DNA of 64,000 bases from Anaeromyxobacter sp. Fw109-5. GTDB lineage: Bacteria; Myxococcota; Myxococcia; Myxococcales; Anaeromyxobacteraceae. The notes under the pieces were generated by a model, which saw only the letters and a program-made list of their open reading frames with translations, ran no database searches and had not been told where the DNA came from. This document shows positions 1 to 64,000 of this stretch, one piece after another. Location of the stretch: contig NC_009675.1 in NCBI RefSeq assembly GCF_000017505.1, positions 2,790,001 to 2,854,000 on the forward strand, read 5' to 3'. How positions within the stretch are numbered: position 1 is the stretch's first letter; every line of letters begins with the position of its first letter. The translations under genes were made by a program, and so were the position numbers.

Positions 1-612
1 CTCCTCGGGGCGGAGCGGGCGGGGCTCGGGCCGGAGCAGCTGCAGCGTGGGGGCGGTGGTCCTCTTCCCGTCCACCTCGATCTCCTTCACGCCCTTGAAG
101 CTCGGCGTGTGCGGGTTGTGGCAGTTCACGCACAGGAAATAGGTCTTCTCGGCGTCCCACTGACCGACCCGCTTGCCGTGCACGCCGGCCCGCCAGTCGC
201 GGTACTTGTCGCCGTGGCACTGCCCGCACAGCCGGTACGACTCGGTGAACGGCACGGTGTCGCCGCTCGCGAGCTTCAGGACGTCGCGGTTGGCGGCGTC
301 GTGGCAGTCGAGGCACCAGCGGTGGTCGGAGTCGTGGTCGAAGACCTCCTGGATCTCCTCGTGGAAGCCGAGCTGGCGCCGCGTCCGGTCGCCCGGATCC
401 GAGTGGCAGCCGCTGCAGGGGAAGATCCCCTCGGAGAACGGCGGCGGCTGGGCCTGCACGAGCGGCGCCTCGGCCTTCGCTCGGGCCGGCTCCGGCGCGT
501 GGCTGGCTTTGGCCTCGGGCGCCGAGAGGCTCTGCTCCGCGGCGCGCACGGCGAGCGCCGCGAGGCTGAGTGCGACCGCGACGATCGGGACGGCGTGGGT
601 GGCAAGGCGCAT
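1..612 (-). CDS. Multiheme c-type cytochrome (3' part missing at window edge)
   Basis: The gene starts at ATG 612 and runs off the left edge without a stop; 204 codons are visible. The first ~24 residues are a signal peptide (charged start, Ala/Val/Leu core), followed by an Ala/Pro/Glu-rich stretch. Four CxxCH heme sites follow at residues 66-70 (CSGCH), 100-104 (CLDCH), 129-133 (CGQCH) and 161-165 (CVNCH), with extra His residues for bis-His ligation. It is therefore an exported multiheme electron carrier, probably periplasmic and part of an anaerobic respiratory chain. The partner complex lies outside the window. A GGGAG ribosome site precedes the ATG, and an FNR-type box lies about 50 bases upstream. 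The exact cytochrome family and final heme number cannot be fixed from this fragment. Confidence 0.88.
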   Translation of the reverse strand, partial: MRLATHAVPIVAVALSLAALAVRAAEQSLSAPEAKASHAPEPARAKAEAPLVQAQPPPFSEGIFPCSGCHSDPGDRTRRQLGFHEEIQEVFDHDSDHRWCLDCHDAANRDVLKLASGDTVPFTESYRLCGQCHGDKYRDWRAGVHGKRVGQWDAEKTYFLCVNCHNPHTPSFKGVKEIEVDGKRTTAPTLQLLRPEPRPLRPEE

Positions 613-633
613 GGTGTCTCCCGCTCTCGGGGG

Positions 634-674
634 AAACTACTCCGCGCCTTGATCTGTCGTTTGACGCCGGTCAA
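634..674 (-). promoter_or_regulatory. FNR/CRP-family operator and -10 box for the cytochrome gene
   Basis: Positions 661-674 read TTGACGCCGGTCAA, a perfect TTGAC-N4-GTCAA palindrome of the FNR/DNR/HcpR type. On the minus strand a -10-like TAGTTT lies at 639-634, about 31 bases centre to centre from the box. That matches a class II activated promoter (box near -41.5). An FNR-like protein with the matching ExxSR recognition helix is encoded at 35537-36247. The site is seen in the sequence; the regulator assignment is inferred. Confidence 0.6.
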
Positions 675-720
675 TTTCGCGCTCGCTCGCTTGGGGCGTG
701 AGCGCCCACTGACCTCGGCG

Positions 721-1977
721 CTACGCACCCTTGCGCGTCATGCCGAGCGGGCCCCGCTCCTGCCTCCGCCATTGACCGTGGGCCGCTCCCGAGGCCGCCA
801 GGCGGCCCAGCAGCGCCCTCGTCGTCCCGTCGATCCGCCCGGGGGCCGCGCCGCCCCAGGGCGTGCCGGGCAGTGGCATGAAGGCGTGCGCGTGGACCCG
901 CGCTCCCATCGCCGCGAGCCCCTGCATCTGCCCCCGCGTGGCGATTCGGTCGTCCTCCGTCTCGCCCGGGAGGCCGAAGATGAAGTCCACGGACGGCGTG
1001 AACCCCGCCTCGAGCGCCAGGCGCGCGGCCCGCGTGACGCTCTCCGCGTCGTGGCCCCGCCGCATCGAGACGAGCAGCCGGTCGGAGCCGGACTGACCTC
1101 CGATGACGAGCGTGCGGTTGTCGCAGTAGCGGCGGAGGAGCGCGAGCGCCTCGGCAGACACGTGCTCCGGCCGGAGCTCCGACGGAAAGGACCCCACGAA
1201 GAGCCGACGATCGGGTCCGATGGCCTCCCGCAACGTCGCGAGCAGCGCCTCGATCGCGGCGAGATCGCAGCCCCCGTCCGGCGAGCCCCACGAGAGCGCG
1301 GAGGGCGTCAGGACGCGCAGGTCGCGCGTCTCGAGGGCGGCGAGGTGGCGCGCCCAGCGGCGGATCGATTCGAGCGATCGGTGCCGGAATCGGGCGCGGA
1401 AGAGGAACGGCGTCTGGCAGAAGCGGCAGGCCCACGCGCAGCCGCGCGTGACCTCCAGCGGCCCGATGCGCGCCGCGCGCGGCGCGAAGGGCGGGAGCGC
1501 GTCGAGGTCCACCGGAGCGGCGCGTCCGCTCGTGCGCACTCCGCCGCCGTCGAGCCAGGCGAGGCCAGGGCCGGCGCGGGGATCGTCGCCGACGGAGAGC
1601 CGCGCGAGCAACGCGGGCAGCGTCTCCTCCCCTTCTCCTACCGCCACGAGGTCGAAGCCGGCCCCGAGCGTGGCCGCCGGCTCCGCGCTCGCGTGCGGCC
1701 CGCCCGCGACGTGCAGCACGCGCCCGTCCGGCAGCGCCGCGCGGACGCGGGCGAGCTCGGCGGCCACCTCGTCGAAGCTCGCGGTGTAGAAGGACCACGC
1801 CACCACCGGGCACCGCCCGCTCGCCAGCGCCGCAGCGGCGGCGTCGATCACCGCCTCGGGCGAGGTCGCGACGACCGCCGGGATCTCCGCGGTGGCGGGG
1901 TGTGCCTCGACCGCGCCGAGCAGCACGTTGAGCGCGTGCCGCGCCGTCCGGCGGTAATGGAGGACGAGGGTCGTCAC
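721..1977 (-). CDS. B12-binding-type radical SAM protein (TIGR04013-like)
   Basis: A 418-residue radical SAM enzyme. Residues ~1-130 resemble the B12-binding-like N-terminal domain common in this group (HVAGGPHAS and VGEGEETL segments). The radical SAM centre follows with CxxxCxxC cysteines at C180, C184 and C187, which hold the 4Fe-4S cluster. Later parts fit a TIM barrel (FGLPGETEDD loop). The family closest to memory is TIGR04013; the substrate is unknown. GTG 1977 is chosen because homology-like sequence begins there. The frame stays open upstream through a hexanucleotide array that would add a long Arg-Pro run, which is unlikely to be translated. No strong ribosome site is visible, so the start is uncertain. 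Confidence 0.75.
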   Translation of the reverse strand: MTTLVLHYRRTARHALNVLLGAVEAHPATAEIPAVVATSPEAVIDAAAAALASGRCPVVAWSFYTASFDEVAAELARVRAALPDGRVLHVAGGPHASAEPAATLGAGFDLVAVGEGEETLPALLARLSVGDDPRAGPGLAWLDGGGVRTSGRAAPVDLDALPPFAPRAARIGPLEVTRGCAWACRFCQTPFLFRARFRHRSLESIRRWARHLAALETRDLRVLTPSALSWGSPDGGCDLAAIEALLATLREAIGPDRRLFVGSFPSELRPEHVSAEALALLRRYCDNRTLVIGGQSGSDRLLVSMRRGHDAESVTRAARLALEAGFTPSVDFIFGLPGETEDDRIATRGQMQGLAAMGARVHAHAFMPLPGTPWGGAAPGRIDGTTRALLGRLAASGAAHGQWRRQERGPLGMTRKGA

Positions 1978-2046
1978 GGCGAGGCCGAGGTTCCCCCGGG
2001 GCCGCCCCGGCGGCAAGGGGCGACCGGGCGGGCTTGGTGGACGGGG

Positions 2047-2201
2047 GAGGTCGGGGTCGGGGTCGTGGCGAGGTCGGGGTCGAGGTCGCGGTCGGGGTCG
2101 GGGTCGAGGTCGAGGTCGCGGTCGGGGTCGAGGTCGCGGTCGCGGTCGCGGTCGCGGTCGCGGTCGAGGTCGAGGTCGAGGTCGGGGTCGAGGTCGGGGT
2201 C
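2047..2201. repeat. GGTCGR hexanucleotide tandem array 1
   Basis: About 26 imperfect units of GGTCGG/GGTCGA with some GGTCGC, G-rich on the plus strand. It ends about 70 bases upstream of the GTG of the radical SAM gene (minus strand), so it lies in that gene's leader or promoter region. All six frames are open through it, because the units are 6 bases long and contain no stop. Confidence 0.95.
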
Positions 2202-2687
2202 TCTTCATTCGTCACATCCCACGGCGACAGCACGCGCATTCGGGCAGGTCGTGTGCCGTCGCCCGTACGCAGACGGGGCTCGGGCATCGAGGGGAGAAGC
2301 GCTCAGTTCTCGGCGCGCCTCGCGCATCGCACGGGCGGGTCTTCGTCGCCGTCGACGCGAGGACTGGGGAGCGGGCGGAGCAGGTCCGAGGAAGGTCGCG
2401 CAACCGTCTAGCGGCATTCACTCATAGTCCCTGCTATCTCCAGCGACAGCGCTTACGGGCCACTCGAGTCCCAGTTGCGGTGGGTGAACGTTGCCCTCTT
2501 GACGAGGTTCGAGGCGAAACGCGCTTCGACGTCCGCGGTACGTCGAGAGCACGTACCTCGCGAGCGCAGGCAGGCCGCGCCGTGCGCGTCCGGCGCGCCG
2601 CGTGGACGGCGAAGGGGCGGGGCCGGAAAACGGCGCAGGCGCGATCCTGGTGCGTTTCCGAAGGGGCCGACATCGCGTGTTACGAAG
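2202..2687. other. Gene-free stretch
   Basis: About 490 bases without a convincing gene on either strand. Open frames here are Arg-rich, lack recognisable motifs and are typical of high-GC noise. No terminator, tRNA or insertion-sequence end was recognised. Confidence 0.5.
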
Positions 2688-2706
2688 GGTGCACAGGAGG
2701 TGCACC
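2688..2706 (+). promoter_or_regulatory. Hairpin holding the ribosome binding site of the HNH-like gene
   Basis: GGTGCAC (2688-2694) and GTGCACC (2700-2706) are perfect inverted repeats. Their 5-base loop, AGGAG, is the Shine-Dalgarno core, and the 3' arm abuts the ATG at 2707. It could be a translational control hairpin or a protein-binding palindrome; neither is proven. Confidence 0.5.
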
Positions 2707-3237
2707 ATGCCCGCGATCGCCCCTTCCGCCCTCGACTCGACCCTCCTCGCCCAGCGCCTGCGCGAGCTCGCCGGCCAGGAGCGCGACGTCCAGGTCGAGT
2801 TCCTCCTCCACCTCGAGGTGTTCGATCGCCGCCGCGCGTACGTGGACGCCGGGTACCCCTCGCTCTGGGCGTATTGCCTGGAGGTGCTCCACCTGCGCGA
2901 GGGCGCTGCCGGGCGACGCATCCAGGCGATGCGGGTGCTGCGCCGGTTCCCCAGCCTCGAGGACGCCCTGCGAGATGGCCGCCTTTGCATCTCCACCGTC
3001 CAGCTGCTCGGCCAGGTGCTGACCGAGGAGAACCTGCCCGACCTCGTCGCCCGGGCCGCCTACCGCACCAAGGCCGAGGTGGATCACCTCGTCGCCTCGC
3101 TCCAGGCGCGCACCGCTCCGCGGGCGGGCCTGCGCAAGCTGCCCGACCGCGCCTCAGCCGCGAGCGCCCTGGCGCTGCCGCTGGCGGCAGTGGATGCCGG
3201 ACCTGCCGAGCCGCAGCAGGCCCTGTGGGGACCGTGA
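2707..3237 (+). pseudogene. Truncated HNH-endonuclease family protein (N-terminal part only)
   Basis: The 176-residue product resembles the N-terminal helical domain of the myxobacterial DUF222-like HNH endonucleases: a first helix on alternative cell-surface-like wording 'LLxHLxxVDxRRxYxxxGYPSLxAYC', then a region with alternating RRFP, and a domain ending near RKLP. Intact members, as I recall them, are roughly twice as long and carry a C-terminal HNH nuclease domain; none follows here. After the stop at 3237 no frame shows an HNH motif before array 2 begins at 3402. The ATG at 2707 has an excellent AGGAGG site. Most likely a 3'-truncated remnant, though expression of the stub cannot be excluded. 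Confidence 0.6.
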
Positions 3238-3401
3238 CCGCGGACCTACGGAACGGGAGCAAAGCCGACCGCAGCACCTTTCCGGCGACGCGGCGGATGC
3301 GCGGCGACGCCGCTCCTCCGGCCCCCTCGTAGCCCGCTTTCCCTCGCTCGTGCTGCTCCCTCGCTCGTGCTGCTCCCTCGCGCGTGCCCACCACGGTCGC
3401 G

Positions 3402-3591
<190 letters not shown>

Positions 3592-3689
3592 CGGGAAGCA
3601 GGAGCGAGGCTCCGGCCGCCAGCACGGGCGCGATCCGCGGCCCCGACGTGCGCGGTAAGGGATACACTCTTCGTCCATCGCGGCTCGGG

Positions 3690-4646
3690 ATGCCTCCTCC
3701 CCCTTCCGACCTCTCCCGGCGGCGCGCCGGCCTGGGGCCTCGCCTCGCTGGCTTCGTCGCCGCCTTCCTCGCCGCGACGCTGGCTGCGCGGGGCGTGCGG
3801 CTTCTGCTGACCGGCCGGGCGCGGCTCGCTCCCGGACCCGCTGCGAGCGCGGAGCCCTACTTCCTGCTGTATCGCCTGACGGGGGTGGCCGCGGTGCTCC
3901 TCGCGTCGTGGCTCGCGTTGCGGTTCCTCGAGTCGCGCCGCCTCGCCGACCTCGGGCTCGGAGGCGGCGTCCGGAAGGCTGCGTACGACGGCGCCCGTGG
4001 CGCCACCCTCGCGAGCGGCATCTTCGTCGCCGGGTTCGCCGCGCTCCTCGTCACGGGGCACGCCCGCATCGTGGGCACGACGCTCGACTGGCGCGCCCTG
4101 GCGCTTCAGGCGGCCCCGGCAACGCTCCTCGTCGGCCTGTACGAGGAGCTCCTGTTCCGCGGATACCTCTTCCAGGCCATCGTGGAGCGGCTCCGCCCCT
4201 GGCCCGCGATCCTGCTCGTCTCCGGCGTGTTCGGCGCGATCCACTATCCGAACCCCGGGGTCACCGCACTCGGCGCGGCCGCGACGGCGCTCTACGGAGT
4301 CCTCCTCGGCGCTCTCCTGGTCCGAACCCGCAGCCTCTGGACCTGCATCGGCTTCCACTTCGCGGGCAACCTGGTTCAGGCTGCGCTGCTCGGCTCGCGC
4401 GCGAGCGGGATGAGCTTCGGGGCGAGCATTCTCAGCGTCGATTACCGGCCGACGCTCTTCGCCGGCGCGCCGAGCGGCCTCGAGGCCGCGGCGCCGACCC
4501 TGCTCGTCGCCCTCCTCGCGCTGGCGTGGGTGCTGCGATGCGGCGCGTGGAGCGCGCGGGACGGCGCGCGGGTGCTGTGGTCCGGCGCGGGTCCGCCTCC
4601 GCCTACTGCCACTCGCAGCGGAACTCGCAGCACTCCGCCTTCCTAG
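3690..4646 (+). CDS. CPBP-family intramembrane metalloprotease
   Basis: A 318-residue membrane protein with several hydrophobic helices. It carries the CPBP (CAAX protease/Abi) signature: motif 1 EELLFR at residues 152-157, motif 2 with H185 (FGAIHYPN) and motif 3 with H223 (GFHFAGN). These Glu and His residues form the presumed catalytic or metal site inside the membrane. Bacterial members act in protein processing, bacteriocin immunity or stress; the target here is unknown. ATG 3690 is chosen as the first start after array 2, although the ribosome site is weak. The Pro/Thr/Ser-rich C terminus overlaps the 3' end of the convergent gene by 44 bases. Confidence 0.8.
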   Translation: MPPPPSDLSRRRAGLGPRLAGFVAAFLAATLAARGVRLLLTGRARLAPGPAASAEPYFLLYRLTGVAAVLLASWLALRFLESRRLADLGLGGGVRKAAYDGARGATLASGIFVAGFAALLVTGHARIVGTTLDWRALALQAAPATLLVGLYEELLFRGYLFQAIVERLRPWPAILLVSGVFGAIHYPNPGVTALGAAATALYGVLLGALLVRTRSLWTCIGFHFAGNLVQAALLGSRASGMSFGASILSVDYRPTLFAGAPSGLEAAAPTLLVALLALAWVLRCGAWSARDGARVLWSGAGPPPPTATRSGTRSTPPS

Positions 4647-5211
4647 ACCGGCAGCGGGTCTCGACCACGCTCACGCCCCGGCCGCCGCAGAGCTCGATCG
4701 CGTGCTGGAGCCAGCCGACCGTCGTCAGGCAGTCCTCTGCGACGATCTCCTCGTCGCCGAACGTGCGGACCAGCGCGGCGCGCTCTCCGGTCGCCTCGTG
4801 GACCCGGCGCCCGGAGGAGTGCTGCGACGAGTACATGCGAGGGACGTCCGCGAGGAACCGCTGTGGGTCTCCCTCGCGCACGAACGCGCGCTGGACTCCG
4901 GCGGGCCCGAGGTTCGTCGCTGCGCTGAAGCGGCCCATGTCCAGGAAGAGCCGGATGCGATCGCCGTTGGACAGGATCGCCGCCGCGGTCATCTCGAGAC
5001 GGAGCAAGAGGTCCGCGGGGTACCAGCCGCTCTGGAGCACGATCCCCCGGAGCGCCTCCTGATCGGCCTTCGAGAGGTGGCGCACCACCCGCCCCGCCCG
5101 CTCGGGCCCCTGGGCCTCCAGATACTTGAGGCGCGCGAGGAGAAGCGTTCCCTTCACCTTTCCCGTGGCGCGCGTTCCACTCGGGGTCGAGGCGCTCGAG
5201 CTGTCGGGCAT
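4603..5211 (-). CDS. Myxobacterial TIGR02265 / DUF2378-type protein
   Basis: A 202-residue soluble protein. The pattern KGTLLLARLKYL near the start, SGWYP in the middle, LTTVGWLQHAIELCGGRGV and a Cys-rich end (CRSRKAECCEFRCEW) fits the TIGR02265 family, which is expanded in myxobacteria. Function is unknown. The Cys-rich end resembles V4R/heme-NO-binding-type domains, so ligand sensing is a possibility but only inference. ATG 5211 is chosen because upstream residues are low complexity. It overlaps the convergent CPBP gene tail to tail. Confidence 0.65.
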   Translation of the reverse strand: MPDSSSASTPSGTRATGKVKGTLLLARLKYLEAQGPERAGRVVRHLSKADQEALRGIVLQSGWYPADLLLRLEMTAAAILSNGDRIRLFLDMGRFSAATNLGPAGVQRAFVREGDPQRFLADVPRMYSSQHSSGRRVHEATGERAALVRTFGDEEIVAEDCLTTVGWLQHAIELCGGRGVSVVETRCRSRKAECCEFRCEWQ

Positions 5212-5345
5212 GGATGGCCTCCGCGCGGCAAAGGACCGCAGGCGGTCACTTCGCCGGCCCGCGCAGCAGGTGTCAACCCCAACCTGGCGCGACCACCGCT
5301 CCCACATTCACGCACCGAGTACCCGGGCGGGTAGCGGCCGTCCGC

Positions 5346-7154
5346 CTAGAACGTCCCGCGCGCGAGCACGTGGCGCATGGCCACCGTCCCGACCAGCCGC
5401 CGCCGATCGTCGACCACCGGCAGCCGCTCGAGGTCCGTCTCGGCGAAGCGCTGGGCGACCTCGGCGAGCGACATCGTCGTGGTGATCGGCAGCACGTCGC
5501 GGTTCACCACGTCCGCCGCCACGATCATGCCGAGGTGCGCGTGGTCGGAGATGGTCCCCTTGAGCGCGTCGAGCTGGATGACGCCGAGGAGCTCGTTGTC
5601 GGTCGTGGTCACGTAGAGATCGTGGCCGGGCGGGAGCGAGAGGAGCTTCTTCAGCATCTGGTCGAAGGGCATGGTCGGCTCGACGCGCTCGGCGTCGGGC
5701 ACCACCAGCGCGGCGACGGGCGTCCGGCGCAACCAGTCGGGGCGCGGGAACTCGGGCAGGCGCACGCCGCGGCGGCGCAGCGGCGCCGTGTAGAGCGAGT
5801 CGGGCTCGATCGCGCGGCTCGTCGCCGCGGCGATGGCGGCGGAGAGCATGAGGGGGAGGATGACCCCGTAGTCGCCGGTCATCTCGAAGATGATGAGCAC
5901 CGAGGAGACCGCGGCGTGGGTCGTGCCGGCGAGCACGCCGGCCATCCCGACGAGGGCGAGCGCGCCGGGCGGCGCCAGCCCCGGGAACGCCAGCGCGAGC
6001 AGCTCGCCCGCCGCCCCGCCGATGGCCGCGCCGTAGAACAGCGACGGCGTGAAGAGGCCGCCCGGGACGCCCGAGGCGGTGCAGAGCGCGCTCGCCAGCA
6101 GCTTCAGGACGGGGAAGAGCAGCAATGCCTTCAGCTGCACGGTCCCGAGCAGCATGGCGTGCACGGTGTCGAAGCCGTTGCCCAGCACCGGCGCCCAGCG
6201 CAGCGACATGAGCCCGACGATGAAGAGCCCGAGCACCGGCAGGAGCGGCCTCATCCAGCGCGGGAACCGCTCGAAGGTGACCTCCACCCAGCCCATGACG
6301 CGGACGTAGATGACCGACGCGAGCCCGAGGAACGGCGCGAGGACGAGGGCGGGGATGAGCTCCCGCGGGTGGAGCAGCTCGTACTCCGGGATGATGTACG
6401 TCATGTGCGCGCCCGGAAGGATGCGCGACACGGCGGTGGCCACCACGCACGACACGACGATGGGCCCGAGGAGCTCGAGCGCGAACGAGCCGAGCAGCAC
6501 CTCGAGGCCGAAGAGCGCGCCGCCGATGGGGGTGTCGTACGCGGCGGCGATCCCCGACGCGGCCCCGCACGCGACCAGGACGCGCGCCTGGCGCTCGTCG
6601 AGACGGAGCCGCGTGGCGAGCCACGAGCCCGAAGCCGCCCCCGCCTGGACGAGCGCGCCCTCGCGGCCGAGCGACGCGCCCATGCCCACGCCCACGATGG
6701 AGAGCAGCCCGCGCACCATGGTGGGCCCGAGCGCGAGCTGCCGGTCGCGGTGCCAGATCGCCTCGATGATGCGCGCCGTGCCGTGACCACCCATGGGGCG
6801 ACGCCACAGCAGGAACACCAACGTCACGAGCGCGCCCGCGGCGGTCGGCACGAGCACGCGGTGGAGCGGCCCCGCCGCCTCGACGGCGGCGATGAACCGG
6901 TCCGCGTCCGGCCAGGCGAGCCCCTGGACGAGCCGCAGCACGTAGAGGAGCGCCCCGGCGCCCAGGCCCGACAGCAGCCCCGTCGCGATGACCAGCACCC
7001 AGAAGCGCTGCGCGGCCGCCGGGAGGATGCGGAGGAAGTCTCGCAGGGAGCGGAAGAACAGCGGCGGCGCGCCGCCGGGAGGCACCTGCGCGCCGTTGGG
7101 CGTCCCCCCGGGAGTGGCGCTCGTCCCGCGACCTGTTCCCGTCGTCGAAGCCAC
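5346..7154 (-). CDS. ClC-type chloride channel/antiporter with CBS pair
   Basis: A ~602-residue protein. The membrane part (residues ~50-460) has the ClC selectivity motifs: GREG at 163-166, with Glu165 in the gating-glutamate position, and GGLFTPSL near 375. The last ~130 residues form two CBS domains, which in this family bind adenine nucleotides and tune gating. It would move chloride across the inner membrane, possibly coupled to protons. GTG 7154 gives a Gly/Thr/Pro-rich N terminus; GTG 7085 is an alternative and neither has a clear ribosome site. The gene is divergent from the membrane protein at 7326. Confidence 0.85.
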   Translation of the reverse strand: MASTTGTGRGTSATPGGTPNGAQVPPGGAPPLFFRSLRDFLRILPAAAQRFWVLVIATGLLSGLGAGALLYVLRLVQGLAWPDADRFIAAVEAAGPLHRVLVPTAAGALVTLVFLLWRRPMGGHGTARIIEAIWHRDRQLALGPTMVRGLLSIVGVGMGASLGREGALVQAGAASGSWLATRLRLDERQARVLVACGAASGIAAAYDTPIGGALFGLEVLLGSFALELLGPIVVSCVVATAVSRILPGAHMTYIIPEYELLHPRELIPALVLAPFLGLASVIYVRVMGWVEVTFERFPRWMRPLLPVLGLFIVGLMSLRWAPVLGNGFDTVHAMLLGTVQLKALLLFPVLKLLASALCTASGVPGGLFTPSLFYGAAIGGAAGELLALAFPGLAPPGALALVGMAGVLAGTTHAAVSSVLIIFEMTGDYGVILPLMLSAAIAAATSRAIEPDSLYTAPLRRRGVRLPEFPRPDWLRRTPVAALVVPDAERVEPTMPFDQMLKKLLSLPPGHDLYVTTTDNELLGVIQLDALKGTISDHAHLGMIVAADVVNRDVLPITTTMSLAEVAQRFAETDLERLPVVDDRRRLVGTVAMRHVLARGTF

Positions 7155-7325
7155 GCGTTGGTGGGCCGCCCGTGTCCCCCAAGTTCGGCACGGGGCAGGC
7201 GCGCCGGCAACCCGTCCCGCCGCGACCGACCACGACGCTCGGTCGCGGGCGCGCGGGCGTTGGGGTGACGCCTGTCGCCGCGAGGGCTCTACCGCCTGCC
7301 GGGTCGGGACGCAAGCTTCCCTGGA

Positions 7326-8291
7326 GTGGATCCGGCGAAGGAAGTCGTGGCGGAGCCCGGCGCACACACCGTGCGGGATTTCACCCGCCGTGCCCGCCGG
7401 CTCGCCGCGCTCCACGTCGCCCTCGCCATGGGGGCCGTCGCCGGCGAGGTGCTCCTCGCGGTCCGGGGCAAGGTGCTCGTCACCCTCACGCAGCGCTCCA
7501 ACGTCGAGACGCTCACCCTCGCCTTCTTCGCGGTGTTCTTCGCCTACGTCGGGGTCCTCGGCGCGCGCGGCTTCCCCGGAGCGCTCCAGGTCCTCCGCTT
7601 CGCGCTCCTCGCGCGGGTGCGCGGCGGCGACGCAGCCGAGCGCGCCAAGCACGAGGCCCTCGGGCCGCCCCGGGCCGAGCCGCCCCTCGCCGCCGTGAAC
7701 GTGGTCCTCGAGCGGGCGGACGCCCCCGGCCGACCCTTCGAGCTGCGGGTCGAGGACGCGGCGGGATCGATGGGGCGGCTGCACGTGGACGGCGCGCGCG
7801 TCCAGCACCGCCCCCACCGCCGGGACGGCTCGAACAACCTCCTCGCCTACTTCGCGCACCAGGTGGACGACGTCGCGGGCCGCCGGCAAGGACGGACGGT
7901 GGACGTCGTCGAGTGGGGGACGCTCGACGACGAGGGCACGCACGAGTTCCTCGCGCTGGCCGAGTTCGGGCGCAACCTCGGCAACGCGCTCGGGAAGCAC
8001 GGCCTCTGGCCGCGCGTCGTCCTCACCGCCGAGGACTGCGCCGAGCTCGAGCGGCGCCTCTCGGCGATCTGCCCGGCCCTGCGCGACGAGGGGTTCCTGC
8101 CGCACTGGGAGTACCAGGGGGAGCACAAGCTCCCCATCGTGCCGGAGCCGCTCGGGCTCGCGAGCCTCGGGCGGACCGAGCGGCGCGCCGATCCGCTCCC
8201 ATCGCTCACCGCGCTGACCGTCGTCGTCGCGGCGGCGACCGCGATCCTCGCCGCCGTGATCTTCTTCCCGCCGTGGGTGCCGGGGAAGTGA
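7326..8291 (+). CDS. Membrane protein of unknown function
   Basis: The product has 321 residues and I do not recognise it. Hydrophobic segments lie at about residues 24-46, 65-82 and 294-313. A soluble region (~100-290) sits between the second and third, so both termini are near the membrane. The soluble part is mixed alpha/beta with a VDVVEWGTLDDEGTHEFLALA segment. GTG 7326 has a CTGGAG site just upstream. Its stop is separated by one base from the GTG of the next small gene, so the two are surely co-transcribed and probably act together. Confidence 0.65.
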   Translation: MDPAKEVVAEPGAHTVRDFTRRARRLAALHVALAMGAVAGEVLLAVRGKVLVTLTQRSNVETLTLAFFAVFFAYVGVLGARGFPGALQVLRFALLARVRGGDAAERAKHEALGPPRAEPPLAAVNVVLERADAPGRPFELRVEDAAGSMGRLHVDGARVQHRPHRRDGSNNLLAYFAHQVDDVAGRRQGRTVDVVEWGTLDDEGTHEFLALAEFGRNLGNALGKHGLWPRVVLTAEDCAELERRLSAICPALRDEGFLPHWEYQGEHKLPIVPEPLGLASLGRTERRADPLPSLTALTVVVAAATAILAAVIFFPPWVPGK

Positions 8292-8292
8292 C

Positions 8293-8619
8293 GTGAAGCG
8301 CGCCCTCACGATCCTCCTCGTCGCCGCAGCGTTCGCCCTCGCCGTGAGGGCGTGCGCGGGGCCCCGACCACGGATCGCGGCGTCGTGGCTGGAGCAGGCG
8401 CCGGGGGGCTGGGTCGCCGCCGCGCGCGTCCGCAACGAGGGCGGCGCGGGAGAGATCCAGGTGACGTTCCGCCTGCGCGACCGCGCGACGGGGCGATCGA
8501 TCCCGGCGGAGGCCACCGCGCACGCCCAGGACGGCGAGGAGATCGAGGTGCGGGTGTGGGTGCCGGCGCCGCCGGGGAGCTGGTCGCTCGAGGCGGAGTC
8601 GGAGTACCCGCCCCGCTGA
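8293..8619 (+). CDS. Small exported or anchored hypothetical protein
   Basis: A 108-residue product starting GTG at 8293, one base after the preceding stop. Residues 1-21 form a signal-like helix (KR, then a Leu/Ala/Val core) ending in RACAGP, which is not a good lipobox. The rest is predicted beta-rich (WVAAARVRNEGG, IQVTFRLRD, EIEVRVWVPAP), as in immunoglobulin-like folds. No family recognised. It is probably a periplasmic partner of the membrane protein at 7326. It ends 10 bases from the convergent MFS gene. Confidence 0.6.
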   Translation: MKRALTILLVAAAFALAVRACAGPRPRIAASWLEQAPGGWVAAARVRNEGGAGEIQVTFRLRDRATGRSIPAEATAHAQDGEEIEVRVWVPAPPGSWSLEAESEYPPR

Positions 8620-8629
8620 GCGAGGGCCG

Positions 8630-9940
8630 TCAGCCTCCGACGTCCGCCGCGGACGCTGCGGGCGAAGGCCCCGCGCGCCGCCGCACCACCGCCACCATCA
8701 CCAGCAGGGCGGCGATCCCGGCGAGCGTCAGCATGACGTCCATGGCGAGCGAGCCGCGCGACCCGCGGAGCTCCGCCGGGAAGAGCCACCCGCCCGCCGC
8801 CCACCCGTCGAGCCACGTGACGTAGCTGATGGCGAGGTTCGAGGAGGCGTTGAACAGCGCGTACTTCGTGGTGGTCGCGGCCGTGTGGCCGATGAGCTCG
8901 AGCACCATGCCGGCCCAGGTGGCGAAGGCGATCCCGTTCGCGAAGGAGTAGGCGAGCGTGCCCCACGCGTAGGTCGTCTGCGTGAGCGGCGCGAGCAGCA
9001 TGGCGAGCGCCGAGAGCGCGGTGAGCCCGCCCGCGGCCGCGTAGGCGAGGCGCCGGCTCATGCGGTCGGCGAGGTAGCCCCCCACGAGCGCGCCCGCCGC
9101 CGCCGTCAGCCCGCCGCCGATGCCGTTCACGATCCCGACCACGCGCCCCGTCGCGCCGAAGTCCGGCGCCATCCCGGCGAACAGGTTCGTGAGCGCCCCG
9201 CAGCCCACCGGTACGAGGCAGATCACGAGCCCGGTGAAGCCGTCGCGGCTGCGGACCGTGCGGCCCAGGTCCTTCAGCATCTCCCACAGGTGCCGCCCGA
9301 GCGCCCGCGCCAGGCTCCCCGCCTGCGCGACGGCCAGATCGACGCGGCGCGGCTCGACGATGCGCAGCGCGAGCGCCGCGCTCGCGACGATCACCACGGC
9401 GAGGACGAGGCCGCCGGCGCGCGGCGAGACGTGCTCCGAGACCCACAGCGCGAGGGCGCCGAGCAGGCCCGTCCCGCCCACGTTCGAGGCCATCGAGAAC
9501 CCGCCCGCCTTGCCCTTGTCCTCGAGCCGGGTGGTGATCGCCATGAGCGCGTTGTTCGCGGCGTGCGCGGTCGTGGCGGTCGCCTGGGCCAGCATCACGA
9601 GGGTCGTGTACAGGCCCAGGTTCCGCAGCGGGTCCGGGACGAGCGAGGCCGCGACGAGGAGCCCCGCCGTCGCCGCGGTCATGGCGAGGTACCAGGCGCG
9701 CTTCAGCGAACCGATGTCGAGCACCGGGATCCAGAGGATCTTGAAGGCGTGCGGGGCGAACACCGCGGCGCTGATCGCGCCCACCCGATCGAGCGGCACG
9801 CCACCCTGCCGCAGCCAGAACGGCATGGCGATCATGGCGTAGCCGACCGCCGCCCCGAACGGCAGATCGAGGAAGAGGAACAGGAAGGGGGGCGTCGGGC
9901 GCGCGGGGTCGGAGGCGAGCGTCGTCGTCACGCGGCGCAC
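8630..9940 (-). CDS. MFS transporter (AmpG/PAT-like)
   Basis: A 436-residue integral membrane protein with about 12 hydrophobic helices and a Gly-rich central part. The start (FLFLDLPFGAAVGYAMIAMPFWLRQGGV) and the conserved DRMSRR loop near residue 300 fit the MFS AmpG/PAT branch. In other bacteria that branch imports muropeptides or acetyl-CoA-like compounds; the substrate here is unknown. GTG 9940 follows the aminopeptidase stop by one base, so the two genes form an operon. Coupling a peptide or muropeptide permease with an aminopeptidase is a reasonable inference. Confidence 0.7.
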   Translation of the reverse strand: MRRVTTTLASDPARPTPPFLFLFLDLPFGAAVGYAMIAMPFWLRQGGVPLDRVGAISAAVFAPHAFKILWIPVLDIGSLKRAWYLAMTAATAGLLVAASLVPDPLRNLGLYTTLVMLAQATATTAHAANNALMAITTRLEDKGKAGGFSMASNVGGTGLLGALALWVSEHVSPRAGGLVLAVVIVASAALALRIVEPRRVDLAVAQAGSLARALGRHLWEMLKDLGRTVRSRDGFTGLVICLVPVGCGALTNLFAGMAPDFGATGRVVGIVNGIGGGLTAAAGALVGGYLADRMSRRLAYAAAGGLTALSALAMLLAPLTQTTYAWGTLAYSFANGIAFATWAGMVLELIGHTAATTTKYALFNASSNLAISYVTWLDGWAAGGWLFPAELRGSRGSLAMDVMLTLAGIAALLVMVAVVRRRAGPSPAASAADVGG

Positions 9941-9941
9941 T

Positions 9942-12503
9942 CTACCGCGCCTCCAGCCACCGCCCGATCCCCGCCTGCGTCCGCTCGCGGAGGGCCACGT
10001 CCTGGCGGAGCCGCTCGAGCGTCTGCGCGATGGCCTGGCGCGCCTCGTCGAGCGGGTGCGCCGCCAGGAACGCCTCGGCCTCCTCCAGCTCCCGCCGCTC
10101 GACGAGCGCGCCCATCGCCTCCACGATGCGGCGCAGCAGCATGGGGGCGCCCTTCACGCGCGCGTGCAGCCGCTCCCAATCCGCCCGCAGCCGCTCCCAG
10201 AACGGCCGGCGCGCGGTGCGGTTCGCGAGGAGCGCGGCCACGAACGAGGCGACGTCCTGCAGCGGGACCTCGTCGGTGAAGGCCAGCTCCACGCCGCGCG
10301 CGGCCAGGTTCGGGTCCTCGAAGGAGGCGAGGGCGAGCAGCCAGCGGCGGCGGAAGGCCGGATCGGTCTCCTTCGCGAAGAGCGCGCGGAACCGCTCGAA
10401 GCGGGACGCGTCCCCCGCGCGCGCCGCCATCGCCACGGAGGCGTCGTGCAGGTTCGGCTCCAGCGCCTTGCGGTCGCCGGCGATCCACCGGTCGAGGCGG
10501 GCCGCGGCCTCGCCGACCACCCCCGCGCTCCGCGCCACGACGCCGAGCGCGCGCACCGCCGCCGCCCGGCGCAGCCGGACCGCATCCGCCTCGCCCGGCG
10601 CGGCGTCCCAGCCGAGCGCGGCGAGGTGCGGGCCGAACAGCGTGACGACGAGCGCCGCGAAGCGGAGCCGGTCGCCGTCCGCGAGCAGCCGGTGGTCGAT
10701 CGCGGAGAGCCGCGCCACCAGCTCGTCCAGGACGGCGTGGTCCGCCTCGGCGCCGAAGCGCGTGACGAGGTCGAGGAACGCGTCGATCTCCCGCTCGCCG
10801 CAGCGCACCAGGGCCCACTCGTCGGAGAGCAGCTGGATCCGCTCCGCCGGGGCGAGCCGGCCGACGGCGCGCCCGATGGCGTCGAGCCCCGCGGCGTCGT
10901 ACGCCACGCGGTAGAAGCCGGTCGCGGCCGCGTTCGCGCACACGTAGGCGGGCTCGGCGCCGCCGGCGAGCTCCACCTCGGCGCGCCGCTCGCGCAGCAG
11001 GACCCGCTGCTCGGTCACGCGCTCTCCGTCGCCGTGGCGAACCACCAGCGGCACCGGCCAGAGCGAGTCGTCGCCCTCCCCGGCCCCGGGCTCCGAGAAG
11101 AAGCGGCGCTGCTCGAGCACGAGCCTGCGCCCCTCCCTCGCGACGCGCACGAGCGGGAACCCGGGCTTGCCGATCCAGGCGTTCGCGAGCTCGACCACCG
11201 GCTCTCCGGACGCCTCCCCCAGCGCGGACCACAGGTCGTCGGCGACCGCGTTCCCCTGCGCGTGCCGCCGCATGTAGAGGCGGATGCCGTCCCGGAACCG
11301 CTCCTCGCCCAGGTAGCCCTCGATCATGCGGAGCACCGCCCCGCCCTTCTCGTAGGTGATGAGATCGAACGCCTCGCCGGCCGCGTTCACGTCGCGGATC
11401 TCGGCGCGGATGGGGTGCGTCGAGCGCAGGGCGTCGAGGTGCATCGCCGCCGCCTTGCCCTGGTCGAACTCCAGCCACACGCGCCAGGCGGGGTTCCACC
11501 GGTCGACGATCTTGAAGGCCATCCAGGTGGCGAACGCCTCGTTGAGCCAGAGGTCGTCCCACCACGTCATGGTGACCCAGTTGCCGAACCACTGGTGCGC
11601 GAGCTCGTGGGTCACGACCTCCGCGACCCGCTTCTTCTGCGCGAGGGAGGCCGTCTGCGGATCGAGGAGGAGCGCCACCTCGCGGAAGGTGATGAGCCCC
11701 GCGTTCTCCATCGCTCCGGCCTCGAACTCGGGGAGCCCGACCTGATCGACCTTGCCGAACGCATAGGGGACGCCGAAGTAGTCCTCGAGGCGCGGCAGCA
11801 CCGCGACGGCGACGTCCTGACCGAACCCGGTGAGCGGGAGCTTCTCCGGGGAGGCCCACGTGCGAACCGGCACGCCGCGGACGCTCGTGGCGGGGGACCC
11901 GTCGATGGGGCCGACCACCAGCGCGACGAGGTAGGTCGGGAGCGGCGGCGTCTCCGCGAAGCCGACCCGCTTGCGGCCCGGGCCGAGCGCCTCCTCGCGC
12001 TCCGGCGCGCCGTTCGAGAGCACGACCGCCGCCGCGGGCGCCTCGACGACCAGCCGCCAGCGGGCCTTGAACCCTGGCTCGTCGAAGCAGGGGAAGACGC
12101 GCCGCGCGTCCGCCGCCTCGAACTGCGTGGCGGCGAGGCCGCTCCCGGCGAGGTAGAGGCCGCGCAGCCCTCCGGTCATGCGGCCGGTCCACGCGAGCTC
12201 GAGCGTCCCCGCTCCGGCCGGCACCGGCTCGGCGAAGCGCAGGACGACCGTCTCGCTCGCGGCCACGGGCGTGATCGAGGCGGGCTCCAGGACCCGATCC
12301 GCCACGCGCAGCGTCGCCCGCGTCACGTCCAGCTCGGCGGCGTGCAGGACGAGCTCGTCGGCCGGCTGCGCCGCGGCGAGCTCGACCCGCTCCGTCCCGG
12401 AGAAGCGCTTGCCCTCGAGATCCACGGAGAGGGTCGCGTCGTAGCGCGTGGGGCGCAGGTGGGTCGGGAGCCGGAACGTACGCTCGTCGGTGGGGTGGGG
12501 CAT
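9942..12503 (-). CDS. M1-family aminopeptidase (PepN-like)
   Basis: The 853-residue protein has every M1 hallmark. The exopeptidase motif GAMEN is at residues 263-267. The zinc site HELAH is at 299-303, with the third ligand Glu322 in the NEAFATWM segment. A C-terminal helical ERAP-like domain follows. It removes N-terminal residues from peptides, probably in the cytoplasm since no signal peptide is visible. ATG 12503 has a GGAG site about 11 bases upstream. The downstream MFS gene begins one base after its stop. Confidence 0.92.
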   Translation of the reverse strand: MPHPTDERTFRLPTHLRPTRYDATLSVDLEGKRFSGTERVELAAAQPADELVLHAAELDVTRATLRVADRVLEPASITPVAASETVVLRFAEPVPAGAGTLELAWTGRMTGGLRGLYLAGSGLAATQFEAADARRVFPCFDEPGFKARWRLVVEAPAAAVVLSNGAPEREEALGPGRKRVGFAETPPLPTYLVALVVGPIDGSPATSVRGVPVRTWASPEKLPLTGFGQDVAVAVLPRLEDYFGVPYAFGKVDQVGLPEFEAGAMENAGLITFREVALLLDPQTASLAQKKRVAEVVTHELAHQWFGNWVTMTWWDDLWLNEAFATWMAFKIVDRWNPAWRVWLEFDQGKAAAMHLDALRSTHPIRAEIRDVNAAGEAFDLITYEKGGAVLRMIEGYLGEERFRDGIRLYMRRHAQGNAVADDLWSALGEASGEPVVELANAWIGKPGFPLVRVAREGRRLVLEQRRFFSEPGAGEGDDSLWPVPLVVRHGDGERVTEQRVLLRERRAEVELAGGAEPAYVCANAAATGFYRVAYDAAGLDAIGRAVGRLAPAERIQLLSDEWALVRCGEREIDAFLDLVTRFGAEADHAVLDELVARLSAIDHRLLADGDRLRFAALVVTLFGPHLAALGWDAAPGEADAVRLRRAAAVRALGVVARSAGVVGEAAARLDRWIAGDRKALEPNLHDASVAMAARAGDASRFERFRALFAKETDPAFRRRWLLALASFEDPNLAARGVELAFTDEVPLQDVASFVAALLANRTARRPFWERLRADWERLHARVKGAPMLLRRIVEAMGALVERRELEEAEAFLAAHPLDEARQAIAQTLERLRQDVALRERTQAGIGRWLEAR

Positions 12504-12658
12504 GGCTCGGTGGTCTCCGCTGGGCCTCGCAGAGGTAACCGAGGAGCGCCGTCGCCAACCAGGACTTTCCGCGTCAGCCGCCGCTCCCGGACCCCGCCGG
12601 GTCGGCCGCGGCGCGCGCTGCGAGGCCAGCTCGAGCGCGCCCGCGTCGCCGGCGCGCG

Positions 12659-13156
12659 CTAGGCGACCTTCCCGCGCTTCCCGTATTCCTTGTCGAGATA
12701 GAGCGCGGCCCCCGGGCGGTCGCCGACCATGCGCAGCTTCTGGATGATCTCGTCCGCGGCCGCCTCCTCCTCGACCTGCTCGGTGACGAACCCGTCGAGG
12801 AACACCCGCGCCGCGGTGTCTCGCTCTTCCACCGCGACGGCGTGGAGCTCGTGCACGAGGGACGTCACCTTGCGCTCGTGCTCCAGGACCTTCTCGAACA
12901 CGTCGTTCACGCTGGCCCACGCGGCAGGAGGCGCTTCGACCGGGCCGAAGCGCGCCTCACCCCCGCGCGCGAGGAGGAAGTCGAGGCTCCTCCGCGCGTG
13001 CTCGAGCTCCTCGGCGTGCTGCGCCCGGAGCCAGCGCGCGAACCCCTTCCACACGTGCGCCTCGCACCACGCCGACATCCCCAGGTACAGGTGCGCCGAG
13101 TACAGCTCCGCCTGGACGTGGCGGTTCAGGGCCTCGCTCATCTTCGGTCCGATCAT
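12659..13156 (-). CDS. Ferritin (non-heme, FtnA type)
   Basis: A 165-residue four-helix ferritin. Ferroxidase ligands are in place: Glu17 (QAELYSAH), Glu50 and His53 (AEELEHA), a Glu in the third helix, and Gln (VTEQVEEE) in the fourth. It oxidises Fe(II) and stores iron as a mineral in a 24-mer. No heme-binding Met typical of bacterioferritin is evident. The ATG at 13156 follows a strong GGAGGAGGGG site. It is divergent from the acyl-CoA dehydrogenase gene, with a 133-base shared promoter region. Confidence 0.92.
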   Translation of the reverse strand: MIGPKMSEALNRHVQAELYSAHLYLGMSAWCEAHVWKGFARWLRAQHAEELEHARRSLDFLLARGGEARFGPVEAPPAAWASVNDVFEKVLEHERKVTSLVHELHAVAVEERDTAARVFLDGFVTEQVEEEAAADEIIQKLRMVGDRPGAALYLDKEYGKRGKVA

Positions 13157-13238
13157 TTCCCCTCCTCCTTCGCGGCTGCTCCGGTGGTCATCTGCACTGG
13201 CAGGCGTTCGACGAGCCGGCCCCTCACGGGTGTGGCAG

Positions 13239-13276
13239 TTGGCAAGGCGCGTTGCGTTAATTTGATTAGGGAATCA
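13239..13276 (+). promoter_or_regulatory. Possible promoter and small palindrome before the acyl-CoA dehydrogenase
   Basis: TTGGCA at 13239-13244 and TTGATT at 13262-13267 are spaced 17 bases, a weak sigma-70 pattern. TGATT-AGGG-AATCA (13263-13276) is an inverted repeat with FNR-like geometry but a non-canonical core. Both are tentative. Confidence 0.25.
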
Positions 13277-13289
13277 GCGGAGGTGCGCA

Positions 13290-15236
13290 ATGGCCGTGAT
13301 CCAGGGCAACGACGAGATGATGCGCTCCCGAGAGGTCGCGGAGGCTGCGCGGGAGGCCGAGTGGCAGGGTGCCGGGTTCCTCCGCGAGCTCTTCCTCGGC
13401 AAGCTCAGGCTCGACCTCATCCACCCCTACCCGCTCGAAGGCCCGGAGCGCCCCGAGTTCCGCCGCTTCTATGCCGCGTTCGAGCAGTTCCTGCGCGAGA
13501 AGGTGGATCCCGTCCAGATCGACGAGACGGGCGAGTATCCCCCCGAGGTGATCGACGGGCTGAAGCGGCTCGGCGCTTTCGGCATGAAGGTGCCGGTCGA
13601 GTACGGCGGCCTCGGGCTGAACCAGGTCGAGTACGGAAAGGCGATGCAGCTCGTCGGGGGCTACGACGCGAACATCACGGCTCTGCTCTCCGCCCACCAG
13701 TCCATCGGCGTGCCGCAGCCGCTCAAGCTGTTCGGCTCGCCCGAGCTGAAGCAGAAGTACCTCCCGCGCATCGCCAAGGGCGCCATCAGCGCGTTCGCGC
13801 TGACCGAGGTGCACGTCGGCTCGGATCCGGCCCGCCTCTCCACGAGCTACGAGCCGTCGCCCGACGGCAAGCACTACGTCATCAACGGGTCCAAGCTCTG
13901 GTGCACGAACGGCACGATCGCCGAGCTGCTCGTGGTCATGGCGCGGAACCCCAAGACCAACGCCATCAGCGCGTTCGTGGTCGAGGCGGACTCGGAGGGC
14001 GTGGAGGTCACGCACCGCTGCCGGTTCATGGGGCTGCGCGCGCTCGCCAACGCGGCGATCCGCTTCACGAACGTGAAGGTCCCGGCGGAGAACCTCATCG
14101 GGAAGGAGGGGCGCGGCCTCAAGATCGCGCTCACCACGCTCAACACGGGCCGGCTGTCCCTGCCCGCCGCGGTGGTCGGCGGGGGCAAGCGGTTCCTCGA
14201 GCTCTCGCGCAAGTGGTCCGCGGCGCGGGTGCAGTGGGGCCAGGAGATCGGGAAGCACGAGGCGATCACGCACAAGCTCGCGGAGATGGCCGCGACGACC
14301 TACGCGATGGAGTCGGTCTCCGACCTCGCTCAGTCGCTCGCCGACAAGAAGGGCTACGACATCCGCCTGGAGGCGGCGGCCGCGAAGGAGTGGAACACCG
14401 TCAAGGCCTGGCGGCTCGTCGACGAGACGATGCAGATCCGCGGCGGCCGCGGGTACGAGAAGGCGAGCTCGCTCGCCGCGCGCGGCGAGGCGGACCCGGA
14501 CGTCGAGCGCGCGATGCGCGACCTGCGCATCAACCTCATCTTCGAGGGCTCCTCGGAGGTCATGCACCTCTTCATGGCCCGGGAGGCGGTGGACAAGCAC
14601 CTGCAGGTCGCCGGCGCGCTCATCGACCCCAAGGTCCCGGTCGGCAAGAAGCTCGGCCAGCTCCCGAAGCTCGCCGCGTTCTACGTGCCCTGGTACCTCG
14701 GGCTGTGGGCGCGCGGGCTGTTCGCCCCGCGCTACGGCGAGTTCGGCAGGAACGCGAAGCACCTCCGCTTCATCGAGCGCTCGAGCCGCAAGCTCGCGCG
14801 CGAGATCTTCCACTCGATGGTGGTGTTCCAGGCGGCCGCCGAGCGGAAGCAGGCGTTCCTGTTCCGCCTGGTGGACATCGCGAACGAGCTGTTCGCCATG
14901 GCGGCGAGCGTGACCCGGGCGCAGGCGCTGAAGGAAGCCGGACGTCCCGAGGCCGAGGACGCGGCCAGGCTCGCCGACCACTTCTGCCTCACCACGCGGC
15001 GCAAGGTGCGGGCGCTCTTCGGCGCCCTCTGGAGCAACGACGACGCGAAGGCGTACGCGATGGGCCGCGCGGTGCTCGACGGCAAGTACGAGTGGCTGGA
15101 GAAGGGCGGCATCGGCCTCGACGTCACCGTCGAGGAGCTCCGGCCGAGGCTCCCCGGGGCGACGCCCGCGAGGCCCGCCGCCGTGGGCGAGGGATCGCGG
15201 CCGCCCGTGTTCGCCGAGCCGCAGCCGGTGTCGTGA
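13290..15236 (+). CDS. Acyl-CoA dehydrogenase (VLCAD/ACAD9-like, long form)
   Basis: A 648-residue flavoprotein with the acyl-CoA dehydrogenase core (residues ~70-450) plus a C-terminal helical extension of ~180 residues, as in the VLCAD/ACAD9 group. FAD and substrate motifs are visible (SAFALTEVHVGSD, WCTNGT). The catalytic-base Glu lies in FEGSSEV near residue 418. It carries out the first alpha,beta-dehydrogenation of fatty acyl-CoA in beta-oxidation. An isolated gene, with no neighbouring beta-oxidation partner. GGAGGTGC precedes ATG 13290. A strong hairpin follows the gene. Confidence 0.9.
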   Translation: MAVIQGNDEMMRSREVAEAAREAEWQGAGFLRELFLGKLRLDLIHPYPLEGPERPEFRRFYAAFEQFLREKVDPVQIDETGEYPPEVIDGLKRLGAFGMKVPVEYGGLGLNQVEYGKAMQLVGGYDANITALLSAHQSIGVPQPLKLFGSPELKQKYLPRIAKGAISAFALTEVHVGSDPARLSTSYEPSPDGKHYVINGSKLWCTNGTIAELLVVMARNPKTNAISAFVVEADSEGVEVTHRCRFMGLRALANAAIRFTNVKVPAENLIGKEGRGLKIALTTLNTGRLSLPAAVVGGGKRFLELSRKWSAARVQWGQEIGKHEAITHKLAEMAATTYAMESVSDLAQSLADKKGYDIRLEAAAAKEWNTVKAWRLVDETMQIRGGRGYEKASSLAARGEADPDVERAMRDLRINLIFEGSSEVMHLFMAREAVDKHLQVAGALIDPKVPVGKKLGQLPKLAAFYVPWYLGLWARGLFAPRYGEFGRNAKHLRFIERSSRKLAREIFHSMVVFQAAAERKQAFLFRLVDIANELFAMAASVTRAQALKEAGRPEAEDAARLADHFCLTTRRKVRALFGALWSNDDAKAYAMGRAVLDGKYEWLEKGGIGLDVTVEELRPRLPGATPARPAAVGEGSRPPVFAEPQPVS

Positions 15237-15273
15237 GCCGGCGCCGAGCTCGTCGCCCGACAGGGCAAGGTGC

Positions 15274-15308
15274 GGACGCCCGCTCCGGTCGAACCGGGGC
15301 GGGCGTCC
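15274..15308 (+). terminator. Strong hairpin terminator after the acyl-CoA dehydrogenase
   Basis: GGACGCCCGC pairs with GCGGGCGTCC, then CCGGT with ACCGG after one T-G pair, around a 3-base loop (CGA). The stem is about 16 bp and starts 37 bases after the stop. No U-run follows, which is usual in this GC-rich genome. Confidence 0.75.
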
Positions 15309-15358
15309 TCGCGTGGCGCGTCAGCGCCGACGCCGCGGCGCCAATACGCTCCCGCTTG

Positions 15359-15370
15359 CTTCACGTGAAG
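15359..15370 (+). promoter_or_regulatory. Palindrome before the DUF5700-like gene
   Basis: CTTCACGTGAAG is a perfect 12-base palindrome 38 bases upstream of the GTG at 15409. A -10-like TACTCT lies just downstream at 15374-15379. Candidate operator; no regulator is identified. Confidence 0.35.
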
Positions 15371-15408
15371 TGCTACTCTTCTCGCTCCCTCGTGCATTCG
15401 GGAGGCCC

Positions 15409-16581
15409 GTGTCGACCAGCGCGCTCACGCTCGCCCTCGTGATGGCGACGACCGCGCAGGCGACCCCTTGTGGCGGCGCACCCGGCGAGCCGGTCGACGT
15501 GGCACAGGCGGAGCGCATGCTCGCGCTCCTGGGCGACGTCGCCGCGGGACGGAGCGGGCTCGCGCACGTCGAGGTAGTGCTCGCCGACCCGCGGACGGAC
15601 CTCGTCATCGCGCAGATGAACGTCGGCCGGACGGTCACGAAGGTTCGGTACGCGCAGCTTCTGCGCGACTTCGTGGCGGGCCGGGAGCCACGGCTCGAGC
15701 CCGACGCGGACCTGCGTGCCCAGCGAGGCGCGAAGGCCCTCCGCGACGTGCTTCGCATCCTGCGCTGGGGTGCGGGGCACACGGACCTGCTCGCCGAGCG
15801 GCTCTCCGCGCTGCGACGGAGCGACCCGGCTGCGGAGGCGTATCGACGTGCAGGCGCCGCGCTCCCGGTCCCGCTCGACCGGGGCACCCGGCTGCACATC
15901 GTCATGGGCGGCCGCGCCGGCGGCGCCGCGATCGGGGACGACGTGTACTTCGATCTGCTCGCCTACAGCGCCTTCGAGTCCACGGGAGAGGTGCCGGCGT
16001 TCACCCCGGACGCGGCGGTCGCGACGTTCGCGCACGAGCTGCACCACCTCGGGCTCACGGCCGCGCTCGAGAGCTTCCCACCGGCACTGCACCTCGATCC
16101 GCGTTCCGCGCGCGCCTTCGGCCTCGTGAAGCTGCTCGTCCTGGAGGGAAGCGCCACCTGGCTCGTGGACGCGGAGCGCGACCCCGCGCGCCTCCGCCGC
16201 GACGCGTCCGTGGCGCGAGAGCTCGAGCGCGGCGACGCGCTGCTCGCCGACGTCGAGCGGCTGCTCCAGGGGGCGCTCTCCGGCGAGCTCGACGGTCCTG
16301 CGTGCGAGGCGGCGCGCGCGCCACTCCTCGCGGGCGGATTCCACGCCGCCGGCGCGCTGCTGCTCCAGGCGATCGATCGCACGGGAGGCAGGGACGCGGT
16401 GCTGACCGTCCTGCGCGATCCGCGCAGGCTGCTCGTCTCCTATGACGAGGCCGTCCGAGACGGAGCCGAAGGTCGCACGTTCGACGCCGGCCTCGCGCAG
16501 GCGATCGGGCATCTAGGGGAGGATCGCGGCAAGGAAGCGCCAGGTCATCCGCAGCCGCTCGATCGCATTCACGGTCCGTGA
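15409..16581 (+). CDS. Exported putative zinc metallopeptidase (DUF5700-like)
   Basis: A 390-residue product. A signal peptide covers residues 1 to ~18 (ALTLALVMATTAQA). The centre has HELHH at 209-213 in the context TFAHELHHLGL, followed by LVLEGSATWLVD, where the Glu may be the third zinc ligand. This layout fits the DUF5700 putative zinc-dependent peptidases and related gluzincins; substrate unknown. GTG 15409 has GGGAGG directly upstream and puts the signal peptide at the N terminus. Longer in-frame starts give an Arg-rich leader and are rejected. Likely periplasmic or secreted. Confidence 0.68.
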   Translation: MSTSALTLALVMATTAQATPCGGAPGEPVDVAQAERMLALLGDVAAGRSGLAHVEVVLADPRTDLVIAQMNVGRTVTKVRYAQLLRDFVAGREPRLEPDADLRAQRGAKALRDVLRILRWGAGHTDLLAERLSALRRSDPAAEAYRRAGAALPVPLDRGTRLHIVMGGRAGGAAIGDDVYFDLLAYSAFESTGEVPAFTPDAAVATFAHELHHLGLTAALESFPPALHLDPRSARAFGLVKLLVLEGSATWLVDAERDPARLRRDASVARELERGDALLADVERLLQGALSGELDGPACEAARAPLLAGGFHAAGALLLQAIDRTGGRDAVLTVLRDPRRLLVSYDEAVRDGAEGRTFDAGLAQAIGHLGEDRGKEAPGHPQPLDRIHGP

Positions 16582-16600
16582 CTTGAGTCGGCGGACGTTG

Positions 16601-16622
16601 CCCGACCCCGACCCCGACCCCC
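16601..16622. repeat. Short three-unit remnant of the hexanucleotide repeat
   Basis: Three and a half CCCGAC-type units sit between the convergent genes ending at 16581 and 16649. Same unit as the three long arrays, so it is a seed or a decayed copy. Confidence 0.7.
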
Positions 16623-16648
16623 ATCGACGTTCCCGGCCTCGACGTCGC

Positions 16649-17494
16649 CTACGGCGGGGGCGGCGCCAGCGCCCGGATCCCCTCCGCGATCGCCCGGCAC
16701 ACGTTGTCGACGAGGTCCTCGCGCGCGTTCACGACGTACACGTGCGGCCCGACCGCCCACGTCTCGCGGAACAGGCGCCGGAGCGGACCCGCGCCGCCAC
16801 CCCGGGCGAGCGCGAGCTCGAACATCGGAACGATCTTGTCTCCGAGGCGCAGCGCGGTGTCGACGACGAAGAGCGCCACGTCGGGCCGGACCGCCGCGAC
16901 GCGACGGAGGAATGAGCCGACCTCCGCCTGGGTGACGTGCTTGGGCGGGGACGACTTCACCTCGAGGTACAGGAGCTTCCCCTCCCCGGCCGCGACGACG
17001 TCGAGATCGCCGCCCACCCCCGGCGCGCCGGAGCGGATGCCGGTCGCCACCTCCAGCGCGAGCCGGGTGCGCAGCTCCTCCGCGAGCCACCACTCCAGCG
17101 TCCCACCGAACGTGCGCGGGCGGTGGAGCAGCCGGTAGCGGCCGCGGGCGAGCGGGGCGGCCATCCCGAGCGCGACGAGGGCCTCCGCCATGGCGCGCGC
17201 CTTCTCCGCCGGGACGTAGCGGGTCGCCTGGCCCGGCGTGAAGCCGTCGCCGCGCAGGATCGCGCCGCGCAGGAACAGCCGGAAGGCGTAATGGCGCAGC
17301 CGCTCGACGAGCGACGCGACCGCGACGGGATCGTGCTCCGGCGCGAACGGCAGATCCGGGCGCGAGGGCCGGGGATCGAGGCCGCGCCGCCGCAGCATGG
17401 CCAGCGGCTCCGAGATCGGCGGGCGGACCGCCCCGGGCGGCGTCGCGCGAGCGGCGCGCGCCTCCAGCTCGGCCGCGGTGCGCCGCGCTCGCAT
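16649..17494 (-). CDS. Predicted PD-(D/E)XK nuclease-fold protein
   Basis: The protein has 281 residues. The C-terminal half has a restriction-endonuclease-like core: Glu139/140, then GGDLDVV with Asp163/165, then YLEVKSS with E178-V-K180, the (D/E)xK pair. The N-terminal ~125 residues look like a winged-helix or helical recognition domain. Such proteins cut or repair DNA, but no partner methylase, helicase or integrase adjoins, so the role is unknown. ATG 17494 is the natural start. A 54-base hairpin separates it from egtD upstream. Confidence 0.6.
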   Translation of the reverse strand: MRARRTAAELEARAARATPPGAVRPPISEPLAMLRRRGLDPRPSRPDLPFAPEHDPVAVASLVERLRHYAFRLFLRGAILRGDGFTPGQATRYVPAEKARAMAEALVALGMAAPLARGRYRLLHRPRTFGGTLEWWLAEELRTRLALEVATGIRSGAPGVGGDLDVVAAGEGKLLYLEVKSSPPKHVTQAEVGSFLRRVAAVRPDVALFVVDTALRLGDKIVPMFELALARGGGAGPLRRLFRETWAVGPHVYVVNAREDLVDNVCRAIAEGIRALAPPPP

Positions 17495-17546
17495 GGACGT
17501 TCAGGGCCCCCTCCGGGCTCCCTCCTGACGCCGCTCGCCGGGCCTG

Positions 17547-17600
17547 GACCATGGCGTGATTCGCATCACCGAAGGTGATCGCGAATCACGAACCATGGTC
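17547..17600 (-). terminator. Long hairpin at the egtD stop codon
   Basis: Three paired blocks of 8, 9 and 6 bp (GACCATGG/CCATGGTC, GTGATTCGC/GCGAATCAC, ATCACC/GGTGAT) around a GAA loop form a stem of about 23 bp with small bulges. It begins at the first base of the egtD stop codon and probably ends that transcript. The inner GTGAT-TCGC-ATCAC (17556-17569) also has operator-like symmetry and lies 62 bases upstream of the nuclease ATG. Confidence 0.6.
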
Positions 17601-18577
17601 TAGCGAGCGGCCGTGTAGAGCTTCACCGCGAACCAGGCCCGCTCGTCCGTCCAGGTCCGCTCCGGCCGCCAGCCGGCGATGAGGGCCAGGGCGTCGAAGG
17701 CGCGCGTCTCCCACTTGTACGCGCTCTCCGTGTGGATGGTCTCCCCCGCGCGGAAGGCGAAGCTCTCCCCGGCCACGTTCACGAGCTGGGGCTCGAGGCT
17801 CTCGAGGTGCATCTCGACGCGGGAGAGGCGCGGATCGAAGACGGCGCGGTGGCGGAACGCCGAGAGCCGGAAGTCTCCGCCGAGCTCGCGGTTCATGCGC
17901 GCGAGCAGGTTGAGGTCGAACGCGGCGGTCACGCCGCGCGCGTCGTCGTACGCGCGGACGAGCGTCCGCTCGTCCTTGGCCAGGTCCACGCCGATGACGA
18001 GCGCCCCGCCCGGACCGGCGTCCCGAGCCATGCGCCGCAGCAGCGAGACCGCCTCGGGAGGATCGAAGTTGCCGATGGTCGAGCCGGGGAAGAACGCCAC
18101 CCGCCGGCGGGCCGGGAGGTCGCCGAGCGGCAGCGCCACGGGCCCGGTGAAGTCCGCCACGATGGGCCGCACCCCCAGCCGCGGGAACTGTCGGCGCAGG
18201 GACTCGGCGCCCTCGAGCAGCGCCTCCCTCGAGATGTCCACCGGCACGTACCCCGCCGGCCGCTCCAGCGCGGAGAGCAGGAGCGCCGTCTTCCTGCCGC
18301 TGCCCGCCCCGGGCTCGAACACGAGCGCGCCGGGGCCGATGGCCTCCGCGATCTCCTCGGCGTGGCCCTCGAGGATCCCCAGCTCGGTCCGCGTCGGGTA
18401 GTACTCCGCCTGCTCGCAGATCAGCTCGAACAGCGCCGAACCGCGCCGGTCGTAGAGCCACTTCGGCGGAAGGGTCTTGCGCGGCGCCGACAGTCCGCGC
18501 ACCACGTCCTCGCGGAACCGGGCCGACTCGCTCGACCGCTGCTCCACCCCGATGCTCGCACCCTCGAGTCCGATCAC
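17600..18577 (-). CDS. egtD: L-histidine N-alpha-methyltransferase EgtD
   Basis: This 325-residue SAM-dependent enzyme trimethylates the histidine alpha-amino group to give hercynine, the first step of ergothioneine synthesis. Recognisable are LPPKWLYDRRGSALFE (~36-51), EYYPTRTE (58-65) and the SAM-binding EPGAGSGRK (88-96), followed by FPGSTIGNFDP. Length matches the family (~320). GTG 18577 lies five bases after the egtB stop, so egtB and egtD are one operon. The product is cytoplasmic. A long hairpin at its stop probably ends the transcript. Confidence 0.93.
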   Translation of the reverse strand: MIGLEGASIGVEQRSSESARFREDVVRGLSAPRKTLPPKWLYDRRGSALFELICEQAEYYPTRTELGILEGHAEEIAEAIGPGALVFEPGAGSGRKTALLLSALERPAGYVPVDISREALLEGAESLRRQFPRLGVRPIVADFTGPVALPLGDLPARRRVAFFPGSTIGNFDPPEAVSLLRRMARDAGPGGALVIGVDLAKDERTLVRAYDDARGVTAAFDLNLLARMNRELGGDFRLSAFRHRAVFDPRLSRVEMHLESLEPQLVNVAGESFAFRAGETIHTESAYKWETRAFDALALIAGWRPERTWTDERAWFAVKLYTAAR

Positions 18578-18582
18578 GCCCG

Positions 18583-19860
18583 CTACCTCGCCAGTCGTAC
18601 GCCGGTGAACTGCCATCGCGCGTCCGGGTAGAAGAAGTTCCGGTACGTCGGACGCACGTGACCCCGCGGCGTGGCGCACGAGCCGCCGCGCAGGGTGAGC
18701 TGGCTGACCATGAACTTGCCGTTGTACTCGCCGAGGGCTCCCGTCAGCGGACGGAAGCCGGGGTACGGCGCGTAGGCGGAGGAGGTCCACTCCCAGACGT
18801 CGCCGAGGAGCTGGCGGAGCCCGGGCGCCGCCGAGGCGGGGGCCGGATGGCAGCGCCCGTCGTCGGCGAACGTCCCATCCTCCCGGGCGCCGGCCGCCGC
18901 CGACTCCCACTCGGTCTCGGTGGGCAGGCGCGCCCCCGTCCAACGGGCGTAGGCGTCGGCCTCGAAGTAGGAGACGTGCGCCACCGGCTCGGCGGGATCG
19001 AGCGGGCGCGACCCGGCGAGCGTGAACACGCGCCACGCGTCGCGGTCGCCCAGCTCCCAGTAGAGCGGCGCCCGCCAGCCGTGGCGCTGCACCGCCGCGA
19101 AGCCGTCGGAGAGCCAGAGCTCGGGCCGCCGGTAGCCGCCGTCGTCCATGAACGCGAGCCACTCCCCGTTCGTCACCGGCCGGCTCGCGAGCGCGTACGG
19201 CTCGAGCAGGGCGCGGTGGCGCGGCCGCTCGTTGTCGAACGCGAACCCGTGAGCGGGCGCGCCGATCTCGACCGTCCCGCCCGCGCGCTCGACGAAGGCG
19301 AGCGGGGGGGCCGCGGTGGCGGGTGGCCGCGCGGGGAGCGCCTCGGGCGCGTAGGCCGGGCGCAGGGGGTTGGAGAAGAACGCGTGCTTCACGTCGGTGA
19401 GGAGGAGCTCCTGGTGCTGCTCCTCGTGCGCGATCCCCACCTCGACCACGTCCAGGAGCTCGTCCGCGGGTCGGCCGGCGAGCGCGCCCGCCAGGCGCTC
19501 GTCCACGTTCGCGCGGTAGCGGACCACCTCGTCGAGCGGCGGCCGCGACAGCAGCCCGCGCCGCGGGCGCGGCTGCCGGGGCCCCACCGCCTCGTAGTAG
19601 GAGTTGAACAGGTAGGCGTACGCTTCGTGAAACGGGCGGAACGCCTGCTCCACCCGGGGTAGCACGAACGCCTCGAAGAACCAGCTGGTGTGCGCGAGGT
19701 GCCACTTCGCGGGGCTCGCGTCGGGCATCGACTGGACGAGCGCATCCTCCGGAGAGAGCGGAGCGGCGAGCTCCAGCGTGCGGCGGCGGACGCGAGCGAG
19801 CCGCTCGGCGAGCGCCGCCGCGCGTTCCGCACCCCCTGCGCCCCCCGAGCTCGATGCCAC
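18583..19860 (-). CDS. egtB: Hercynine sulfoxide-forming iron enzyme EgtB
   Basis: A 425-residue protein with an N-terminal DinB-like iron domain and a C-terminal formylglycine-generating-enzyme-like domain. The iron ligands fit His54 (WHLAHTSW) and the pair His145/His149 in HEEQHQE. The FGE domain shows VTNGEWLAF, LPTETEWE and LRGGSCATP. It oxidatively joins a thiol donor to hercynine using oxygen. Which thiol (gamma-glutamylcysteine or cysteine) cannot be told from sequence. No egtA or egtC adjoins. GTG 19860 is chosen at the start of the helical domain. An oxygen-using antioxidant pathway fits an organism that meets air intermittently. Confidence 0.9.
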   Translation of the reverse strand: MASSSGGAGGAERAAALAERLARVRRRTLELAAPLSPEDALVQSMPDASPAKWHLAHTSWFFEAFVLPRVEQAFRPFHEAYAYLFNSYYEAVGPRQPRPRRGLLSRPPLDEVVRYRANVDERLAGALAGRPADELLDVVEVGIAHEEQHQELLLTDVKHAFFSNPLRPAYAPEALPARPPATAAPPLAFVERAGGTVEIGAPAHGFAFDNERPRHRALLEPYALASRPVTNGEWLAFMDDGGYRRPELWLSDGFAAVQRHGWRAPLYWELGDRDAWRVFTLAGSRPLDPAEPVAHVSYFEADAYARWTGARLPTETEWESAAAGAREDGTFADDGRCHPAPASAAPGLRQLLGDVWEWTSSAYAPYPGFRPLTGALGEYNGKFMVSQLTLRGGSCATPRGHVRPTYRNFFYPDARWQFTGVRLAR

Positions 19861-20066
19861 CTTCCCTCGCTTCCCCGGCGCCGGACGGTCGGTCCGGCTC
19901 GTGCCGCATTGAAGCTTTCCACGCAGGGGGGGCCGGGCAACGCGGCGGACCCTTTCGCACGTCCGGGGTGGAGGTCCGGGTCCCGAGCGGGTCGCATCGG
20001 CGTCGCCGCGACCCGATTCGCCTGGATCGATGCGATCGCACCGCTTCCGCGCTACCCTCCCGCGCC

Positions 20067-21851
20067 GTGCCCAGCCCCCGCGAGGAGATCTCCCGCCGCC
20101 TCGACGCGCGTCGCGCCGGCGTCACGCGGCTCGACCGCGCGGATGCCCGGGTAGGCTGGGGCAGGCTCGCGCTGTTCGCCGCCGCCGCCGCGGTCGCCTG
20201 GCTCGCGTGGGCGGAGCACCGGCTCTCCGGCTGGTGGCTCCTCGCGCCCGTGGGCGCGTTCGTGGCGCTCGCCGTGCTGCACGACCGCGTGCTCTCGGCG
20301 CGCGCCCGGGCGCGGCGCGCGGTGGCGTTCCACGAGGCCGCCCTCGCCCGGATGGACGGGCGCTTCGCGGGCGCCGGCAACCCCGGAGAGCGGTTCGCCG
20401 ACCCCGCCCACCCGTACGCGCTCGACCTGGACCTCTTCGGGCGCGGCTCGCTCTTCGAGCTCGTGTGCGCCGCGCGCACGCGGCCCGGTGAGGAGCGGCT
20501 CGCCGCCTGGCTCCTCCACCCCGCCCCCGCCGCCGAGGCCCGCGCGAGGCAGCGCGCGGTCGGCGCCCTCGCGCCGCGCCTCGATCTGCGCGAGGACCTC
20601 GCCGTGCTCGGCGAGGACGTGCGCGCCGGCGTGGAGCCCGCCGGGCTGGCCGCCTGGGGCGAGGCCCCGCCGCTCCTGCCGACCGCGGTGCGCCCGGCGG
20701 CGCTCGCGCTCGCGGCGGCCGCGATCGGCACGGCGTGGGCGTGGGCGGCGGGGCTCGGCCCGGTGCCGTTCCTCCTCGTCCTCCTCGCGCAATGGGCGTT
20801 CGTTCGGGCGCTGCGCGGTCGGATGGGGCGCGTCCTCGGCGGCGTCGAGCGGCCCGCGGCCGAGCTGAGGGTGCTCTCGCTGCTCCTGGAGCGGCTCGAG
20901 GCGGAGCCGCTCGAGGACCCTCGGCTCGCCGCGCTCCAGGGGGCGCTGCGGGGCGGCGGCGCGCCGGCGTCGGGGCGCATCGCCGCGCTGGTGCGGATCG
21001 TCGCGCGGATGGAGTGGGGACGGAACCAGTTCTTCGCGCCGATCGCGTTCGCGCTCGGGTGGGCGCCGCTCCACGCCGCCGCGGTGGAGCGCTGGCGCGC
21101 CGCGGCGGGGCGCGGCATCCGCCGCTGGCTCGAGGCGCTCGCCGAGCTCGAGGCGCTCACCTCACTCGCGGGCTACGCCTACGAGCACCCGGAGGACGTC
21201 TGGCCCGAGGTGCTGGACTTCTCGCCGGGGCGGACCCCGATCCTCGACGGCGACGCGCTCAGGCACCCCCTCCTCGCCAGCGCCGTGCCGAACGACGTGC
21301 GGCTCGGCGGCGACGGCCCCCGCGTGCTCCTCGTCTCCGGCTCGAACATGTCGGGGAAGAGCACCTACCTGCGCACGGTGGGGGTGAACGTGGTGCTGGC
21401 GCTCGCCGGCGCGCCGGTTCGCGCGGCCCGCCTGCGCCTCACCCCCCTCCAGCCGGGCGCGACCCTGCGCATCCAGGACTCGCTGCAGGCGGGCCGCTCC
21501 CGCTTCTACGCGGAGATCACCCGCCTCAAGGAGCTCGTCGACCTCGCGAAGGGCGCCCTCCCGCTCCTGTTCCTGCTCGACGAGATCCTGCACGGGACGA
21601 ACTCGCACGACCGCCGCATCGGCGCCGAGGCGGTGGTGCGCGGGCTCCTCGCGCGGGGCGCCCTCGGGCTCGTCACGACGCACGATCTCGCGCTCACGGA
21701 GCTCGCCGGCGCCGACGGCGCGCTCGCGAACGGGCACTTCGAGGACCAGGTGAGGGACGGCGAGATCGCCTTCGACTACCGGCTCAGGCCCGGCGTCGTC
21801 GCGCACTCCAACGCGCTCGCGCTGATGCGCGCGGTGGGGCTGCGGGTCTGA
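20067..21851 (+). CDS. Membrane-anchored MutS-like ATPase
   Basis: A 594-residue protein with the MutS-family ATPase at the C terminus: Walker A GSNMSGKST near 424-433, Walker B LLFLLDEIL near 501-508, then the GTNSHDRRIG signature and THD. It lacks the mismatch-recognition domain. Two membrane regions precede the core: ~34-75 (two helices) and ~205-250 (two helices). Proteins of this build are annotated as MutS homologues of unknown role. A mismatch-repair function is doubtful without the recognition domain. GTG 20067 starts the first conserved helix. Divergent from egtB. Confidence 0.75.
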   Translation: MPSPREEISRRLDARRAGVTRLDRADARVGWGRLALFAAAAAVAWLAWAEHRLSGWWLLAPVGAFVALAVLHDRVLSARARARRAVAFHEAALARMDGRFAGAGNPGERFADPAHPYALDLDLFGRGSLFELVCAARTRPGEERLAAWLLHPAPAAEARARQRAVGALAPRLDLREDLAVLGEDVRAGVEPAGLAAWGEAPPLLPTAVRPAALALAAAAIGTAWAWAAGLGPVPFLLVLLAQWAFVRALRGRMGRVLGGVERPAAELRVLSLLLERLEAEPLEDPRLAALQGALRGGGAPASGRIAALVRIVARMEWGRNQFFAPIAFALGWAPLHAAAVERWRAAAGRGIRRWLEALAELEALTSLAGYAYEHPEDVWPEVLDFSPGRTPILDGDALRHPLLASAVPNDVRLGGDGPRVLLVSGSNMSGKSTYLRTVGVNVVLALAGAPVRAARLRLTPLQPGATLRIQDSLQAGRSRFYAEITRLKELVDLAKGALPLLFLLDEILHGTNSHDRRIGAEAVVRGLLARGALGLVTTHDLALTELAGADGALANGHFEDQVRDGEIAFDYRLRPGVVAHSNALALMRAVGLRV

Positions 21852-21871
21852 TGGAGTCACACGAGGCCACG

Positions 21872-21930
21872 GGCTCCGGGCCGGAGGCTTCCGCAGGCGC
21901 GTCCCGTCCCGTCGCCTGAAGCCCGGAGCC
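21872..21930. terminator. Bidirectional stem-loop between convergent genes
   Basis: GGCTCCGGGC (21872-21881) pairs with GCCCGGAGCC (21921-21930). A second overlapping pairing, CGGAGGCTT with AAGCCTCCG further right, is an alternative fold. It lies between the mutS-like and map stop codons and probably ends both transcripts. Confidence 0.5.
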
Positions 21931-21951
21931 TGAAGCCTCCGAAGGGCGCCA

Positions 21952-22938
21952 TCACCCCTCGCTCGTGAGGATCTCGGCGCCGCCTCCGGTCACGGCGATG
22001 GTGTGCTCGAACTGCGCCGAGCGCTTCCCGTCCGCGGTGACCGCGGTCCAGCCGTCGTCCCAGAGCAGATCCTGCCAGGTGCCCTCGGTGATCATCGGCT
22101 CGATCGTGAAGGTCATCCCCTCCTCCATGAGCCGGCGCACGGAGGGGTCGTAGTGGTGCGGGATCTGGAGCGAGGTGTGGAACGTCTCGCCGATGCCGTG
22201 GCCGCAGTAGGAGCGCACCACGCCGTAGCCGTGGCGCGAGGCGTGCGCCTCGATCGCCCGGCCGATGTCCGAGATCGGCCGGCCCGGCAGCACCGCCGCG
22301 ACGCCCTTCGCGAGGCACTCGCGCGCGACCTGGACGAGCCGCCGGCCCTCCGGATCCACCTCGCCGACGAGGAAGGTCGCCGAGCAGTCGCCGTGCATGC
22401 CGTCGAGGTACACGGTGACGTCGAGGTTCACGATGTCCCCGGCCTCGAGCGGGCGGCTGTCTGGGATGCCGTGGCAGATCACCTCGTTCACCGAGGTGCA
22501 GAGCGACTTCGGGAAGCCGCGGTAGTTGAGCGGGCTCGGGTAGCCCCCGAGCCGGATGGTCTCGGCGTGCGCGATCTCGTCGAGGGCGTCGGTGGTGATG
22601 CCCGGGCGCACCGCCTCGCCGGAGACGCGCAGCACGCGCGCGGCCGCCCGGCAGGCGCGGCGGAGCCGCTCCAGCTCCTCCGCGGTCTTCACGTCGCGGC
22701 CCTGCGCGCGCGGCCGCCCGTTCGACGCGTAGTCCGGCCTGGAGATCGCCGCCGGCACCGGCCGGCGCGGCGACACCACCCCGGGGCGGAGCCGGGCGCG
22801 GACGGACCGCGCCGGCGCCGCCGGGGAGGCGCGCGCGTCCTCGTCCAGGTGGCACTTCTTGTACTTCTGCCCGCTCCCGCACCAGCAGGGGTCGTTGCGC
22901 CCCGGCCGCGCCCGCGCGAGCAGCTCGGTCTCGTTCAC
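21952..22938 (-). CDS. map: Methionine aminopeptidase with N-terminal SEC-C zinc motif
   Basis: The protein has 328 residues. Residues 18-30 (CWCGSGQKYKKCH) are a SEC-C zinc motif, the type found in SecA and in some MAPs. A basic linker of ~45 residues follows, then the type I MAP domain (~80-328). Its metal ligands sit in NLDVTVYLDGMHGDCSATF (two Asp), GHGIGETFH (His), TIEPM and FEHT (two Glu). It removes the initiator Met from nascent proteins. The SEC-C finger probably helps ribosome docking, as proposed for similar MAPs. GTG 22938 starts just before the zinc motif. Confidence 0.9.
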   Translation of the reverse strand: MNETELLARARPGRNDPCWCGSGQKYKKCHLDEDARASPAAPARSVRARLRPGVVSPRRPVPAAISRPDYASNGRPRAQGRDVKTAEELERLRRACRAAARVLRVSGEAVRPGITTDALDEIAHAETIRLGGYPSPLNYRGFPKSLCTSVNEVICHGIPDSRPLEAGDIVNLDVTVYLDGMHGDCSATFLVGEVDPEGRRLVQVARECLAKGVAAVLPGRPISDIGRAIEAHASRHGYGVVRSYCGHGIGETFHTSLQIPHHYDPSVRRLMEEGMTFTIEPMITEGTWQDLLWDDGWTAVTADGKRSAQFEHTIAVTGGGAEILTSEG

Positions 22939-22982
22939 GCAGCCGTTTTAAGGAAGACGGCCGGGGCGGGCAACCCCGCTCG

Positions 22983-23474
22983 TCAGATCTCCGACGGAGC
23001 GTCCGTCTGATCGGGGATCTTCGCGCTCGCGTTCCCCTGGGCCTCGAGCCGCTCGAACATCCGCTGCATGCGAGCGCCGAGGTCCTCGAGCTCCTCCTTC
23101 GAGAGCGACTTGCGGACCTTCGGGAAGAGCTCCTTCTCCTCCTCCTCGACGTGGTGCTCGACCTGCTCCTTGAGCACCGACATCTTCGCGTCGAACTGCT
23201 CGTCCTCCGCCCCGATCTCGAGGAGGTCGGCCAGGATCCGCTTCATGGACAGGTGCTCCTCCACGGACTCGCGCAGGATCTCCTCCGTGTTCTCCTGCTT
23301 CGACTCCGGGTAGAAGAGCTTCTCCTCGATCTCCGCGTGCATCGCGAGCTGATCGGAGAGCTCCCGGCACACCCGCTCCTTCGTCTTCTTGGCCTTCTCC
23401 CCTGCGCTCTCGAACTCCTCGAAGAGCTCCTCCACCTCTCGGTGCTGCTGCTCCAGCAGGTCGATTGCGTTCAC
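22983..23474 (-). CDS. Hemerythrin-domain protein (Glu-rich)
   Basis: The 163-residue four-helix protein carries the di-iron ligands of hemerythrin HHE domains: His11, His46 and Glu50 (AMHAEIEE), His74, and His107/108 with a Glu run (EHHVEEEEKELFP). It can bind oxygen, NO or iron in the cytoplasm. GTG 23474 is preferred over the upstream ATG 23504, because GGGAGGAAG lies just before the GTG. It is the last gene after the NO reductase on the same strand, with a hairpin between them, and may be partly co-transcribed. Confidence 0.85.
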   Translation of the reverse strand: MNAIDLLEQQHREVEELFEEFESAGEKAKKTKERVCRELSDQLAMHAEIEEKLFYPESKQENTEEILRESVEEHLSMKRILADLLEIGAEDEQFDAKMSVLKEQVEHHVEEEEKELFPKVRKSLSKEELEDLGARMQRMFERLEAQGNASAKIPDQTDAPSEI

Positions 23475-23522
23475 GGTCTTCCTCCCATGGAGGAGCGTAT
23501 GCACGCGCCGCCGGAAAGGCGG

Positions 23523-23554
23523 AGGGGCGAGACCGGCGGACCGGCCTCGCCCCT
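23523..23554 (-). terminator. Hairpin between norB and the hemerythrin gene
   Basis: AGGGGCGAG pairs with CTCGCCCCT, and CCGG with CCGG after one mismatch, around a 4-base loop. It starts about 70 bases after the norB stop on the minus strand. No U-run follows, so it may only partly terminate or may set the 3' end of norB mRNA. Confidence 0.55.
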
Positions 23555-23626
23555 CACCTGCCGCCGGAGGGTGCGGCCCGCCGGCGCTCGTCCGTCCCCG
23601 ACGGACGCCTCACGTGAACCCGCCCG

Positions 23627-25909
23627 TTACGCCGCCCGGCGCACGGTCGACCGCTCCCCGGCCTCGTCGGCGCGCCGGAGCGCGACGTCCTTCACGATGG
23701 CGCGCACCACGAAGGTGAGGAGGAGCCCCGCGCCGCAGAGGAACACGACGTCCGGCACGACCCGCGCCCACGTGACGGCGTGGATGAACGCGCTGCCGGT
23801 CACCTCGGGGCTGCGCGCGTACCAGAGCCCCTTCTCGATCCCGATGGCGAACTGGTAGATGCCCGCGGGGAGGAGCGAGAAGACGATCATGCCGGCGAGG
23901 CCGCCGTTCAGCCCCCAGAACGCGCCCTTGAGGAGCCCGTCGTTCCACGCGTCCTTGCGGACGATGTTGCGCATGGAGAAGAGCATGAGCGCGATGGCGA
24001 GGAAGCCGTACACGCCGAAGAGCGCGCCGTGCGAGTGGATGGGCGTCGTGTTGAGCCCCTGCGCGTAGTAGAGGACGATCGGCGGGTTGATGAGGAACCC
24101 GAGGACGCCCGCGCCGACCGCGTTCCAGAAGGCCACCGCCACGAAGAAGTAGAGCGGCCACCTCCACGCGCTGGCGTTCTCACCGGAGCGCGCGAGCTTC
24201 AGGTTCTCGTAGACCTCGAAGCCGAGCAGCGTGAGCGGGACGATCTCGAGCGCCGAGAACGTCGCGCCGAGCGCCGTGATGAACAGCGGCGAGCCGGTGA
24301 AGTACAGGTGGTGGAACGTCCCGATGATGCCGGAGCCGAGGTAGAGCAGGATGGAGAAGTAGGTCGCGCGGAGCGCCGCCTTCGCCCCGACCGCGCCGAT
24401 GCGGGCGAGGATGAAGGCCAGCGCCACGGTGGCGAACACCTCGAAGAAGTTCTCCACCCAGAGGTGCACCACCCACCAGCGCCAGTAGTCGGCGACCGCG
24501 ATGTGCGTGCCCGGCGTGTAGAACAGGCCGACCGAGTAGAAGAGCGGGATGGTCACCGAGGCGTAGAGGAGCAGGTGCGTGAGCCCGCCCTTGTCCTTCT
24601 CCGCCGCGAGCGCCGGCTTCACCGCGCGGTACACGAGGGCGAGCCAGAGCAGCATCCCGCCGATGAGCGCGACCTGCCAGACGCGCCCGAGCTCGATGTA
24701 CTCGTAGCCCTGGTGGCCGACGAGCCAGCCGTTCGGGCCGGAGAGCTTGCCGCGCACGCCGAGGTAGGTGCCGGCGAGCGCGCCGACCACGACCACCACG
24801 AGCGCGCCGAGGAGCGTGTAGACGAGGGCCTTCTGCCCCTTCGGCTCGTGACCGCTCACCGCCGGGCCGATGAAGAGGCCCGTCGCGAGCCAGCAGGTGG
24901 CGATCCAGAACACCGCCAGCTGGAGGTGCCAGCCGCGCGTCGCCGCGTACGGGAGGAGCTGGCCGATCTCGATGCCGAAGAGCTTGTTGCCCTCGACCGC
25001 GTAGTGGCCGGTCACCGACCCGAGCAGCGCCTGGACGATGAAGAGGAGGATCGCGACGAGGAAGAACGGCAGGGTGGCGCGCTGGCTCGGGGTGGGCTTC
25101 GGCTCGGCGAGCGGGACCACCCGGACCGGCTCCTCGTGGTCCTTCGCGCGGAGGCGCAGGTACGCGTAGATGGCGGCGAACGTGCCGAGGATGAGCAGGA
25201 CGACGGAGAGGATGGACCAGACGAGCGACGACGGGAGCGGGCGGTTCCCGACGAGGGGATCGAAGGGGAAGTTCGCGGTGTAGCTGAACGTCTCCCCGGG
25301 GCGGTTCGTCCCGGCCGACCACGCCGTCCAGAAGAAGAACGACGTCATGGCGCGCGCCGCGGCGGGATCCGCCACGAAGCCCCGAGGGATCGACATCGCG
25401 TCGGACCCCTCGGCGAAGAGCTGGGTGTAGTACCGGACGAGCGCGGGGAACGCCGCGGCCTGGCCCGGTGAGAGCGTGAGCGTGCCGGTGGCGGGGTCGT
25501 AGCGGTTCTGGCGCAGCTCGGCGGCGACCTCGGCCTCGACCCGGCCGCGCTCGCCGGGCGGGAGGGCCTCGAGCCGCTCCTGCGTGTAGGCCGCCGCGTC
25601 CCCCGGCGCGCGGCCGACCGCGAGGCCAGCCGCGGCGAGGCCGATGCGGTGGAGCGCGTCGGCGGACCAGTCTGGCGCGAGGTACGCGCCGTGGCCCCAG
25701 ATCGAGCCGGTCTGCTGGCCACCTCGCGAGAGGTACTGCAGCTGGCCCTGGCGGATGTCCTCGCCGGTCATCACGACCTCTCCGGACGCGGAGACGACGC
25801 GCTCGGGGATGGGCGGCTTGTGCTCGTTGATCTTGGCGCCTCCGAAGATGAGGACCGTGAAGGCGGCGACGATGGTGAACAGCAGGATGGCGCGTCCCTT
25901 GTGGCTCAT
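23627..25909 (-). CDS. norB: Quinol-dependent nitric oxide reductase (qNor)
   Basis: This 760-residue single-subunit enzyme reduces two NO to N2O with quinol electrons in the inner membrane. About 14 transmembrane helices are visible. The extra N-terminal part (residues ~1-210, with a soluble loop starting KINEHKPPIPERVV) is typical of qNor (NorZ) and absent from cytochrome-c-dependent NorB. Catalytic-core motifs include WWVVHLWVENFFE near 480-492 (His and Glu near the non-heme iron) and HHLYFTGSP near 532. GGAGAG precedes ATG 25909. It lies 101 bases downstream of a hemerythrin gene that has a sigma-54 promoter, so NO control is likely. It probably detoxifies NO or serves as a denitrification step. 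Confidence 0.95.
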   Translation of the reverse strand: MSHKGRAILLFTIVAAFTVLIFGGAKINEHKPPIPERVVSASGEVVMTGEDIRQGQLQYLSRGGQQTGSIWGHGAYLAPDWSADALHRIGLAAAGLAVGRAPGDAAAYTQERLEALPPGERGRVEAEVAAELRQNRYDPATGTLTLSPGQAAAFPALVRYYTQLFAEGSDAMSIPRGFVADPAAARAMTSFFFWTAWSAGTNRPGETFSYTANFPFDPLVGNRPLPSSLVWSILSVVLLILGTFAAIYAYLRLRAKDHEEPVRVVPLAEPKPTPSQRATLPFFLVAILLFIVQALLGSVTGHYAVEGNKLFGIEIGQLLPYAATRGWHLQLAVFWIATCWLATGLFIGPAVSGHEPKGQKALVYTLLGALVVVVVGALAGTYLGVRGKLSGPNGWLVGHQGYEYIELGRVWQVALIGGMLLWLALVYRAVKPALAAEKDKGGLTHLLLYASVTIPLFYSVGLFYTPGTHIAVADYWRWWVVHLWVENFFEVFATVALAFILARIGAVGAKAALRATYFSILLYLGSGIIGTFHHLYFTGSPLFITALGATFSALEIVPLTLLGFEVYENLKLARSGENASAWRWPLYFFVAVAFWNAVGAGVLGFLINPPIVLYYAQGLNTTPIHSHGALFGVYGFLAIALMLFSMRNIVRKDAWNDGLLKGAFWGLNGGLAGMIVFSLLPAGIYQFAIGIEKGLWYARSPEVTGSAFIHAVTWARVVPDVVFLCGAGLLLTFVVRAIVKDVALRRADEAGERSTVRRAA

Positions 25910-26010
25910 GAACTCTCCGGACTACGGGGGGGGCGGGCGCACGACGGCCTCCCACGGCAGCCGTGCGGATGTCGGGTGAAGGGGTGGTGGTGCGTCGGGC
26001 TCGGGCGCCG

Positions 26011-26619
26011 CTAGCCGCAGCAGCCGTGGCGGTGCGGGGGCGTCGTGTCGGCCGCCGGGTGGCTGGTCGCGGCGTGACGGAGGACCAGCTCGTCGGCGAG
26101 CGCGTGGTACCGCTCGTGCACGCCCGCGCCGGTCTGCTCGCGCTCGAAGCGCTCGCAGTCCTCGGCCACGCGCTCCATCGCCTCGGGCGGGAGGCGCTGC
26201 TCCGCCATCGGGTAGAGGATCGCGTCCTCCTTGTGGATGTGGGCGTGGAGCAGGTTCGCGTAGGCGGCGGCGTCGTCGGAGATGGTCTGGAGGTCGGCCG
26301 GCGTCCACGGACCGTCCTGGGCCGCCTTGGCGGCCAGCGCGCCCACGAGCGCCCTGCCCTGCGCGTGCTCGTGCAGCATGACCGCGACCGGGCCGCCGTT
26401 CCGCGGGAACCCGTGCGCGACCATCGCGGCGAACAGGATGTCCTCCTCCTTGCCGTGGTGGCAGCGATCGGCGAACTCGCGGATGAAGGAGACGAACCGG
26501 CCGAGCTCGGCCTTGTCGCCGGTGCCCTTGCGCCGGGCCTCCTCGGCGAATCCGACGAGGGCGTCGAGCACGCGCTCGATCACGCGGTGCTCGTTCATGA
26601 GGGTCTCGATGGCGTCCAT
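26011..26619 (-). CDS. Hemerythrin-domain protein with His/Cys tail
   Basis: The product has 202 residues. Di-iron ligand candidates are His11, His54/55 with Glu58/59, His83/85, His125/127/129 and Glu131, the HHE-domain pattern. Residues ~155-195 form a linker, and the C terminus ends HRHGCCG, a metal- or redox-active-looking tail. ATG 26619 has an AGAGGA site and is the first start inside the sigma-54 transcript; longer starts upstream lie before the promoter and cannot be used from it. It is the first gene of the norB operon. It likely binds NO, oxygen or iron, similar in spirit to YtfE/RIC proteins. Confidence 0.85.
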   Translation of the reverse strand: MDAIETLMNEHRVIERVLDALVGFAEEARRKGTGDKAELGRFVSFIREFADRCHHGKEEDILFAAMVAHGFPRNGGPVAVMLHEHAQGRALVGALAAKAAQDGPWTPADLQTISDDAAAYANLLHAHIHKEDAILYPMAEQRLPPEAMERVAEDCERFEREQTGAGVHERYHALADELVLRHAATSHPAADTTPPHRHGCCG

Positions 26620-26691
26620 GGCTTCCTCTCGGCTCGGGCGGGCCACCCGCCCCGGCGGTCGTCCGACGGGACGCACCTGGCCGTGAGCTAG

Positions 26692-26707
26692 AGCAAGGTC
26701 GTTGCCA
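26692..26707 (-). promoter_or_regulatory. Sigma-54 promoter of the hemerythrin-norB operon
   Basis: On the minus strand the sequence is TGGCAACGACCTTGCT: a -24 GG and a -12 GC separated by exactly 10 bases, close to the consensus TGGCAC-N5-TTGCT. The transcript would start near 26681, leaving a leader of about 62 bases to ATG 26619. The divergent gene at 26811 encodes a sigma-54 activator, which supports the call. Confidence 0.82.
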
Positions 26708-26810
26708 GGCGGACAAGTGTACGTATCGGCTGGCGTTTTCTGCCCTGCGCCGCGATCCTGCACCCGCGGGCGGTTGACTCGCACACCGTCATTTCGTTAC
26801 TCACCCGTCC

Positions 26811-28379
26811 ATGGTTGGACCGCTCCTGCCCGTCGTCTCGCACGAGGACCCGCACCGCCGCATCGTCGAGGAGGCGATCGAGGCGGTGCTCTCCACGGTC
26901 GATCTCGCCTCGGTGCTCGATCGCACCGGCCACCTGCTGCGGCGCCACTTTGGCGAGACGCGCGTCGCCATCAACCGGATCTCCTCCGGCGACCCGACCC
27001 GTGCAGAGGTCGTGCTCGTGTCGGATCCGCGCCAGCCCTCGCCGGAGCTCGGGACCTCGTTCCCGCTCGCGGGCTCCGCGGCCGGAAAGGCGCTGGGCGA
27101 GCGGACGCCCTGCATCCTCGACCCGCTCCAGCCGAAGACCCCCCGCTATCGCGAGGAGCCGCTCCTCGCCGCCTACGGCTACGGCTCCCTCGTCTCGTTC
27201 CCGCTCGTGTTCGAGAACGAGGTCCTCGGCACGCTCGACATCGCCCACCCGCCCGCGGAGGGGCTCCTCGACTGCTGCTACGAGGTCGCGAAGCAGGTGG
27301 CGCACCTCGTCGCCATCGCCCTGCACAACAGCCTCATGGTCGAGGAGGTGCAGCGCCTCAACCGGCTCCTCGGCCGCGAGAACGCCCTCCTGAAGGAGGA
27401 GATCCGCCAGATCAAGCGCGACGCACGCTACGTGGCGGAGAGCCCGGCCATGAAGGACGTGGTCGAGCGCGTGCGGCTCGTGGCGCCCTCGACCACCACC
27501 GTCCTGGTCCGCGGCGAGACCGGCGTCGGCAAGGAGGGGCTCGCGCGGATGGTCCACGAGTTCAGCCCCCGCTTCAACGCGCCCTTCGTCCCGGTGAACC
27601 TGGGGGCCATCCCCGAGGGGCTCATCGAGAGCGAGCTGTTCGGGCACGAGAAGGGCGCCTTCACCGGCGCGAGCCGTCGCCGGCCGGGCCGGTTCGAGCA
27701 GGCCGACGGCGGGACCGTCTTCCTCGACGAGGTGGGCGACGCGCCCCCGTCCGTGCAGGTGCGGCTGCTGCGGGTGCTGCAGGAGCGCGTCGTGGAGCGC
27801 GTCGGCGGCACCGAGCCGGTCAAGGTCGACGTGCGGGTGGTCGCCGCGACGAACCGCAACCTGGAGGAGATGGTCGCCCGCGGCACGTTCCGCGCCGACC
27901 TCTACTACCGGCTCGCGGTCTTCCCCATCGAGCTGCCGCCCCTGCGCGAGCGGCGCGACGAGATCCGCCCCCTCGCCATGCACTTCCTCGCGCGCCACGC
28001 GACGGCCATGCACCGCCGCCCGCCGCGGGTGGGCGAGGACGCCTGGCGCGCGATCGAGGCGCACGACTGGCCCGGCAACGTCCGCGAGCTCGAGAACTTC
28101 CTGCAGCGCGCGCTCATCCTCTCGCCCGGGCCCGAGCTGTCGCTCCCCGAGCTCCCGGCGCGCCTCCGGCCGGACGGCACCCCCTCCGCGCCCGCCGAGG
28201 CCGCGGCGCCGGGGAAGTTCGAGGACGAGGTCCGCGCGCTCATCGAGCGCGCCCTCTCGCACGCCGGCGGCCGGGTGTACGGACCGGGCGGAGCGGCCTC
28301 CCTGCTCGGCCTGCGTCCGACGACGCTGCAGGGGAAGATGAAGAAGTACGGCGTCCCCGCGCCGCGCGCGCGAGGGTGA
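26811..28379 (+). CDS. Sigma-54-dependent transcriptional activator with GAF domain (NorR/FhlA-like)
   Basis: The protein has 522 residues in three parts. An N-terminal GAF sensor domain spans ~25-170. A AAA+ domain spans ~205-430, with Walker A GETGVGKE near 234, the sigma-54-contacting GAFTGA loop near 280 and Walker B GGTVFLDEVGD near 303. A C-terminal Fis-type helix-turn-helix follows (~475-515). It is divergent from the hemerythrin-norB operon and its sigma-54 promoter, the arrangement of NorR in other bacteria. Direct NO sensing is an inference; the GAF domain also resembles FhlA-type sensors. A CGGT-N10-ACCG element at 26771-26788 is a weak enhancer candidate. Confidence 0.85.
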   Translation: MVGPLLPVVSHEDPHRRIVEEAIEAVLSTVDLASVLDRTGHLLRRHFGETRVAINRISSGDPTRAEVVLVSDPRQPSPELGTSFPLAGSAAGKALGERTPCILDPLQPKTPRYREEPLLAAYGYGSLVSFPLVFENEVLGTLDIAHPPAEGLLDCCYEVAKQVAHLVAIALHNSLMVEEVQRLNRLLGRENALLKEEIRQIKRDARYVAESPAMKDVVERVRLVAPSTTTVLVRGETGVGKEGLARMVHEFSPRFNAPFVPVNLGAIPEGLIESELFGHEKGAFTGASRRRPGRFEQADGGTVFLDEVGDAPPSVQVRLLRVLQERVVERVGGTEPVKVDVRVVAATNRNLEEMVARGTFRADLYYRLAVFPIELPPLRERRDEIRPLAMHFLARHATAMHRRPPRVGEDAWRAIEAHDWPGNVRELENFLQRALILSPGPELSLPELPARLRPDGTPSAPAEAAAPGKFEDEVRALIERALSHAGGRVYGPGGAASLLGLRPTTLQGKMKKYGVPAPRARG

Positions 28380-28399
28380 TCGGGCGAGCGAAGCCGCGG

Positions 28400-28505
28400 C
28401 GCCACCGCCGTTCGCGGCGAAGCCGCCCTGCGGTGGCGCACGCGACCCGGCGAGGGGCGGTGGAGTCCGAGCGGCTCCGCCGCTGGAGCGGGGGCGCAGC
28501 CCCCG
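28400..28505. terminator. Tandem hairpins between convergent genes
   Basis: CGCCACCGC (28400-28408) pairs with GCGGTGGCG (28430-28438) around an inner GCGGC/GCCGC stem. CGGGGGC pairs with GCCCCCG around GCA at 28489-28505. They lie between the stops of the sigma-54 activator and the MetX-Hom gene. Confidence 0.65.
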
Positions 28506-28522
28506 TGAGATGGGTGAGATCC

Positions 28523-30760
28523 CTACGCCGCCCCGTCGCCCCGGGCGATGGCGAGGAGCTCGGCGAGCACGCCGCCGGCCGTGCTCGCTCCGCCCACGCC
28601 CGCGCCCTGCACGACGAGCGGCCGCTCCGAGTGCCGGGCGCTCGTGAACGCGACGTACGCCTCCACGCCGACGAGGTGCGCGGCCGGATCGGCGAGCTCG
28701 ACGGCCTCCGGCCCCACCCGCGCGGCCACCCTCCCGTCCGGCAGCGTCTGCACGCGCGCCAGGTGGCGGAGGACCTTCCCCTCCGCGCGGAGCGACTCCA
28801 CGCGCCGGGAGAGCGCCTCGTCGTGCTCGCGCAGCGCGGCGATGAGGGCCTCCGGGGGACCGGGCACGAGCGCCTCGGGAGGGACGAGGGGCTCCACCTC
28901 CACGTCCTCCAGCGCGAGCTGCGCCCCCGTCTCGCGCGCGAGGATGAGGGCCTTGCGGGCGGCGTCGCGCCCGGAGAGGTCGTCCCGGGGGTCCTCCTCC
29001 GCGTACCCGAGCCCGATCGCCCAGCGGGTCGCGAGCGACAAGGGCACCCCGCGCGCGAGCTCGGTGCACAGGTAGCCGAGCGTCCCGGAGAGCGAGCCGA
29101 CGATGGAGCGCACGCGGTCGCCGCTGCGGACGAGCCGGCGCAGCGTGCCGATCACCGGCAGGCTCGCGCCCACGGCGGTGTCGTAGCGGTACTGCCGGCC
29201 GTGGTGCCGGCGCGCCTCGCGGAGCTGCTCGCGCCGGCGCGGCGGCGCCGCCAGCGGCCGCTTGTTCGCGGCGACCACGTCGACGCCGCGCCGGAAGGCC
29301 TGCTCGTAGACGTCCTCCATCCCCTCCGCGGCGGTGAGGTCGACGAGGATCGGGCGCGGCAGCGCGGCGAGCCGGTCGAGCAGGGCCGGCGCGCTCGCGG
29401 CGTCGACGGGCCCCGTCTCCGGCGCGGCGGCGAGCAGCTCGCGCCAGCGGTCCAGGTCGATGCCCGCCTCGTCGAGGAGCGCGCGGCGCCGGTCGGCGAT
29501 CCCCACCACCCGCACCACCGTCTCGTAGTCGAGCTCGAGCTCGGCGCCCTGCGCGCGGAGCTGCTCCAGCAGCTCCGACCCGACCTTGCCCTTGCCCAGC
29601 ACGAGCAGCGACACCCCGTGCTCCGCGTACGCGCGGTCGATCGCGTCGCCCCCCTCGTCCGCCGCCTGGCGCCGGCGCCGCTCGCCGCGGAACTCGGCCA
29701 CCATGTCGGACAGCCGGTCGACGTCGATGAGGAACGCGTCGTGGCCGTGCGGCGAGTCGAGGACGGCGAGCCGCGCGTTCGGCACGAGCGCGGCGACCTC
29801 CCGCTGCTCCCACGGCCAGTAGAGGACGTCGGAGTCGATCGAGACGACCAGCGTGGGCTGGCGGATGGACCGGAGCACCTCGTCGTAATCCCCGCGGGCG
29901 CGCGAGACGTCGTGCGTGTCCATCGCCTTCGTGAGGGCCACGTAGGTCGCGGGGTCGAAGCGGTCGACGAGCAGCCGGCCCTGGTAGCGCAGGTAGCTCT
30001 CGACCGCGTAGACGTCCTCGGTCTGGGGGCGGCGCCCGAAGCGCTGCTCGAACGACGGCTGGCTCCGGTACGAGAGCATCGCCATCATGCGCGCCGCGGC
30101 GAGCCCGGCCTCCGGCGGTTCGGCGGGATCGTAGGCGCCCCCGCCCCAGCGCGGGTCGGCGTAGATGGCCTGGCGCTGCGCCTCGGAGAGGCCGATGCAC
30201 CACGCCGAGTGGCGCGCGGTCGAGGCGATGAACACCACCGACTCCACCAGCGCCGGGTAGAGCAGCGCCCACTCCAGCACCTGCATGCCGCCGAGCGAGC
30301 CGCCGATCGCCATCCGCACTCGGCGCACGCCGAGCGCGTCGACGAGCGCCTTCTGCACCCGCACCATGTCGCGCACGGTGATCGCCGGGAAGGCGCCGTA
30401 GTACGGCCTGCCGGTCCCAGGATCGATCGACGTGGGACCGGTCGTGCCGTAGCAGCTGCCCAGGATGTTCGAGCAGACGATGAAGTCGCGCGCGGGGTCC
30501 AGGGCGCGGCCCGGGCCGAACAGGCGCGTCCACCACTGGTCGGCGTCGGCCGAGCCGGTGAGCGCGTGGCACACGACCACGGCGTTGCCGCCGTCGGGCG
30601 CGAGGGTCCCCCACGTCCGGTACGCGATCTGGACGCGCTCCAGCCGGCCGCCCAGCTCGAGGTCGAGGCCGCCGGGCAGCTCCAGCGTCTGCGTCTCGGG
30701 CGAGACGAACGCCGCGCGCCCCGCCGCGGAGCGATCCGGACTGTCCGTCTTGGAGGTCAT
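28523..30760 (-). CDS. Fused homoserine O-acetyltransferase - homoserine dehydrogenase
   Basis: One continuous 745-residue frame joins two enzymes. Residues ~15-360 are MetX: the nucleophile elbow GGSLGG (153-158, Ser155), an Asp at 309/311 (VSIDSD) and His338/340 (SPHGHD) form the alpha/beta-hydrolase triad that acetylates homoserine with acetyl-CoA. Residues ~381-745 are homoserine dehydrogenase: NAD(P)-binding GKGKVGSEL (389-397), AANKRPL and the GSLSGTLGYL/EEDPRDDLSG catalytic segments. The regulatory ACT domain is absent. The fusion would make homoserine and immediately divert it to methionine. ATG 30760 is preferred over TTG 30799, although neither has a clear ribosome site. Confidence 0.9.
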   Translation of the reverse strand: MTSKTDSPDRSAAGRAAFVSPETQTLELPGGLDLELGGRLERVQIAYRTWGTLAPDGGNAVVVCHALTGSADADQWWTRLFGPGRALDPARDFIVCSNILGSCYGTTGPTSIDPGTGRPYYGAFPAITVRDMVRVQKALVDALGVRRVRMAIGGSLGGMQVLEWALLYPALVESVVFIASTARHSAWCIGLSEAQRQAIYADPRWGGGAYDPAEPPEAGLAAARMMAMLSYRSQPSFEQRFGRRPQTEDVYAVESYLRYQGRLLVDRFDPATYVALTKAMDTHDVSRARGDYDEVLRSIRQPTLVVSIDSDVLYWPWEQREVAALVPNARLAVLDSPHGHDAFLIDVDRLSDMVAEFRGERRRRQAADEGGDAIDRAYAEHGVSLLVLGKGKVGSELLEQLRAQGAELELDYETVVRVVGIADRRRALLDEAGIDLDRWRELLAAAPETGPVDAASAPALLDRLAALPRPILVDLTAAEGMEDVYEQAFRRGVDVVAANKRPLAAPPRRREQLREARRHHGRQYRYDTAVGASLPVIGTLRRLVRSGDRVRSIVGSLSGTLGYLCTELARGVPLSLATRWAIGLGYAEEDPRDDLSGRDAARKALILARETGAQLALEDVEVEPLVPPEALVPGPPEALIAALREHDEALSRRVESLRAEGKVLRHLARVQTLPDGRVAARVGPEAVELADPAAHLVGVEAYVAFTSARHSERPLVVQGAGVGGASTAGGVLAELLAIARGDGAA

Positions 30761-30836
30761 GGAGCGCGGAGGGTAGCGACGGGGGATCCGGGGTGTCAAG
30801 GCGAGGCGGCGTCGGACTCGGCTCGTCGAGCGCGCC

Positions 30837-33044
30837 TCACGGACGCGGGGCGTGCACCGGCGGCGGGGACGCGCGCGCCAGGTGCTCCGCGAGGAACGCG
30901 GCGGTCGCCTCCCAGCGGCGCACCACCGCGGTCGGCTCCGGGATCATGTGGGTCGCGCCCGCCACCGGCAACAGCTCGTAGCGGCGGCCGGCGCGGAACA
31001 GCGCGTCCCCGAGCTTCAGCGCGTGCGAGAAGAACACGTTGTCGTCGGCGGTCCCGTGGACCACGAGGAGCGGGCGCGCGAGGCCCGGGGCCCAGCCGAG
31101 GAGCGAGCTGCGGTCGTACCCGGCGCGGTTCTGCTCCGGCAGACCGAGATAACGCTCCGTGTAGTGCGTGTCGTAGTCGCGCCACTCCGCCACCGGCGCC
31201 CCCGCGACCGCCGCGTGGAACACGTCCGGCCGGCGCAGGACCGCGAGCGCGGCGGCGTAGCCGCCGAACGACCACCCGGTGATCCCCACGCGGCCGAGGT
31301 CCATGGCGGGGAGCTGCGCCGCGAGCGCCCGGAGCCCCGCGATCTGGTCCTCGAGCACGATCGTCGAGAAGTCGCCCTTCACGGCGCGCGAGAACGCCCG
31401 CCCGCGCCGGGTCGTGCCGCGGCCGTCGATCCGCACGACGACGAACCCCTGATCCGCGAGCCACTGCTCGGCGATCATCGGCGCGTGAACGGCGCGCGGC
31501 CCGGACGGCCCGCCGTAGACGTCCACGACCACCGGGAACCTCTCTCCGGGCGCCGCAGCGCGCGGACGAAGCACCGCGGCCCAGAGCCCCTGCCCCTCCC
31601 CGACGCGCCGCAGCTCGGTGGTGGGCGCGAACGGCGGCTCCTCCGCGACGCTGGGCAGCTCCGCGAGCCGCGCCCCGTCCCGGCCGAGCACCACCGTGCG
31701 GGCCGCTCGCGTGAGCGTGGTCCACGTCACCGCCACCGCGCCGCCCTTGCCGGCGGCGACCGCCCTCGCGAGCGTCGGGCGATCCTCTCCGAGCGCGATC
31801 GTCTCGGGGGAGCCGCCTCGTCGGGCGCGCTGCACCACCGTGCGCGTCGGATCCGGCGCGGCGGTGAAGACGAGCTCGTCCGCCTCGCCGTCGTAGCCGG
31901 CGAGCGCCACGAAGCCGGCCGCCGCGGGGACGACGCTCCGCAGCAGCGCACCGCCGGCGCCGCGCAGCTCGACCTCCGGCGCGCCGTTGCGCTCGGTCGC
32001 CCAGTAGAAGCTCCCGTCGACGCGGAAGCGCGGGAAGTCCTGGAAGAGCTCCACCCAGGCGTCGTCGCGCTCCGCGAGCAGCACCCGCGTCGCGCCGCTC
32101 GAGGGATCCGCCGCGAGCAGCCGCACCTCGGTCTGCGCGCGGTTCTGCACGACGAGGGCGAGCGGGCCGCCCCGCTCCCAGCGGACGGTCGCGAGGTACG
32201 GGAACGCCCTCCTGTCCCAGCGGATCCAGACCGGCCGGCCACCCGCCGCCGGGACGACCGCCAGCCGGACGGCGGCGTTCGCCGTCCCGGCGCGCGGGTA
32301 CGCGACCTGCGCGCACGGTCGCTCCGGGCGCGCCGGGTCGCACAGCGCCCGCCGCTCCACCGGCGACTCGTCGACCTCGGCGTAGGCGAGGTGGCGCCCG
32401 TCCGGGGACCACCAGTACCCCTCGTGACGGTCCATCTCCTCCTGGGCGACGAACTCGGCGAGGCCGTTCGAGATCGACGCGGCCCGGGCGCGCGTGAGCC
32501 GCCGCGTCCGCCCCGTCGCGAGGTCGCGGACGTGGAGGTCGCGATCCGCCACGTACGCGAGCGCGCGGCCGTCGGGAGAGAAGCGCGGATCGATCACGCC
32601 GGCCGCGCCCGGCACGGGAGCGGAGGCGCCCGACGCGCGGTCGAGGAGCCAGAGCCGGCCGCCGATCGCGAACGCGATCCTGCGTCCGTCCGGGGACGGC
32701 GCGTAGTGGGTGACGCCGCGCGCGAGGACGCGCTGCCGCTCGAGCCGGGCGGCCTCCGCGGCGGTCGGCTCGAGCGCCGCGCCCACGAGGGCCGCGGGCG
32801 ACACCACCTCGCGCGTGGCGCCGCTGCGGAGATCGGTCTCGAACAGGGACTGCACGCCCGCGCGCGGGCCCGAGCGGAGGAAGAGCGCGGTGCGCCCGTC
32901 CGGATCGACCTTCACGAGCGTCGGCCGCCCGGCGCGGAACCCGCGCGTCTCGGCGAGCTGGCGGAGGAAGGGGTCCTGCGGGGCGGGCGCGGGAGGCTGC
33001 GCCGCCGCCGCGGCGAGGACCAGCGAGCAGAGGAGCGTCACCAT
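30837..33044 (-). CDS. Dipeptidyl-peptidase IV-like S9 serine peptidase
   Basis: A 735-residue exported protease. A short signal peptide (TLLCSLVLAAAAA) opens it. A beta-propeller region with repeated SPDG-type blades (~90-470) and a C-terminal alpha/beta-hydrolase follow. The triad is Ser in GWSFGGY (~590), Asp in HGTADDN (~660) and His in GATHM (~700). EFVAQEEMDRHEGYWWSPDG in the propeller resembles the DPP-IV Glu-Glu motif that recognises the peptide N terminus, which argues for the S9B group (removal of X-Pro dipeptides). Likely periplasmic. ATG 33044 directly precedes the signal peptide. Confidence 0.88.
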   Translation of the reverse strand: MVTLLCSLVLAAAAAQPPAPAPQDPFLRQLAETRGFRAGRPTLVKVDPDGRTALFLRSGPRAGVQSLFETDLRSGATREVVSPAALVGAALEPTAAEAARLERQRVLARGVTHYAPSPDGRRIAFAIGGRLWLLDRASGASAPVPGAAGVIDPRFSPDGRALAYVADRDLHVRDLATGRTRRLTRARAASISNGLAEFVAQEEMDRHEGYWWSPDGRHLAYAEVDESPVERRALCDPARPERPCAQVAYPRAGTANAAVRLAVVPAAGGRPVWIRWDRRAFPYLATVRWERGGPLALVVQNRAQTEVRLLAADPSSGATRVLLAERDDAWVELFQDFPRFRVDGSFYWATERNGAPEVELRGAGGALLRSVVPAAAGFVALAGYDGEADELVFTAAPDPTRTVVQRARRGGSPETIALGEDRPTLARAVAAGKGGAVAVTWTTLTRAARTVVLGRDGARLAELPSVAEEPPFAPTTELRRVGEGQGLWAAVLRPRAAAPGERFPVVVDVYGGPSGPRAVHAPMIAEQWLADQGFVVVRIDGRGTTRRGRAFSRAVKGDFSTIVLEDQIAGLRALAAQLPAMDLGRVGITGWSFGGYAAALAVLRRPDVFHAAVAGAPVAEWRDYDTHYTERYLGLPEQNRAGYDRSSLLGWAPGLARPLLVVHGTADDNVFFSHALKLGDALFRAGRRYELLPVAGATHMIPEPTAVVRRWEATAAFLAEHLARASPPPVHAPRP

Positions 33045-33173
33045 GGGGCCCGTGTCTTAGCACGGGCCTCGCCATGGTTCCGCGGGCGGCGCGCCGATCG
33101 GACGGGGCCTGCGCTCCCAACCCGCCGACCCGAGCGCGTCGAAGGGGCGGGACCCACGGGCGCTGCGACGGGG

Positions 33174-33191
33174 CGCGGTTCGGGAACCGCG
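33174..33191 (-). terminator. Hairpin after the mobB/KGG frame
   Basis: CGCGGTT and AACCGCG pair around a CGGG loop, 10 bases beyond the stop at 33201 on the minus strand. A 7-bp stem with a stable tetraloop and no U-run. Confidence 0.5.
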
Positions 33192-33200
33192 GCTGCCCGT

Positions 33201-33488
33201 TCAGCGCATGCGGCTCGTGCGGGACGTGCGCTTCGCCGCGCCGCGGCGCGCCGTCCCGCGCTTCGTGGTCGCGCCGCGCCGGGTGCCGGTGGAGCTCTTC
33301 GCGGAGGAGCGACCGCCGCGGCTCTTCTTGCCGCCCTTGCGGCCGATCTCCGAGTAGAACTCCGGACCCCGCGCCCGAAGCGTCGCGTTCCCGCCCTTGC
33401 GCCCGGCGTCGCTGCGGGAGGCGCCGCTGCGGCGGCCTCCACGCGTGCGGGCCGTGGCGCTCTTCCGGTTCGTCGTCTTCTTCGGCAT
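33201..33488 (-). CDS. Small basic KGG-motif protein (Con-10/stress-type), possibly an internal start in mobB
   Basis: The product has 95 residues and is very rich in Arg, Lys, Ser, Thr and Gly. Two copies of a GRKGG unit occur (DAGRKGGNATLRARG and EIGRKGGKKSRGG), the KGG motif of the Con-10/YciG stress proteins. The tail is histone-H1-like. ATG 33488 has an AGAAGGGAA ribosome site, which supports independent translation. Yet the same frame is open upstream through mobB, so the segment could also be the C terminus of a longer protein. A DNA-binding or desiccation/stress role is inferred from composition only. Confidence 0.7.
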   Translation of the reverse strand: MPKKTTNRKSATARTRGGRRSGASRSDAGRKGGNATLRARGPEFYSEIGRKGGKKSRGGRSSAKSSTGTRRGATTKRGTARRGAAKRTSRTSRMR

Positions 33489-34082
33489 GCGTTCCCTTCT
33501 CCCGAGCGCCGTCGTGCGCTCGCTTTCCTTCGCGGGAAGGCTGCTCACGGTCGGTGGCACCCGCAAGCGCTGCGCGGGACGGCGGCCGCCGAGCTGGAAG
33601 CGCGCGCAGAGCAGATCGGCGAGCGGCTCGACGTCGTCGGCGTCGAGCAGGGGGACCGGCCGGCGCGCCGCGCGCGCGCCCACGACAGCGAAGACGCGCG
33701 CGTCCCCGTCGGCGAGGAGCGCCCGCGAGACGCCGGGACGGTACACCTCGATCCGCGGGAGCGGCTCGTGCTTGAAGCCCTCGGCGAGCACGAGATCGAC
33801 CTCCGGGAGGAGCCGCGCGAGCGCCCGCGCGCCGCCCGCGGGCGGCCCGAAGTAGGCGAGCCCGCGGGGACCTTCGATGGCCGCGGCCAGCGCTCCCGCG
33901 CGGCGCAGGACGTCGGTGTCCTTCCCGGGGACGTCGAAGGGATGCGCGTGGCTGGTGTGCTTCAGCACGCCCACGCGCACGCCGCGGCCGACCAGCGCGG
34001 GGATGAGCCGCGACAGGAGCCGCGTCTTGCCCGCGCCCGAGGAGCCCGAGACCGCCACGATGGGCGGCCGCCCCGCGCTCAC
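33201..34082 (-). CDS. mobB: Molybdopterin-guanine dinucleotide biosynthesis protein MobB, in frame with a KGG tail
   Basis: Residues ~5-185 are MobB: a P-loop GSSGAGKT at 13-20, then LKHTSHAHPFDVPGKDTDVLRRAGA and VDLVLAEGFKHEPLPRIEVYR. MobB binds GTP and assists attachment of GMP to the molybdenum cofactor. The GTG at 34082 overlaps the moeA stop (GTGA), a classic coupled start. No stop follows the MobB domain. The frame runs on through a ~15-residue linker into the KGG-motif sequence and stops at 33201, giving 293 residues, whereas ordinary MobB has ~170. Either a true fusion or two products from one frame. Confidence 0.82.
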   Translation of the reverse strand: MSAGRPPIVAVSGSSGAGKTRLLSRLIPALVGRGVRVGVLKHTSHAHPFDVPGKDTDVLRRAGALAAAIEGPRGLAYFGPPAGGARALARLLPEVDLVLAEGFKHEPLPRIEVYRPGVSRALLADGDARVFAVVGARAARRPVPLLDADDVEPLADLLCARFQLGGRRPAQRLRVPPTVSSLPAKESERTTALGRRERMPKKTTNRKSATARTRGGRRSGASRSDAGRKGGNATLRARGPEFYSEIGRKGGKKSRGGRSSAKSSTGTRRGATTKRGTARRGAAKRTSRTSRMR

Positions 34083-35245
34083 GCGTCGTCGCCGAGCAGC
34101 CACGCCGTCACCTCCGCGCCCGCGTGGAGATCCCCCGCGTCCGCGGGGACGAGCAGGATCGCATCCGCGAGCGCCGGTCCCCGGACCTGGGCCGCGTCCT
34201 TCCCGAGCGGTCGCGCCCGACCGTCGCCCTCGAGCCGCGCCCACAGCAGCCGCGCGCGACCGGGCTTGCCCGCGGTGGCCTCGGCGAGGCGCACCGGCGC
34301 GGAGAGACGAAAGCGGCGCGCGGCTCCGGCGCGGGCGAGCAGCGCCGGGCGAGCGAACACCTCGAACGCCGCGAGGCACGCCGATGGGCTCCCGGGGAGG
34401 CCGAGCACGGGCGTCGCGCCGAGCAGGGCGAACAGGAACGGCTTGCCGGGCTTCATCGGGACGCCGTGCACGCGCACGTCCGCGCCGAGGCCGGCGAGCG
34501 CCGCGGGGACGTGGTCGCGCTCGCCGATGGACACTCCGCCGATGGTGAGCACCGCGTCGCAGCGGCGCGCGGCGTCGGAGATCGCGGCCGCGACGGCGTC
34601 GAGCCGGTCCTCCACGGCGCGCCGCTCGACCTCCGCCCCGAGCGCGCGCACGAGCCCTGCCACCGCCACGCCGTTCGAGTCCGGCGTGCGCCCGGTGACG
34701 ACCTCGTCGCCGGTGGAGAGCACCGCCACCCTCGCCCGGCGCCGCACGCGCACGGGGTCCGCGCGGACGGCCGCGAGGAGCGCGGCCTGGCGCGCGCCGA
34801 GGCGGGCCCCGGCCTCCAGCGCGAGCCCGCCCGCCACCACGTCCTCGCCCGCGAGCCGCACGTTGTCGCCGCGGCGCGCAGCCTCGAGGAACCGCACGCG
34901 CTCGCCGTCCGGCCGCGTCGCCTCCTCGCGCACCACGGTGTCCGCCCCCGGGGGCAGCGGGGCCCCGGTGAAGATGCGGACGGCGGCACCCGGCGCGAGC
35001 GCCGCGCCCGCCGCATCGCCGGCGTAGCGCGCGCCGGTCACCGCGAGCGTGCACGCTCCGCGAACGTCCTCGGCGCGGATCGCGTAGCCGTCCATCGCGG
35101 AGCAGGTGTCCGGCGGCGCGGGGACCCGCGCGAGGGCGGGACCCGCCAGGTACCGGCCGGCGGCGTCGCGGAGCGCGACCTCCTCGTCGTCGAGCGGCGA
35201 GACCGCGGCGATCACCGCGTCCCGGATGCGGAAGAGCTTCTCCAT
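34079..35245 (-). CDS. moeA: Molybdopterin molybdenumtransferase MoeA
   Basis: A 388-residue protein with the MoeA domains: the N-terminal region with MDGYAIR (~51-57), the central MoCF fold with STGDE (~177-181), IGGVSIGERD and VPMKPGKPFLF, and a C-terminal beta domain. It inserts molybdate into adenylylated molybdopterin to make molybdenum cofactor. It overlaps mobB by four bases, forming an operon. It is divergent from the FNR-like regulator gene, which fits supplying cofactor to anaerobic molybdoenzymes, although no such enzyme lies in this window. ATG 35245. Confidence 0.93.
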   Translation of the reverse strand: MEKLFRIRDAVIAAVSPLDDEEVALRDAAGRYLAGPALARVPAPPDTCSAMDGYAIRAEDVRGACTLAVTGARYAGDAAGAALAPGAAVRIFTGAPLPPGADTVVREEATRPDGERVRFLEAARRGDNVRLAGEDVVAGGLALEAGARLGARQAALLAAVRADPVRVRRRARVAVLSTGDEVVTGRTPDSNGVAVAGLVRALGAEVERRAVEDRLDAVAAAISDAARRCDAVLTIGGVSIGERDHVPAALAGLGADVRVHGVPMKPGKPFLFALLGATPVLGLPGSPSACLAAFEVFARPALLARAGAARRFRLSAPVRLAEATAGKPGRARLLWARLEGDGRARPLGKDAAQVRGPALADAILLVPADAGDLHAGAEVTAWLLGDDA

Positions 35246-35504
35246 GCGCGCGCATCATGCCACGCACACCCCGGCGCGGCGCCGCGCGCGCGCGCGGGAG
35301 GTCCTGCCCGGAGGTCGTTTCGCGGCGAGCTCGCGCGCCGCGCCAAGCAGGCGCCTGGCCGTCCCGTGAAGCGGGGATGGAACGAGCCCCCGATCGAGCG
35401 GGCGCAGTCGCCCGCGCCGGACGAGGCGTCGGCCGCGCCTCCGCAATCCTTGCGCACAGTGGAGGGGCCCCGAACCGCAAACGCAACGTCTGCACGAACC
35501 GCGG

Positions 35505-35510
35505 TATAAA
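35505..35510 (+). promoter_or_regulatory. Candidate -10 box for the FNR-like gene
   Basis: TATAAA lies 27 bases before the GTG at 35537. No good -35 hexamer is found 16-18 bases upstream. Two direct copies of CGAACCGC (35471-35478 and 35496-35503) flank the -35 region and might bind a regulator. Confidence 0.35.
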
Positions 35511-35536
35511 ACCCCGGGCGTACGCGGGCCTAGCTC

Positions 35537-36247
35537 GTGCAAACAGACGCCGATCAAGAAGCTGACTTCCAGCGGCGGGAGGAACTCGAGGTGCTTTCGA
35601 ACGCTCCGATCTCGGACTGCAACGCCTGCTCGCTGGGTCTTGCCTCGCAGGGACGCTGTCGCCTCACCCCCACCACGCGCGAGTCGGGCGCCACCATCTG
35701 CGCGCAGGGGGAGCGCCCGCGGACCGTGTACTTCGTCAAGGAGGGCTTCGTCGCCCTCTCCGCGGTGAGCCCCCGCGGCTCGGAGCTGCTCCTCTCGCTC
35801 CGCGGCCCGACCTCGCTGCTCTGCACCGAGTCGCTGCACGGCGAGCCGTCGCCGTTCGAGGTCCGGGCGCTGTCGCGCGTGAAGATCTGCGGCATCGGCG
35901 GCGACGCGATGTCCCAGTGGATCGGGCCCGAGAAGAGCGCAGCCCGCGTGGTGCTCGACCTCCTCCTCACCGAGTCCCGGGCCCAGCGCGACGAGGTGAA
36001 CTGGCGGCAGGGCGACTGCCTCTCGCGCGTCGCGCGGTTCGCCCTCGCGCACGCGCGGTTCCTCGCCGATCGCCCCAACGCCGTCCGCAAGCAGGTCGTC
36101 GCGCGGCTGCTGGGCATGCGCCCGGAGACCCTCTCGCGCTGCCTCACGAAGCTCGAGAAGGACGGCGTCGTCGACGCCTCGCGCGGCGTCCGCGTGCTCG
36201 ATCACCGCCGGCTGGCGGCCATCGCGATGGAAGACAACGCCGCCTGA
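35537..36247 (+). CDS. FNR/CRP-family transcriptional regulator with N-terminal cysteines
   Basis: The protein has 236 residues. N-terminal Cys28, Cys31 and Cys41, plus a central Cys at 96 or 118, resemble the four Fe-S ligands of FNR. A cyclic-nucleotide-type beta domain follows (~50-125), then a dimer helix and a C-terminal helix-turn-helix (~185-209). The recognition helix RPETLSRCL contains Glu197, Ser200 and Arg201, the ExxSR set by which FNR reads TTGAT/C half-sites. It therefore probably binds boxes like TTGAC-N4-GTCAA at 661-674. An oxygen- or NO-labile cluster is inferred from the cysteines. Divergent from moeA-mobB. The GTG start lacks a good ribosome site. Confidence 0.85.
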   Translation: MQTDADQEADFQRREELEVLSNAPISDCNACSLGLASQGRCRLTPTTRESGATICAQGERPRTVYFVKEGFVALSAVSPRGSELLLSLRGPTSLLCTESLHGEPSPFEVRALSRVKICGIGGDAMSQWIGPEKSAARVVLDLLLTESRAQRDEVNWRQGDCLSRVARFALAHARFLADRPNAVRKQVVARLLGMRPETLSRCLTKLEKDGVVDASRGVRVLDHRRLAAIAMEDNAA

Positions 36248-36295
36248 TCCCTGTTAAGAGAGGGCCGGGCCACAGAGGCGAGAAAGGACTCCCGC

Positions 36296-36505
36296 ATGTT
36301 TCCCAAGCTCGGAATGGGCGAGCTCGTCGTCATCCTGCTGATCGTCGTGATCCTGTTCGGCGCGAGCAAGCTCCCACAGCTCGGCGCTGGCCTCGGCCAG
36401 GGCATCCGCAGCTTCAAGAAGTCGTTCAGCGGCGAGGACGAGGAGAAGCCGTCCACCCCCGGCGCGACTTCCTCGGACGAGGCGTCGAAGGCCAAGCAGG
36501 CGTAG
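36296..36505 (+). CDS. tatA: Sec-independent protein translocase TatA
   Basis: A 69-residue protein with the TatA layout: a short N terminus, a transmembrane helix (~9-24, [13 protein letters not shown]), the hinge [10 protein letters not shown], an amphipathic helix, and an acidic Ser/Asp-rich tail. It forms the pore-like assembly that exports folded proteins such as cofactor-loaded redox enzymes. GAAAGGA precedes ATG 36296. tatB and tatC are not adjacent. A strong hairpin follows. Confidence 0.93.
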
Positions 36506-36550
36506 TCGCGCCAGCTCGCCCCGCTGTAACCAGATCTTGTCCACCCTCTG

Positions 36551-36579
36551 CGGGGGCGAGCGCGTCGCGTTCGCCCCCG
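36551..36579 (+). terminator. Terminator after tatA
   Basis: CGGGGGCGA pairs with TCGCCCCCG around an inner GCG/CGC pairing, starting 46 bases after the tatA stop. Weak T enrichment (CCGTTTCC) follows. The remaining ~210 bases to the next gene show nothing else recognisable. Confidence 0.7.
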
Positions 36580-36789
36580 TGCCGTTTCCGTCTCCAGAGA
36601 CCTGAGGCACGTGGCCGCATCCGCCCCTGAGAGCTCGCCGGCTGCGACTGGCAGCGGGCGACCTGGAGACGCCCCGGGCGTGTCGCGGGCCCGGGCGAGG
36701 CGGATCGCGTCCCACCTCGCCCTCACGATCGGGTCGCGCCGCGGGCATCCCCCTTGAATGGATGTAGGGCACGTACACGGGGGACAGCG

Positions 36790-37212
36790 ATGAAGCGAAT
36801 CCTGGTGGCGGTGGACGGTTCCGACTCCTCCCTCAAGGCGGCGCGCATGGCCGCGGACATCGCGCTCCGCTTCGGCGCCAAGCTGACGCTCGTCCACGTG
36901 GTACCGAAGCTGCTCCTCCCTCCCGACGTGTACGGGCTCACGATCGCCGAGGTCGAGAAGGAGCACCGCGCGTACGCCGATCGGCTGCTCGAGAAGGCGG
37001 TGGAGTCGATCGAGGAGCCCTCGGTCGAGGTCGACACGGCCGTGCTGTACGGCGCGCCCGCGGAGGCGATCGCCGAGACGGCCGCGGCGACCGACGTCGG
37101 GATGATCGTGATCGGCAGCCGGGGTCACGGCGCGGTCGCGCGGATGTTCCTCGGCAGCGTCTCGGACCGGCTCGTCCACATCAGCCCGAAGCCGGTGCTC
37201 GTGGTGCATTGA
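36790..37212 (+). CDS. Universal stress protein (UspA family)
   Basis: A 140-residue single-domain USP. It starts KRILVAVDGSDSS and carries the ATP-binding motif G-2X-G-9X-G-S/T in GSRGHGAVARMFLGSVS (~112-128), followed by SPKPVLVVH. It is therefore probably the ATP-binding type. GGGGGA lies eight bases before ATG 36790. Members respond to starvation, oxygen and redox stress. It is next to a CBS-pair protein and the globin-kinase genes, all on the plus strand, which fits a stress/redox neighbourhood. Confidence 0.92.
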   Translation: MKRILVAVDGSDSSLKAARMAADIALRFGAKLTLVHVVPKLLLPPDVYGLTIAEVEKEHRAYADRLLEKAVESIEEPSVEVDTAVLYGAPAEAIAETAAATDVGMIVIGSRGHGAVARMFLGSVSDRLVHISPKPVLVVH

Positions 37213-37365
37213 GCTCACGGGGCGGCGCCCCGGCGCGCCCGCTTCGCTCGCGGGAGCGGCGCCCTTCGCCGCACCGCCTCCTCGTCGCTGGCGGAGCTCT
37301 CGCTCGTGCTCTCCTCGCCCGACGCGTCTGGAGGTCCCCCGACGGTCGTGCCAGAATCGACCCCC

Positions 37366-37806
37366 ATGATCTCGGTCGCCGACTTCATGTCGAAGGATCT
37401 CGTCACCGTGGGCGAGTCCGACGACCTCGCGCTCGCGGAGTCCCTGCTCCGCCTGAGCGGCATCCGCCACCTCCCCGTCGTCAAGGACGGCCGCCTCGTC
37501 GGGCTCGTCACCCAGCGTGACGTGCTCCGCTCCGGCCAGTCCGGCCGGTCCGGCGCGAGGACGCTGGCGGTGTCGGAGGTCATGACGCGCGACCTCACCA
37601 CCGTCCGCCCGGCCACGGCGCTCTCCCAGGCGGCGCGCCTCATGCTGGAGCGCAAGTACGGGTGCCTGCCGGTCTGCGACGAGGAGGGGCGCCTCGTGGG
37701 CATCGTCACGGAGGCCGACTTCGTCCGCTTCGCCGCCGACGTGGTGCGCGACCTCGACCTCGTCGCAGACGCGGTGCGGGCTCAGGAGCGCGCCGGCCGC
37801 GCTTGA
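37366..37806 (+). CDS. Tandem CBS-domain protein
   Basis: A 146-residue protein made of two CBS domains (residues ~3-58 and ~68-125; repeated VxDFMSKDLVTV / VSEVMTRDLTTV and LPVVKDGRLVG / LPVCDEEGRLVG). Stand-alone CBS pairs bind AMP, ATP, SAM or NADH and act as energy or redox sensors of partner proteins. The partner here is unknown. ATG 37366 starts directly before the first CBS strand. It lies 154 bases after the universal stress gene and 98 before the globin kinase. Confidence 0.85.
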   Translation: MISVADFMSKDLVTVGESDDLALAESLLRLSGIRHLPVVKDGRLVGLVTQRDVLRSGQSGRSGARTLAVSEVMTRDLTTVRPATALSQAARLMLERKYGCLPVCDEEGRLVGIVTEADFVRFAADVVRDLDLVADAVRAQERAGRA

Positions 37807-37878
37807 GCCGCCCCCCTCCCCCCCCCGACGACGCGCTGCGTCCAGCGACCTGGGGACCGGCGCCGGGCCGTCCGCCCG

Positions 37879-37906
37879 TTGACCGGCGGGGGGCGCGCGC
37901 TTAGAT
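37879..37906 (+). promoter_or_regulatory. Possible promoter of the globin-kinase operon
   Basis: TTGACC at 37879-37884 and TTAGAT at 37901-37906 are spaced 16 bases. The -10 overlaps the ATG at 37905. If real, transcription would start near 37914, at an in-frame GTG (codon 4), giving a leaderless mRNA. Tentative. Confidence 0.3.
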
Positions 37907-39053
37907 GACCGGCGTGCCCGAGACTGTGTTCGAGGAGCTGAAGCGGTACGTCGGCTGGGGCGATGGGGACGAGCGGGCGCTCCGCAGCCTCCACGGCGCG
38001 GCCGCCCCTCACTTCCCGCGGCTCGCCGAGGAGTTCTACGATCGCATCCTCGGACACGAGGGCGCGCGCACTGCCCTCGTCGGCGGCGAGAGCCAGGTCG
38101 GCCACCTGAAGGTCACGATGATCGCGTGGCTGGACGAGCTGCTCGGCGGCCCGTGGGACGAGGCGTACTGGGACCGGCGCTACCGCATCGGGCGCGTCCA
38201 CGTCCGGATCGGGCTGCCTCAGCACTACATGTTCGGCGCGATGAACGTGCACCGCACCGGGCTCGCGCGCCTCGCCTACGAGCGCTTCCACGGGGATCCC
38301 CCGGAGCTCGAGCGGGTGCGCAACGCGCTCGGGAAGGTGCTCGACCTCGAGCTGGCGGTCATGCTGCACACCTACCGGGAGGACCTCCTCGCGCAGCAGG
38401 CGCGCGTCGAGCGACTCTCGACCTTCGGGCAGCTCGTCGGATCGATCGGCCACGACCTCCGCAACCCGCTCGGCGTCATCGAGACGTCGCTCTACATCCT
38501 CCGCACGCGCACCGGCGAGGACGAGCGCGCCCGCAAGCACCTCGACCGCATCGGCGAGCAGCTCGGCGTGGCGAACGGGATCATCACCAACCTGCTCGAC
38601 ATGATCCGTGACCGGCCGCTCGCGCGCGAGCCCGTCGAGCTCGCGGCCGTGGTGGGCGGGGCGGCGGAGTCGGTGAGGCGCCCCACGGGCGTGTCGCTGG
38701 CGCTGGAGGGGCTCGACGCCCTGCCGCCGGTGGAGGGCGATCCGGGCCAGCTGCGCCAGGTGTTCGTCAACCTGCTCGAGAACGCCGTGTTCGCGGCGTC
38801 GCCAGAGGGCGTGGTCGCCGTGCGCGCCAGCCGCGCGGACGGGCTCGTCGCGCTCGACGTGGAGGACTCCGGGCCCGGGGTCGACCCCGCCACGCGCCGC
38901 CGCCTCTTCGAGCCGCTCATCACCACCAAGGACAAGGGCATCGGCCTCGGGCTCGCGCTCGTGAAGCGGATCGCGGAGCGCCATGGGGGCACGGTCGAGT
39001 ACTCCGACCGGCCCGGCGGCGGCGCCCGCTTCACCGTCCGCCTGCCCGCCTGA
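37905..39053 (+). CDS. Globin-coupled heme oxygen-sensor histidine kinase (AfGcHK type)
   Basis: The protein has 382 residues. Residues ~1-160 are a sensor globin with proximal heme ligand His99 (GRVHVRIG) and distal Tyr45 (EEFYDR). The kinase follows with phospho-acceptor His183 ([12 protein letters not shown]), then the ATPase with N, G1 and G2 boxes ([24 protein letters not shown]). All three numbered residues coincide with AfGcHK of Anaeromyxobacter sp. Fw109-5. In that protein oxygen or related ligand binding to the heme raises autophosphorylation. First gene of a three-gene operon; the response regulator starts 19 bases downstream. It is cytoplasmic, with no membrane segment. Confidence 0.97.
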
Positions 39054-39072
39054 GCCTCCGGAGCCGCCACGA

Positions 39073-39789
39073 ATGCGCCGTTACCTGATCGTCGACGACA
39101 ACCGCGACTTCGCCGAGAACCTCGCCGAGATCCTGCGCGACGGCGGCGACGAGGTCGCCATCGCGGAGAACGGGCAGGAGGCGCTCGCGCTCGCGCGGAA
39201 GACGCGCTTCGACGCGCTGCTCACCGACATGCGCATGCCGCTCATGGGCGGGGCGGAGCTCGTGCACGAGCTCCGGCGCATCGACCCGGGCGCCGCCGCC
39301 ATGGTCATCACCGCCCACGTGGCCGACGACGCGCTCGAGGCCGCCCGGCGCGAGGGGCTCCTCGCGGTCCTGCCCAAGCCGGTCGCGGTGCCCCGGATCC
39401 TCGATCTCCTCGCGGCGGCGCGCCGCGACGGGCTGGTCGCGGTGGTCGAGGACGACTCGCGCATGTCCGACAACCTCTGCGAGGCGCTCCGCGGGCGGGG
39501 CTTCGCCGCGGTCACGGCGGCGTCGGTGACCGAGACCGAGCGGCTCGGCCCGGTCGAGCCCTTCTGCGCGCTCGTCGACCTGCGCGTCCCCGGCGGCGCG
39601 GACGGCGACGCGCTGCGCCGCCTCCGCGAGCGGTTCCCCGGGCTGCCGGTGATCGTCGTCACCGGCACCCACGAGGTCCCGCCGGTCCCGCACCAGGGGT
39701 ACTTCACGAAGCCGTTCGACACCGCCGAGCTCCTCTCGGCGGTCGAGCGCCTCCATCGCGAGCGCGGGCAGACGGTGGTCCCCGAATGA
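39073..39789 (+). CDS. Double-receiver response regulator, partner of the globin kinase
   Basis: A 238-residue protein of two receiver domains and no output domain. Receiver 1 (~1-118) has DD8/9, phospho-acceptor Asp52 and Lys102. Receiver 2 (~121-235) has EDD126-128, Asp169 and a TKPF lysine near 218. Asp52 and Asp169 match the sites described for the AfGcHK partner. Lacking DNA-binding or enzyme domains, it must pass phosphate on or act by protein contact. Its stop overlaps the start of the next kinase gene by four bases (ATGA), implying translational coupling. Confidence 0.95.
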   Translation: MRRYLIVDDNRDFAENLAEILRDGGDEVAIAENGQEALALARKTRFDALLTDMRMPLMGGAELVHELRRIDPGAAAMVITAHVADDALEAARREGLLAVLPKPVAVPRILDLLAAARRDGLVAVVEDDSRMSDNLCEALRGRGFAAVTAASVTETERLGPVEPFCALVDLRVPGGADGDALRRLRERFPGLPVIVVTGTHEVPPVPHQGYFTKPFDTAELLSAVERLHRERGQTVVPE

Positions 39790-40913
39790 AGAGCGCCCCG
39801 AAGCCGAAGCCCGCGCGCATCCTCGTCGTCGACGACAACGCGGGGCTCGTCGACAACCTCTGCGAGATCCTGGACGGCGCGGGGTACCGCGCGCGCGGCG
39901 CGGGATCCTGCCGGGAGGCGCTGGAGAGCGCACGCGACGGGTTCGACGTCGCCCTCGTGGACCTGCGCCTGCCCGACGGCGACGGCACCGCGCTCGCGCC
40001 GCAGCTCAAGGATCTGTCGCCCGACGGCGAGGTCGTGCTCCTCACCGGCTTCGCCACGCTCGAGTCCGCCGTGGCGGCGGTCCGCGCCGGCGCCTGCGCC
40101 TACCTCGTGAAGCCCTGCGCCACCCAGGAGCTGCTCGTCACGGTCGAGCAGGCGATGCGGCAGGTGCGCCTCCACGTGGAGAAGCGCGACCTCTCGCGGC
40201 GGGCCCAGATGGCCGAGAAGCTCGCCGCGGTCGGCACCATGACGGCAGGGCTCTCGCACGAGATCCGCAACCCCCTGAACGCCGCCGCCCTGCAGCTCTC
40301 GGTGCTGGAGCGGCGCGTCCAGCGGCTCGAGAAGTCGGCGCAGGGGGCGCTGCTCGAGCCGCTCACGCTCGTGCGCGACGAGATCCGCCGGCTCGATCAC
40401 ATCCTCGAGGACTTCCTCCAGTTCGCCCGGCCGCGCGAGTTCGTGGCGAAGCCGGTCGAGGTGGGAGTGCTCGTGAACCGCGTGCTCGACCTGCTGGGGG
40501 CGCAGGCCGAGCGGCGCGCGGTCCGGCTCGAGCGCGACCTCGAGACCGTGGCGGCGGTCGCCGGCGACGAGGAGCGCCTGCGCCAGGTGCTCGTGAACTT
40601 CGGCCTGAACGCGCTGGAGGCGGTGAAGGACGGGGGCCTCGTGCGCGTGTCCTGCCGCGAGGCGCCTCCGGCGAGCGGGCGGCCCGACGGCCCGCGCCAG
40701 GTGGCCATCGTGATCGACGACGACGGGCCGGGCGTGCCGGCCGAGTCGCGCGACCGCATCTTCGAGCCCTTCTTCACGACCAAGGCGAAGGGCTCGGGCC
40801 TCGGCCTCTCCATCGTGCACGCCATCGTGACCCAGCACGGCGGCACGATCACGGTGTCCGAGTCGCCCGAGGGCGGCGCGCGCTTCACGCTCGAGCTGCC
40901 CCAGACGCGCTGA
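39786..40913 (+). CDS. Receiver-histidine kinase hybrid of the globin-sensor operon
   Basis: The protein has 375 residues. An N-terminal receiver (~10-125, phospho-acceptor Asp59, Lys109) is followed by a HisKA domain with His158 (GLSHEIRNPLN) and a HATPase_c domain (NFGLNALEA, DDDGPGVP, GSGLGLSIV). No membrane segments. The receiver-first order suggests that phosphate or the state of the upstream regulator controls this kinase. Together the three genes form a cytoplasmic relay without a transcription output. The NtrC-type regulator encoded convergently at 41554-42996 is a possible final target. Confidence 0.9.
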   Translation: MKSAPKPKPARILVVDDNAGLVDNLCEILDGAGYRARGAGSCREALESARDGFDVALVDLRLPDGDGTALAPQLKDLSPDGEVVLLTGFATLESAVAAVRAGACAYLVKPCATQELLVTVEQAMRQVRLHVEKRDLSRRAQMAEKLAAVGTMTAGLSHEIRNPLNAAALQLSVLERRVQRLEKSAQGALLEPLTLVRDEIRRLDHILEDFLQFARPREFVAKPVEVGVLVNRVLDLLGAQAERRAVRLERDLETVAAVAGDEERLRQVLVNFGLNALEAVKDGGLVRVSCREAPPASGRPDGPRQVAIVIDDDGPGVPAESRDRIFEPFFTTKAKGSGLGLSIVHAIVTQHGGTITVSESPEGGARFTLELPQTR

Positions 40914-41002
40914 GGGGCGCGCGCTCGCCGGCGCTTCGTCGCCCGCGGCGCGCACCCGGCTTTCGCGGCCCGCGGGCGGGAACCGTGATCTAGAGTCCGC
41001 GC

Positions 41003-41521
41003 ATGCACCGCTTCCGCGCTCCCTGGGATCGCGCTCTCCGCTTCACGAGCGCGCTCGCGCTGGCCGTCCTCGCTGCGGCGGCCGGAACGACCCTCCTCAC
41101 GGCCGCCCGCCAGGGCTGGCGCCCGGCCCTCGTCGCCCTCTCGATCCTCGTCGCGCTCGTCCCGCTCGCCGTGTGGGCCCTCGCGCCGCGGGAGTTCGTG
41201 ATCGGCGCGGGGTTCCTCCGCGTGGAGCGGAACGCCTGGCCGGCCCGCCTCGTGCCGCTGCGCGCGATCACCGCGGCGGAGCCCCTCGCGCCGGCGGCGA
41301 TGCGGGGCGCGCTGCGGCTCCTCGGCACGAGCGGTCTCTTCGGGCACTACGGGCTGTTCCGCTCGCGCGCGCTCGGGCGGTTCCGGATGTACGCGACGCG
41401 CGGCTCGGGGCTCGTCCTCGTGCGCGCCGGGACCGTGCAGTACGTCCTCTCGCCGGACCGCCCCGAGGCCTTCCTCGCCACCCTCGCGGCGTCCACGGCC
41501 GCCGCCCCGCGCGGCGGCTAG
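41003..41521 (+). CDS. Bacterial PH-domain-like membrane protein
   Basis: A 172-residue product. Two transmembrane helices (~13-35 and ~42-61) are followed by a beta-rich domain (EFVIGAGFLRVERNAWPARLVPLRAIT... GLVLVRAGTVQYVLSPDRPEAFLATL). This fits bacterial PH-like (DUF1648/PH_10-type) modules. Function is unknown; such proteins may sense envelope state. It begins 89 bases after the hybrid kinase and converges on the NtrC-like gene with a 32-base gap. A linked role with the kinases cannot be shown. Confidence 0.6.
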   Translation: MHRFRAPWDRALRFTSALALAVLAAAAGTTLLTAARQGWRPALVALSILVALVPLAVWALAPREFVIGAGFLRVERNAWPARLVPLRAITAAEPLAPAAMRGALRLLGTSGLFGHYGLFRSRALGRFRMYATRGSGLVLVRAGTVQYVLSPDRPEAFLATLAASTAAAPRGG

Positions 41522-41553
41522 CGCCGACGCGCCGCGGGCCCGCGCGGCGGGCC

Positions 41554-42996
<1,443 letters not shown>

Positions 42997-43122
42997 CGTT
43001 CTCCCTCAGCCAAGCGCAAACCGTGCAGGACGCCGCAGGTTATGCATGATTCCGGGCCCGAGATCCACCGTATCTCTCGCCCCAAGTTCCCGGACCGACG
43101 GGGTAAAGGCGCTCGACGCCGC

Positions 43123-43800
43123 TCACGCGCCGTCCGCCGGCAGCGAACCGGCACCCTCGACCCTCCCGAGCCGATCGTAGGGCCTCCAGCGGAACCGCGC
43201 GCCGAGCGACTCGGCCACGCGCCGGCAGGCCTCCTCCGACAGGCCCGGAAGCGCGACGGCGCTCGCCGCCACGTCCGGGATGCAGCGCACCGCGCTGCGC
43301 ATGAAGTCCTTCACGGCCTCGTACGCCGACTCGCCGTAGCGGCTCGGACAGCTCCGCGCGTACGTGGCCGCGTCCGGCGCGTTCAGCGACACCGACACGG
43401 CGGTGATCCCGGCCTCCGCGAGCGCCGGCGGAACGTCCAGGCCCTCGCGGAGGCTCGCGAGCCCGTCGGTGTCCAGCCGGACGCGGGCGACGCCCGCCGC
43501 GCGGAGCCGGCGCGTGAGCTCGAGGAGCACCTCGAGCCGGCGCGTGGGCTCGCCGAGGCCGGTGAAGACCACCTCGGAGCGACCCTCGAGACCGGCGCGG
43601 ATCGCGGCGGTCCAGACCTCGTCGGCGCTGGGGTTCCGGGCGAGCCGCAGATCGAATCCGCCGACGATCCAGTCGTCGTCGCGGATCTTCGGGCAGAAGA
43701 CGCACGCCAGGGTGCAGCCGCTCGTGAGGTTCAGGTAGAGCGCGTCTCCCAGAGGATAGGCGAGCGTCGGTGCGCGCTGCTGTGAGGTGTCCTCGACCAC
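43123..43800 (-). CDS. TatD-linked radical SAM protein
   Basis: A 225-residue radical SAM protein with the cluster motif CxxxCxxC at Cys29, Cys33 and Cys36 (CTLACVFC), preceded by LGDALYLNLTSG. FTGLGEPTRRLEVLLELT and VRLDTDGLASLREG follow. This is the compact family that usually sits beside tatD (TIGR04038). Here tatD lies about 3.8 kb away (47566-48345), so the link is loosened. Substrate unknown. The GTG at 43800 directly precedes the domain. Confidence 0.82.
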   Translation of the reverse strand: MVEDTSQQRAPTLAYPLGDALYLNLTSGCTLACVFCPKIRDDDWIVGGFDLRLARNPSADEVWTAAIRAGLEGRSEVVFTGLGEPTRRLEVLLELTRRLRAAGVARVRLDTDGLASLREGLDVPPALAEAGITAVSVSLNAPDAATYARSCPSRYGESAYEAVKDFMRSAVRCIPDVAASAVALPGLSEEACRRVAESLGARFRWRPYDRLGRVEGAGSLPADGA

Positions 43801-43923
43801 GCGGGCGTGGAATAGCAGGCCCCAGCCGGGGACGCCACAGGCGCGCGACGTCGGAGGGCCTCTTCACCTCAACCGCTGGCAAGGACCCGAGCATTTCACG
43901 CGAGTCGCCCTCGCACGCAGCCG

Positions 43924-44232
43924 TCAGTCGACGAGGTGCGCGTGTCCGCTGCAGGCGAGGCAGTAGCGGGCCTCGGGGATGGCGCGGAGACGCTGCAGGC
44001 CCAGAGGCCCGCCGCAGTTCAGGCAGCAGCCGTAGCAGCCCTCCTGGATGCGGAGCAGCGCGTCATCGATGTCGGCGAGCTCCCGGCGTGCGAGCTCGGA
44101 GACCGGCTCGGGCATGGCCTCGTAGTCCGCCCAGTGCGCGGCGGGATCCGCAGCGGCCTGGGCCGTTCCGTGGCTGAGCGCGCGGCGGCGCCTGAGGAGG
44201 ACCTCACGCGCCTCCGCCTCGATCCGACTCAT
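43924..44232 (-). CDS. DksA/TraR-family zinc-finger protein
   Basis: A 102-residue protein. The N-terminal two-thirds are helical (probable coiled-coil hairpin). The C-terminal C4 zinc finger uses Cys70, Cys73, Cys91 and Cys94 in the pattern YGCCLNCGGPLG...RLRAIPEARYCLAC. Such proteins enter the RNA polymerase secondary channel, but the acidic DxxDxA tip of DksA is not evident, so it is more like TraR/YbiI. ATG 44232 is preferred, with AAAAGG nine or so bases upstream; GTG 44250 is possible. A 26-base palindrome lies directly upstream. Confidence 0.8.
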   Translation of the reverse strand: MSRIEAEAREVLLRRRRALSHGTAQAAADPAAHWADYEAMPEPVSELARRELADIDDALLRIQEGCYGCCLNCGGPLGLQRLRAIPEARYCLACSGHAHLVD

Positions 44233-44243
44233 GGGGGTCGGCC

Positions 44244-44269
44244 TTTTCACGAGGCGTGCCTCGTGAAAA
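44244..44269 (-). promoter_or_regulatory. Perfect palindrome at the start of the DksA/TraR-like gene
   Basis: Two 12-base arms, TTTTCACGAGGC and GCCTCGTGAAAA, flank a 2-base centre (GT). The symmetry is perfect. It lies 11 to 37 bases upstream of ATG 44232, so it overlaps the leader or promoter. As RNA it could form a 7-bp hairpin with a 4-base loop. A repressor site is the simplest reading. Confidence 0.6.
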
Positions 44270-44385
44270 CCCGCGTGATCTCGCGCGGAAACCCGCCAGA
44301 CTTTGCGTTCGGGCGATCCTCGGACGCACGCCTTGCGCAGCAGCCGGGGGCCGAGCGTGCCCCATGACGCCAGCGTGGAGGCCAG

Positions 44386-45039
44386 TCACCCGAGCTCGAG
44401 CTGCGAGGAGCCCCGCAGCGTGACCCCCGCTCGGGCGAAGGCGTCATCGACCCGCGCCCGGCGGTCCGGGAAGACGGCGCGCGTGAGGTCGTCGAGCACG
44501 ATCACCTCGAAGCCCTCCGCCGCGCCGTCCTGGGCCGACCACAGGACGCAGAAGTCTCGCGCCAGGCCGCACACGAACACCCGCCGCGCGCCGCGCGCGG
44601 CGAGCCAGGCCCCGAGCCCGGTGGTCGGGCGGCGCCGGTCCGGCCCGACGTTCTCACGAAAGGCGCTGTAGGAGTCCACGTCGAGGCGCGTGCCCTTGCG
44701 CAGGATGAGCGTCGCGGCGGCGTCGGGGAAGGCGGGGTGGAGGGCCGCGCCGCGCGTGCCCTGGACGCAGTGGTCCGGCCAGAGCTCCTGCGGCCCCTGG
44801 CTCAGCGCGATGGTCTCGAACGGCTTCGCGCCGGGGTGGGCGGACGCGAAGGAGACGTGTCCGGGCGGATGCCAGTCCTGCGTGGCGACGACCGTGGTGA
44901 ACGCCGGCGCGAGCCGGGCGATCGGCGCCACGATCTCGTCGCCGCCTGCGACGGCGAGCGCGCCGCCGGGCAGGAAGTCGTGCTGCAGGTCCACGGCGAG
45001 GAGCACGTCGTGCTCGCGATCGATCCGCATGGAGCTCAT
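44386..45039 (-). CDS. pncA: Nicotinamidase
   Basis: A 217-residue isochorismatase-fold amidase. The catalytic triad is Asp17 (DLQHDF), Lys115 (ILRKGT) and Cys164 (CGLARDFCV). Metal ligands are Asp55, His57 and His90 (DWHPPGH, WPDHCVQGT). It converts nicotinamide to nicotinate for NAD salvage and can also cleave pyrazinamide. ATG 45039 and an internal ATG three codons later are both possible. A single gene, divergent from the YhaM-like gene. Confidence 0.93.
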   Translation of the reverse strand: MSSMRIDREHDVLLAVDLQHDFLPGGALAVAGGDEIVAPIARLAPAFTTVVATQDWHPPGHVSFASAHPGAKPFETIALSQGPQELWPDHCVQGTRGAALHPAFPDAAATLILRKGTRLDVDSYSAFRENVGPDRRRPTTGLGAWLAARGARRVFVCGLARDFCVLWSAQDGAAEGFEVIVLDDLTRAVFPDRRARVDDAFARAGVTLRGSSQLELG

Positions 45040-45195
45040 TTAATCCCGCGCGCGCCCGACTCATGAGCCGACCCGGAGGGCGCCGGTGCCCTGCCCGGGG
45101 GGAGGAAGCGTGCCGCGCGCGCGGCGCCGGAGCGCTCGGAACCTGCCGGAATCCGTGTTGTCTCGGGCGCGGGCCTGAGCTAGCTTGCGCGCACC

Positions 45196-46800
45196 ATGGA
45201 CAAGATCTGGGTCAAGGACGTCAAGGAGGGAGAGCGGCTGAAGAGCGTCTTCCTCGTCGCCCGCAAGGCGGTGCCCACCGCGAAGAGCGGCAAGACGTAC
45301 CTGTCGGTCACCTTCCAGGACAAGACCGGAGAGCTCGAGGCCCGCGCGTTCGAGCGCGTGGAGGAGCTCGCGGCGGCCTTCGAGGAGAAGGACTACGTCG
45401 AGGTCGAAGGTCCCATCGGCGCGTTCCAGGGCAAGCCCCAGCTCAAAATCGAGGCGGCGGGCAAGATCGCGGACGCCGCCGCGCTCGACGCCGCGGAGTT
45501 CACCTGGGTCCCGCCGCCCGAGCCGAAGAAGCCCGAGAGGCCGGCCGGGGGCGAGGTCGAGGACGCGCTCTGGAACGAGCTCCTCGGCCTCGTCGACGTG
45601 ATCGTCGACACCCACGTGAAGAGCCTCGTCAAGGCGTTCGTGGAGGACGAGGACGTCGCGAGCCGCATGCGCCGCGCCGCCGCCGCCAAGTCCGTCCACC
45701 ACGCCTACGCGGGGGGCCTGCTCGAGCACACCGTCTCGTCGCTCAAGCTCGCCCACCGCATCGCCGACCACTATCCGCAGGTGGATCGCGACCTGCTCGT
45801 GGCGGGCGCCTTCTTCCACGACCTCGGCAAGATCCGCGAGCTCCAGGGCGAGCGGAACGTCGAGTACACCGACGAGGGCCGCCTCGTCGGTCATCTCGTC
45901 ATGACCGCGCAGTGGGTGCACGACAAGGCCCGGCGCGTGGGCGTGCCGCGCGATCTCGAGCACCACGTGGTGCACATGATCCTCGCGCACCACGGCCGGC
46001 TGGAGTACGGCTCGCCGAAGCCTCCCATGACGCTCGAGGCGCTGCTCACGCACTACATCGACGAGCTCGACAGCCGCGTGAACTCCTGGCTGAACCTGAT
46101 GGCGAAGGAGGGCGGCTCGAAGCGCTGGACCTCGGCGGACAACGTGTACGAGCAGCCGATCTGGCGCGGCCAGCTCCCGACCGTCCAGGCCGAGAAGAAG
46201 GGGCCGCCTCCCGAGCTCATGACGCCCGTGATCTACGTGCCGCGCGAGGGCGCGGGCGGTCAGGGCGGCGGACAGCAGAAGCGCGGCAAGCCGCAGAAGG
46301 AGAAGCGGCGCCCCGAGCCCCGCCCCGCGCAGCACGCGCAGAAGGCCGGGGAGCCCAGCGCGCCCGCCGCGCGCGCCGCGGAGGGGAGCGAGCCGCGGGC
46401 GGAGGGCGCCGCGCGCGAGGCGCGCCCCGAGCGTCCTCCTCGCGAGCACCGCGGCGGTCCCGGCGAGCACCGCGGCGGTCCCGGCGAGCACCGCGGCCCC
46501 GGGGGGTTCGGCGACAAGAAGCGCGGCTACACCGGCCCCCGCCTCCCCGGCGACAAGGGCCCGCACCGCCCGCCCGAGAAGCGCTCGCTGACCCACAACC
46601 CGTTCGCCGCGCTCGCCGCCAAGCTCGAGGACGCCGGCAAGACGGAGGCGCCGCAGGAGGCGAGCGGCGAAGTCGAGACCCCGCCGGTTCCCGGCGAGGC
46701 CGCCGCCCCGGTCGAGGCGCCCCGCACCGACATCGCCCCCGAGCCGACCTCCGCCCCGACGGAGACCCCCGCGGAGCCCAAGCCCGGCGAGGGGACGTAG
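45196..46800 (+). CDS. YhaM-type 3'-5' exonuclease (OB fold plus HD domain) with disordered tail
   Basis: The protein has 534 residues. An OB-fold nucleic-acid-binding domain (~6-95) is followed by an HD hydrolase domain (~150-300): HHAYAGGLLEH, the HD pair in FFHDLGK near 209 and AHHG near 275. Up to residue ~330 it resembles Bacillus YhaM, which trims RNA and DNA from the 3' end. The last ~190 residues are a Pro/Glu/Arg/Gly-rich tail with GEHRGGP repeats, not found in YhaM and probably disordered, perhaps an RNA- or partner-binding tail. ATG 45196. Confidence 0.85.
   Translation: MDKIWVKDVKEGERLKSVFLVARKAVPTAKSGKTYLSVTFQDKTGELEARAFERVEELAAAFEEKDYVEVEGPIGAFQGKPQLKIEAAGKIADAAALDAAEFTWVPPPEPKKPERPAGGEVEDALWNELLGLVDVIVDTHVKSLVKAFVEDEDVASRMRRAAAAKSVHHAYAGGLLEHTVSSLKLAHRIADHYPQVDRDLLVAGAFFHDLGKIRELQGERNVEYTDEGRLVGHLVMTAQWVHDKARRVGVPRDLEHHVVHMILAHHGRLEYGSPKPPMTLEALLTHYIDELDSRVNSWLNLMAKEGGSKRWTSADNVYEQPIWRGQLPTVQAEKKGPPPELMTPVIYVPREGAGGQGGGQQKRGKPQKEKRRPEPRPAQHAQKAGEPSAPAARAAEGSEPRAEGAAREARPERPPREHRGGPGEHRGGPGEHRGPGGFGDKKRGYTGPRLPGDKGPHRPPEKRSLTHNPFAALAAKLEDAGKTEAPQEASGEVETPPVPGEAAAPVEAPRTDIAPEPTSAPTETPAEPKPGEGT
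46442..46500 (+). repeat. In-frame 21-base repeats in the YhaM-like tail
   Basis: Nearly three copies with a 21-base period (starts at 46442, 46463 and 46484) encode three EHRGGPG units. The period keeps the frame, so copy number can vary without breaking the protein. Confidence 0.85.
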
Positions 46801-46823
46801 CGCCGCGGGGCGTACAGTGATTC

Positions 46824-47549
46824 ATGGTCCCGTTCGACCGCACGGCTGCGATCTTCGACGTCGACGACTCGCTCCTCGACGGAAACGCCGGGACCATCTT
46901 CACCTGGTACCTCTACAACCAGAAGGCGATGCGGCCGGAGATGCGCTCGCGCATCCCGCGGATCATCTACGAGTACGCCCGCCACCGGCTGACCGAGCAG
47001 GACATGGTGGAGGTCGGCTCCCGCTGCCAGCAGGGGCTCTACGCGGACGACCTCCGCGCCCACGCGCACGCCTGCTTCGAGCGCCACCTGCGCAAGCGCA
47101 TCACCTCCGGCGCGATGCGGCACATCCGCCGCCACCTGCTGTCCGGCCACTTCGTCCTCATCGCCTCCGGCTCGCCCCAGTACATCGTGGACGAGGTCGG
47201 CCGTCACCTGCGCGTGCACGCGGCGATCGGGACGCGCACGCGGATCGTGGACGGGAAGGCCACGGACCAGATCGTCCCGCCCGTCGTCTTCCGCGAGGGC
47301 AAGCGGGCCGCGGTGGAGGCGGTGCTCGAGCGCTGGGACCTCGACCCCGCGCGGAGCTGGCTCTACTCCGACTCCGTGGCCGACGTGCCGCTGTTCGAGG
47401 CGGTCGGGAACCCGGTGGTGGTGAACCCCAAGGCCCCGTTCCGCGCGCTCGCCGAGCGCCGGGGCTGGGAGGTCCAGGAGTGGCGCGAGCGGAACCGCCC
47501 CGGCGATCAGCCGGACATCGCGGACGAGTGGGGATCGTGGGGAGGCTAG
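46824..47549 (+). CDS. HAD-IB family phosphatase (SerB/CicA-like)
   Basis: The 241-residue protein has the HAD motifs: DVDDS at 12-16 (nucleophile and acid-base Asp), ASGSP near 114, Lys in GKRAAV near 155, and SDSVADVPLF near 189. The helical cap after motif I is of the IB (SerB-like) type. It likely cleaves a small phosphate ester; similar proteins include phosphoserine and lysophosphatidate phosphatases. It starts 23 bases after the YhaM-like gene, so they are likely co-transcribed. The stop lies inside a palindromic terminator. Confidence 0.82.
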   Translation: MVPFDRTAAIFDVDDSLLDGNAGTIFTWYLYNQKAMRPEMRSRIPRIIYEYARHRLTEQDMVEVGSRCQQGLYADDLRAHAHACFERHLRKRITSGAMRHIRRHLLSGHFVLIASGSPQYIVDEVGRHLRVHAAIGTRTRIVDGKATDQIVPPVVFREGKRAAVEAVLERWDLDPARSWLYSDSVADVPLFEAVGNPVVVNPKAPFRALAERRGWEVQEWRERNRPGDQPDIADEWGSWGG

Positions 47550-47558
47550 CCTCCCCAC
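47537..47558. terminator. Perfect palindrome spanning the HAD stop codon
   Basis: Arms GTGGGGAGGCT and AGCCTCCCCAC are directly joined (22 bases, no spacer), including the TAG stop. It serves as a bidirectional hairpin between the convergent HAD and tatD genes, 7 bases from the tatD stop. Confidence 0.6.
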
Positions 47559-47565
47559 TGAGCCG

Positions 47566-48345
47566 TTACCCGAGCCGGAACAGCCGCTTCACGTTGGCCG
47601 TCGTCGCCGCCGCGACGTCGTCCAGGGACGCGCCCCAGAGCTCCGCCACCTTCTCGGCGGTCTTCACCACGTACGCCGGCTCGTTGCGCTTGCCGCGGTA
47701 GGGGGCCGGCGCGAGGAACGGGCTGTCGGTCTCGACGAGGAGCCGGTCGCGCGGGACGATCCGCACGGCCTCGCGGATCGCCTCGGCGGTCTTGAACGTC
47801 ACGATCCCGGCGACCGAGATGTGCAGGCCGAGGTCGAGGTAGGCGCGCGCGGCGGGCGCGTCGCCGGTGAAGCAGTGGATGACGCCGCCGGCCGCGGGGA
47901 TGCCCTCCTCGCGCAGGATGGCGGCGCAGTCCTCGTCGGCCTCGCGCACGTGCACCACGAGCGGCCTCGCCGCGTCGCGGGCGATCCGGATCGAGCGTCG
48001 GAACGCGGCCCGCTGGTCGGCGCGCGGGGAGTGGTCGTAGTGGTAGTCGAGCCCGGTCTCTCCGACCGCGACCACCCGCGGGTCCGCGGCGAGGGCCGCC
48101 GCGGTCGCCCAGTCCTCCTCCGGCACCCGCGCAGCCTCGTGCGGGTGGACGCCCACCGTCGCGCTGAAGAAGCCCGGGTCCTGCGTCGCGAGCTCGAGCG
48201 CGTTTCCAAAGTCGCCCGGCTTGCGCCACAGCCCGACGCACACGATTCGCTCCAGCCCCGCCGCGCGGGCGCGAGAGACGACGCCGTCGAGGTCGTGGAC
48301 GTAGTCGGCGCAGTCGAGGTGGGCGTGAGAGTCGATGAGGCCCAT
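47566..48345 (-). CDS. tatD: TatD-family metal-dependent DNase
   Basis: A 259-residue TIM-barrel metallohydrolase. Metal ligands: His7 and His9 (SHAHLD), Glu in VGETGLDYHY (~94), His in VVHVREA (~131), His in IHCFTG (~155) and Asp in ETDSPFL (~206). Members are 3'-5' exodeoxyribonucleases or deacylases used in DNA repair and quality control. Length is typical. ATG 48345 lies only 26 bases from the third hexanucleotide array, whose G-rich strand is the tatD sense strand. Confidence 0.93.
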   Translation of the reverse strand: MGLIDSHAHLDCADYVHDLDGVVSRARAAGLERIVCVGLWRKPGDFGNALELATQDPGFFSATVGVHPHEAARVPEEDWATAAALAADPRVVAVGETGLDYHYDHSPRADQRAAFRRSIRIARDAARPLVVHVREADEDCAAILREEGIPAAGGVIHCFTGDAPAARAYLDLGLHISVAGIVTFKTAEAIREAVRIVPRDRLLVETDSPFLAPAPYRGKRNEPAYVVKTAEKVAELWGASLDDVAAATTANVKRLFRLG

Positions 48346-48371
48346 GAGATCCGTCCCCTCCCCTGATCCGC

Positions 48372-48611
<240 letters not shown>

Positions 48612-48645
48612 TCAGAAGCCGTGCGCCGAGCGGCGGGAACGGGAT

Positions 48646-50730
48646 CTACTTCACCCGCGTCCCCGGCGCGATGCCGTCCGGGACCGTCACCACCGCCAGG
48701 TTCGGCGCCTCCCCCGCGGCGAGCAGCATGCCCTGGGAGGTGATGCCCCGCAGCGGCCGCGGGGCGAGGTTGGCGACCACCACGATCCGCTTGCCGACCA
48801 GCGCGCCGGGCTCCGGGTAGGCCTGGGCGATGCCGGCGACGATGATGCGGGGCTCGGGATCGCCCGCCTCGACGGTGAGCTTCAGGAGCTTGTCCGCGCC
48901 CTCCACCTTCTCGGCGCTCCGGACCACCGCCACCCGCAGCTCGACCTTGGCGAAGTCGTCGTACTGGATGACGCCGGGCGGTGCGGCCGCCGCGGGCTTC
49001 GCGCTCGCCTTGGTCGCGGTCTCCGCCGGGCTCGCCGCCTTCGCCACCTTCGGCGCGGGCGACCTCGCCTCGGGGGGTACGACGATGAGCTTCTCCACCT
49101 GCCTGGGGTCGAGCCGGGCGATCTGCGGGGGCTTCGCCGCGACCACGACGGGCCCGCCGGCGAAGGGATCGAAGTCCTCGTCCCAGCGCTCTGGCCGCTC
49201 CTGCCCGAACGCGGCGGCGAGGTCGCCGCAGAAGCGCGGCATCACCGGCCACAGGATCGTCGCGATGGCGCGCAGGGACTTGGCGCACGAGAAGAGCAGC
49301 GCCCGGCTCGCGGGCGAGGCCGGGTCTTCCCAGGGCTTCGCCTCCTGCATCCGCTTGTTGCAGCGATCCGCCACCTGGTTCGCGGCGCGGACCACCTCGC
49401 GGTACTCGAGCGCGCGGTAGGCGAGGCGGGCCGCCGCGAGGGCGGAGCGCGCCACCTCCACGAGCGCCGGCTCGGGCCTCTCGGCGAGCGGCGCGCCCGC
49501 GCGGGGCACGAGCGCCGCGACGCGCGAGGCCAGGTTCGCCACGTTGTTGGCGAGATCGGCGTTGACGCGGTTCCGGAACTCGTCGAGCGCGAGGTCGAGG
49601 TCCTGGACCGACGGGCCGAGGTTCGCGGCGTAGAAGTAGCGGAGCAGCTCAGGGTCGAGGCCGGCGTCGAGGTAGGTGCGCGCGGTGATGAAGCTCCCGC
49701 GCGTCTTCGACATCTTCTCGCCGTTCACCGTCAGGTGCCCGTGCACCGGCATCCGATCCGGCCGCTTGAGCCCGGCCGCCCAGAGCATCGCCGGCCAGAA
49801 CACCGCGTGGAAGCGCAGGATGTCCTTGCCGATGAAGTGCTCGAGGCGTGCCCCGGCGCCCTCCGCGAGGTAGCGGCGCTCGAACTCCGCGGGGGAGAGC
49901 CGCTCGCCCGCGGGCGCCTCCTCCGCGAAGTAGTGCTCCGCCGAGGAGAGGTAGCCGATCGGCGCGTCGACCCACACGTAGAGGAACTTGCCGGGGAAGT
50001 CGGGATCCTTCACCGGGAAGCCGAAGTACGGGGCGTCGCGCGTGATGCACCAGTCCTGCAGGTCCGCGAGCCACCCCTTCACCTGCTCGCGCACCGCCGG
50101 CTCGAGGTGCCCCTCCGCCTCCACCCAGCCGCGGATGACCTCCTCGGCCTTCTTGAGATCGACGTAGGCGTGGTCGGACGACCGGACGACCGGCGCCGAG
50201 CCGCAGATGGCGCACCGCGGGTCCTTCAGATCCCGCGGATCGTAGGTCGTGCCGCAGACCTCGCACACGTCGCCGTACTGATCCCTCGCGCCGCACTTCG
50301 GGCAGGTGCCCTTCACGAAGCGATCCGGCAGGAAGCGCCGGTCGTGCTCGCAGTAGAGCTGCTCGATGGAGCGCTTGTAGATGAGCCCCTTCGCCTTCAG
50401 CGCGTCGTAGATGCGGTAGGCCCAGCGCGCGTTCTCGGGCGAGTCGGTGGTGTAGTAGGTGGAGAACTCGACGCCGAAGCGCCGGAAGTCGTCGTGCTGC
50501 TCGCCCCGGTACTTCTCGACGAACGCCTTCGGCGTCATGCCCGCCTTCGCGGCGTTCACCTCGATGGGCGTGCCGTGCGAGTCGGCGGCGCAGACGTAGG
50601 TGACGTGGTCGCCGCAGGCGCGCCGGTACCGCACGTACACGTCGGTCTGGATGTACTCCACGAGGTGGCCGAGGTGGATCGAACCGTTCGCGTAGGGCAG
50701 CGCGCTCGTGACGAGGAGACGCTCGCTCAA
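48646..50730 (-). CDS. metG: Methionyl-tRNA synthetase
   Basis: A 694-residue class I synthetase. The HIGH-type motif is YANGSIHLGHL (12-22), zinc-knuckle cysteines lie around 138-165 (CPKCGARDQYGDVCEVC, CAICG), and the KMSKS motif is KMSKTRG (~335). An Ala/Lys/Pro-rich linker (~545-585) leads to a C-terminal EMAP-II-like tRNA-binding domain (~590-694). It charges tRNA-Met. The start is a TTG at 50730, supported by AAAGGAG seven bases upstream and by the TTGA overlap with the holA stop. So holB-holA-metG is one overlapping operon. Confidence 0.95.
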   Translation of the reverse strand: MSERLLVTSALPYANGSIHLGHLVEYIQTDVYVRYRRACGDHVTYVCAADSHGTPIEVNAAKAGMTPKAFVEKYRGEQHDDFRRFGVEFSTYYTTDSPENARWAYRIYDALKAKGLIYKRSIEQLYCEHDRRFLPDRFVKGTCPKCGARDQYGDVCEVCGTTYDPRDLKDPRCAICGSAPVVRSSDHAYVDLKKAEEVIRGWVEAEGHLEPAVREQVKGWLADLQDWCITRDAPYFGFPVKDPDFPGKFLYVWVDAPIGYLSSAEHYFAEEAPAGERLSPAEFERRYLAEGAGARLEHFIGKDILRFHAVFWPAMLWAAGLKRPDRMPVHGHLTVNGEKMSKTRGSFITARTYLDAGLDPELLRYFYAANLGPSVQDLDLALDEFRNRVNADLANNVANLASRVAALVPRAGAPLAERPEPALVEVARSALAAARLAYRALEYREVVRAANQVADRCNKRMQEAKPWEDPASPASRALLFSCAKSLRAIATILWPVMPRFCGDLAAAFGQERPERWDEDFDPFAGGPVVVAAKPPQIARLDPRQVEKLIVVPPEARSPAPKVAKAASPAETATKASAKPAAAAPPGVIQYDDFAKVELRVAVVRSAEKVEGADKLLKLTVEAGDPEPRIIVAGIAQAYPEPGALVGKRIVVVANLAPRPLRGITSQGMLLAAGEAPNLAVVTVPDGIAPGTRVK

Positions 50731-52103
50731 GGGTGACTCCTTTCCATGTGTCCGCCGGCGAGCAGGCCGAGGAGGACGCGCTCGAGGCGGATCCGGCCGT
50801 CCTGGCCGCTCTTCATGGCGACGTCCGCCTCCGCGAGCGCCGCGAGGCCGTCGAGCAGCTCCGCCCGCGAGAAGCGCGTCGACGCCTGGTACTTCATCCA
50901 GAACCCGAAGGGCTTCTTCCCCTTCGCCTCGTCCTCGGGCACGAGCGGGAAGACCTCCGCCTCCCACTCGCGCGCCGAGCCGATGCGCCGGTCGCCCACG
51001 GCGCGGCGGGCGCGCTCCCGCTCCACGATCATCCGCCGCACGGCGCTCGCGAGCGAGCCGAGGAGCATGAACGGGCTCGCGCCGTCCGCGATGGACCGGT
51101 CGAGGACACCGAGCGCCTGCGGGAGGTCGCGGGCCTCGATCGCGTTGCCGAGCGCGAAGAACGGATCCGACGCCACGCGCGTGACGACCGCGTCCACGTC
51201 CTCGGCGCCGATCACCTTGCGGTCGCCCACGTAGGCGGCGAGCTTCGCGACCTCGGAGGCGAGCGTGCGGGCGTCCTCGCCGACGAGCGCCGCGAGGCGC
51301 GCCTCGCCCCCGCGGTCCACCCGCTTGCCGGTGCCGGCGAGGAGCGACGCCAGCACGGGGCCGAGGACGAGCCGCTGCGCGTCCCACGTCCCCTCCTTCT
51401 CGAGCTGGATCGTGACCCGCCGCCCCGCCGCGGCGAGCTTCTTCACGAGCGGCAGCTTCCCGTCCACCTTGCCCGCGGCGACCACGAGCACGTGGCCGCG
51501 CGCGAAGCCCTTCTCGAGGGCGGCGTCGAGCGCGGACGCGTCGTCCTTCGCGACCTTGAGGTCGCGCTCCACGGCGAAGCGCGCGGCCCCCTCCACGAAG
51601 GCCGCGTCGTACGTGGCCTCGGGGACGCCGAGATCGGCGGCGAGGGCGGCGTGGTCCACCCGCCCCGCCTCGGGCGCGAGGTCCTTCAGGCTCCAGCCCG
51701 CCTTGGCGGCGAGCGCGAGCAGCCTGCGCGCCGCGTCCCGCTGGGCCCCCTTCGCCCACTGCTCCCTCGCCCGCCCGTAGGCGGCCTCCGCGTCCTCCTT
51801 CGAGGCGAGGAACGCGGGCTCGTGGACCAGCACGACCTTCCCGCCGCCGAACAGGCCGCCGGTGGAGAGCTCGGCGGCGACCTCGGCAGGCGAGGCGGCG
51901 GCGTCGAGCTCGACGAGGTTCAGGGCCCGCCGGTCCTCCGGCACGAGCGCGCCGGCGAGCTCGCGCGCGGCGCGCAGGGCGAGGAAGGCGTCGCCGTCGA
52001 GCAGGTACACCGGCCGCGGGCTGCCCGCCCGGACGTCGGCGAGGCACGTCTCGAGGGTCGCGCCCGCCGCGGCGCGCGCCGGAGGTCCCCTACCCGCGGC
52101 CAT
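50727..52103 (-). CDS. holA: DNA polymerase III delta subunit
   Basis: A 458-residue clamp-loader subunit. It begins with a basic Ala-rich stretch, then PVYLLDGDAFLALRAARELAGALVP, the family's opening strand-helix. LFGGGKVVLVHEP and the middle AAA-like domain follow, then the C-terminal helical collar (LGNAIEARDLPQALGVLDRSIADG, ASPFMLLGSLASAVRRM). It opens the beta clamp. Longer than E. coli delta (343) owing to an insert at ~95-200. Its ATG at 52103 lies 14 bases inside the holB 3' end, and its stop overlaps the metG TTG. Confidence 0.88.
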   Translation of the reverse strand: MAAGRGPPARAAAGATLETCLADVRAGSPRPVYLLDGDAFLALRAARELAGALVPEDRRALNLVELDAAASPAEVAAELSTGGLFGGGKVVLVHEPAFLASKEDAEAAYGRAREQWAKGAQRDAARRLLALAAKAGWSLKDLAPEAGRVDHAALAADLGVPEATYDAAFVEGAARFAVERDLKVAKDDASALDAALEKGFARGHVLVVAAGKVDGKLPLVKKLAAAGRRVTIQLEKEGTWDAQRLVLGPVLASLLAGTGKRVDRGGEARLAALVGEDARTLASEVAKLAAYVGDRKVIGAEDVDAVVTRVASDPFFALGNAIEARDLPQALGVLDRSIADGASPFMLLGSLASAVRRMIVERERARRAVGDRRIGSAREWEAEVFPLVPEDEAKGKKPFGFWMKYQASTRFSRAELLDGLAALAEADVAMKSGQDGRIRLERVLLGLLAGGHMERSHP

Positions 52104-53133
52104 GGAACCACGCGATGAGCATGCGCTCGAGGGCGAGCGTCGGGGACGCGTTCTGGCGGAGCGCCGCCGCGGTCGTCTGCACCTCCTCCCGCCGGCGCAG
52201 GACCTCCGCGGGCGCGAGCGCGGCGGCGGCTCGGCGCGTCGCGTCGGCGAGGTCGCCGAGCGCGACGTCGGCGGCGCCCGCCTGGGCCGCCAGGACGTCG
52301 CGCAGCCACACGGCGAGGAGCGCGCACAGCTCGGCCGCGGCCTCGCGGTCGTCGCCGTGGTCGCGGGCGAAGGCGAGCCAGGCGGCGGCGTCGCCCGGAT
52401 CGAGCGTGGCGGCAGCCAGCACGGCGTCGCGCTCCGCCGCGAGCGTCTCGGCGTCGAGCGCGAGCGCGCGCGAGAGCGAGCCGCCGGCGAGGGCGGCCGC
52501 GAGGCGGGCCTCCGCCGCAGGCCGCCCGCCCGCCTCGAGCCGCGCGGCCACGGCCGCGGCGGGCAGCGGCGCGAACGGTACGCGCAGGCAGCGCGATCGG
52601 ATCGTGGGCAGGAGCGCGTCGGGGCTCGCCGCGACGAGGACGAGCGTGGTGGCCTCCGGCGGCTCCTCGAGCGTCTTCAGCAGCGCGTTCTGCGCCTGCG
52701 GGTTCATGGCGTCGGCGGGATCGAGGATGACGAACCGCCGCCGTCCCTCGAAGCGCTTCATCGCGAGCCGCCGGTCGACCACGTCCCGCACCTGGTCGAC
52801 GACGATGTCCTTGGACGGCGTCCGCCCGCCCTTCGGATCCCAGCGCCCCGCCTTCGCCATGACGCGCTCCTCCTGGAGGAGGAGCACGTCGGGGTGGACG
52901 CCGCGCGCGATCTTGCGGCAAGGCGCGCAGGCGCCGCACGCGTCGTCGCGGAGGCCGCCCGCGGGCGCCGGCACCTCGCAGTTCGCCGCCTGCGCGAGGA
53001 GGCGGGCGGCGGTGGCCTTCCCGACGCCCTCGGGGCCGCCGAACAGGTAGGCGTGGTGGAGCGCGCCGCGCCGCAGGGCGGATCGCAGCGAGGACACGGC
53101 GCGATCCTGCGCGATGAGCTCGGAGAACGGCAT
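52090..53133 (-). CDS. holB: DNA polymerase III delta-prime (or gamma/tau-like) subunit
   Basis: A 347-residue AAA+ clamp-loader protein. The Walker A-like loop GGPEGVGKAT is at 32-41. A zinc-binding set Cys52, Cys66, Cys69 and Cys72 follows. Sensor motifs are VILDPADAMNPQAQNALLKTLEEPP (~135-160) and the SRC motif in TIRSRCLRVPF. It acts with delta and gamma/tau to load the beta clamp. GKA in place of GKT/S suggests weak or no ATP hydrolysis, as is usual for delta-prime. First gene of the holB-holA-metG run. ATG 53133. Confidence 0.9.
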   Translation of the reverse strand: MPFSELIAQDRAVSSLRSALRRGALHHAYLFGGPEGVGKATAARLLAQAANCEVPAPAGGLRDDACGACAPCRKIARGVHPDVLLLQEERVMAKAGRWDPKGGRTPSKDIVVDQVRDVVDRRLAMKRFEGRRRFVILDPADAMNPQAQNALLKTLEEPPEATTLVLVAASPDALLPTIRSRCLRVPFAPLPAAAVAARLEAGGRPAAEARLAAALAGGSLSRALALDAETLAAERDAVLAAATLDPGDAAAWLAFARDHGDDREAAAELCALLAVWLRDVLAAQAGAADVALGDLADATRRAAAALAPAEVLRRREEVQTTAAALRQNASPTLALERMLIAWFHGRG

Positions 53134-53249
53134 GACGCGGCGCGGAAGATAGCATAAGGGGCGCGGCCGGCGGCCGCCGCGTGCTCGCTCGCCAGCCGGC
53201 CGGCAGCGCGCGCCACGCGAGCGAAGCGAGCGCGCCGGGCGCCGCCGCG

Positions 53250-53280
<31 letters not shown>

Positions 53281-53292
53281 GCGCGTGGATCA

Positions 53293-54672
53293 TCAATTCA
53301 GCCGGCCCGCGAGCCGCGCCACCGCCGCCGTCAGCTCGGACGGCTCGACCGGCTTCGCGAGGTAGACCTGGAAGCCCGCGAGCAGCGCCTCCGTCCGGTC
53401 CTCCGCCTGGGTGTACGCGGTGAGCGCCGCCGCGGGGACGCGCCCGCCGTGCGACGCCTCGAGGCTGCGGACCTTGCGGATGAGCGTGAGGCCGTCCTCG
53501 CCCGGCATGCCGAGGTCCGACAGCAGCACGTCGGGAGGGCGCGACGAAAGGGCGGCGAGCGCCTCGCCCGCGGATGCCACGGAGGTGACGAGGGCGCCGG
53601 CGGCCTCGAGCACCTGCCGGACGACCTCGAGCGTGTCGGGATCGTCGTCCACCACCAGCACGCGCACGCGCTCGAGCCCCGCCAGCGGGCGCAGCTCGCC
53701 ACGGGGCGCCTGGCGCGCGATGTCGCCGCGCCGCGGCCGCGCCAGCGTGACCGGCAGCCGCACGGTGAACGCCGCGCCCCGGCCCGGCCCGTCGCTCGTG
53801 GCCGAGACCGCGCCGCCGTGCGCCTCGACGAGGTGACGGACCAGCGCGAGCCCCAGGCCGAGCCCGCCGTGGACACGCGTCGACGACGAGTCCGCCTGCC
53901 GGAACCGCTCGAAGAGGTGCGGGAGGAAGTCCTCGGCGATCCCCGCGCCCGTGTCGCGCACCCGGATCGTCACCTCGTCTCCCTCGCGCGCGAGCCGGAC
54001 CTCGACGCGCCCGCCCGGCGGCGTGAACTTGATGGCGTTGGAGAGCAGGTTCCAGACGACCTGCTGCAGGCGGCCGGGATCGCCCGCGACCGGACCTGCG
54101 CGCGGGACGAGCACCGCCGCGACGGAGATGCTGCGCGCGGCGGCCGCGGGGCGGACGGCCTCGAGGGCGGCCTCGACGACCGGGACGAGCTCGACGGGCC
54201 GGACGTCGAGCCGGAGCTGGCCGCGCACGATGCGCGAGAAGTCGAGCAGGTCGTCCACGATCTGCGCCTGGGCCTGCGCGCTCCGCTCGATGGTCTCGAT
54301 GCCGCGGGACGCCGCGGCGGCGTCGAGCTTCCCGAGACGGAGGAGCCGGGCCCAGCCCAGCACCGCGTTGAGCGGCGTGCGCAGCTCGTGGGAGACCGTC
54401 GCGACGAACTCGTCCTTGGCGCGATCGGCCCGCTCCGCCTCCGCGCGCGCCGCGCGGGCGGCCGCCTCGAGCCGCTCCCGCTCGGAGGCCGCGCGCGCCC
54501 GCTCGGCGCCCGCCTCCCGGCGGGAGTCCTCGGCGGCGACGGCCAGGGCGTCTCGCTCGGCCTCGAGCGCGCGCCGCGCGCGCCTCGCGCGCGCGATCGC
54601 GACGGCGGTCACGCTCGCTGCGGCCGCGGCGAGCGTCACGACGAGGACGATGTCATCGGCGAGGGGTTCCAT
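53293..54672 (-). CDS. Membrane-anchored hybrid histidine kinase with receiver
   Basis: The protein has 459 residues. One N-terminal transmembrane helix (~6-26) is followed by a long charged coiled coil (~30-88) and HisKA with His95 (ATVSHELRTPLN). HATPase_c (NLLSNAIKF, DTGAGI, GLGLGLALV) and a C-terminal receiver with phospho-acceptor Asp386 (LLSDLGMPGEDG) follow. It lacks a sizeable periplasmic sensor, so the stimulus may be membrane-linked or cytoplasmic. No cognate regulator adjoins. ATG 54672 has no clear ribosome site. Divergent from the DivIVA gene. Confidence 0.88.
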   Translation of the reverse strand: MEPLADDIVLVVTLAAAAASVTAVAIARARRARRALEAERDALAVAAEDSRREAGAERARAASERERLEAAARAARAEAERADRAKDEFVATVSHELRTPLNAVLGWARLLRLGKLDAAAASRGIETIERSAQAQAQIVDDLLDFSRIVRGQLRLDVRPVELVPVVEAALEAVRPAAAARSISVAAVLVPRAGPVAGDPGRLQQVVWNLLSNAIKFTPPGGRVEVRLAREGDEVTIRVRDTGAGIAEDFLPHLFERFRQADSSSTRVHGGLGLGLALVRHLVEAHGGAVSATSDGPGRGAAFTVRLPVTLARPRRGDIARQAPRGELRPLAGLERVRVLVVDDDPDTLEVVRQVLEAAGALVTSVASAGEALAALSSRPPDVLLSDLGMPGEDGLTLIRKVRSLEASHGGRVPAAALTAYTQAEDRTEALLAGFQVYLAKPVEPSELTAAVARLAGRLN

Positions 54673-54807
54673 CGTGGGAGCCTCGGCGGGCCGATCATAG
54701 CCACGGGATCCGGGGGCGCCCCGCCCAACGTGTGGTCCGAGGTGGGCCGGGGCGAAATGGACAGCCGCGGATGGGTCGGTATCATGACCCACCGGAGCGC
54801 GCCCGCC

Positions 54808-55311
54808 ATGAAGATCACGCCCCTCGACATCACCCAGAAGCAGTTCACCAAGGCGTTCCGCGGCTCCTCCCCGGAGGAGGTCGAGGCGTTCCTGGCGCTC
54901 GTGGCGGTCGAGTTCGAGGCCCTCGTGAAGGAGAACCTCGCCCTGCGCGAGGACAACCAGCGCAAGGCCGAGGACATCGCCGAGTTCAAGAGTCGCGAGC
55001 GCGTGCTCCAGGAGACGCTCGTCACCGCGCAGCGTGCCTCGGAGGAGATCCGCGAGTCGGCCCGCAAGGAGGCGGAGATCACGATCTCCGACGCGGAGCT
55101 CCAGGCGGAGAAGATCGTCCAGGGCGCGCACCAGCGCTTCCTGCGGATCGTGGACGACATCAACGAGCTGAAGCGCCAGCGGGTTCAGTTCGAGGCCAAC
55201 GTCCGGACGCTCGCCGAGAGCCACCTCAAGCTCATCGAGGCGTTCCGCGAGCCCTCCCGCGAGGAGGCGGTGCAGTACATGCCCGCGCGGCGGAGGGCGA
55301 CCGACGAGTAG
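54808..55311 (+). CDS. DivIVA-domain protein
   Basis: A 167-residue protein with the DivIVA N terminus KITPLDITQKQFTKAFRGSSPEEVEAFL, followed by a continuous heptad-rich coiled coil (~30-145). Proteins of this type gather at curved membranes and cell poles and position division or polarity factors. In myxobacteria they may be tied to polarity. ATG 54808 is chosen directly before the conserved KITPLDI; ATG 54784 would add eight residues. CGGAGCG lies upstream. Confidence 0.88.
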   Translation: MKITPLDITQKQFTKAFRGSSPEEVEAFLALVAVEFEALVKENLALREDNQRKAEDIAEFKSRERVLQETLVTAQRASEEIRESARKEAEITISDAELQAEKIVQGAHQRFLRIVDDINELKRQRVQFEANVRTLAESHLKLIEAFREPSREEAVQYMPARRRATDE

Positions 55312-55337
55312 TCGCCGTCTCGCCCTCGCCGCTCCTT

Positions 55338-56015
55338 CTACCGCTGCAGCGTCACCGCCCCCGTCGCCAGGTCGTACACCGCCGTCACGATCTCGAGCTT
55401 CCCCTCGGCGACCAGCTTCGCCAGGATCGGGCTCTCCTTCGTCAGCGACGCGGCGACCAGGCGCGCGTTCTCGGGGACCGCGGCGGTGGCGCACGCCTCC
55501 GCGGAGGCGGCCTTCACCGCCAGGACCGCGGGGCGGATCTCCTCGACGATCGCCGCCACGTGCCCCTCGGCGTGCCCTCCCGCGCACGTCGCGGCGACGG
55601 CGCCGCAGCCGGTGTGGCCGAGCACGACGACGACGGGCGTCCCCAGGTGTCCCGCCGCGTACTCGACGCTGCCGAGCGTGTCGTCCGAGGCCACGTTCCC
55701 GGCCACGCGCACCACGAACAGGTCGCCGATGCCCTGATCGAACAGGAGCTCGGGCGGCACGCGCGAGTCGGAGCACCCGAGCACCACGGCCTTGGGGTGC
55801 TGACCCCGGACGACCTCGGCGCGGCGCGCGGGCGTCGCGGTCACCAGCGTGAGCTTCCCGGCCACGTAGCGCGCGTTGCCGGCGGCGAGCTCCTTCAGGA
55901 CCGCCTTCGGCGAGGGAGCGCCGCCGCTGGCGTGGGCCGGGGCGTGCGCGTCTGCGGCGTGGGCGGACGAGACGATCAGGACCGCGGCGAGCGCCGCGGC
56001 GATACGGGAGTGCAT
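55338..56015 (-). CDS. Periplasmic beta-carbonic anhydrase
   Basis: A 225-residue protein. A signal peptide (residues 1-20, ends SSAHA) is followed by a beta-class carbonic anhydrase domain. Zinc ligands are Cys81, His134 and Cys137; Asp83 and Arg85 form the CSDSR dyad. Gly-rich GHTGCGA completes the site. It interconverts CO2 and bicarbonate outside the cytoplasm. A GAGGAACC site precedes ATG 56015. It is convergent with DivIVA with a 26-base gap. Confidence 0.92.
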   Translation of the reverse strand: MHSRIAAALAAVLIVSSAHAADAHAPAHASGGAPSPKAVLKELAAGNARYVAGKLTLVTATPARRAEVVRGQHPKAVVLGCSDSRVPPELLFDQGIGDLFVVRVAGNVASDDTLGSVEYAAGHLGTPVVVVLGHTGCGAVAATCAGGHAEGHVAAIVEEIRPAVLAVKAASAEACATAAVPENARLVAASLTKESPILAKLVAEGKLEIVTAVYDLATGAVTLQR

Positions 56016-56095
56016 CGGTAGGTTCCTCGTTGGAGCCGCCGGGATGGCGGCTGCCGCGGACTCTACGCTCACCCGGCGAGCGCGAAATTGATCCC

Positions 56096-56120
56096 GCGCC
56101 GGGCGGCGGTCCCCGGGCGC
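56096..56120 (-). terminator. Hairpin after polA
   Basis: GCGC-C-CGGG can pair with CCCG-GCGC around an 8-base loop, with one bulge. On the minus strand GGATCAATTTCG follows, a slight T enrichment. It lies 23 bases after the polA stop. Confidence 0.4.
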
Positions 56121-56142
56121 GTTCAGGGATCGCGCGCCGTGG

Positions 56143-58842
56143 TCAGTGGGCCTCGGCCCAGCTGTGCCCCACCCCTACCTCGACGTCGAGGGGCACCTTG
56201 AGCTGGGCCGCGCCGCCCATCTCGCGGCGCACCAGCGCCTCGACCGGCGCGAGCTCGTCCTCGGGCACCTCCAGCACGAGCTCGTCGTGCACCTGGAGGA
56301 GCAGCCGCGCCCGGCGCGCGTCGCCGGCGAGCGCGTCGTGCACGCGGATCATCGCGACCTTCACGATGTCCGCCGCGGTCCCCTGGATCGGGGTGTTGAT
56401 GGCGGTGCGCTCGGCCGCGTTGCGCAGCGCCGGGTTGCGCGCCGCGATCTCCGGCATCGCCCGCGCGCGCCCGAACAGCGTGCGCGACTCGCCCGTCGCG
56501 CGGGCGTCCTCCACCGCCTTCTCGACGTAGCGCCGCACCCCCGCGTAGCGGGCGAAGTAGCGATCGATGATCCCCTGCGCCTCGGCGCCCGGCAGGTCGA
56601 GCCGCTGCGACAGGCCGAACGCGGAGAGCCCGTAGGCGATGCCGAAGTTCAGCACCTTCGCGATCCGGCGCATGTCGGACGTCACCTCGCCGGTCGCGAC
56701 GCCGAAGGTCTCGGCCGCCGTGCGCGTGTGCACGTCCTCGCGCAGGCGGAACGCCTCGAGCAGCGCCGGGTCATCCGAGTAGTGCGCGAGGATGCGGAGC
56801 TCGATCTGCGAGTAGTCCGCGGAGAGCAGCCGCCACCCCGGGGGCGCCACGAAGGCGGCTCGGATGCGGCGCGACAGCTCGGTGCGGACGGGGATGTTCT
56901 GGAGGTTCGGGTCCGAGGACGAGAGCCGCCCGGTGGCGGCCCCGGCCTGGTGGAACGTCGTGTGGATGCGGCCGTCGCGTGGATCGACGAGCTGCGGGAG
57001 CGCGTCCACGTAGGTGCCCTTCAGCTTCGCGAGCGCGCGGTGCTCGAGGACCAGCCGCGGCAGCTCGTGCTGCTCCGCGAGCTTCTCGAGGACGTCCTGA
57101 TCGGTCGACGGGCCGGTCTTGAGCCGCTTCAGCACCGGCAGGGCCAGCTCGGTGAAGAGGACCTGCGCGAGCTCGCGCGTGGACGCGATGTTGAACGGGT
57201 GCCCCGCGGCCGCGTGGATCCTCGCCTCGAGGTCCTGCATGGTGCGCCCGAACTCGGCGCTCATGCCCTCCATCGCGGCGCGATCGACGAGGATCCCGGC
57301 CCGCTCCATCTCGCAGAGCACCGGCACGAGCGGCCGCTCCACGTCCCGGTAGAGCGGCAGGAGCCCCTCCGACTCGAGCGCCCGCTCGAGGGCCGGGGCG
57401 AGGTCGAGCAGCGACGCCGCGCACTGCGCCGCCCACTCTCCGACGCGCTCCACCTCGAGCCCCTCCACCGGGACGCGCTCGCTCTTCCTCGCGGCGTCGC
57501 CGCCGCTGGGGTCGCGCGGCAGCTCGCAGCCGATCCGCTCCCGCGCGACGTCGGCCAGGGCGTGCTCGCGCCTCGTGGGCAGCAGCAGGCGGCTCGCGAG
57601 GTCGGTGTCGGCGCCCGGCCCGCCCAGCGCGAGCCCGAGCTGCGCGAGGGCGTGCTGGACGCCCTTTCGGTCGTGGGCGTGCTTGGGCAGCTCGCCCGAG
57701 AGCAGCGGGCGGAGCGCGCCGGCCGCCTCCTCCGCGGAGAGCTGCGCCGGAGCGCCGAGGTACTGGTGGCGCAGCGGCAGGTAGAAGGCGCGCCCGCCGC
57801 CCGCGAGCGCGAGGCCCACCACCGGGTCGGTGCGCGGGGCCGGTCCACCGAGCACGGGGCGGACGCCGACGGCCGGCGCCGCGGAGAGCGCCGCGACCGC
57901 CGCGGCGAGCGCCCCCGCGTCCAGGATCAGCTCGGCGCGCTCCGTGCGCGGCGTGGGCGGCGGCGCGGGGAGGTCCTTCAGCAGGCGGGAGAACTCGAGC
58001 TCGGAGAAGAGCGCGCGCACGCGCGCCTCGTCCGGCCGCCGCCGCTCGAACTGGCCGGGCGCGAACGGCAGCACCAGGTCCCTGCGCAGCGACACGAGCT
58101 GCCGGTTCTTCCGGATGCGCTCCTCGCTCGCGACGATCTTCTCCTTCACCTTCTCGCCGCCGCGCGAGAGCGCCGCCTTGATCTCCTCCGGCCGGCGCAG
58201 CATCTCCTCCACCGTGCCGAAGTGGCGCACCAGCGCCGCCGCGGTCACCTCGCCGATGCCGGGGATCCCGGGGACGTTGTCGATCTTGTCCCCCAGGATG
58301 GCCATGTACTCGATCACCTGGTCCGGGCGGACGCCCAGCTTCTTCTCCACCTCCCCCGGCCCGGTCCACCCGCCGCGCCCGCTCGCCTCCGCCATCGGGT
58401 CGTAGAGGGACAGCCTCTCGTCCACGAGCTGGCCGAAGTCCTTGTCGCCGGTGACCACGACGACCTCCCAGCCCTGCTCGCGGGCGCGGCTGGCCAGCGT
58501 CGCGATGACGTCGTCGGCCTCGACGCCGGGCTCCTCGATGCGCGGCACGGCCAGGGCGTCCGCGACCTCGCGCACCAGCGGGAACTGCACCTGCAGGTCG
58601 TCGGGAGCCTCGGGGCGGTTCGCCTTGTAGGCGGGGTCGATCTCGTTCCTGAAGCTCTTGCGCCCGGCGTCCATCACGAGCACGACGTGCGTCGGCGCGT
58701 GCTCGCGCAGCGCCTTGAGGAGCATCGTGGTGAACCCGTAGACGGCGTTCGTGGGGGTGCCGCGCGTCGTCGAGAGGTGCGGGATCGCGTGGTAGGCGCG
58801 GAAGACGAAACCCGAGCCGTCGATGAGCGTCAGGGTGGGCAT
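56143..58842 (-). CDS. polA: DNA polymerase I
   Basis: This 899-residue enzyme has three parts. The 5'-3' exonuclease (residues ~1-290) has MDAGRKSFRNEIDPAYKANR, GVEADD and TGDKDFGQLV, with an H3TH region at IPGIPGIGEVTA. The middle domain (~310-500) is exonuclease-like but lacks the DxE motif: where DTET is expected the sequence reads VGVRPVLGG. So proofreading is probably lost, as in Bacillus and Taq enzymes. The polymerase has motif A DYSQIELR (~674), motif B RRIAKVLNFGIAYG (~720) and motif C QVHDELVLE (~850). It repairs DNA and replaces RNA primers. ATG 58842. Confidence 0.95.
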   Translation of the reverse strand: MPTLTLIDGSGFVFRAYHAIPHLSTTRGTPTNAVYGFTTMLLKALREHAPTHVVLVMDAGRKSFRNEIDPAYKANRPEAPDDLQVQFPLVREVADALAVPRIEEPGVEADDVIATLASRAREQGWEVVVVTGDKDFGQLVDERLSLYDPMAEASGRGGWTGPGEVEKKLGVRPDQVIEYMAILGDKIDNVPGIPGIGEVTAAALVRHFGTVEEMLRRPEEIKAALSRGGEKVKEKIVASEERIRKNRQLVSLRRDLVLPFAPGQFERRRPDEARVRALFSELEFSRLLKDLPAPPPTPRTERAELILDAGALAAAVAALSAAPAVGVRPVLGGPAPRTDPVVGLALAGGGRAFYLPLRHQYLGAPAQLSAEEAAGALRPLLSGELPKHAHDRKGVQHALAQLGLALGGPGADTDLASRLLLPTRREHALADVARERIGCELPRDPSGGDAARKSERVPVEGLEVERVGEWAAQCAASLLDLAPALERALESEGLLPLYRDVERPLVPVLCEMERAGILVDRAAMEGMSAEFGRTMQDLEARIHAAAGHPFNIASTRELAQVLFTELALPVLKRLKTGPSTDQDVLEKLAEQHELPRLVLEHRALAKLKGTYVDALPQLVDPRDGRIHTTFHQAGAATGRLSSSDPNLQNIPVRTELSRRIRAAFVAPPGWRLLSADYSQIELRILAHYSDDPALLEAFRLREDVHTRTAAETFGVATGEVTSDMRRIAKVLNFGIAYGLSAFGLSQRLDLPGAEAQGIIDRYFARYAGVRRYVEKAVEDARATGESRTLFGRARAMPEIAARNPALRNAAERTAINTPIQGTAADIVKVAMIRVHDALAGDARRARLLLQVHDELVLEVPEDELAPVEALVRREMGGAAQLKVPLDVEVGVGHSWAEAH

Positions 58843-58975
58843 GCGGCCGGGAACGATAGCCCCGCGCGGCGGCGGCGGCAGCGGGAAAACGCGGCTCGCG
58901 AGCGCGCTCGCGCCGCCCGGCCCCGCGTCGGCAGGGGACCCCGACCGGGCGATCGGCGGGGAACGGCCCGAGGCC

Positions 58976-59581
58976 TCAACGCAGCGTGCAGCGCAGCCGC
59001 TCCGCGCACACGAAGTACTCGTCGCCGTCCTCGACGCGGCGCCGGGTGATGCGCTCGCGCTGGAACCACGTGCCGTTCGACGAGCCGAGGTCCTCGATGA
59101 GCCAGCCGGCGCCGTCCCGCACGATGGCGGCGTGCTCGCGCGACACCTTGGCGCTGTCGACGACCAGGTCGCAGTGGCGGCCGCGGCCGATGATGAAGCG
59201 ACCCTTCGCCACCGGGACCTCGGCGCCGTCGTCGCGCAAGAGGACGAGCGCGGCCTCCGCCGCGACGGCGGGCGCCGCCCCGACGGCCGCCGGGACCGGC
59301 GGGGGCGCGCGCATCTCGCGCTCGAGCCGCGCCGCCGCGTCGAGCACCTGCTCGGCGACCGCGGCCCGCTCCGCGAGCGGCGGCACCGCGGCCGGCTCCG
59401 TGGTCGCGGGGGCCCGGGCGTGCGATCCGACGCTCCCGGGGACGAGGTAGCCGTTCAGCCGCGCGAAGACGTGGAGCGCCTGGTTCGCGAGCGCCTCGCG
59501 ATCCGAGCCCATCTCCTCGGCCATCCGCTCGAGCGCCTCCCAGAGGTGGTCGGAGATGGCGAGCTGACGGACGGACTTCAT
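58976..59581 (-). CDS. FHA-domain protein with helical N terminus
   Basis: The product has 201 residues. The N terminus (SVRQLAISDHLWEALERMAEEMGSDREALANQALHVFARL) resembles a ribbon-helix-helix DNA-binding fold. An Ala/Pro linker (~50-115) follows. The FHA domain (~118-195) shows GRFIIGRGRHCDLVVD, SREHAAI and GSSNGTW, which bind phospho-threonine. It is therefore a candidate link between Ser/Thr kinase signalling and DNA. It follows the lipoprotein genes by 49 bases. ATG 59581. Confidence 0.8.
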   Translation of the reverse strand: MKSVRQLAISDHLWEALERMAEEMGSDREALANQALHVFARLNGYLVPGSVGSHARAPATTEPAAVPPLAERAAVAEQVLDAAARLEREMRAPPPVPAAVGAAPAVAAEAALVLLRDDGAEVPVAKGRFIIGRGRHCDLVVDSAKVSREHAAIVRDGAGWLIEDLGSSNGTWFQRERITRRRVEDGDEYFVCAERLRCTLR

Positions 59582-59630
59582 ACGCGCACCTCCCCGCTCG
59601 GGCGGCGCGGCGTCGCGCGCGCCGCCGCGG

Positions 59631-62153
59631 TCACCGGATCACCTTCGAGACGTTCACGGCCTCGCTGGGGCTGAAGTCGAGCACGAAGTCGTTCGGGTAG
59701 GGAACGAGGAAGCGGTATCCGTCCGCCGCCTTCCCGGGGAGCGCGCTCCGATCGAAGGTCGAGACGCCGAGCGGGAGGATCGCGGCCGTCGAGGTGCTCG
59801 AGGTGCTCGGCACGCGCGAGCTGGGGGCCAGCCCGCCGCGCGTCGACACGCTGAGCGCCATCCCACGCAGCTGGCTCCAGAGCGACTGGTTCCCGGCGGG
59901 GAGCAGGTCGCCCTCCGCCTCCGAGCCGTCGTAGCCCACCTTGAACGCGATGACGGGACCGTTCGCGCGCGGGAAGGGGTAGAGCTCCTCGGGCCAGTTG
60001 TCGCGGCAGTCCTGCTCGATGGCCGTCGCGGCGTCGCTGCACTGATCGGAGACGTGGTAGATGCGGCGCGCCTTGCGCGCGAGCACGAGCCGCTCGCAGG
60101 TGAGCCGGCAGGCGTCGTCGCAGGCGCGGAACTCGGCGGGCGCGGTCCGCCAGTCGGCGGGCCAGGGCAACAGCGGACACTGCGCCTCCAGCACGTCCTC
60201 GTCCTCGTATTGCAGCGCGAAGTCGGCCGCGGTGGCGACCTCCGCCTCCCGCACCGGCTCCGGGCGGCCCGCGTACCCTGCGGACGAGCCGACCAGCACG
60301 AGCGCGGAGGCGCGAACGCCCGCCTGGAACCCGGGGCCTCCCGCGGCGAGCGCCTGGACGCACGCGGGCCAGTCGCGCCACGGTCCGGCGGACCCGTCGT
60401 CGTTCACCCTCGGCCGTGGATCGTCGAGCGGCTCGAGGGCGAGCGCGCCTCCGGGGTAGGCCTCCTCCGGCGGCAGCACCGCCGCGATGCGGGCCTCCAC
60501 GTTGCCGTCGGTGGGGCAGCCCGCGACCTGGGGCGCGTAGAGCTCCACGAGATCGCCGGCGCGCACGCCGAACGTCGGATCGTAGACCCGGACCACCTGC
60601 GTGAGCGTCGCGCCCGCGGGCACCTGCAGGGCGACCCAGGTCCGCCCATCTGCCATGCGGCCGCTCTGCGCGCGGCTCGCCTCGAGGCCCGGCAGCGGCG
60701 GCTGGAAGGACACCATCCAGCTCTCGGTGACGGTGAAGCCGGGCGTCACGCGGACGCCGTCCGCGATGTCCGCCGACGCGAACCCGAGCTCCCACTCCTC
60801 CTCGGCGAGGTGCCAGATGCCCAGGATGCGCGGGAGCGTCTCGCCCTCCACCGCCACGCCGAGCCCGAGCCCGCCGGTGACCGCAGTCCGCGAGCTCGAG
60901 CGGATGATCGAGGTGTCGCTGGGGATGGCCCAGCGGCCCAGATCGGCGAAGTAGACCCGCCCGTTTCCCGACGGGATCGCCGCCACGGCCGTCGTCGCCC
61001 GTTGACCCGTGCCGGGCGCGATCTTCATGAATCCGGCCGTGTAGATGGTCTCCTCGCCCGGCGGGGGCACCGCCGGCGGCTCCGAGACCGCCAGGCCGAG
61101 GGCGAGCTCGGGCAGCGCGATCGGGGCGAGGTACGGCATGAGGCCTGCGTAGTCCGGGACGAGCCCGCCCGTCGCGGGATCCAGGACCGCGATGCCGCAG
61201 CCGATGCGGTGGTTGTTGCCGCAGCGCGCCGGGTCGAGCACGGCGTAGACCCGGTTCACGGCGGTCGCCTGGAACTCGGAGCGGTCGTCGTACCCGACCC
61301 CGATCGACGGCTGCCAGTCCTCGAGCCGCTCGCGCAGACGAGCCGCCGCGACGAAGCGGGTCGGGGCGCGGGCCGAGATGGCGCTCACCGTCCAGGCGGC
61401 GGGCGCCCCCGCGACGGTGATGTCGGCGACGCCCTCGACCCCGTTGATGGGGTCCGGGGACGCGGCGTAGAGGTGCAGCGGGTCGTGGGGATTCACCGCC
61501 AGCGAGACGGCCTCGAACGGGAAGCCGTCGCTCCCGACGAGGTCCCGGACCGAGATCTCGCCGCGCACGATGGCGGGGCCAGCGGCGGCGCGAGCGTACT
61601 CCACGACGGCGAGCCGCGCGCCGGTGAGCGCGACCACGACGCGGACGCGCCCCGCGGCGACTCCGGACGCCGCCGCCGCGTCGGGCACCGGGACCGCCGC
61701 GGCCGCGAGGATGGCGGCGCCGGGCGCGAGGGCGCCGAGATCCGCCTCGTCCACCACCCTGCCGGACTGCGCCCAGGTCTCGACGAGCTGCAGCGCGGCC
61801 GTGCCCGCCGAGGCGACGACGAGGAGATCGGGCTTCGCCTCCGCCCCGGAGCCGTCCCAGAGCGGCGACGCCACGAGCAGCGTCGGGCGCGGGTCCGGGA
61901 CCGGCACCGCGAGGGAGCGCACGATGACCGGCGCGAGGACCGGCTCGTCGTCCTCTGCGTCCACGAGCGTGAGGTCGCCGCGCCGGGCGTTGGCGATGGC
62001 GAAGTACGGGCGGAGCTCGTTCGGGCGGTCGTAGGTGAAGCCGCGGAACGCCACCACCGCGCTGGGCTGCGCGAGCCCGACCCCGATGGTGGTGGTGCTG
62101 CTGCCGCACGCGACGAGGGTCGCCGCGAGCGCGAGAGTTCCCAGCCGCCGCAT
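59631..62153 (-). CDS. Large lipoprotein of unknown function
   Basis: An 840-residue exported lipoprotein. The signal peptide ends in the lipobox LVAC (13-16), with Cys16 the lipidation site. The mature part is long, Ala/Val/Pro-rich and low in Lys. It has many beta-strand-like blocks (VRVVVALTGARLAVVEYARA, GRVYFADLGRW), possibly beta-propeller-like, and a Cys-rich section near 690-745 (CDDACRLTCE, DQCSDAA, QDCRDNW). No family recognised. It overlaps the next lipoprotein's stop by one base (TGATG), so the two are coupled and probably work as a pair on the outer membrane. Confidence 0.72.
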   Translation of the reverse strand: MRRLGTLALAATLVACGSSTTTIGVGLAQPSAVVAFRGFTYDRPNELRPYFAIANARRGDLTLVDAEDDEPVLAPVIVRSLAVPVPDPRPTLLVASPLWDGSGAEAKPDLLVVASAGTAALQLVETWAQSGRVVDEADLGALAPGAAILAAAAVPVPDAAAASGVAAGRVRVVVALTGARLAVVEYARAAAGPAIVRGEISVRDLVGSDGFPFEAVSLAVNPHDPLHLYAASPDPINGVEGVADITVAGAPAAWTVSAISARAPTRFVAAARLRERLEDWQPSIGVGYDDRSEFQATAVNRVYAVLDPARCGNNHRIGCGIAVLDPATGGLVPDYAGLMPYLAPIALPELALGLAVSEPPAVPPPGEETIYTAGFMKIAPGTGQRATTAVAAIPSGNGRVYFADLGRWAIPSDTSIIRSSSRTAVTGGLGLGVAVEGETLPRILGIWHLAEEEWELGFASADIADGVRVTPGFTVTESWMVSFQPPLPGLEASRAQSGRMADGRTWVALQVPAGATLTQVVRVYDPTFGVRAGDLVELYAPQVAGCPTDGNVEARIAAVLPPEEAYPGGALALEPLDDPRPRVNDDGSAGPWRDWPACVQALAAGGPGFQAGVRASALVLVGSSAGYAGRPEPVREAEVATAADFALQYEDEDVLEAQCPLLPWPADWRTAPAEFRACDDACRLTCERLVLARKARRIYHVSDQCSDAATAIEQDCRDNWPEELYPFPRANGPVIAFKVGYDGSEAEGDLLPAGNQSLWSQLRGMALSVSTRGGLAPSSRVPSTSSTSTAAILPLGVSTFDRSALPGKAADGYRFLVPYPNDFVLDFSPSEAVNVSKVIR

Positions 62154-63460
62154 CACCGCACCACCCCGAACCGCTCGTCCACGCGCGGCTCCGCAGTGCT
62201 CCACGGCGCGTCGAGCGGCACGTCCAGCGGCGTGACGAATCCGTCCTCGAACGAGGACACGAACAGCCGGGCGGTCGCCCCGTCGTCGCGGACGGCGAGG
62301 CCGAACGGCTTCCTGCCGAGCACGGGGATCCCCGTGCCCGGGTCGTGCCCGAAGACGCGCACGAGCGTCCCCGCGTCGTCGTCGTAGAGCCACAGGAGGC
62401 CGTCGTCCGAGGCGGTCACGGCGACGACGTCGCCCATGCCGGGGCGCACGGGCAGCACCTTCACCTCGTTCGCCCCGAGCCCGACCTCGTGGAGGGCGGC
62501 GAGCCGCGGCTCGACGCCCGCGCGACCCTCGACGAGGTCGAGCACCATGAGCACTCCCCCCACGTCGAACCCAGGCCGTCCGCCGATCGCGGCGGCGAGG
62601 TCCACGTTGTAGAGGCGAGCCGCGACGAAGGCCCGGCGCGTGCGGCCCGGCTGCGGGTTCGAGAGCGCGATCCCGCGGAGCTCCAGGCCTCGCAGGTACT
62701 GGGCGAGATCCACGCCGGACACCGTGCAGCCGTCCTCCGCCACGGGCGCGTCGATGCGGCAGTCGCCGGCGAGCTCCGCCCAGCGGAGCGGGGCCGGGGA
62801 GCCGGTGTCGATCGAGGTGAAGTAGAGCCGATCGTTCACCTCGTCGTAGGCGAAGCTCCTCACGGGTCCCAGCCCGACGTCGCGGGTGCGTGACGCGCCG
62901 GTCCGGAGGTCGAGCTCGACGATCTGGCCGCGGTTCTGCGGGGTGCGCAGGAAGGCCAGGTAGGCGCGCGCGCGCGACTCGTCGGCCGCCGTCGCCGGGT
63001 CGTCGCGGCGGCACACCGTCGTGACGCCGTACGGATCCTGGAAGCCGTCCTCCAGCGGGAGCCGGCAACCGCCGGAGCAGGAGAGCGCGCCGCCCGGGCC
63101 CACGGCGATGCGGTAGAGCGAGTTCCCCTCTCGCGCCGGCACGAGCGCGAGGGTCTCGGGGAGGCCGCAGGCGGCCGCGTCCGCCAGGGCCAGCTCACCG
63201 GCGAAGCTCGCGATGCGGACGCCCTGGCGCAGCGCGGCGGGAGTCGCCCCGACGTCGACGGCGATCACGCTGCCGCCGTCGTCGAGCCCGTAGGCGAGGT
63301 CGTAGTTCGAGGAGACGACGAGCATCTCCTGCCCCACGAACCCGAGCGCGATCGGGAACGTGAAGCGATCGAGCGGGGCCGGCTCGGCGGCGGGCGGTTC
63401 GCCGCAGGCCGCCAGCGCGACGGCGAGGGCGAGCATCGTGGATCGGAAGTGGACGGGCAC
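62153..63460 (-). CDS. Lipoprotein, probable beta-propeller
   Basis: A 435-residue product. The start GTG 63460 gives residues 1-18 as a signal with lipobox LAAC and Cys19; ATG 63436 would also keep the lipobox. Several short blade-like strands (SLYRIAVG, GQIVELDLRTGASRT, DRLYFTSIDTG, GVLMVLDLVEGRA) suggest a propeller. Its Cys residues (CGLPE, CSGGCRLP, CRRDD, DCRIDAPVAEDGC) may form disulfides. No family recognised. It follows the glyS gene by 59 bases and overlaps the 840-residue lipoprotein gene. Confidence 0.72.
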   Translation of the reverse strand: MPVHFRSTMLALAVALAACGEPPAAEPAPLDRFTFPIALGFVGQEMLVVSSNYDLAYGLDDGGSVIAVDVGATPAALRQGVRIASFAGELALADAAACGLPETLALVPAREGNSLYRIAVGPGGALSCSGGCRLPLEDGFQDPYGVTTVCRRDDPATAADESRARAYLAFLRTPQNRGQIVELDLRTGASRTRDVGLGPVRSFAYDEVNDRLYFTSIDTGSPAPLRWAELAGDCRIDAPVAEDGCTVSGVDLAQYLRGLELRGIALSNPQPGRTRRAFVAARLYNVDLAAAIGGRPGFDVGGVLMVLDLVEGRAGVEPRLAALHEVGLGANEVKVLPVRPGMGDVVAVTASDDGLLWLYDDDAGTLVRVFGHDPGTGIPVLGRKPFGLAVRDDGATARLFVSSFEDGFVTPLDVPLDAPWSTAEPRVDERFGVVR

Positions 63461-63519
63461 GGGTGGTCGCGAACCGTAGCCGCGGGTCAGGAGGCGGTCA
63501 AGGCAGCCGTCGCCCCCGC

Positions 63520-64000
63520 TCACGCTCGCGGCGCCGCCTCCGCCTGGATCTTGCGGAAGTCCGCGACGCCGGAGAACAGCGCCGCGACTCTCCGCATCAG
63601 CCCGAGGCGGTTGGCGCGCACCGCTGGTTCCTCCGCCATGACGAGCACGTCGTCGAAGAACCGCGCCACGGCGGGCTCGAGGGTGGCGACGTTCCGCAGG
63701 ACGCCCGGGTAGTCGCGCGTGCCGCGCAGCGCCGCGGCCTCGGACTCGACCCGCTCGAGCTCGGAGAGCAGGTGGCGCTCCGCCTCCTCGCGCAGGAGCT
63801 GCCGGTCGACGACCGCACCCGCCGTCTCCGACTTCTCCTGGATGTTCGCCACGCGCTTGAACGCCACCGCGAGCGGAACGAAGTCGGCGCGCGCCTTCAC
63901 CTCCGCGAGCGCCTCGAGCCGGCGCCGAGCGTCCACCACGTCGTCGAACCCGGCGCCGAGCACCGCCTCGACGAGGTCGGCGTCGAACTCCTCGCTCCAC
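63520..64000 (-). CDS. glyS: Glycyl-tRNA synthetase beta subunit, C-terminal part
   Basis: The gene runs off the right edge; about 160 codons are visible. The segment AFKRVANI near the middle and ARFFDDVLVMAEEPAVRANRLGLMRRVAALFSGVADFRKI at the end are the C-terminal anticodon-binding-like domain of bacterial GlyS. It works with GlyQ to charge tRNA-Gly. Upstream (left side of the protein) is beyond the window. Stop TGA at 63520-63522. It precedes the two lipoprotein genes on the same strand. Confidence 0.85.
   Translation of the reverse strand, partial: WSEEFDADLVEAVLGAGFDDVVDARRRLEALAEVKARADFVPLAVAFKRVANIQEKSETAGAVVDRQLLREEAERHLLSELERVESEAAALRGTRDYPGVLRNVATLEPAVARFFDDVLVMAEEPAVRANRLGLMRRVAALFSGVADFRKIQAEAAPRA

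Follow-up and report, generated by a model that had tools for sequence, protein, structure and literature searches.

A putative sigma-54 regulon of hemerythrin and nitrogen-oxide genes in Anaeromyxobacteraceae and its candidate activator, a likely non-orthologous counterpart of NorR

Introduction

Anaeromyxobacter is a common soil reducer of nitrate and N2O. The described systems closest to the locus analysed here are two nitric-oxide reductase loci. In Cupriavidus necator H16 (pHG1) norR is divergent to norA(ytfE)-norB, giving the arrangement of a sigma-54 activator, a di-iron hemerythrin-like gene and a qNor-type norB. On the Desulfosarcina ovata plasmid Do28_1 an activator annotated as NorR is divergent to norB, which is followed by a hemerythrin gene. 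According to the accessible part of PMC2941729, the iron-site residues of the NorR GAF domain are R75, Y98, D99, H111 and C113, and the portion available of PMC1274295 gives the NorR enhancer as three GT-N7-AC sites. The latter source, to the same extent, also describes the NsrR, HcpR and DNR regulons, in which NO reductase, di-iron proteins and nitrogen-oxide genes come under a single regulator; the regulators there are of Rrf2 or FNR type, unlike the sigma-54 activator described below. The word Anaeromyxobacter is absent from the available text of PMC1274295, and no description of a regulator of Anaeromyxobacter denitrification genes was found in the open-licence literature.

Here we analyse a locus whose neighbourhood we judge to be of a known kind, and whose regulator (ACT), enhancer code and proposed hemerythrin/ywiC/napA regulon we judge to be new, none of the three having been found in the open-licence literature. 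The analysis puts forward a regulator by name, together with its probable binding code and a set of targets that can be tested, and it places several hemerythrins and YwiC in a nitrogen-oxide context.

Results

The window is a 64,000-base stretch of Anaeromyxobacter sp. Fw109-5 DNA (positions 2790001-2854000 of a single 5,277,990-base contig; the genome is labelled G000 among its relatives). The layout proposed for it in the initial annotation was borne out (Table 1). The activator gene divergent to hr1 encodes GAF, AAA+ and Fis-type HTH domains in that order, with a GAFTGA loop from residue 282. The norB gene after the hemerythrin encodes one chain of about 760 residues, in which a COX1 domain is fused to an N-terminal cytochrome-c-like domain as in qNor-type enzymes, and the product is 46.8% identical to Cupriavidus NorB. 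The second hemerythrin gene lies behind a hairpin, the gap before it folding at -94.6 kcal/mol (z -2.87; 2 of 200 shuffles folded equally well). No long T run was seen after the hairpin within this gap, and a scan found no enhancer or promoter for hr2 within 1000 bases; perhaps the hairpin separates hr2 from norB as a site of processing or attenuation.

Table 1. Features of the locus, in window coordinates
Feature	Position	Strand	Assignment and basis
ACT	26811..28379	+	One-component sigma-54 activator; Pfam GAF, Sigma54_activat, AAA lid, HTH_8; NCBIfam scores below all cut-offs shown
Distal enhancer palindrome TAACGAAATGACGGTG	26784..26799	-	Starts 92 bases before the -24 box; scan
Proximal enhancer palindrome CAACCGCCCGCGGGTG	26761..26776	-	Starts at -69; scan
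Sigma-54 promoter, -24/-12, TGGCAACGACCTTGCT	26692..26707	-	Pattern match and conservation
Hr1	26011..26619	-	Di-iron protein; Hemerythrin domain, 81 bits (Pfam); YtfE-like ligand spacing
norB	23627..25909	-	qNor-type nitric-oxide reductase; PF22085 and PF00115 (Pfam)
norB-hr2 gap	23475..23626	-	Strong hairpin
Hr2	22983..23474	-	Hemerythrin domain (Pfam); related to PA2171 family

The sigma-54 promoter that had been noted before hr1 is unique in the window, where the pattern TGGCA-N6-TTGCW matches once against 0.01 expected. The box alone is little proof, because across the 5.28-Mb genome the looser pattern TGGCN7TTGCW has 25 matches and its reverse has 61. Among 24 family genomes compared, ACT was found in 18 (17 directly and G023 via its GAF domain), and all 16 ACT|hr1 gaps that were excised contain a GG-N10-GC box, at a distance of between 28 and 94 bases upstream of hr1.

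A second element recurs in these 16 promoters. The palindrome ACC-N8-GGT occurs 19 times in them, compared with a mean of 0.96 and a largest value of 4 in 50 mononucleotide shuffles. The palindromes stand in tandem, 22-23 bases apart; counted from where the -24 box begins, their starts are near -67 and -90. The pooled sites, which include sites picked with the motif itself, give the consensus YAMC-N8-GGTG, and the two palindromes of the window are degenerate copies of it. Only 11 bases separate the distal palindrome from the start codon of ACT, and for this reason ACT probably limits its own transcription by autoregulation.

The sigma-54 box and the two palindromes were then joined in a combined score. 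Its weights were chosen after several sites were known, so that contrasts in the score express separation and are not P values. Box and enhancer together score 23.3-27.1 in all 18 genomes with ACT, lying before hr1 in 17 of them and before norB-hr1 in G020, where norB precedes hr1 and ACT is convergent. The hr1 genes of G014 and G016, in which ACT was not found, reach only 17.0 and 18.8. In 143 kb of control DNA the maximum was 20.7. Stretches of the Fw109-5 genome totalling 230 kb gave at least 21.5 only at ywiC (25.3) and at one borderline place (21.5), and 854 kb from other phyla contained one place at or above this value (22.0).

The signal extends to genes elsewhere in the Fw109-5 genome. 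A palindrome scan allowing two mismatches returned 87 places, most of them probably due to chance, and matches were kept only when accompanied by a sigma-54 box; the scan placed matches before other hemerythrin genes. A palindrome with at least 11 of 16 bases matching lies within 170 bases of four of the 25 strict sigma-54 boxes. These four stand before hr1, the hemerythrin-PAS genes 1876283 (whose product is a DUF438-hemerythrin-PAS-DUF2249 protein) and 3683655, and ywiC (box at 607741). The genome holds 20 hemerythrin-domain matches in 5.28 Mb, several in multi-domain proteins; four of the 20 genes have combined scores of 23.1-25.1, including one with an imperfect -12 element (box 1808166), and the remaining 16 score at most 19.4 or are without a box. 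The second qNor gene of the genome (4487542; L074) was considered as a member and rejected, as no enhancer/promoter there reached 21.5.

In relatives, the family pattern scan was noisy inside genes, and 12 promoter-like places were chosen by eye among the matches listed; apart from the hr1 loci, most of the relatives' loci that were scored had been fetched for holding a match. A YwiC gene stands behind the signal in six genomes (G000 by Pfam; G001, G002, G003, G004 and G008 by the same N-terminal sequence), and a DUF438 hemerythrin gene does so in G000 (Pfam) and in G003 and G005 (same N-terminus). NapA genes follow the signal in G003, which also has NapB, and in G022, both products exceeding the NCBI NapA cut-offs. 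Three genomes (G009, G020 and G021) have a signal copy at norB itself; in G009 the sites lie nearer to the box than usual by roughly one helical turn, with starts about 77 and 55 bases ahead of it, and the promoter falls below 21.5 in the combined score. Among the further genes behind the signal, that of G004 codes for a cupin by Pfam, and that of G007 for what looks by eye like a similar protein. G001 has a PAS gene (Pfam) with a hemerythrin gene after it, a PAS gene was recognized by eye in G020, and the G017 product is DUF2249-like, its 26.5 bits falling short of the 29.5 cut-off. We know of no proven role in NO metabolism for the cupin, PAS or YwiC families. The promoter, the enhancer, their conservation, their co-occurrence with ACT and the target list are all read directly from DNA sequence. 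In Fw109-5 the regulon predicted in this way would comprise hr1-norB-hr2, ywiC and three additional hemerythrin genes; in relatives it would take in norB alone, napAB and the genes for DUF2249-like, cupin and PAS proteins.

In G001, G002 and G006 another sigma-54 activator gene, at a distance of two genes, has a weaker copy of the signal (22.4-22.7) in front of it (L077 12031, plus strand; L078 and L082, near a gene beside metX). It is possible that this forms a regulatory cascade.

Which parts of the locus travel with ACT bears on what is being controlled. Directly after hr1, norB is found in 10 of the 18 genomes with ACT, and in G020 it comes before hr1. In G009 the two genes are 12 kb apart and in G021 they are on different contigs. 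Searches of G017, G018, G019, G022 and G023, all with ACT and hr1, found no norB nearby; these five include the g5 genomes, and G022 has a 45%-identical qNor at another place in its genome. In 7 of the 18, then, norB is at another place or was not found, so that the constant partner of ACT is hr1 and not norB. Hr2 directly follows norB in 8 of the 24 genomes, all of the same genus as Fw109-5. The comparison of hemerythrin-norB order across relatives that had been suggested shows the direct hr1-norB pairing in part of the family only. Likewise, the idea of a sigma-54-controlled NO module holds for its nitrogen-oxide neighbours and co-regulated genes and is lost for the module as the unit of control, because hr1 is the constant partner and other hemerythrins, ywiC and napA carry the signal. 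The arrangement of a qNor between two hemerythrins is real; its description as unusual has to be softened, given 20 hemerythrin matches in the genome and the hemerythrin, qNor and NorR genes annotated together in Cupriavidus and Desulfosarcina.

Neighbours of hr1 vary in the family. In G009 (L069, 5642-19501) a Sec-dependent nosZ over the NCBI cut-off lies between hr1 and norB, together with more nos-like and electron-transfer genes seen by eye, so that hr1 is the first gene of a denitrification cluster in that genome. The g4 genus, in which no ACT was found, has hr1 next to an Rrf2-family regulator gene in G014 (L087, 4519-5563) and to a narG-like gene, cut by the contig end, in G016 (L088, 3-3056); this hemerythrin thus occurs with different regulators or partners.

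The structural class of Hr1 was examined through its ligands. A profile search placed YtfE structures first (E 2.1e-8). Residues H11, H54, E58, H85, H127 and E131 are invariant in 14 sequences, giving the pattern H, HxxxE, H, HxxxE, and H54, E58, H85, H127 and E131 align with YtfE ligands. The accessible part of PMC5701242 names H129, H160 and E133 among these ligands. Hr1 has a shorter N-terminal part than the YtfE/RIC/DnrN/NorA proteins, although these are its nearest solved structures. We take H204 and E208 to be further YtfE ligands. Scores against the NCBIfam RIC, YtfE and DnrN models are 26.0, 29.3 and 26.9 bits, far from the cut-offs of 204.7, 254 and 300, and 29 of 93 residues are identical to the Cupriavidus norA/ytfE product. 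Hr1 thus resembles the YtfE/NorA kind of di-iron protein by ligand pattern, and was rejected as an oxygen carrier since the ligand spacing fits YtfE better; the rejection concerns Hr1 alone, and Hr2 or the remaining hemerythrins may still carry oxygen. The matches to hr1 in four genomes contain a TGA and that in one a TAG; on translation these are ordinary C-terminal stops past which the alignment ran, and a selenoprotein was rejected. Hr2 covers nearly the whole NCBIfam model NF053874 (PA2171) at 105.2 bits, below its cut-off of 190; by NCBI naming the PA2171 family is a ribosome-binding persister protein.

That the hemerythrins handle NO, oxygen or iron had been suggested at the outset. Chemistry on NO or iron fits the YtfE-like Hr1 better, and oxygen delivery fits it less. 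In the sections available, PMC9045102 reports that in Ralstonia solanacearum NorR is required for norA and NorA helps against NO, PMC5701242 that a hemerythrin-PAS protein of Desulfovibrio desulfuricans is up with NO, and PMC6282519 that DUF2249 proteins of Thermus are encoded alongside nitrate respiration. Together with the likeness to YtfE and the nor gene order in Cupriavidus and Desulfosarcina, these analogies make NO chemistry the likeliest role. The hemerythrins may act by binding or scavenging NO or by shielding iron centres, with NorB as the enzyme that turns NO into N2O. A local oxygen- or iron-stress operon, with hemerythrins that buffer O2 or store iron and an incidental link to qNor, would accord with the abundance of hemerythrin matches in this genome and with the five relatives that keep ACT and hr1 without a close norB. 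We consider it very unlikely, as the invariant Hr1 residues match YtfE ligands, the signal is common to napA and norB, and hr1 adjoins a nos gene, an Rrf2 regulator or a narG-like gene in G009, G014 and G016.

The initial annotation had taken the activator to be of NorR type, and in its fullest form this reading makes ACT the myxobacterial NorR, a non-haem iron GAF sensor of NO that controls the adjacent hemerythrin-norB operon only. ACT does have the domain order of NorR and a Cupriavidus-like divergence from a hemerythrin-qNor operon, and its AAA+ domain is identical to that of three NorR proteins at 110-117 of 240 positions. Asp96, which we presume to be among the NorR GAF site residues, is kept in all 16 ACT sequences of the alignment. 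However, ACT scores 323.9 bits against NCBIfam NF003451 (NorR), for which the curated cut-off is 476; NifA and FhlA-type models score it higher, yet below their own cut-offs. Its GAF domain matches those of the three NorR proteins at only 19-32 of 153-158 aligned positions, compared with 63-70 of 158-162 between NorR proteins (two pairs compared). In the same alignment R75, Y98, H111 and C113 are missing from 16 of 16 ACT sequences and D99 is kept in 4, whereas the Desulfosarcina activator, which lies in a different gene order, has the NorR iron-site residues. The NorR form of the enhancer, GGT-N7-ACC, occurs once in the 16 promoters, and unlinked genes also carry the signal. On the NF003451 score, the GAF divergence, the missing iron-site residues and the different enhancer, ACT was rejected as a NorR orthologue, and the reading as a whole is highly improbable. 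By these tests the locus differs from that of Cupriavidus in an activator not orthologous to NorR, in a YAMC-N8-GGTG enhancer linked to it instead of GT-N7-AC, and in hemerythrin, ywiC and napA as extra targets. No NorR above the NF003451 cut-off was found in the 24 family genomes, in each of which up to 40 candidates were scored; one of 14 control genomes had one.

Finally, co-occurrence of activator and signal was followed across the phylum. Of the 18 family genomes with ACT, 16 contain the strict pattern (the exceptions are G006 and G023), as against none of the six where ACT was not found. Among these six, G007 (66% complete) and G012 are incomplete genomes in which norB lies at the end of a contig; the looser score does give one signal in G007 (24.8). 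Outside the family the strict pattern occurs in 42 of 171 genomes, with 56 matches in all, which entered the comparison of spacing only. Lengths of 81-85 or 104-108 account for 24 of 26 family matches (23 distinct promoters) and 19 of 56 outside, where chance corresponds to 10 of 31 lengths; these length windows were fixed only after the pattern scan of the family, and related genomes are not independent. Of 195 Myxococcota genomes searched for the ACT GAF domain, 20 gave a match, namely the 18 of the family and two outliers. In one outlier, G157, ACT is divergent to hr1 with both sites (score 23.7), and in the other, G165, the gene opposite ACT is a different one and the sites between the two are a variant.

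These data also bear on whether ACT is the protein that reads the palindromes. Family genomes have many sigma-54 activators, so another of them could use these sites in a regulon that is nonetheless real, with ACT serving another promoter; the second activator gene behind a weak copy of the signal in three relatives would be a candidate. This is unlikely, however, given that signal and ACT co-occur in 16 of 18 genomes against 0 of 6, that in the excised family loci and in G157 ACT keeps its divergent position to an hr1 with the signal, and that in G165 the variant sites lie between ACT and an otherwise different gene. We infer that ACT is the palindrome-binding protein.

Discussion

Taken together, these results make it probable that ACT binds the tandem palindromes and opens the sigma-54 promoters of a nitrogen-oxide regulon. 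In the proposed mechanism, nitrate or NO respiration would switch on the GAF domain of ACT, which would then assemble at both palindromes and remodel the sigma-54 polymerase at the -24/-12 box, thereby raising NO reductase and the di-iron proteins and, in some species, Nap as well. The GAF domain may sense NO or a close product of nitrate respiration, at a site different from that of NorR. We conclude from the comparisons above that this sigma-54 regulon is apparently specific to the lineage and serves nitrate/NO respiration and di-iron defence, with a putative non-orthologous stand-in for NorR as its regulator. If so, ACT would be a second sigma-54 sensor of a gas or nitrogen oxide beside NorR, seemingly independent of the sensing site of NorR.

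A bolder form of this model, to which we give an even chance, is that a sigma-54 activator whose sensor site is unrelated has taken the place of NorR in Anaeromyxobacteraceae and acts as the master switch of nitrogen-oxide respiration. One tandem enhancer code would couple nitrate reductase, NO reductase, YwiC and the hemerythrins, and the GAF domain would sense NO or nitrite via a new site, with H146 and C156 as candidates. Both residues are among the ACT-specific invariant positions in an alignment of 19 sequences, and it is our guess that they bind metal.

Two minor observations concern distant relatives of ACT. In G165, which has the most distant ACT homologue (L153, 2186 onward), the facing gene appears by eye to encode a zinc-ribbon/HD-like protein, and the variant sites end in CGTTTTC instead of CGGTG. 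A whole-activator search of genome contigs, from which the best 80 loci were kept and reused as control DNA, retrieved mostly the common AAA+ part of other activators; the best of these 80, L259, matches at 69% over residues 217-515 alone and could be a partial relative.

Follow-up and report, generated by a model that had tools for sequence, protein, structure and literature searches.

MobB proteins bind GTP and help in bis-MGD formation, a function that is predicted from sequence for the protein described here. Several NCBIfam-named families join MobB to a second domain in one frame (MobA-MobB, MobB-MoeA, and MobB with an FeS or unknown domain), and in these fusions the partner usually belongs to the cofactor pathway or is a metal protein. 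MobB and MoeA are put side by side in a tungsten-specific pathway by a recent paper, which also notes MoeA-MobB fusions. Among KGG proteins, YciG, YmdF and STM14_1829 of Salmonella have been described as RpoS-dependent, intrinsically disordered stress proteins (PMC5437024, PMC7161692), and the synthesis of an internal in-frame product has been demonstrated for cas8b/cas11b by Western blot and start-codon mutation (PMC11899642).

The frame that we describe here resembles each of these systems in part. Like the NCBIfam fusions it holds MobB and a second domain, but that domain is a KGG protein, which in most genomes has a separate start. The NCBIfam MobB-fusion models match the MobB part of our frame, a KGG partner is absent among the models matched, and a limited literature search found no published description of a MobB-KGG fusion. 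The KGG part has its motif in common with the three Salmonella proteins and is, like them, small and hydrophilic; unlike those standalone members it follows mobB with no intervening stop and carries a long basic tail. As in cas8b/cas11b, the C-terminal part of the longer frame would also be made from an internal ATG, although here the two parts come from unrelated families and the internal product is predicted from sequence. It is the MobB-KGG pairing that appears to be new; MobB fusions with other partners and in-frame internal starts were already known.

Organization of the mobB-KGG frame

The window (the whole 64,000 bp stretch of Anaeromyxobacter sp. Fw109-5 DNA that was analysed) comes from a genome, G000, that is a single contig of 5,277,990 bases. 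Translation of window positions 33201-34082 places a frame of 293 residues plus a TGA on the minus strand, from a GTG at 34082 to the TGA at 33201; the initial annotation gave no strand, and its description of the frame as MobB, a linker and a 95-residue KGG protein is borne out by the translation and the Pfam matches. The MobB core starts at the GTG and comprises residues 1-162 (33597..34082, minus strand). Pfam MobB (PF03205) covers residues 8-134 (E 3.4e-32, 111.6 bits, cut-off 26.6), TIGR00176 gives 89.0 bits (cut-off 76.2), the solved MobB structure 1np6 matches residues 7-160 (E 8.9e-24), and the Walker A motif GSSGAGKT (GxSGxGKT) and the other invariant MobB residues are intact (alignment A1, 19 sequences). 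The window genome has no MobB besides the one in this frame, and MobB is single copy in all five of the genomes tested; these single-copy genomes hold many molybdopterin oxidoreductase matches. Several oxidoreductase matches carry one in-frame TGA (G000:C1:3548889-3550493 and 2273106-2274554, with similar places in relatives) and are possibly selenocysteine formate dehydrogenases.

The KGG protein of 95 residues runs from an ATG at 33488 (Met199 of the full frame) to the same TGA (33201..33488, minus strand). Pfam KGG (PF10685) matches residues 238-254 of the full frame, which places the motif at 33321-33371 on the minus strand, with 25.0 bits for the full frame and 27.2 bits for the 95-residue product alone (gathering score 20.4); this is the only KGG match above the cut-off in the window genome. 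We also built an HMM from 76 modules of standalone KGG proteins, in place of a three-sequence HMM that was too weak, and it gives the window module 50.8 bits. A similar basic, Lys/Thr/Arg-rich N-terminus is seen in standalone KGG proteins from other myxobacteria (MATRKRTTT..., MANKKTQRTSR...). Clusters of several distinct KGG proteins were seen at individual loci (L033, L034, L045, L047 and the archaeal L082-L101).

Directly upstream of mobB lies moeA, which encodes a molybdopterin molybdotransferase (34079..35245, minus strand; Pfam MoeA_N, MoCF_biosynth and MoeA_C) and whose TGA overlaps the mobB GTG in a shared GTGA. Downstream of KGG is the gene of an S9/DPP-IV-type peptidase (30837..33044, minus strand; Pfam DPPIV_N and Peptidase_S9). 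Beside moeA, window positions 35537-36505 hold on the plus strand an ORF that by eye resembles a Crp/Fnr-type regulator and a 69-residue ORF that, again by eye, resembles TatA.

The spacer and the probable internal start

Our family sample comprises 24 genomes, 19 of which have a MobB match. MobB runs stop-free into KGG in six genomes: G000 (the window genome), G003 (A. terrae), G006 (A. soli), G004, G007 (A. oryzae) and G011. Five of these belong to one genus and G011 to a sister genus, so the mutual support among the six is limited. The initial annotation had raised the question of whether other Anaeromyxobacter strains keep the frame open, or whether they or a corrected sequence would reveal a stop between the domains; the frame is open in four other genomes of the genus and in G011, and no stop separates the domains in any of the six assemblies.

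The two domains are separated by a spacer of 36 codons (residues 163-198; 33489..33596, minus strand) that is open in frame and has a non-coding character. Does the open frame by itself indicate selection? For a random 36-codon frame at 70-74% GC, a simple composition model gives a chance of about one half of being open, and the dinucleotides of the spacers themselves give 75%; the spacer also has a second forward frame that is open. We therefore reject the open frame as proof of selection, since at 74% GC it is often expected. In its variable part the spacer has indels that come in multiples of three, a pattern that selection for the frame could produce, but these events are too few to claim selection. 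What goes beyond chance is the arrangement that these sequences present, recurring stop-free in six species, together with a seamless fusion in a seventh (below). The same odds of chance opening (about 0.5-0.75 at 74% GC) would fit an artefact in which a sequencing error removed the mobB stop or a trivial high-GC open frame has no product. Since the frame is open in six separate assemblies, a sequencing error or a strain-specific loss of the stop is ruled out, and both domains are conserved protein families; we judge an artefact of either kind to be extremely improbable.

The composition and variation of the spacer differ from those of the sequences on its two sides. Across the six genomes GC3 is 0.95-0.98 in MobB, 0.70-0.83 in the spacer and 0.92-0.99 in KGG (0.83 for the spacer versus 0.95 for the MobB core in the window genome), and the pooled spacer deficit has a P of 2e-20. 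The last 26 spacer codons (33489-33566) are conserved at the DNA level in the five genus genomes, where variable sites at codon positions 1/2/3 number 11/6/7 in the spacer versus 44/31/97 in the MobB core; third positions make up a share of 0.29 of the variable sites in the spacer, whereas no 26-codon window of the core falls below 0.41, and the ratio of synonymous to amino-acid-changing columns is 3:12 in the spacer versus 56:55 in MobB (P 0.03). Because its third positions are less variable than those of MobB, the spacer does not appear to be evolving as a protein linker in these five genomes, and with GC3 also against it we find a selected protein linker unsupported. In the AlphaFold model the MobB core is folded with confidence, the spacer is disordered (<50 pLDDT), and the KGG part forms two short helices of modest confidence.

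Within the spacer lies an inverted repeat, CGAGCGC-N6-GCGCTCG (33503..33522, minus strand), whose arms are invariant in the five genomes while the second codon of its loop is T, G, R, F or I. The exact 22-base repeat pattern occurs once in the window genome. The repeat may serve as an operator or form a hairpin in the 5' leader. A search of the spacer for a sigma-70-type promoter gave none, and the RNA fold of the spacer and leader is no more stable than that of shuffled sequences. A known RNA element was rejected, as there is no Rfam match within 30000-37500, and a dispersed repeat or mobile element was ruled out by the lack of a second full spacer copy in the genome.

A Shine-Dalgarno-type GGGAG (33499..33503, minus strand) lies 10 bases 5' of the ATG at 33488; the ribosome site given in the initial annotation, AGAAGGGAA, corresponds to 33500-33492 on the minus strand. 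Anti-Shine-Dalgarno pairing at the GGGAG is predicted at -7.4 kcal/mol, a value reached by 7% of ATGs on the minus strand, and is stronger than the pairing predicted for moeA, mobB and the peptidase gene. In all six stop-free genomes (G000, G003, G006, G004, G007 and G011) the ATG is conserved and GGGAG or GGGGG precedes it, so that an in-frame internal start codon with a ribosome site is kept throughout, and the attribution of its own start and ribosome site to KGG holds. The internal ATG at 33488 probably gives KGG alone. The spacer that is not protein-like, the invariant repeat, the GGGAG-type site with its conserved ATG and the standalone-like N-terminus lead us to regard KGG as an independent and complete gene that has a control region of its own and is nested, in frame, behind a stop-less mobB.

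The intergenic character of the spacer and the separate KGG start with its ribosome site would also be expected if only two separate proteins were made and the fusion did not accumulate, whether by cutting of MobB, by ribosome drop-off or frameshifting, or by transcripts that end before KGG. However, there is no stop, a search of the coding strand yielded no intrinsic terminator, and the single-copy MobB would need to be processed in all six species, and we regard this explanation as unlikely.

Relatives and the seamless fusion in G010

In G002, G005 and the other readable relatives MobB stops normally with no KGG behind it, and synteny by tblastn places the peptidase directly behind mobB in the relatives that have no KGG; within the genus the peptidase is downstream with or without KGG. 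The moeA-mobB order is present at six of the seven relative loci checked (L138, L139, L140, L142, L143 and L144), and at the seventh, L141, MoeA and peptidase matches are absent. G001, which is of the same genus and 99% complete, has no MobB match at E 1e-10, and this may be either a loss or an assembly gap. The MobB tree is poorly resolved on gain versus loss of KGG; three changes are needed, and one origin is compatible with it.

At the same locus in G010, a complete genome from a third genus of the family, the KGG module follows only a few residues after the last MobB helix. ATG, GTG and TTG are all absent from this junction, and the usual start of KGG, MTVREAG, is LTVREAG with its L encoded by CTC. 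GC3 of the junction is 0.975, which is coding-like (one sequence only), and in the AlphaFold model the KGG helices lie close behind the last MobB helix. The G010 tail scores 39.2 bits (E 1.8e-10) against the standalone-KGG HMM, where 5000 shuffled versions of the tail reached 18.0 bits at most; it is below the Pfam KGG threshold, and thus its assignment to KGG rests on the longer module. Among 195 genomes, stop-free matches to the G010 fusion that extend well into the KGG module are within the family only, and a few Myxococcaceae-type matches extend slightly past the MobB core. Because the join is seamless and the junction offers no start codon, a true MobB-KGG fusion does exist, and of the new facts presented here this is the firmest. 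Counting G010, both domains are found in one stop-free frame in the window genome and six relatives.

The obligate fusion in G010, the frame kept in six genomes and the in-frame spacer indels would all suit a selected bifunctional fusion as the only product, with KGG working as the tail of MobB, the spacer serving as the linker and the internal ATG unused. This is hard to reconcile with third positions that are far more conserved in the spacer than in MobB, with the non-coding GC pattern of the spacer, with the conservation of the ATG and its ribosome site, and with the absence of KGG from close relatives whose operon is otherwise the same; we consider it quite unlikely.

A comparable arrangement is seen in Myxococcaceae-type genomes, where at L022, L023, L024, L025 and L026 the MobB frame runs stop-free into FdhD (Pfam FdhD-NarQ, E 1e-63 in L023 and L024), whereas at L021, L027, L029 and L030 MobB ends with a stop. 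As with MobB-KGG, the next gene is entered without a stop and the partner would be fused or nested, but FdhD, unlike KGG, acts in the same pathway as MobB, as a cofactor-sulfurating protein.

Proposed products of the frame

The initial annotation offered a true fusion or two proteins from one frame by way of an internal start; each option has gained evidence, but they need not exclude one another, since the evidence favours both at once at this locus. The explanation that we prefer, with a probability of roughly 0.65, is that a stop-less mobB runs into a standalone-type KGG gene, so that both a fusion and a separate KGG protein would be made, the fused tail being tolerated without any molybdenum-stress function. 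In this arrangement a standalone-type KGG gene would sit between mobB and the peptidase gene and share the open frame of mobB. Ribosomes that start at the mobB GTG and finish the frame would produce the MobB-KGG fusion, which would be the cell's only MobB: with no stop between the domains, any full-length MobB must include KGG, provided that mobB is translated and its product is not processed. Ribosomes would also start at the ATG at 33488 and make the 95-residue KGG alone, and this shorter protein might also come from a separate transcript under control of the inverted repeat. These sequence features give good support to a dual product at the window locus. The fused tail would be flexible, MobB would tolerate it, and no molybdenum-stress function would be needed; such a tail is plausibly a tolerated passenger. 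In the G010 lineage the joint would have been completed, with KGG placed directly on the last MobB helix.

A link between molybdenum cofactor assembly and stress is speculative: the spacer shows no constraint at the protein level, and close relatives that have the same moeA-mobB operon lack KGG. A version in which the dual-product locus is itself selected would have the disordered KGG tail protect or position MobB and its unstable cofactor intermediates under stress, the repeat set how much KGG is fused and how much is free, and G010 represent the form committed to fusion; we think this rather improbable.

On our preferred explanation of a stop-less mobB and a nested KGG gene, what might the locus mean for these bacteria? 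One family appears to show stages of fusion at a single locus: mobB alone, a stop-less mobB with an independent KGG, and a seamless MobB-KGG. The missing stop is also a warning that in 74% GC genomes such an absence can keep annotation from recognizing a separate gene. Should both proteins be produced, the locus would be a straightforward natural example of a single frame that encodes an enzyme helper as well as a stress-type protein, and in these metal-respiring bacteria each MobB would bear a disordered basic tail.
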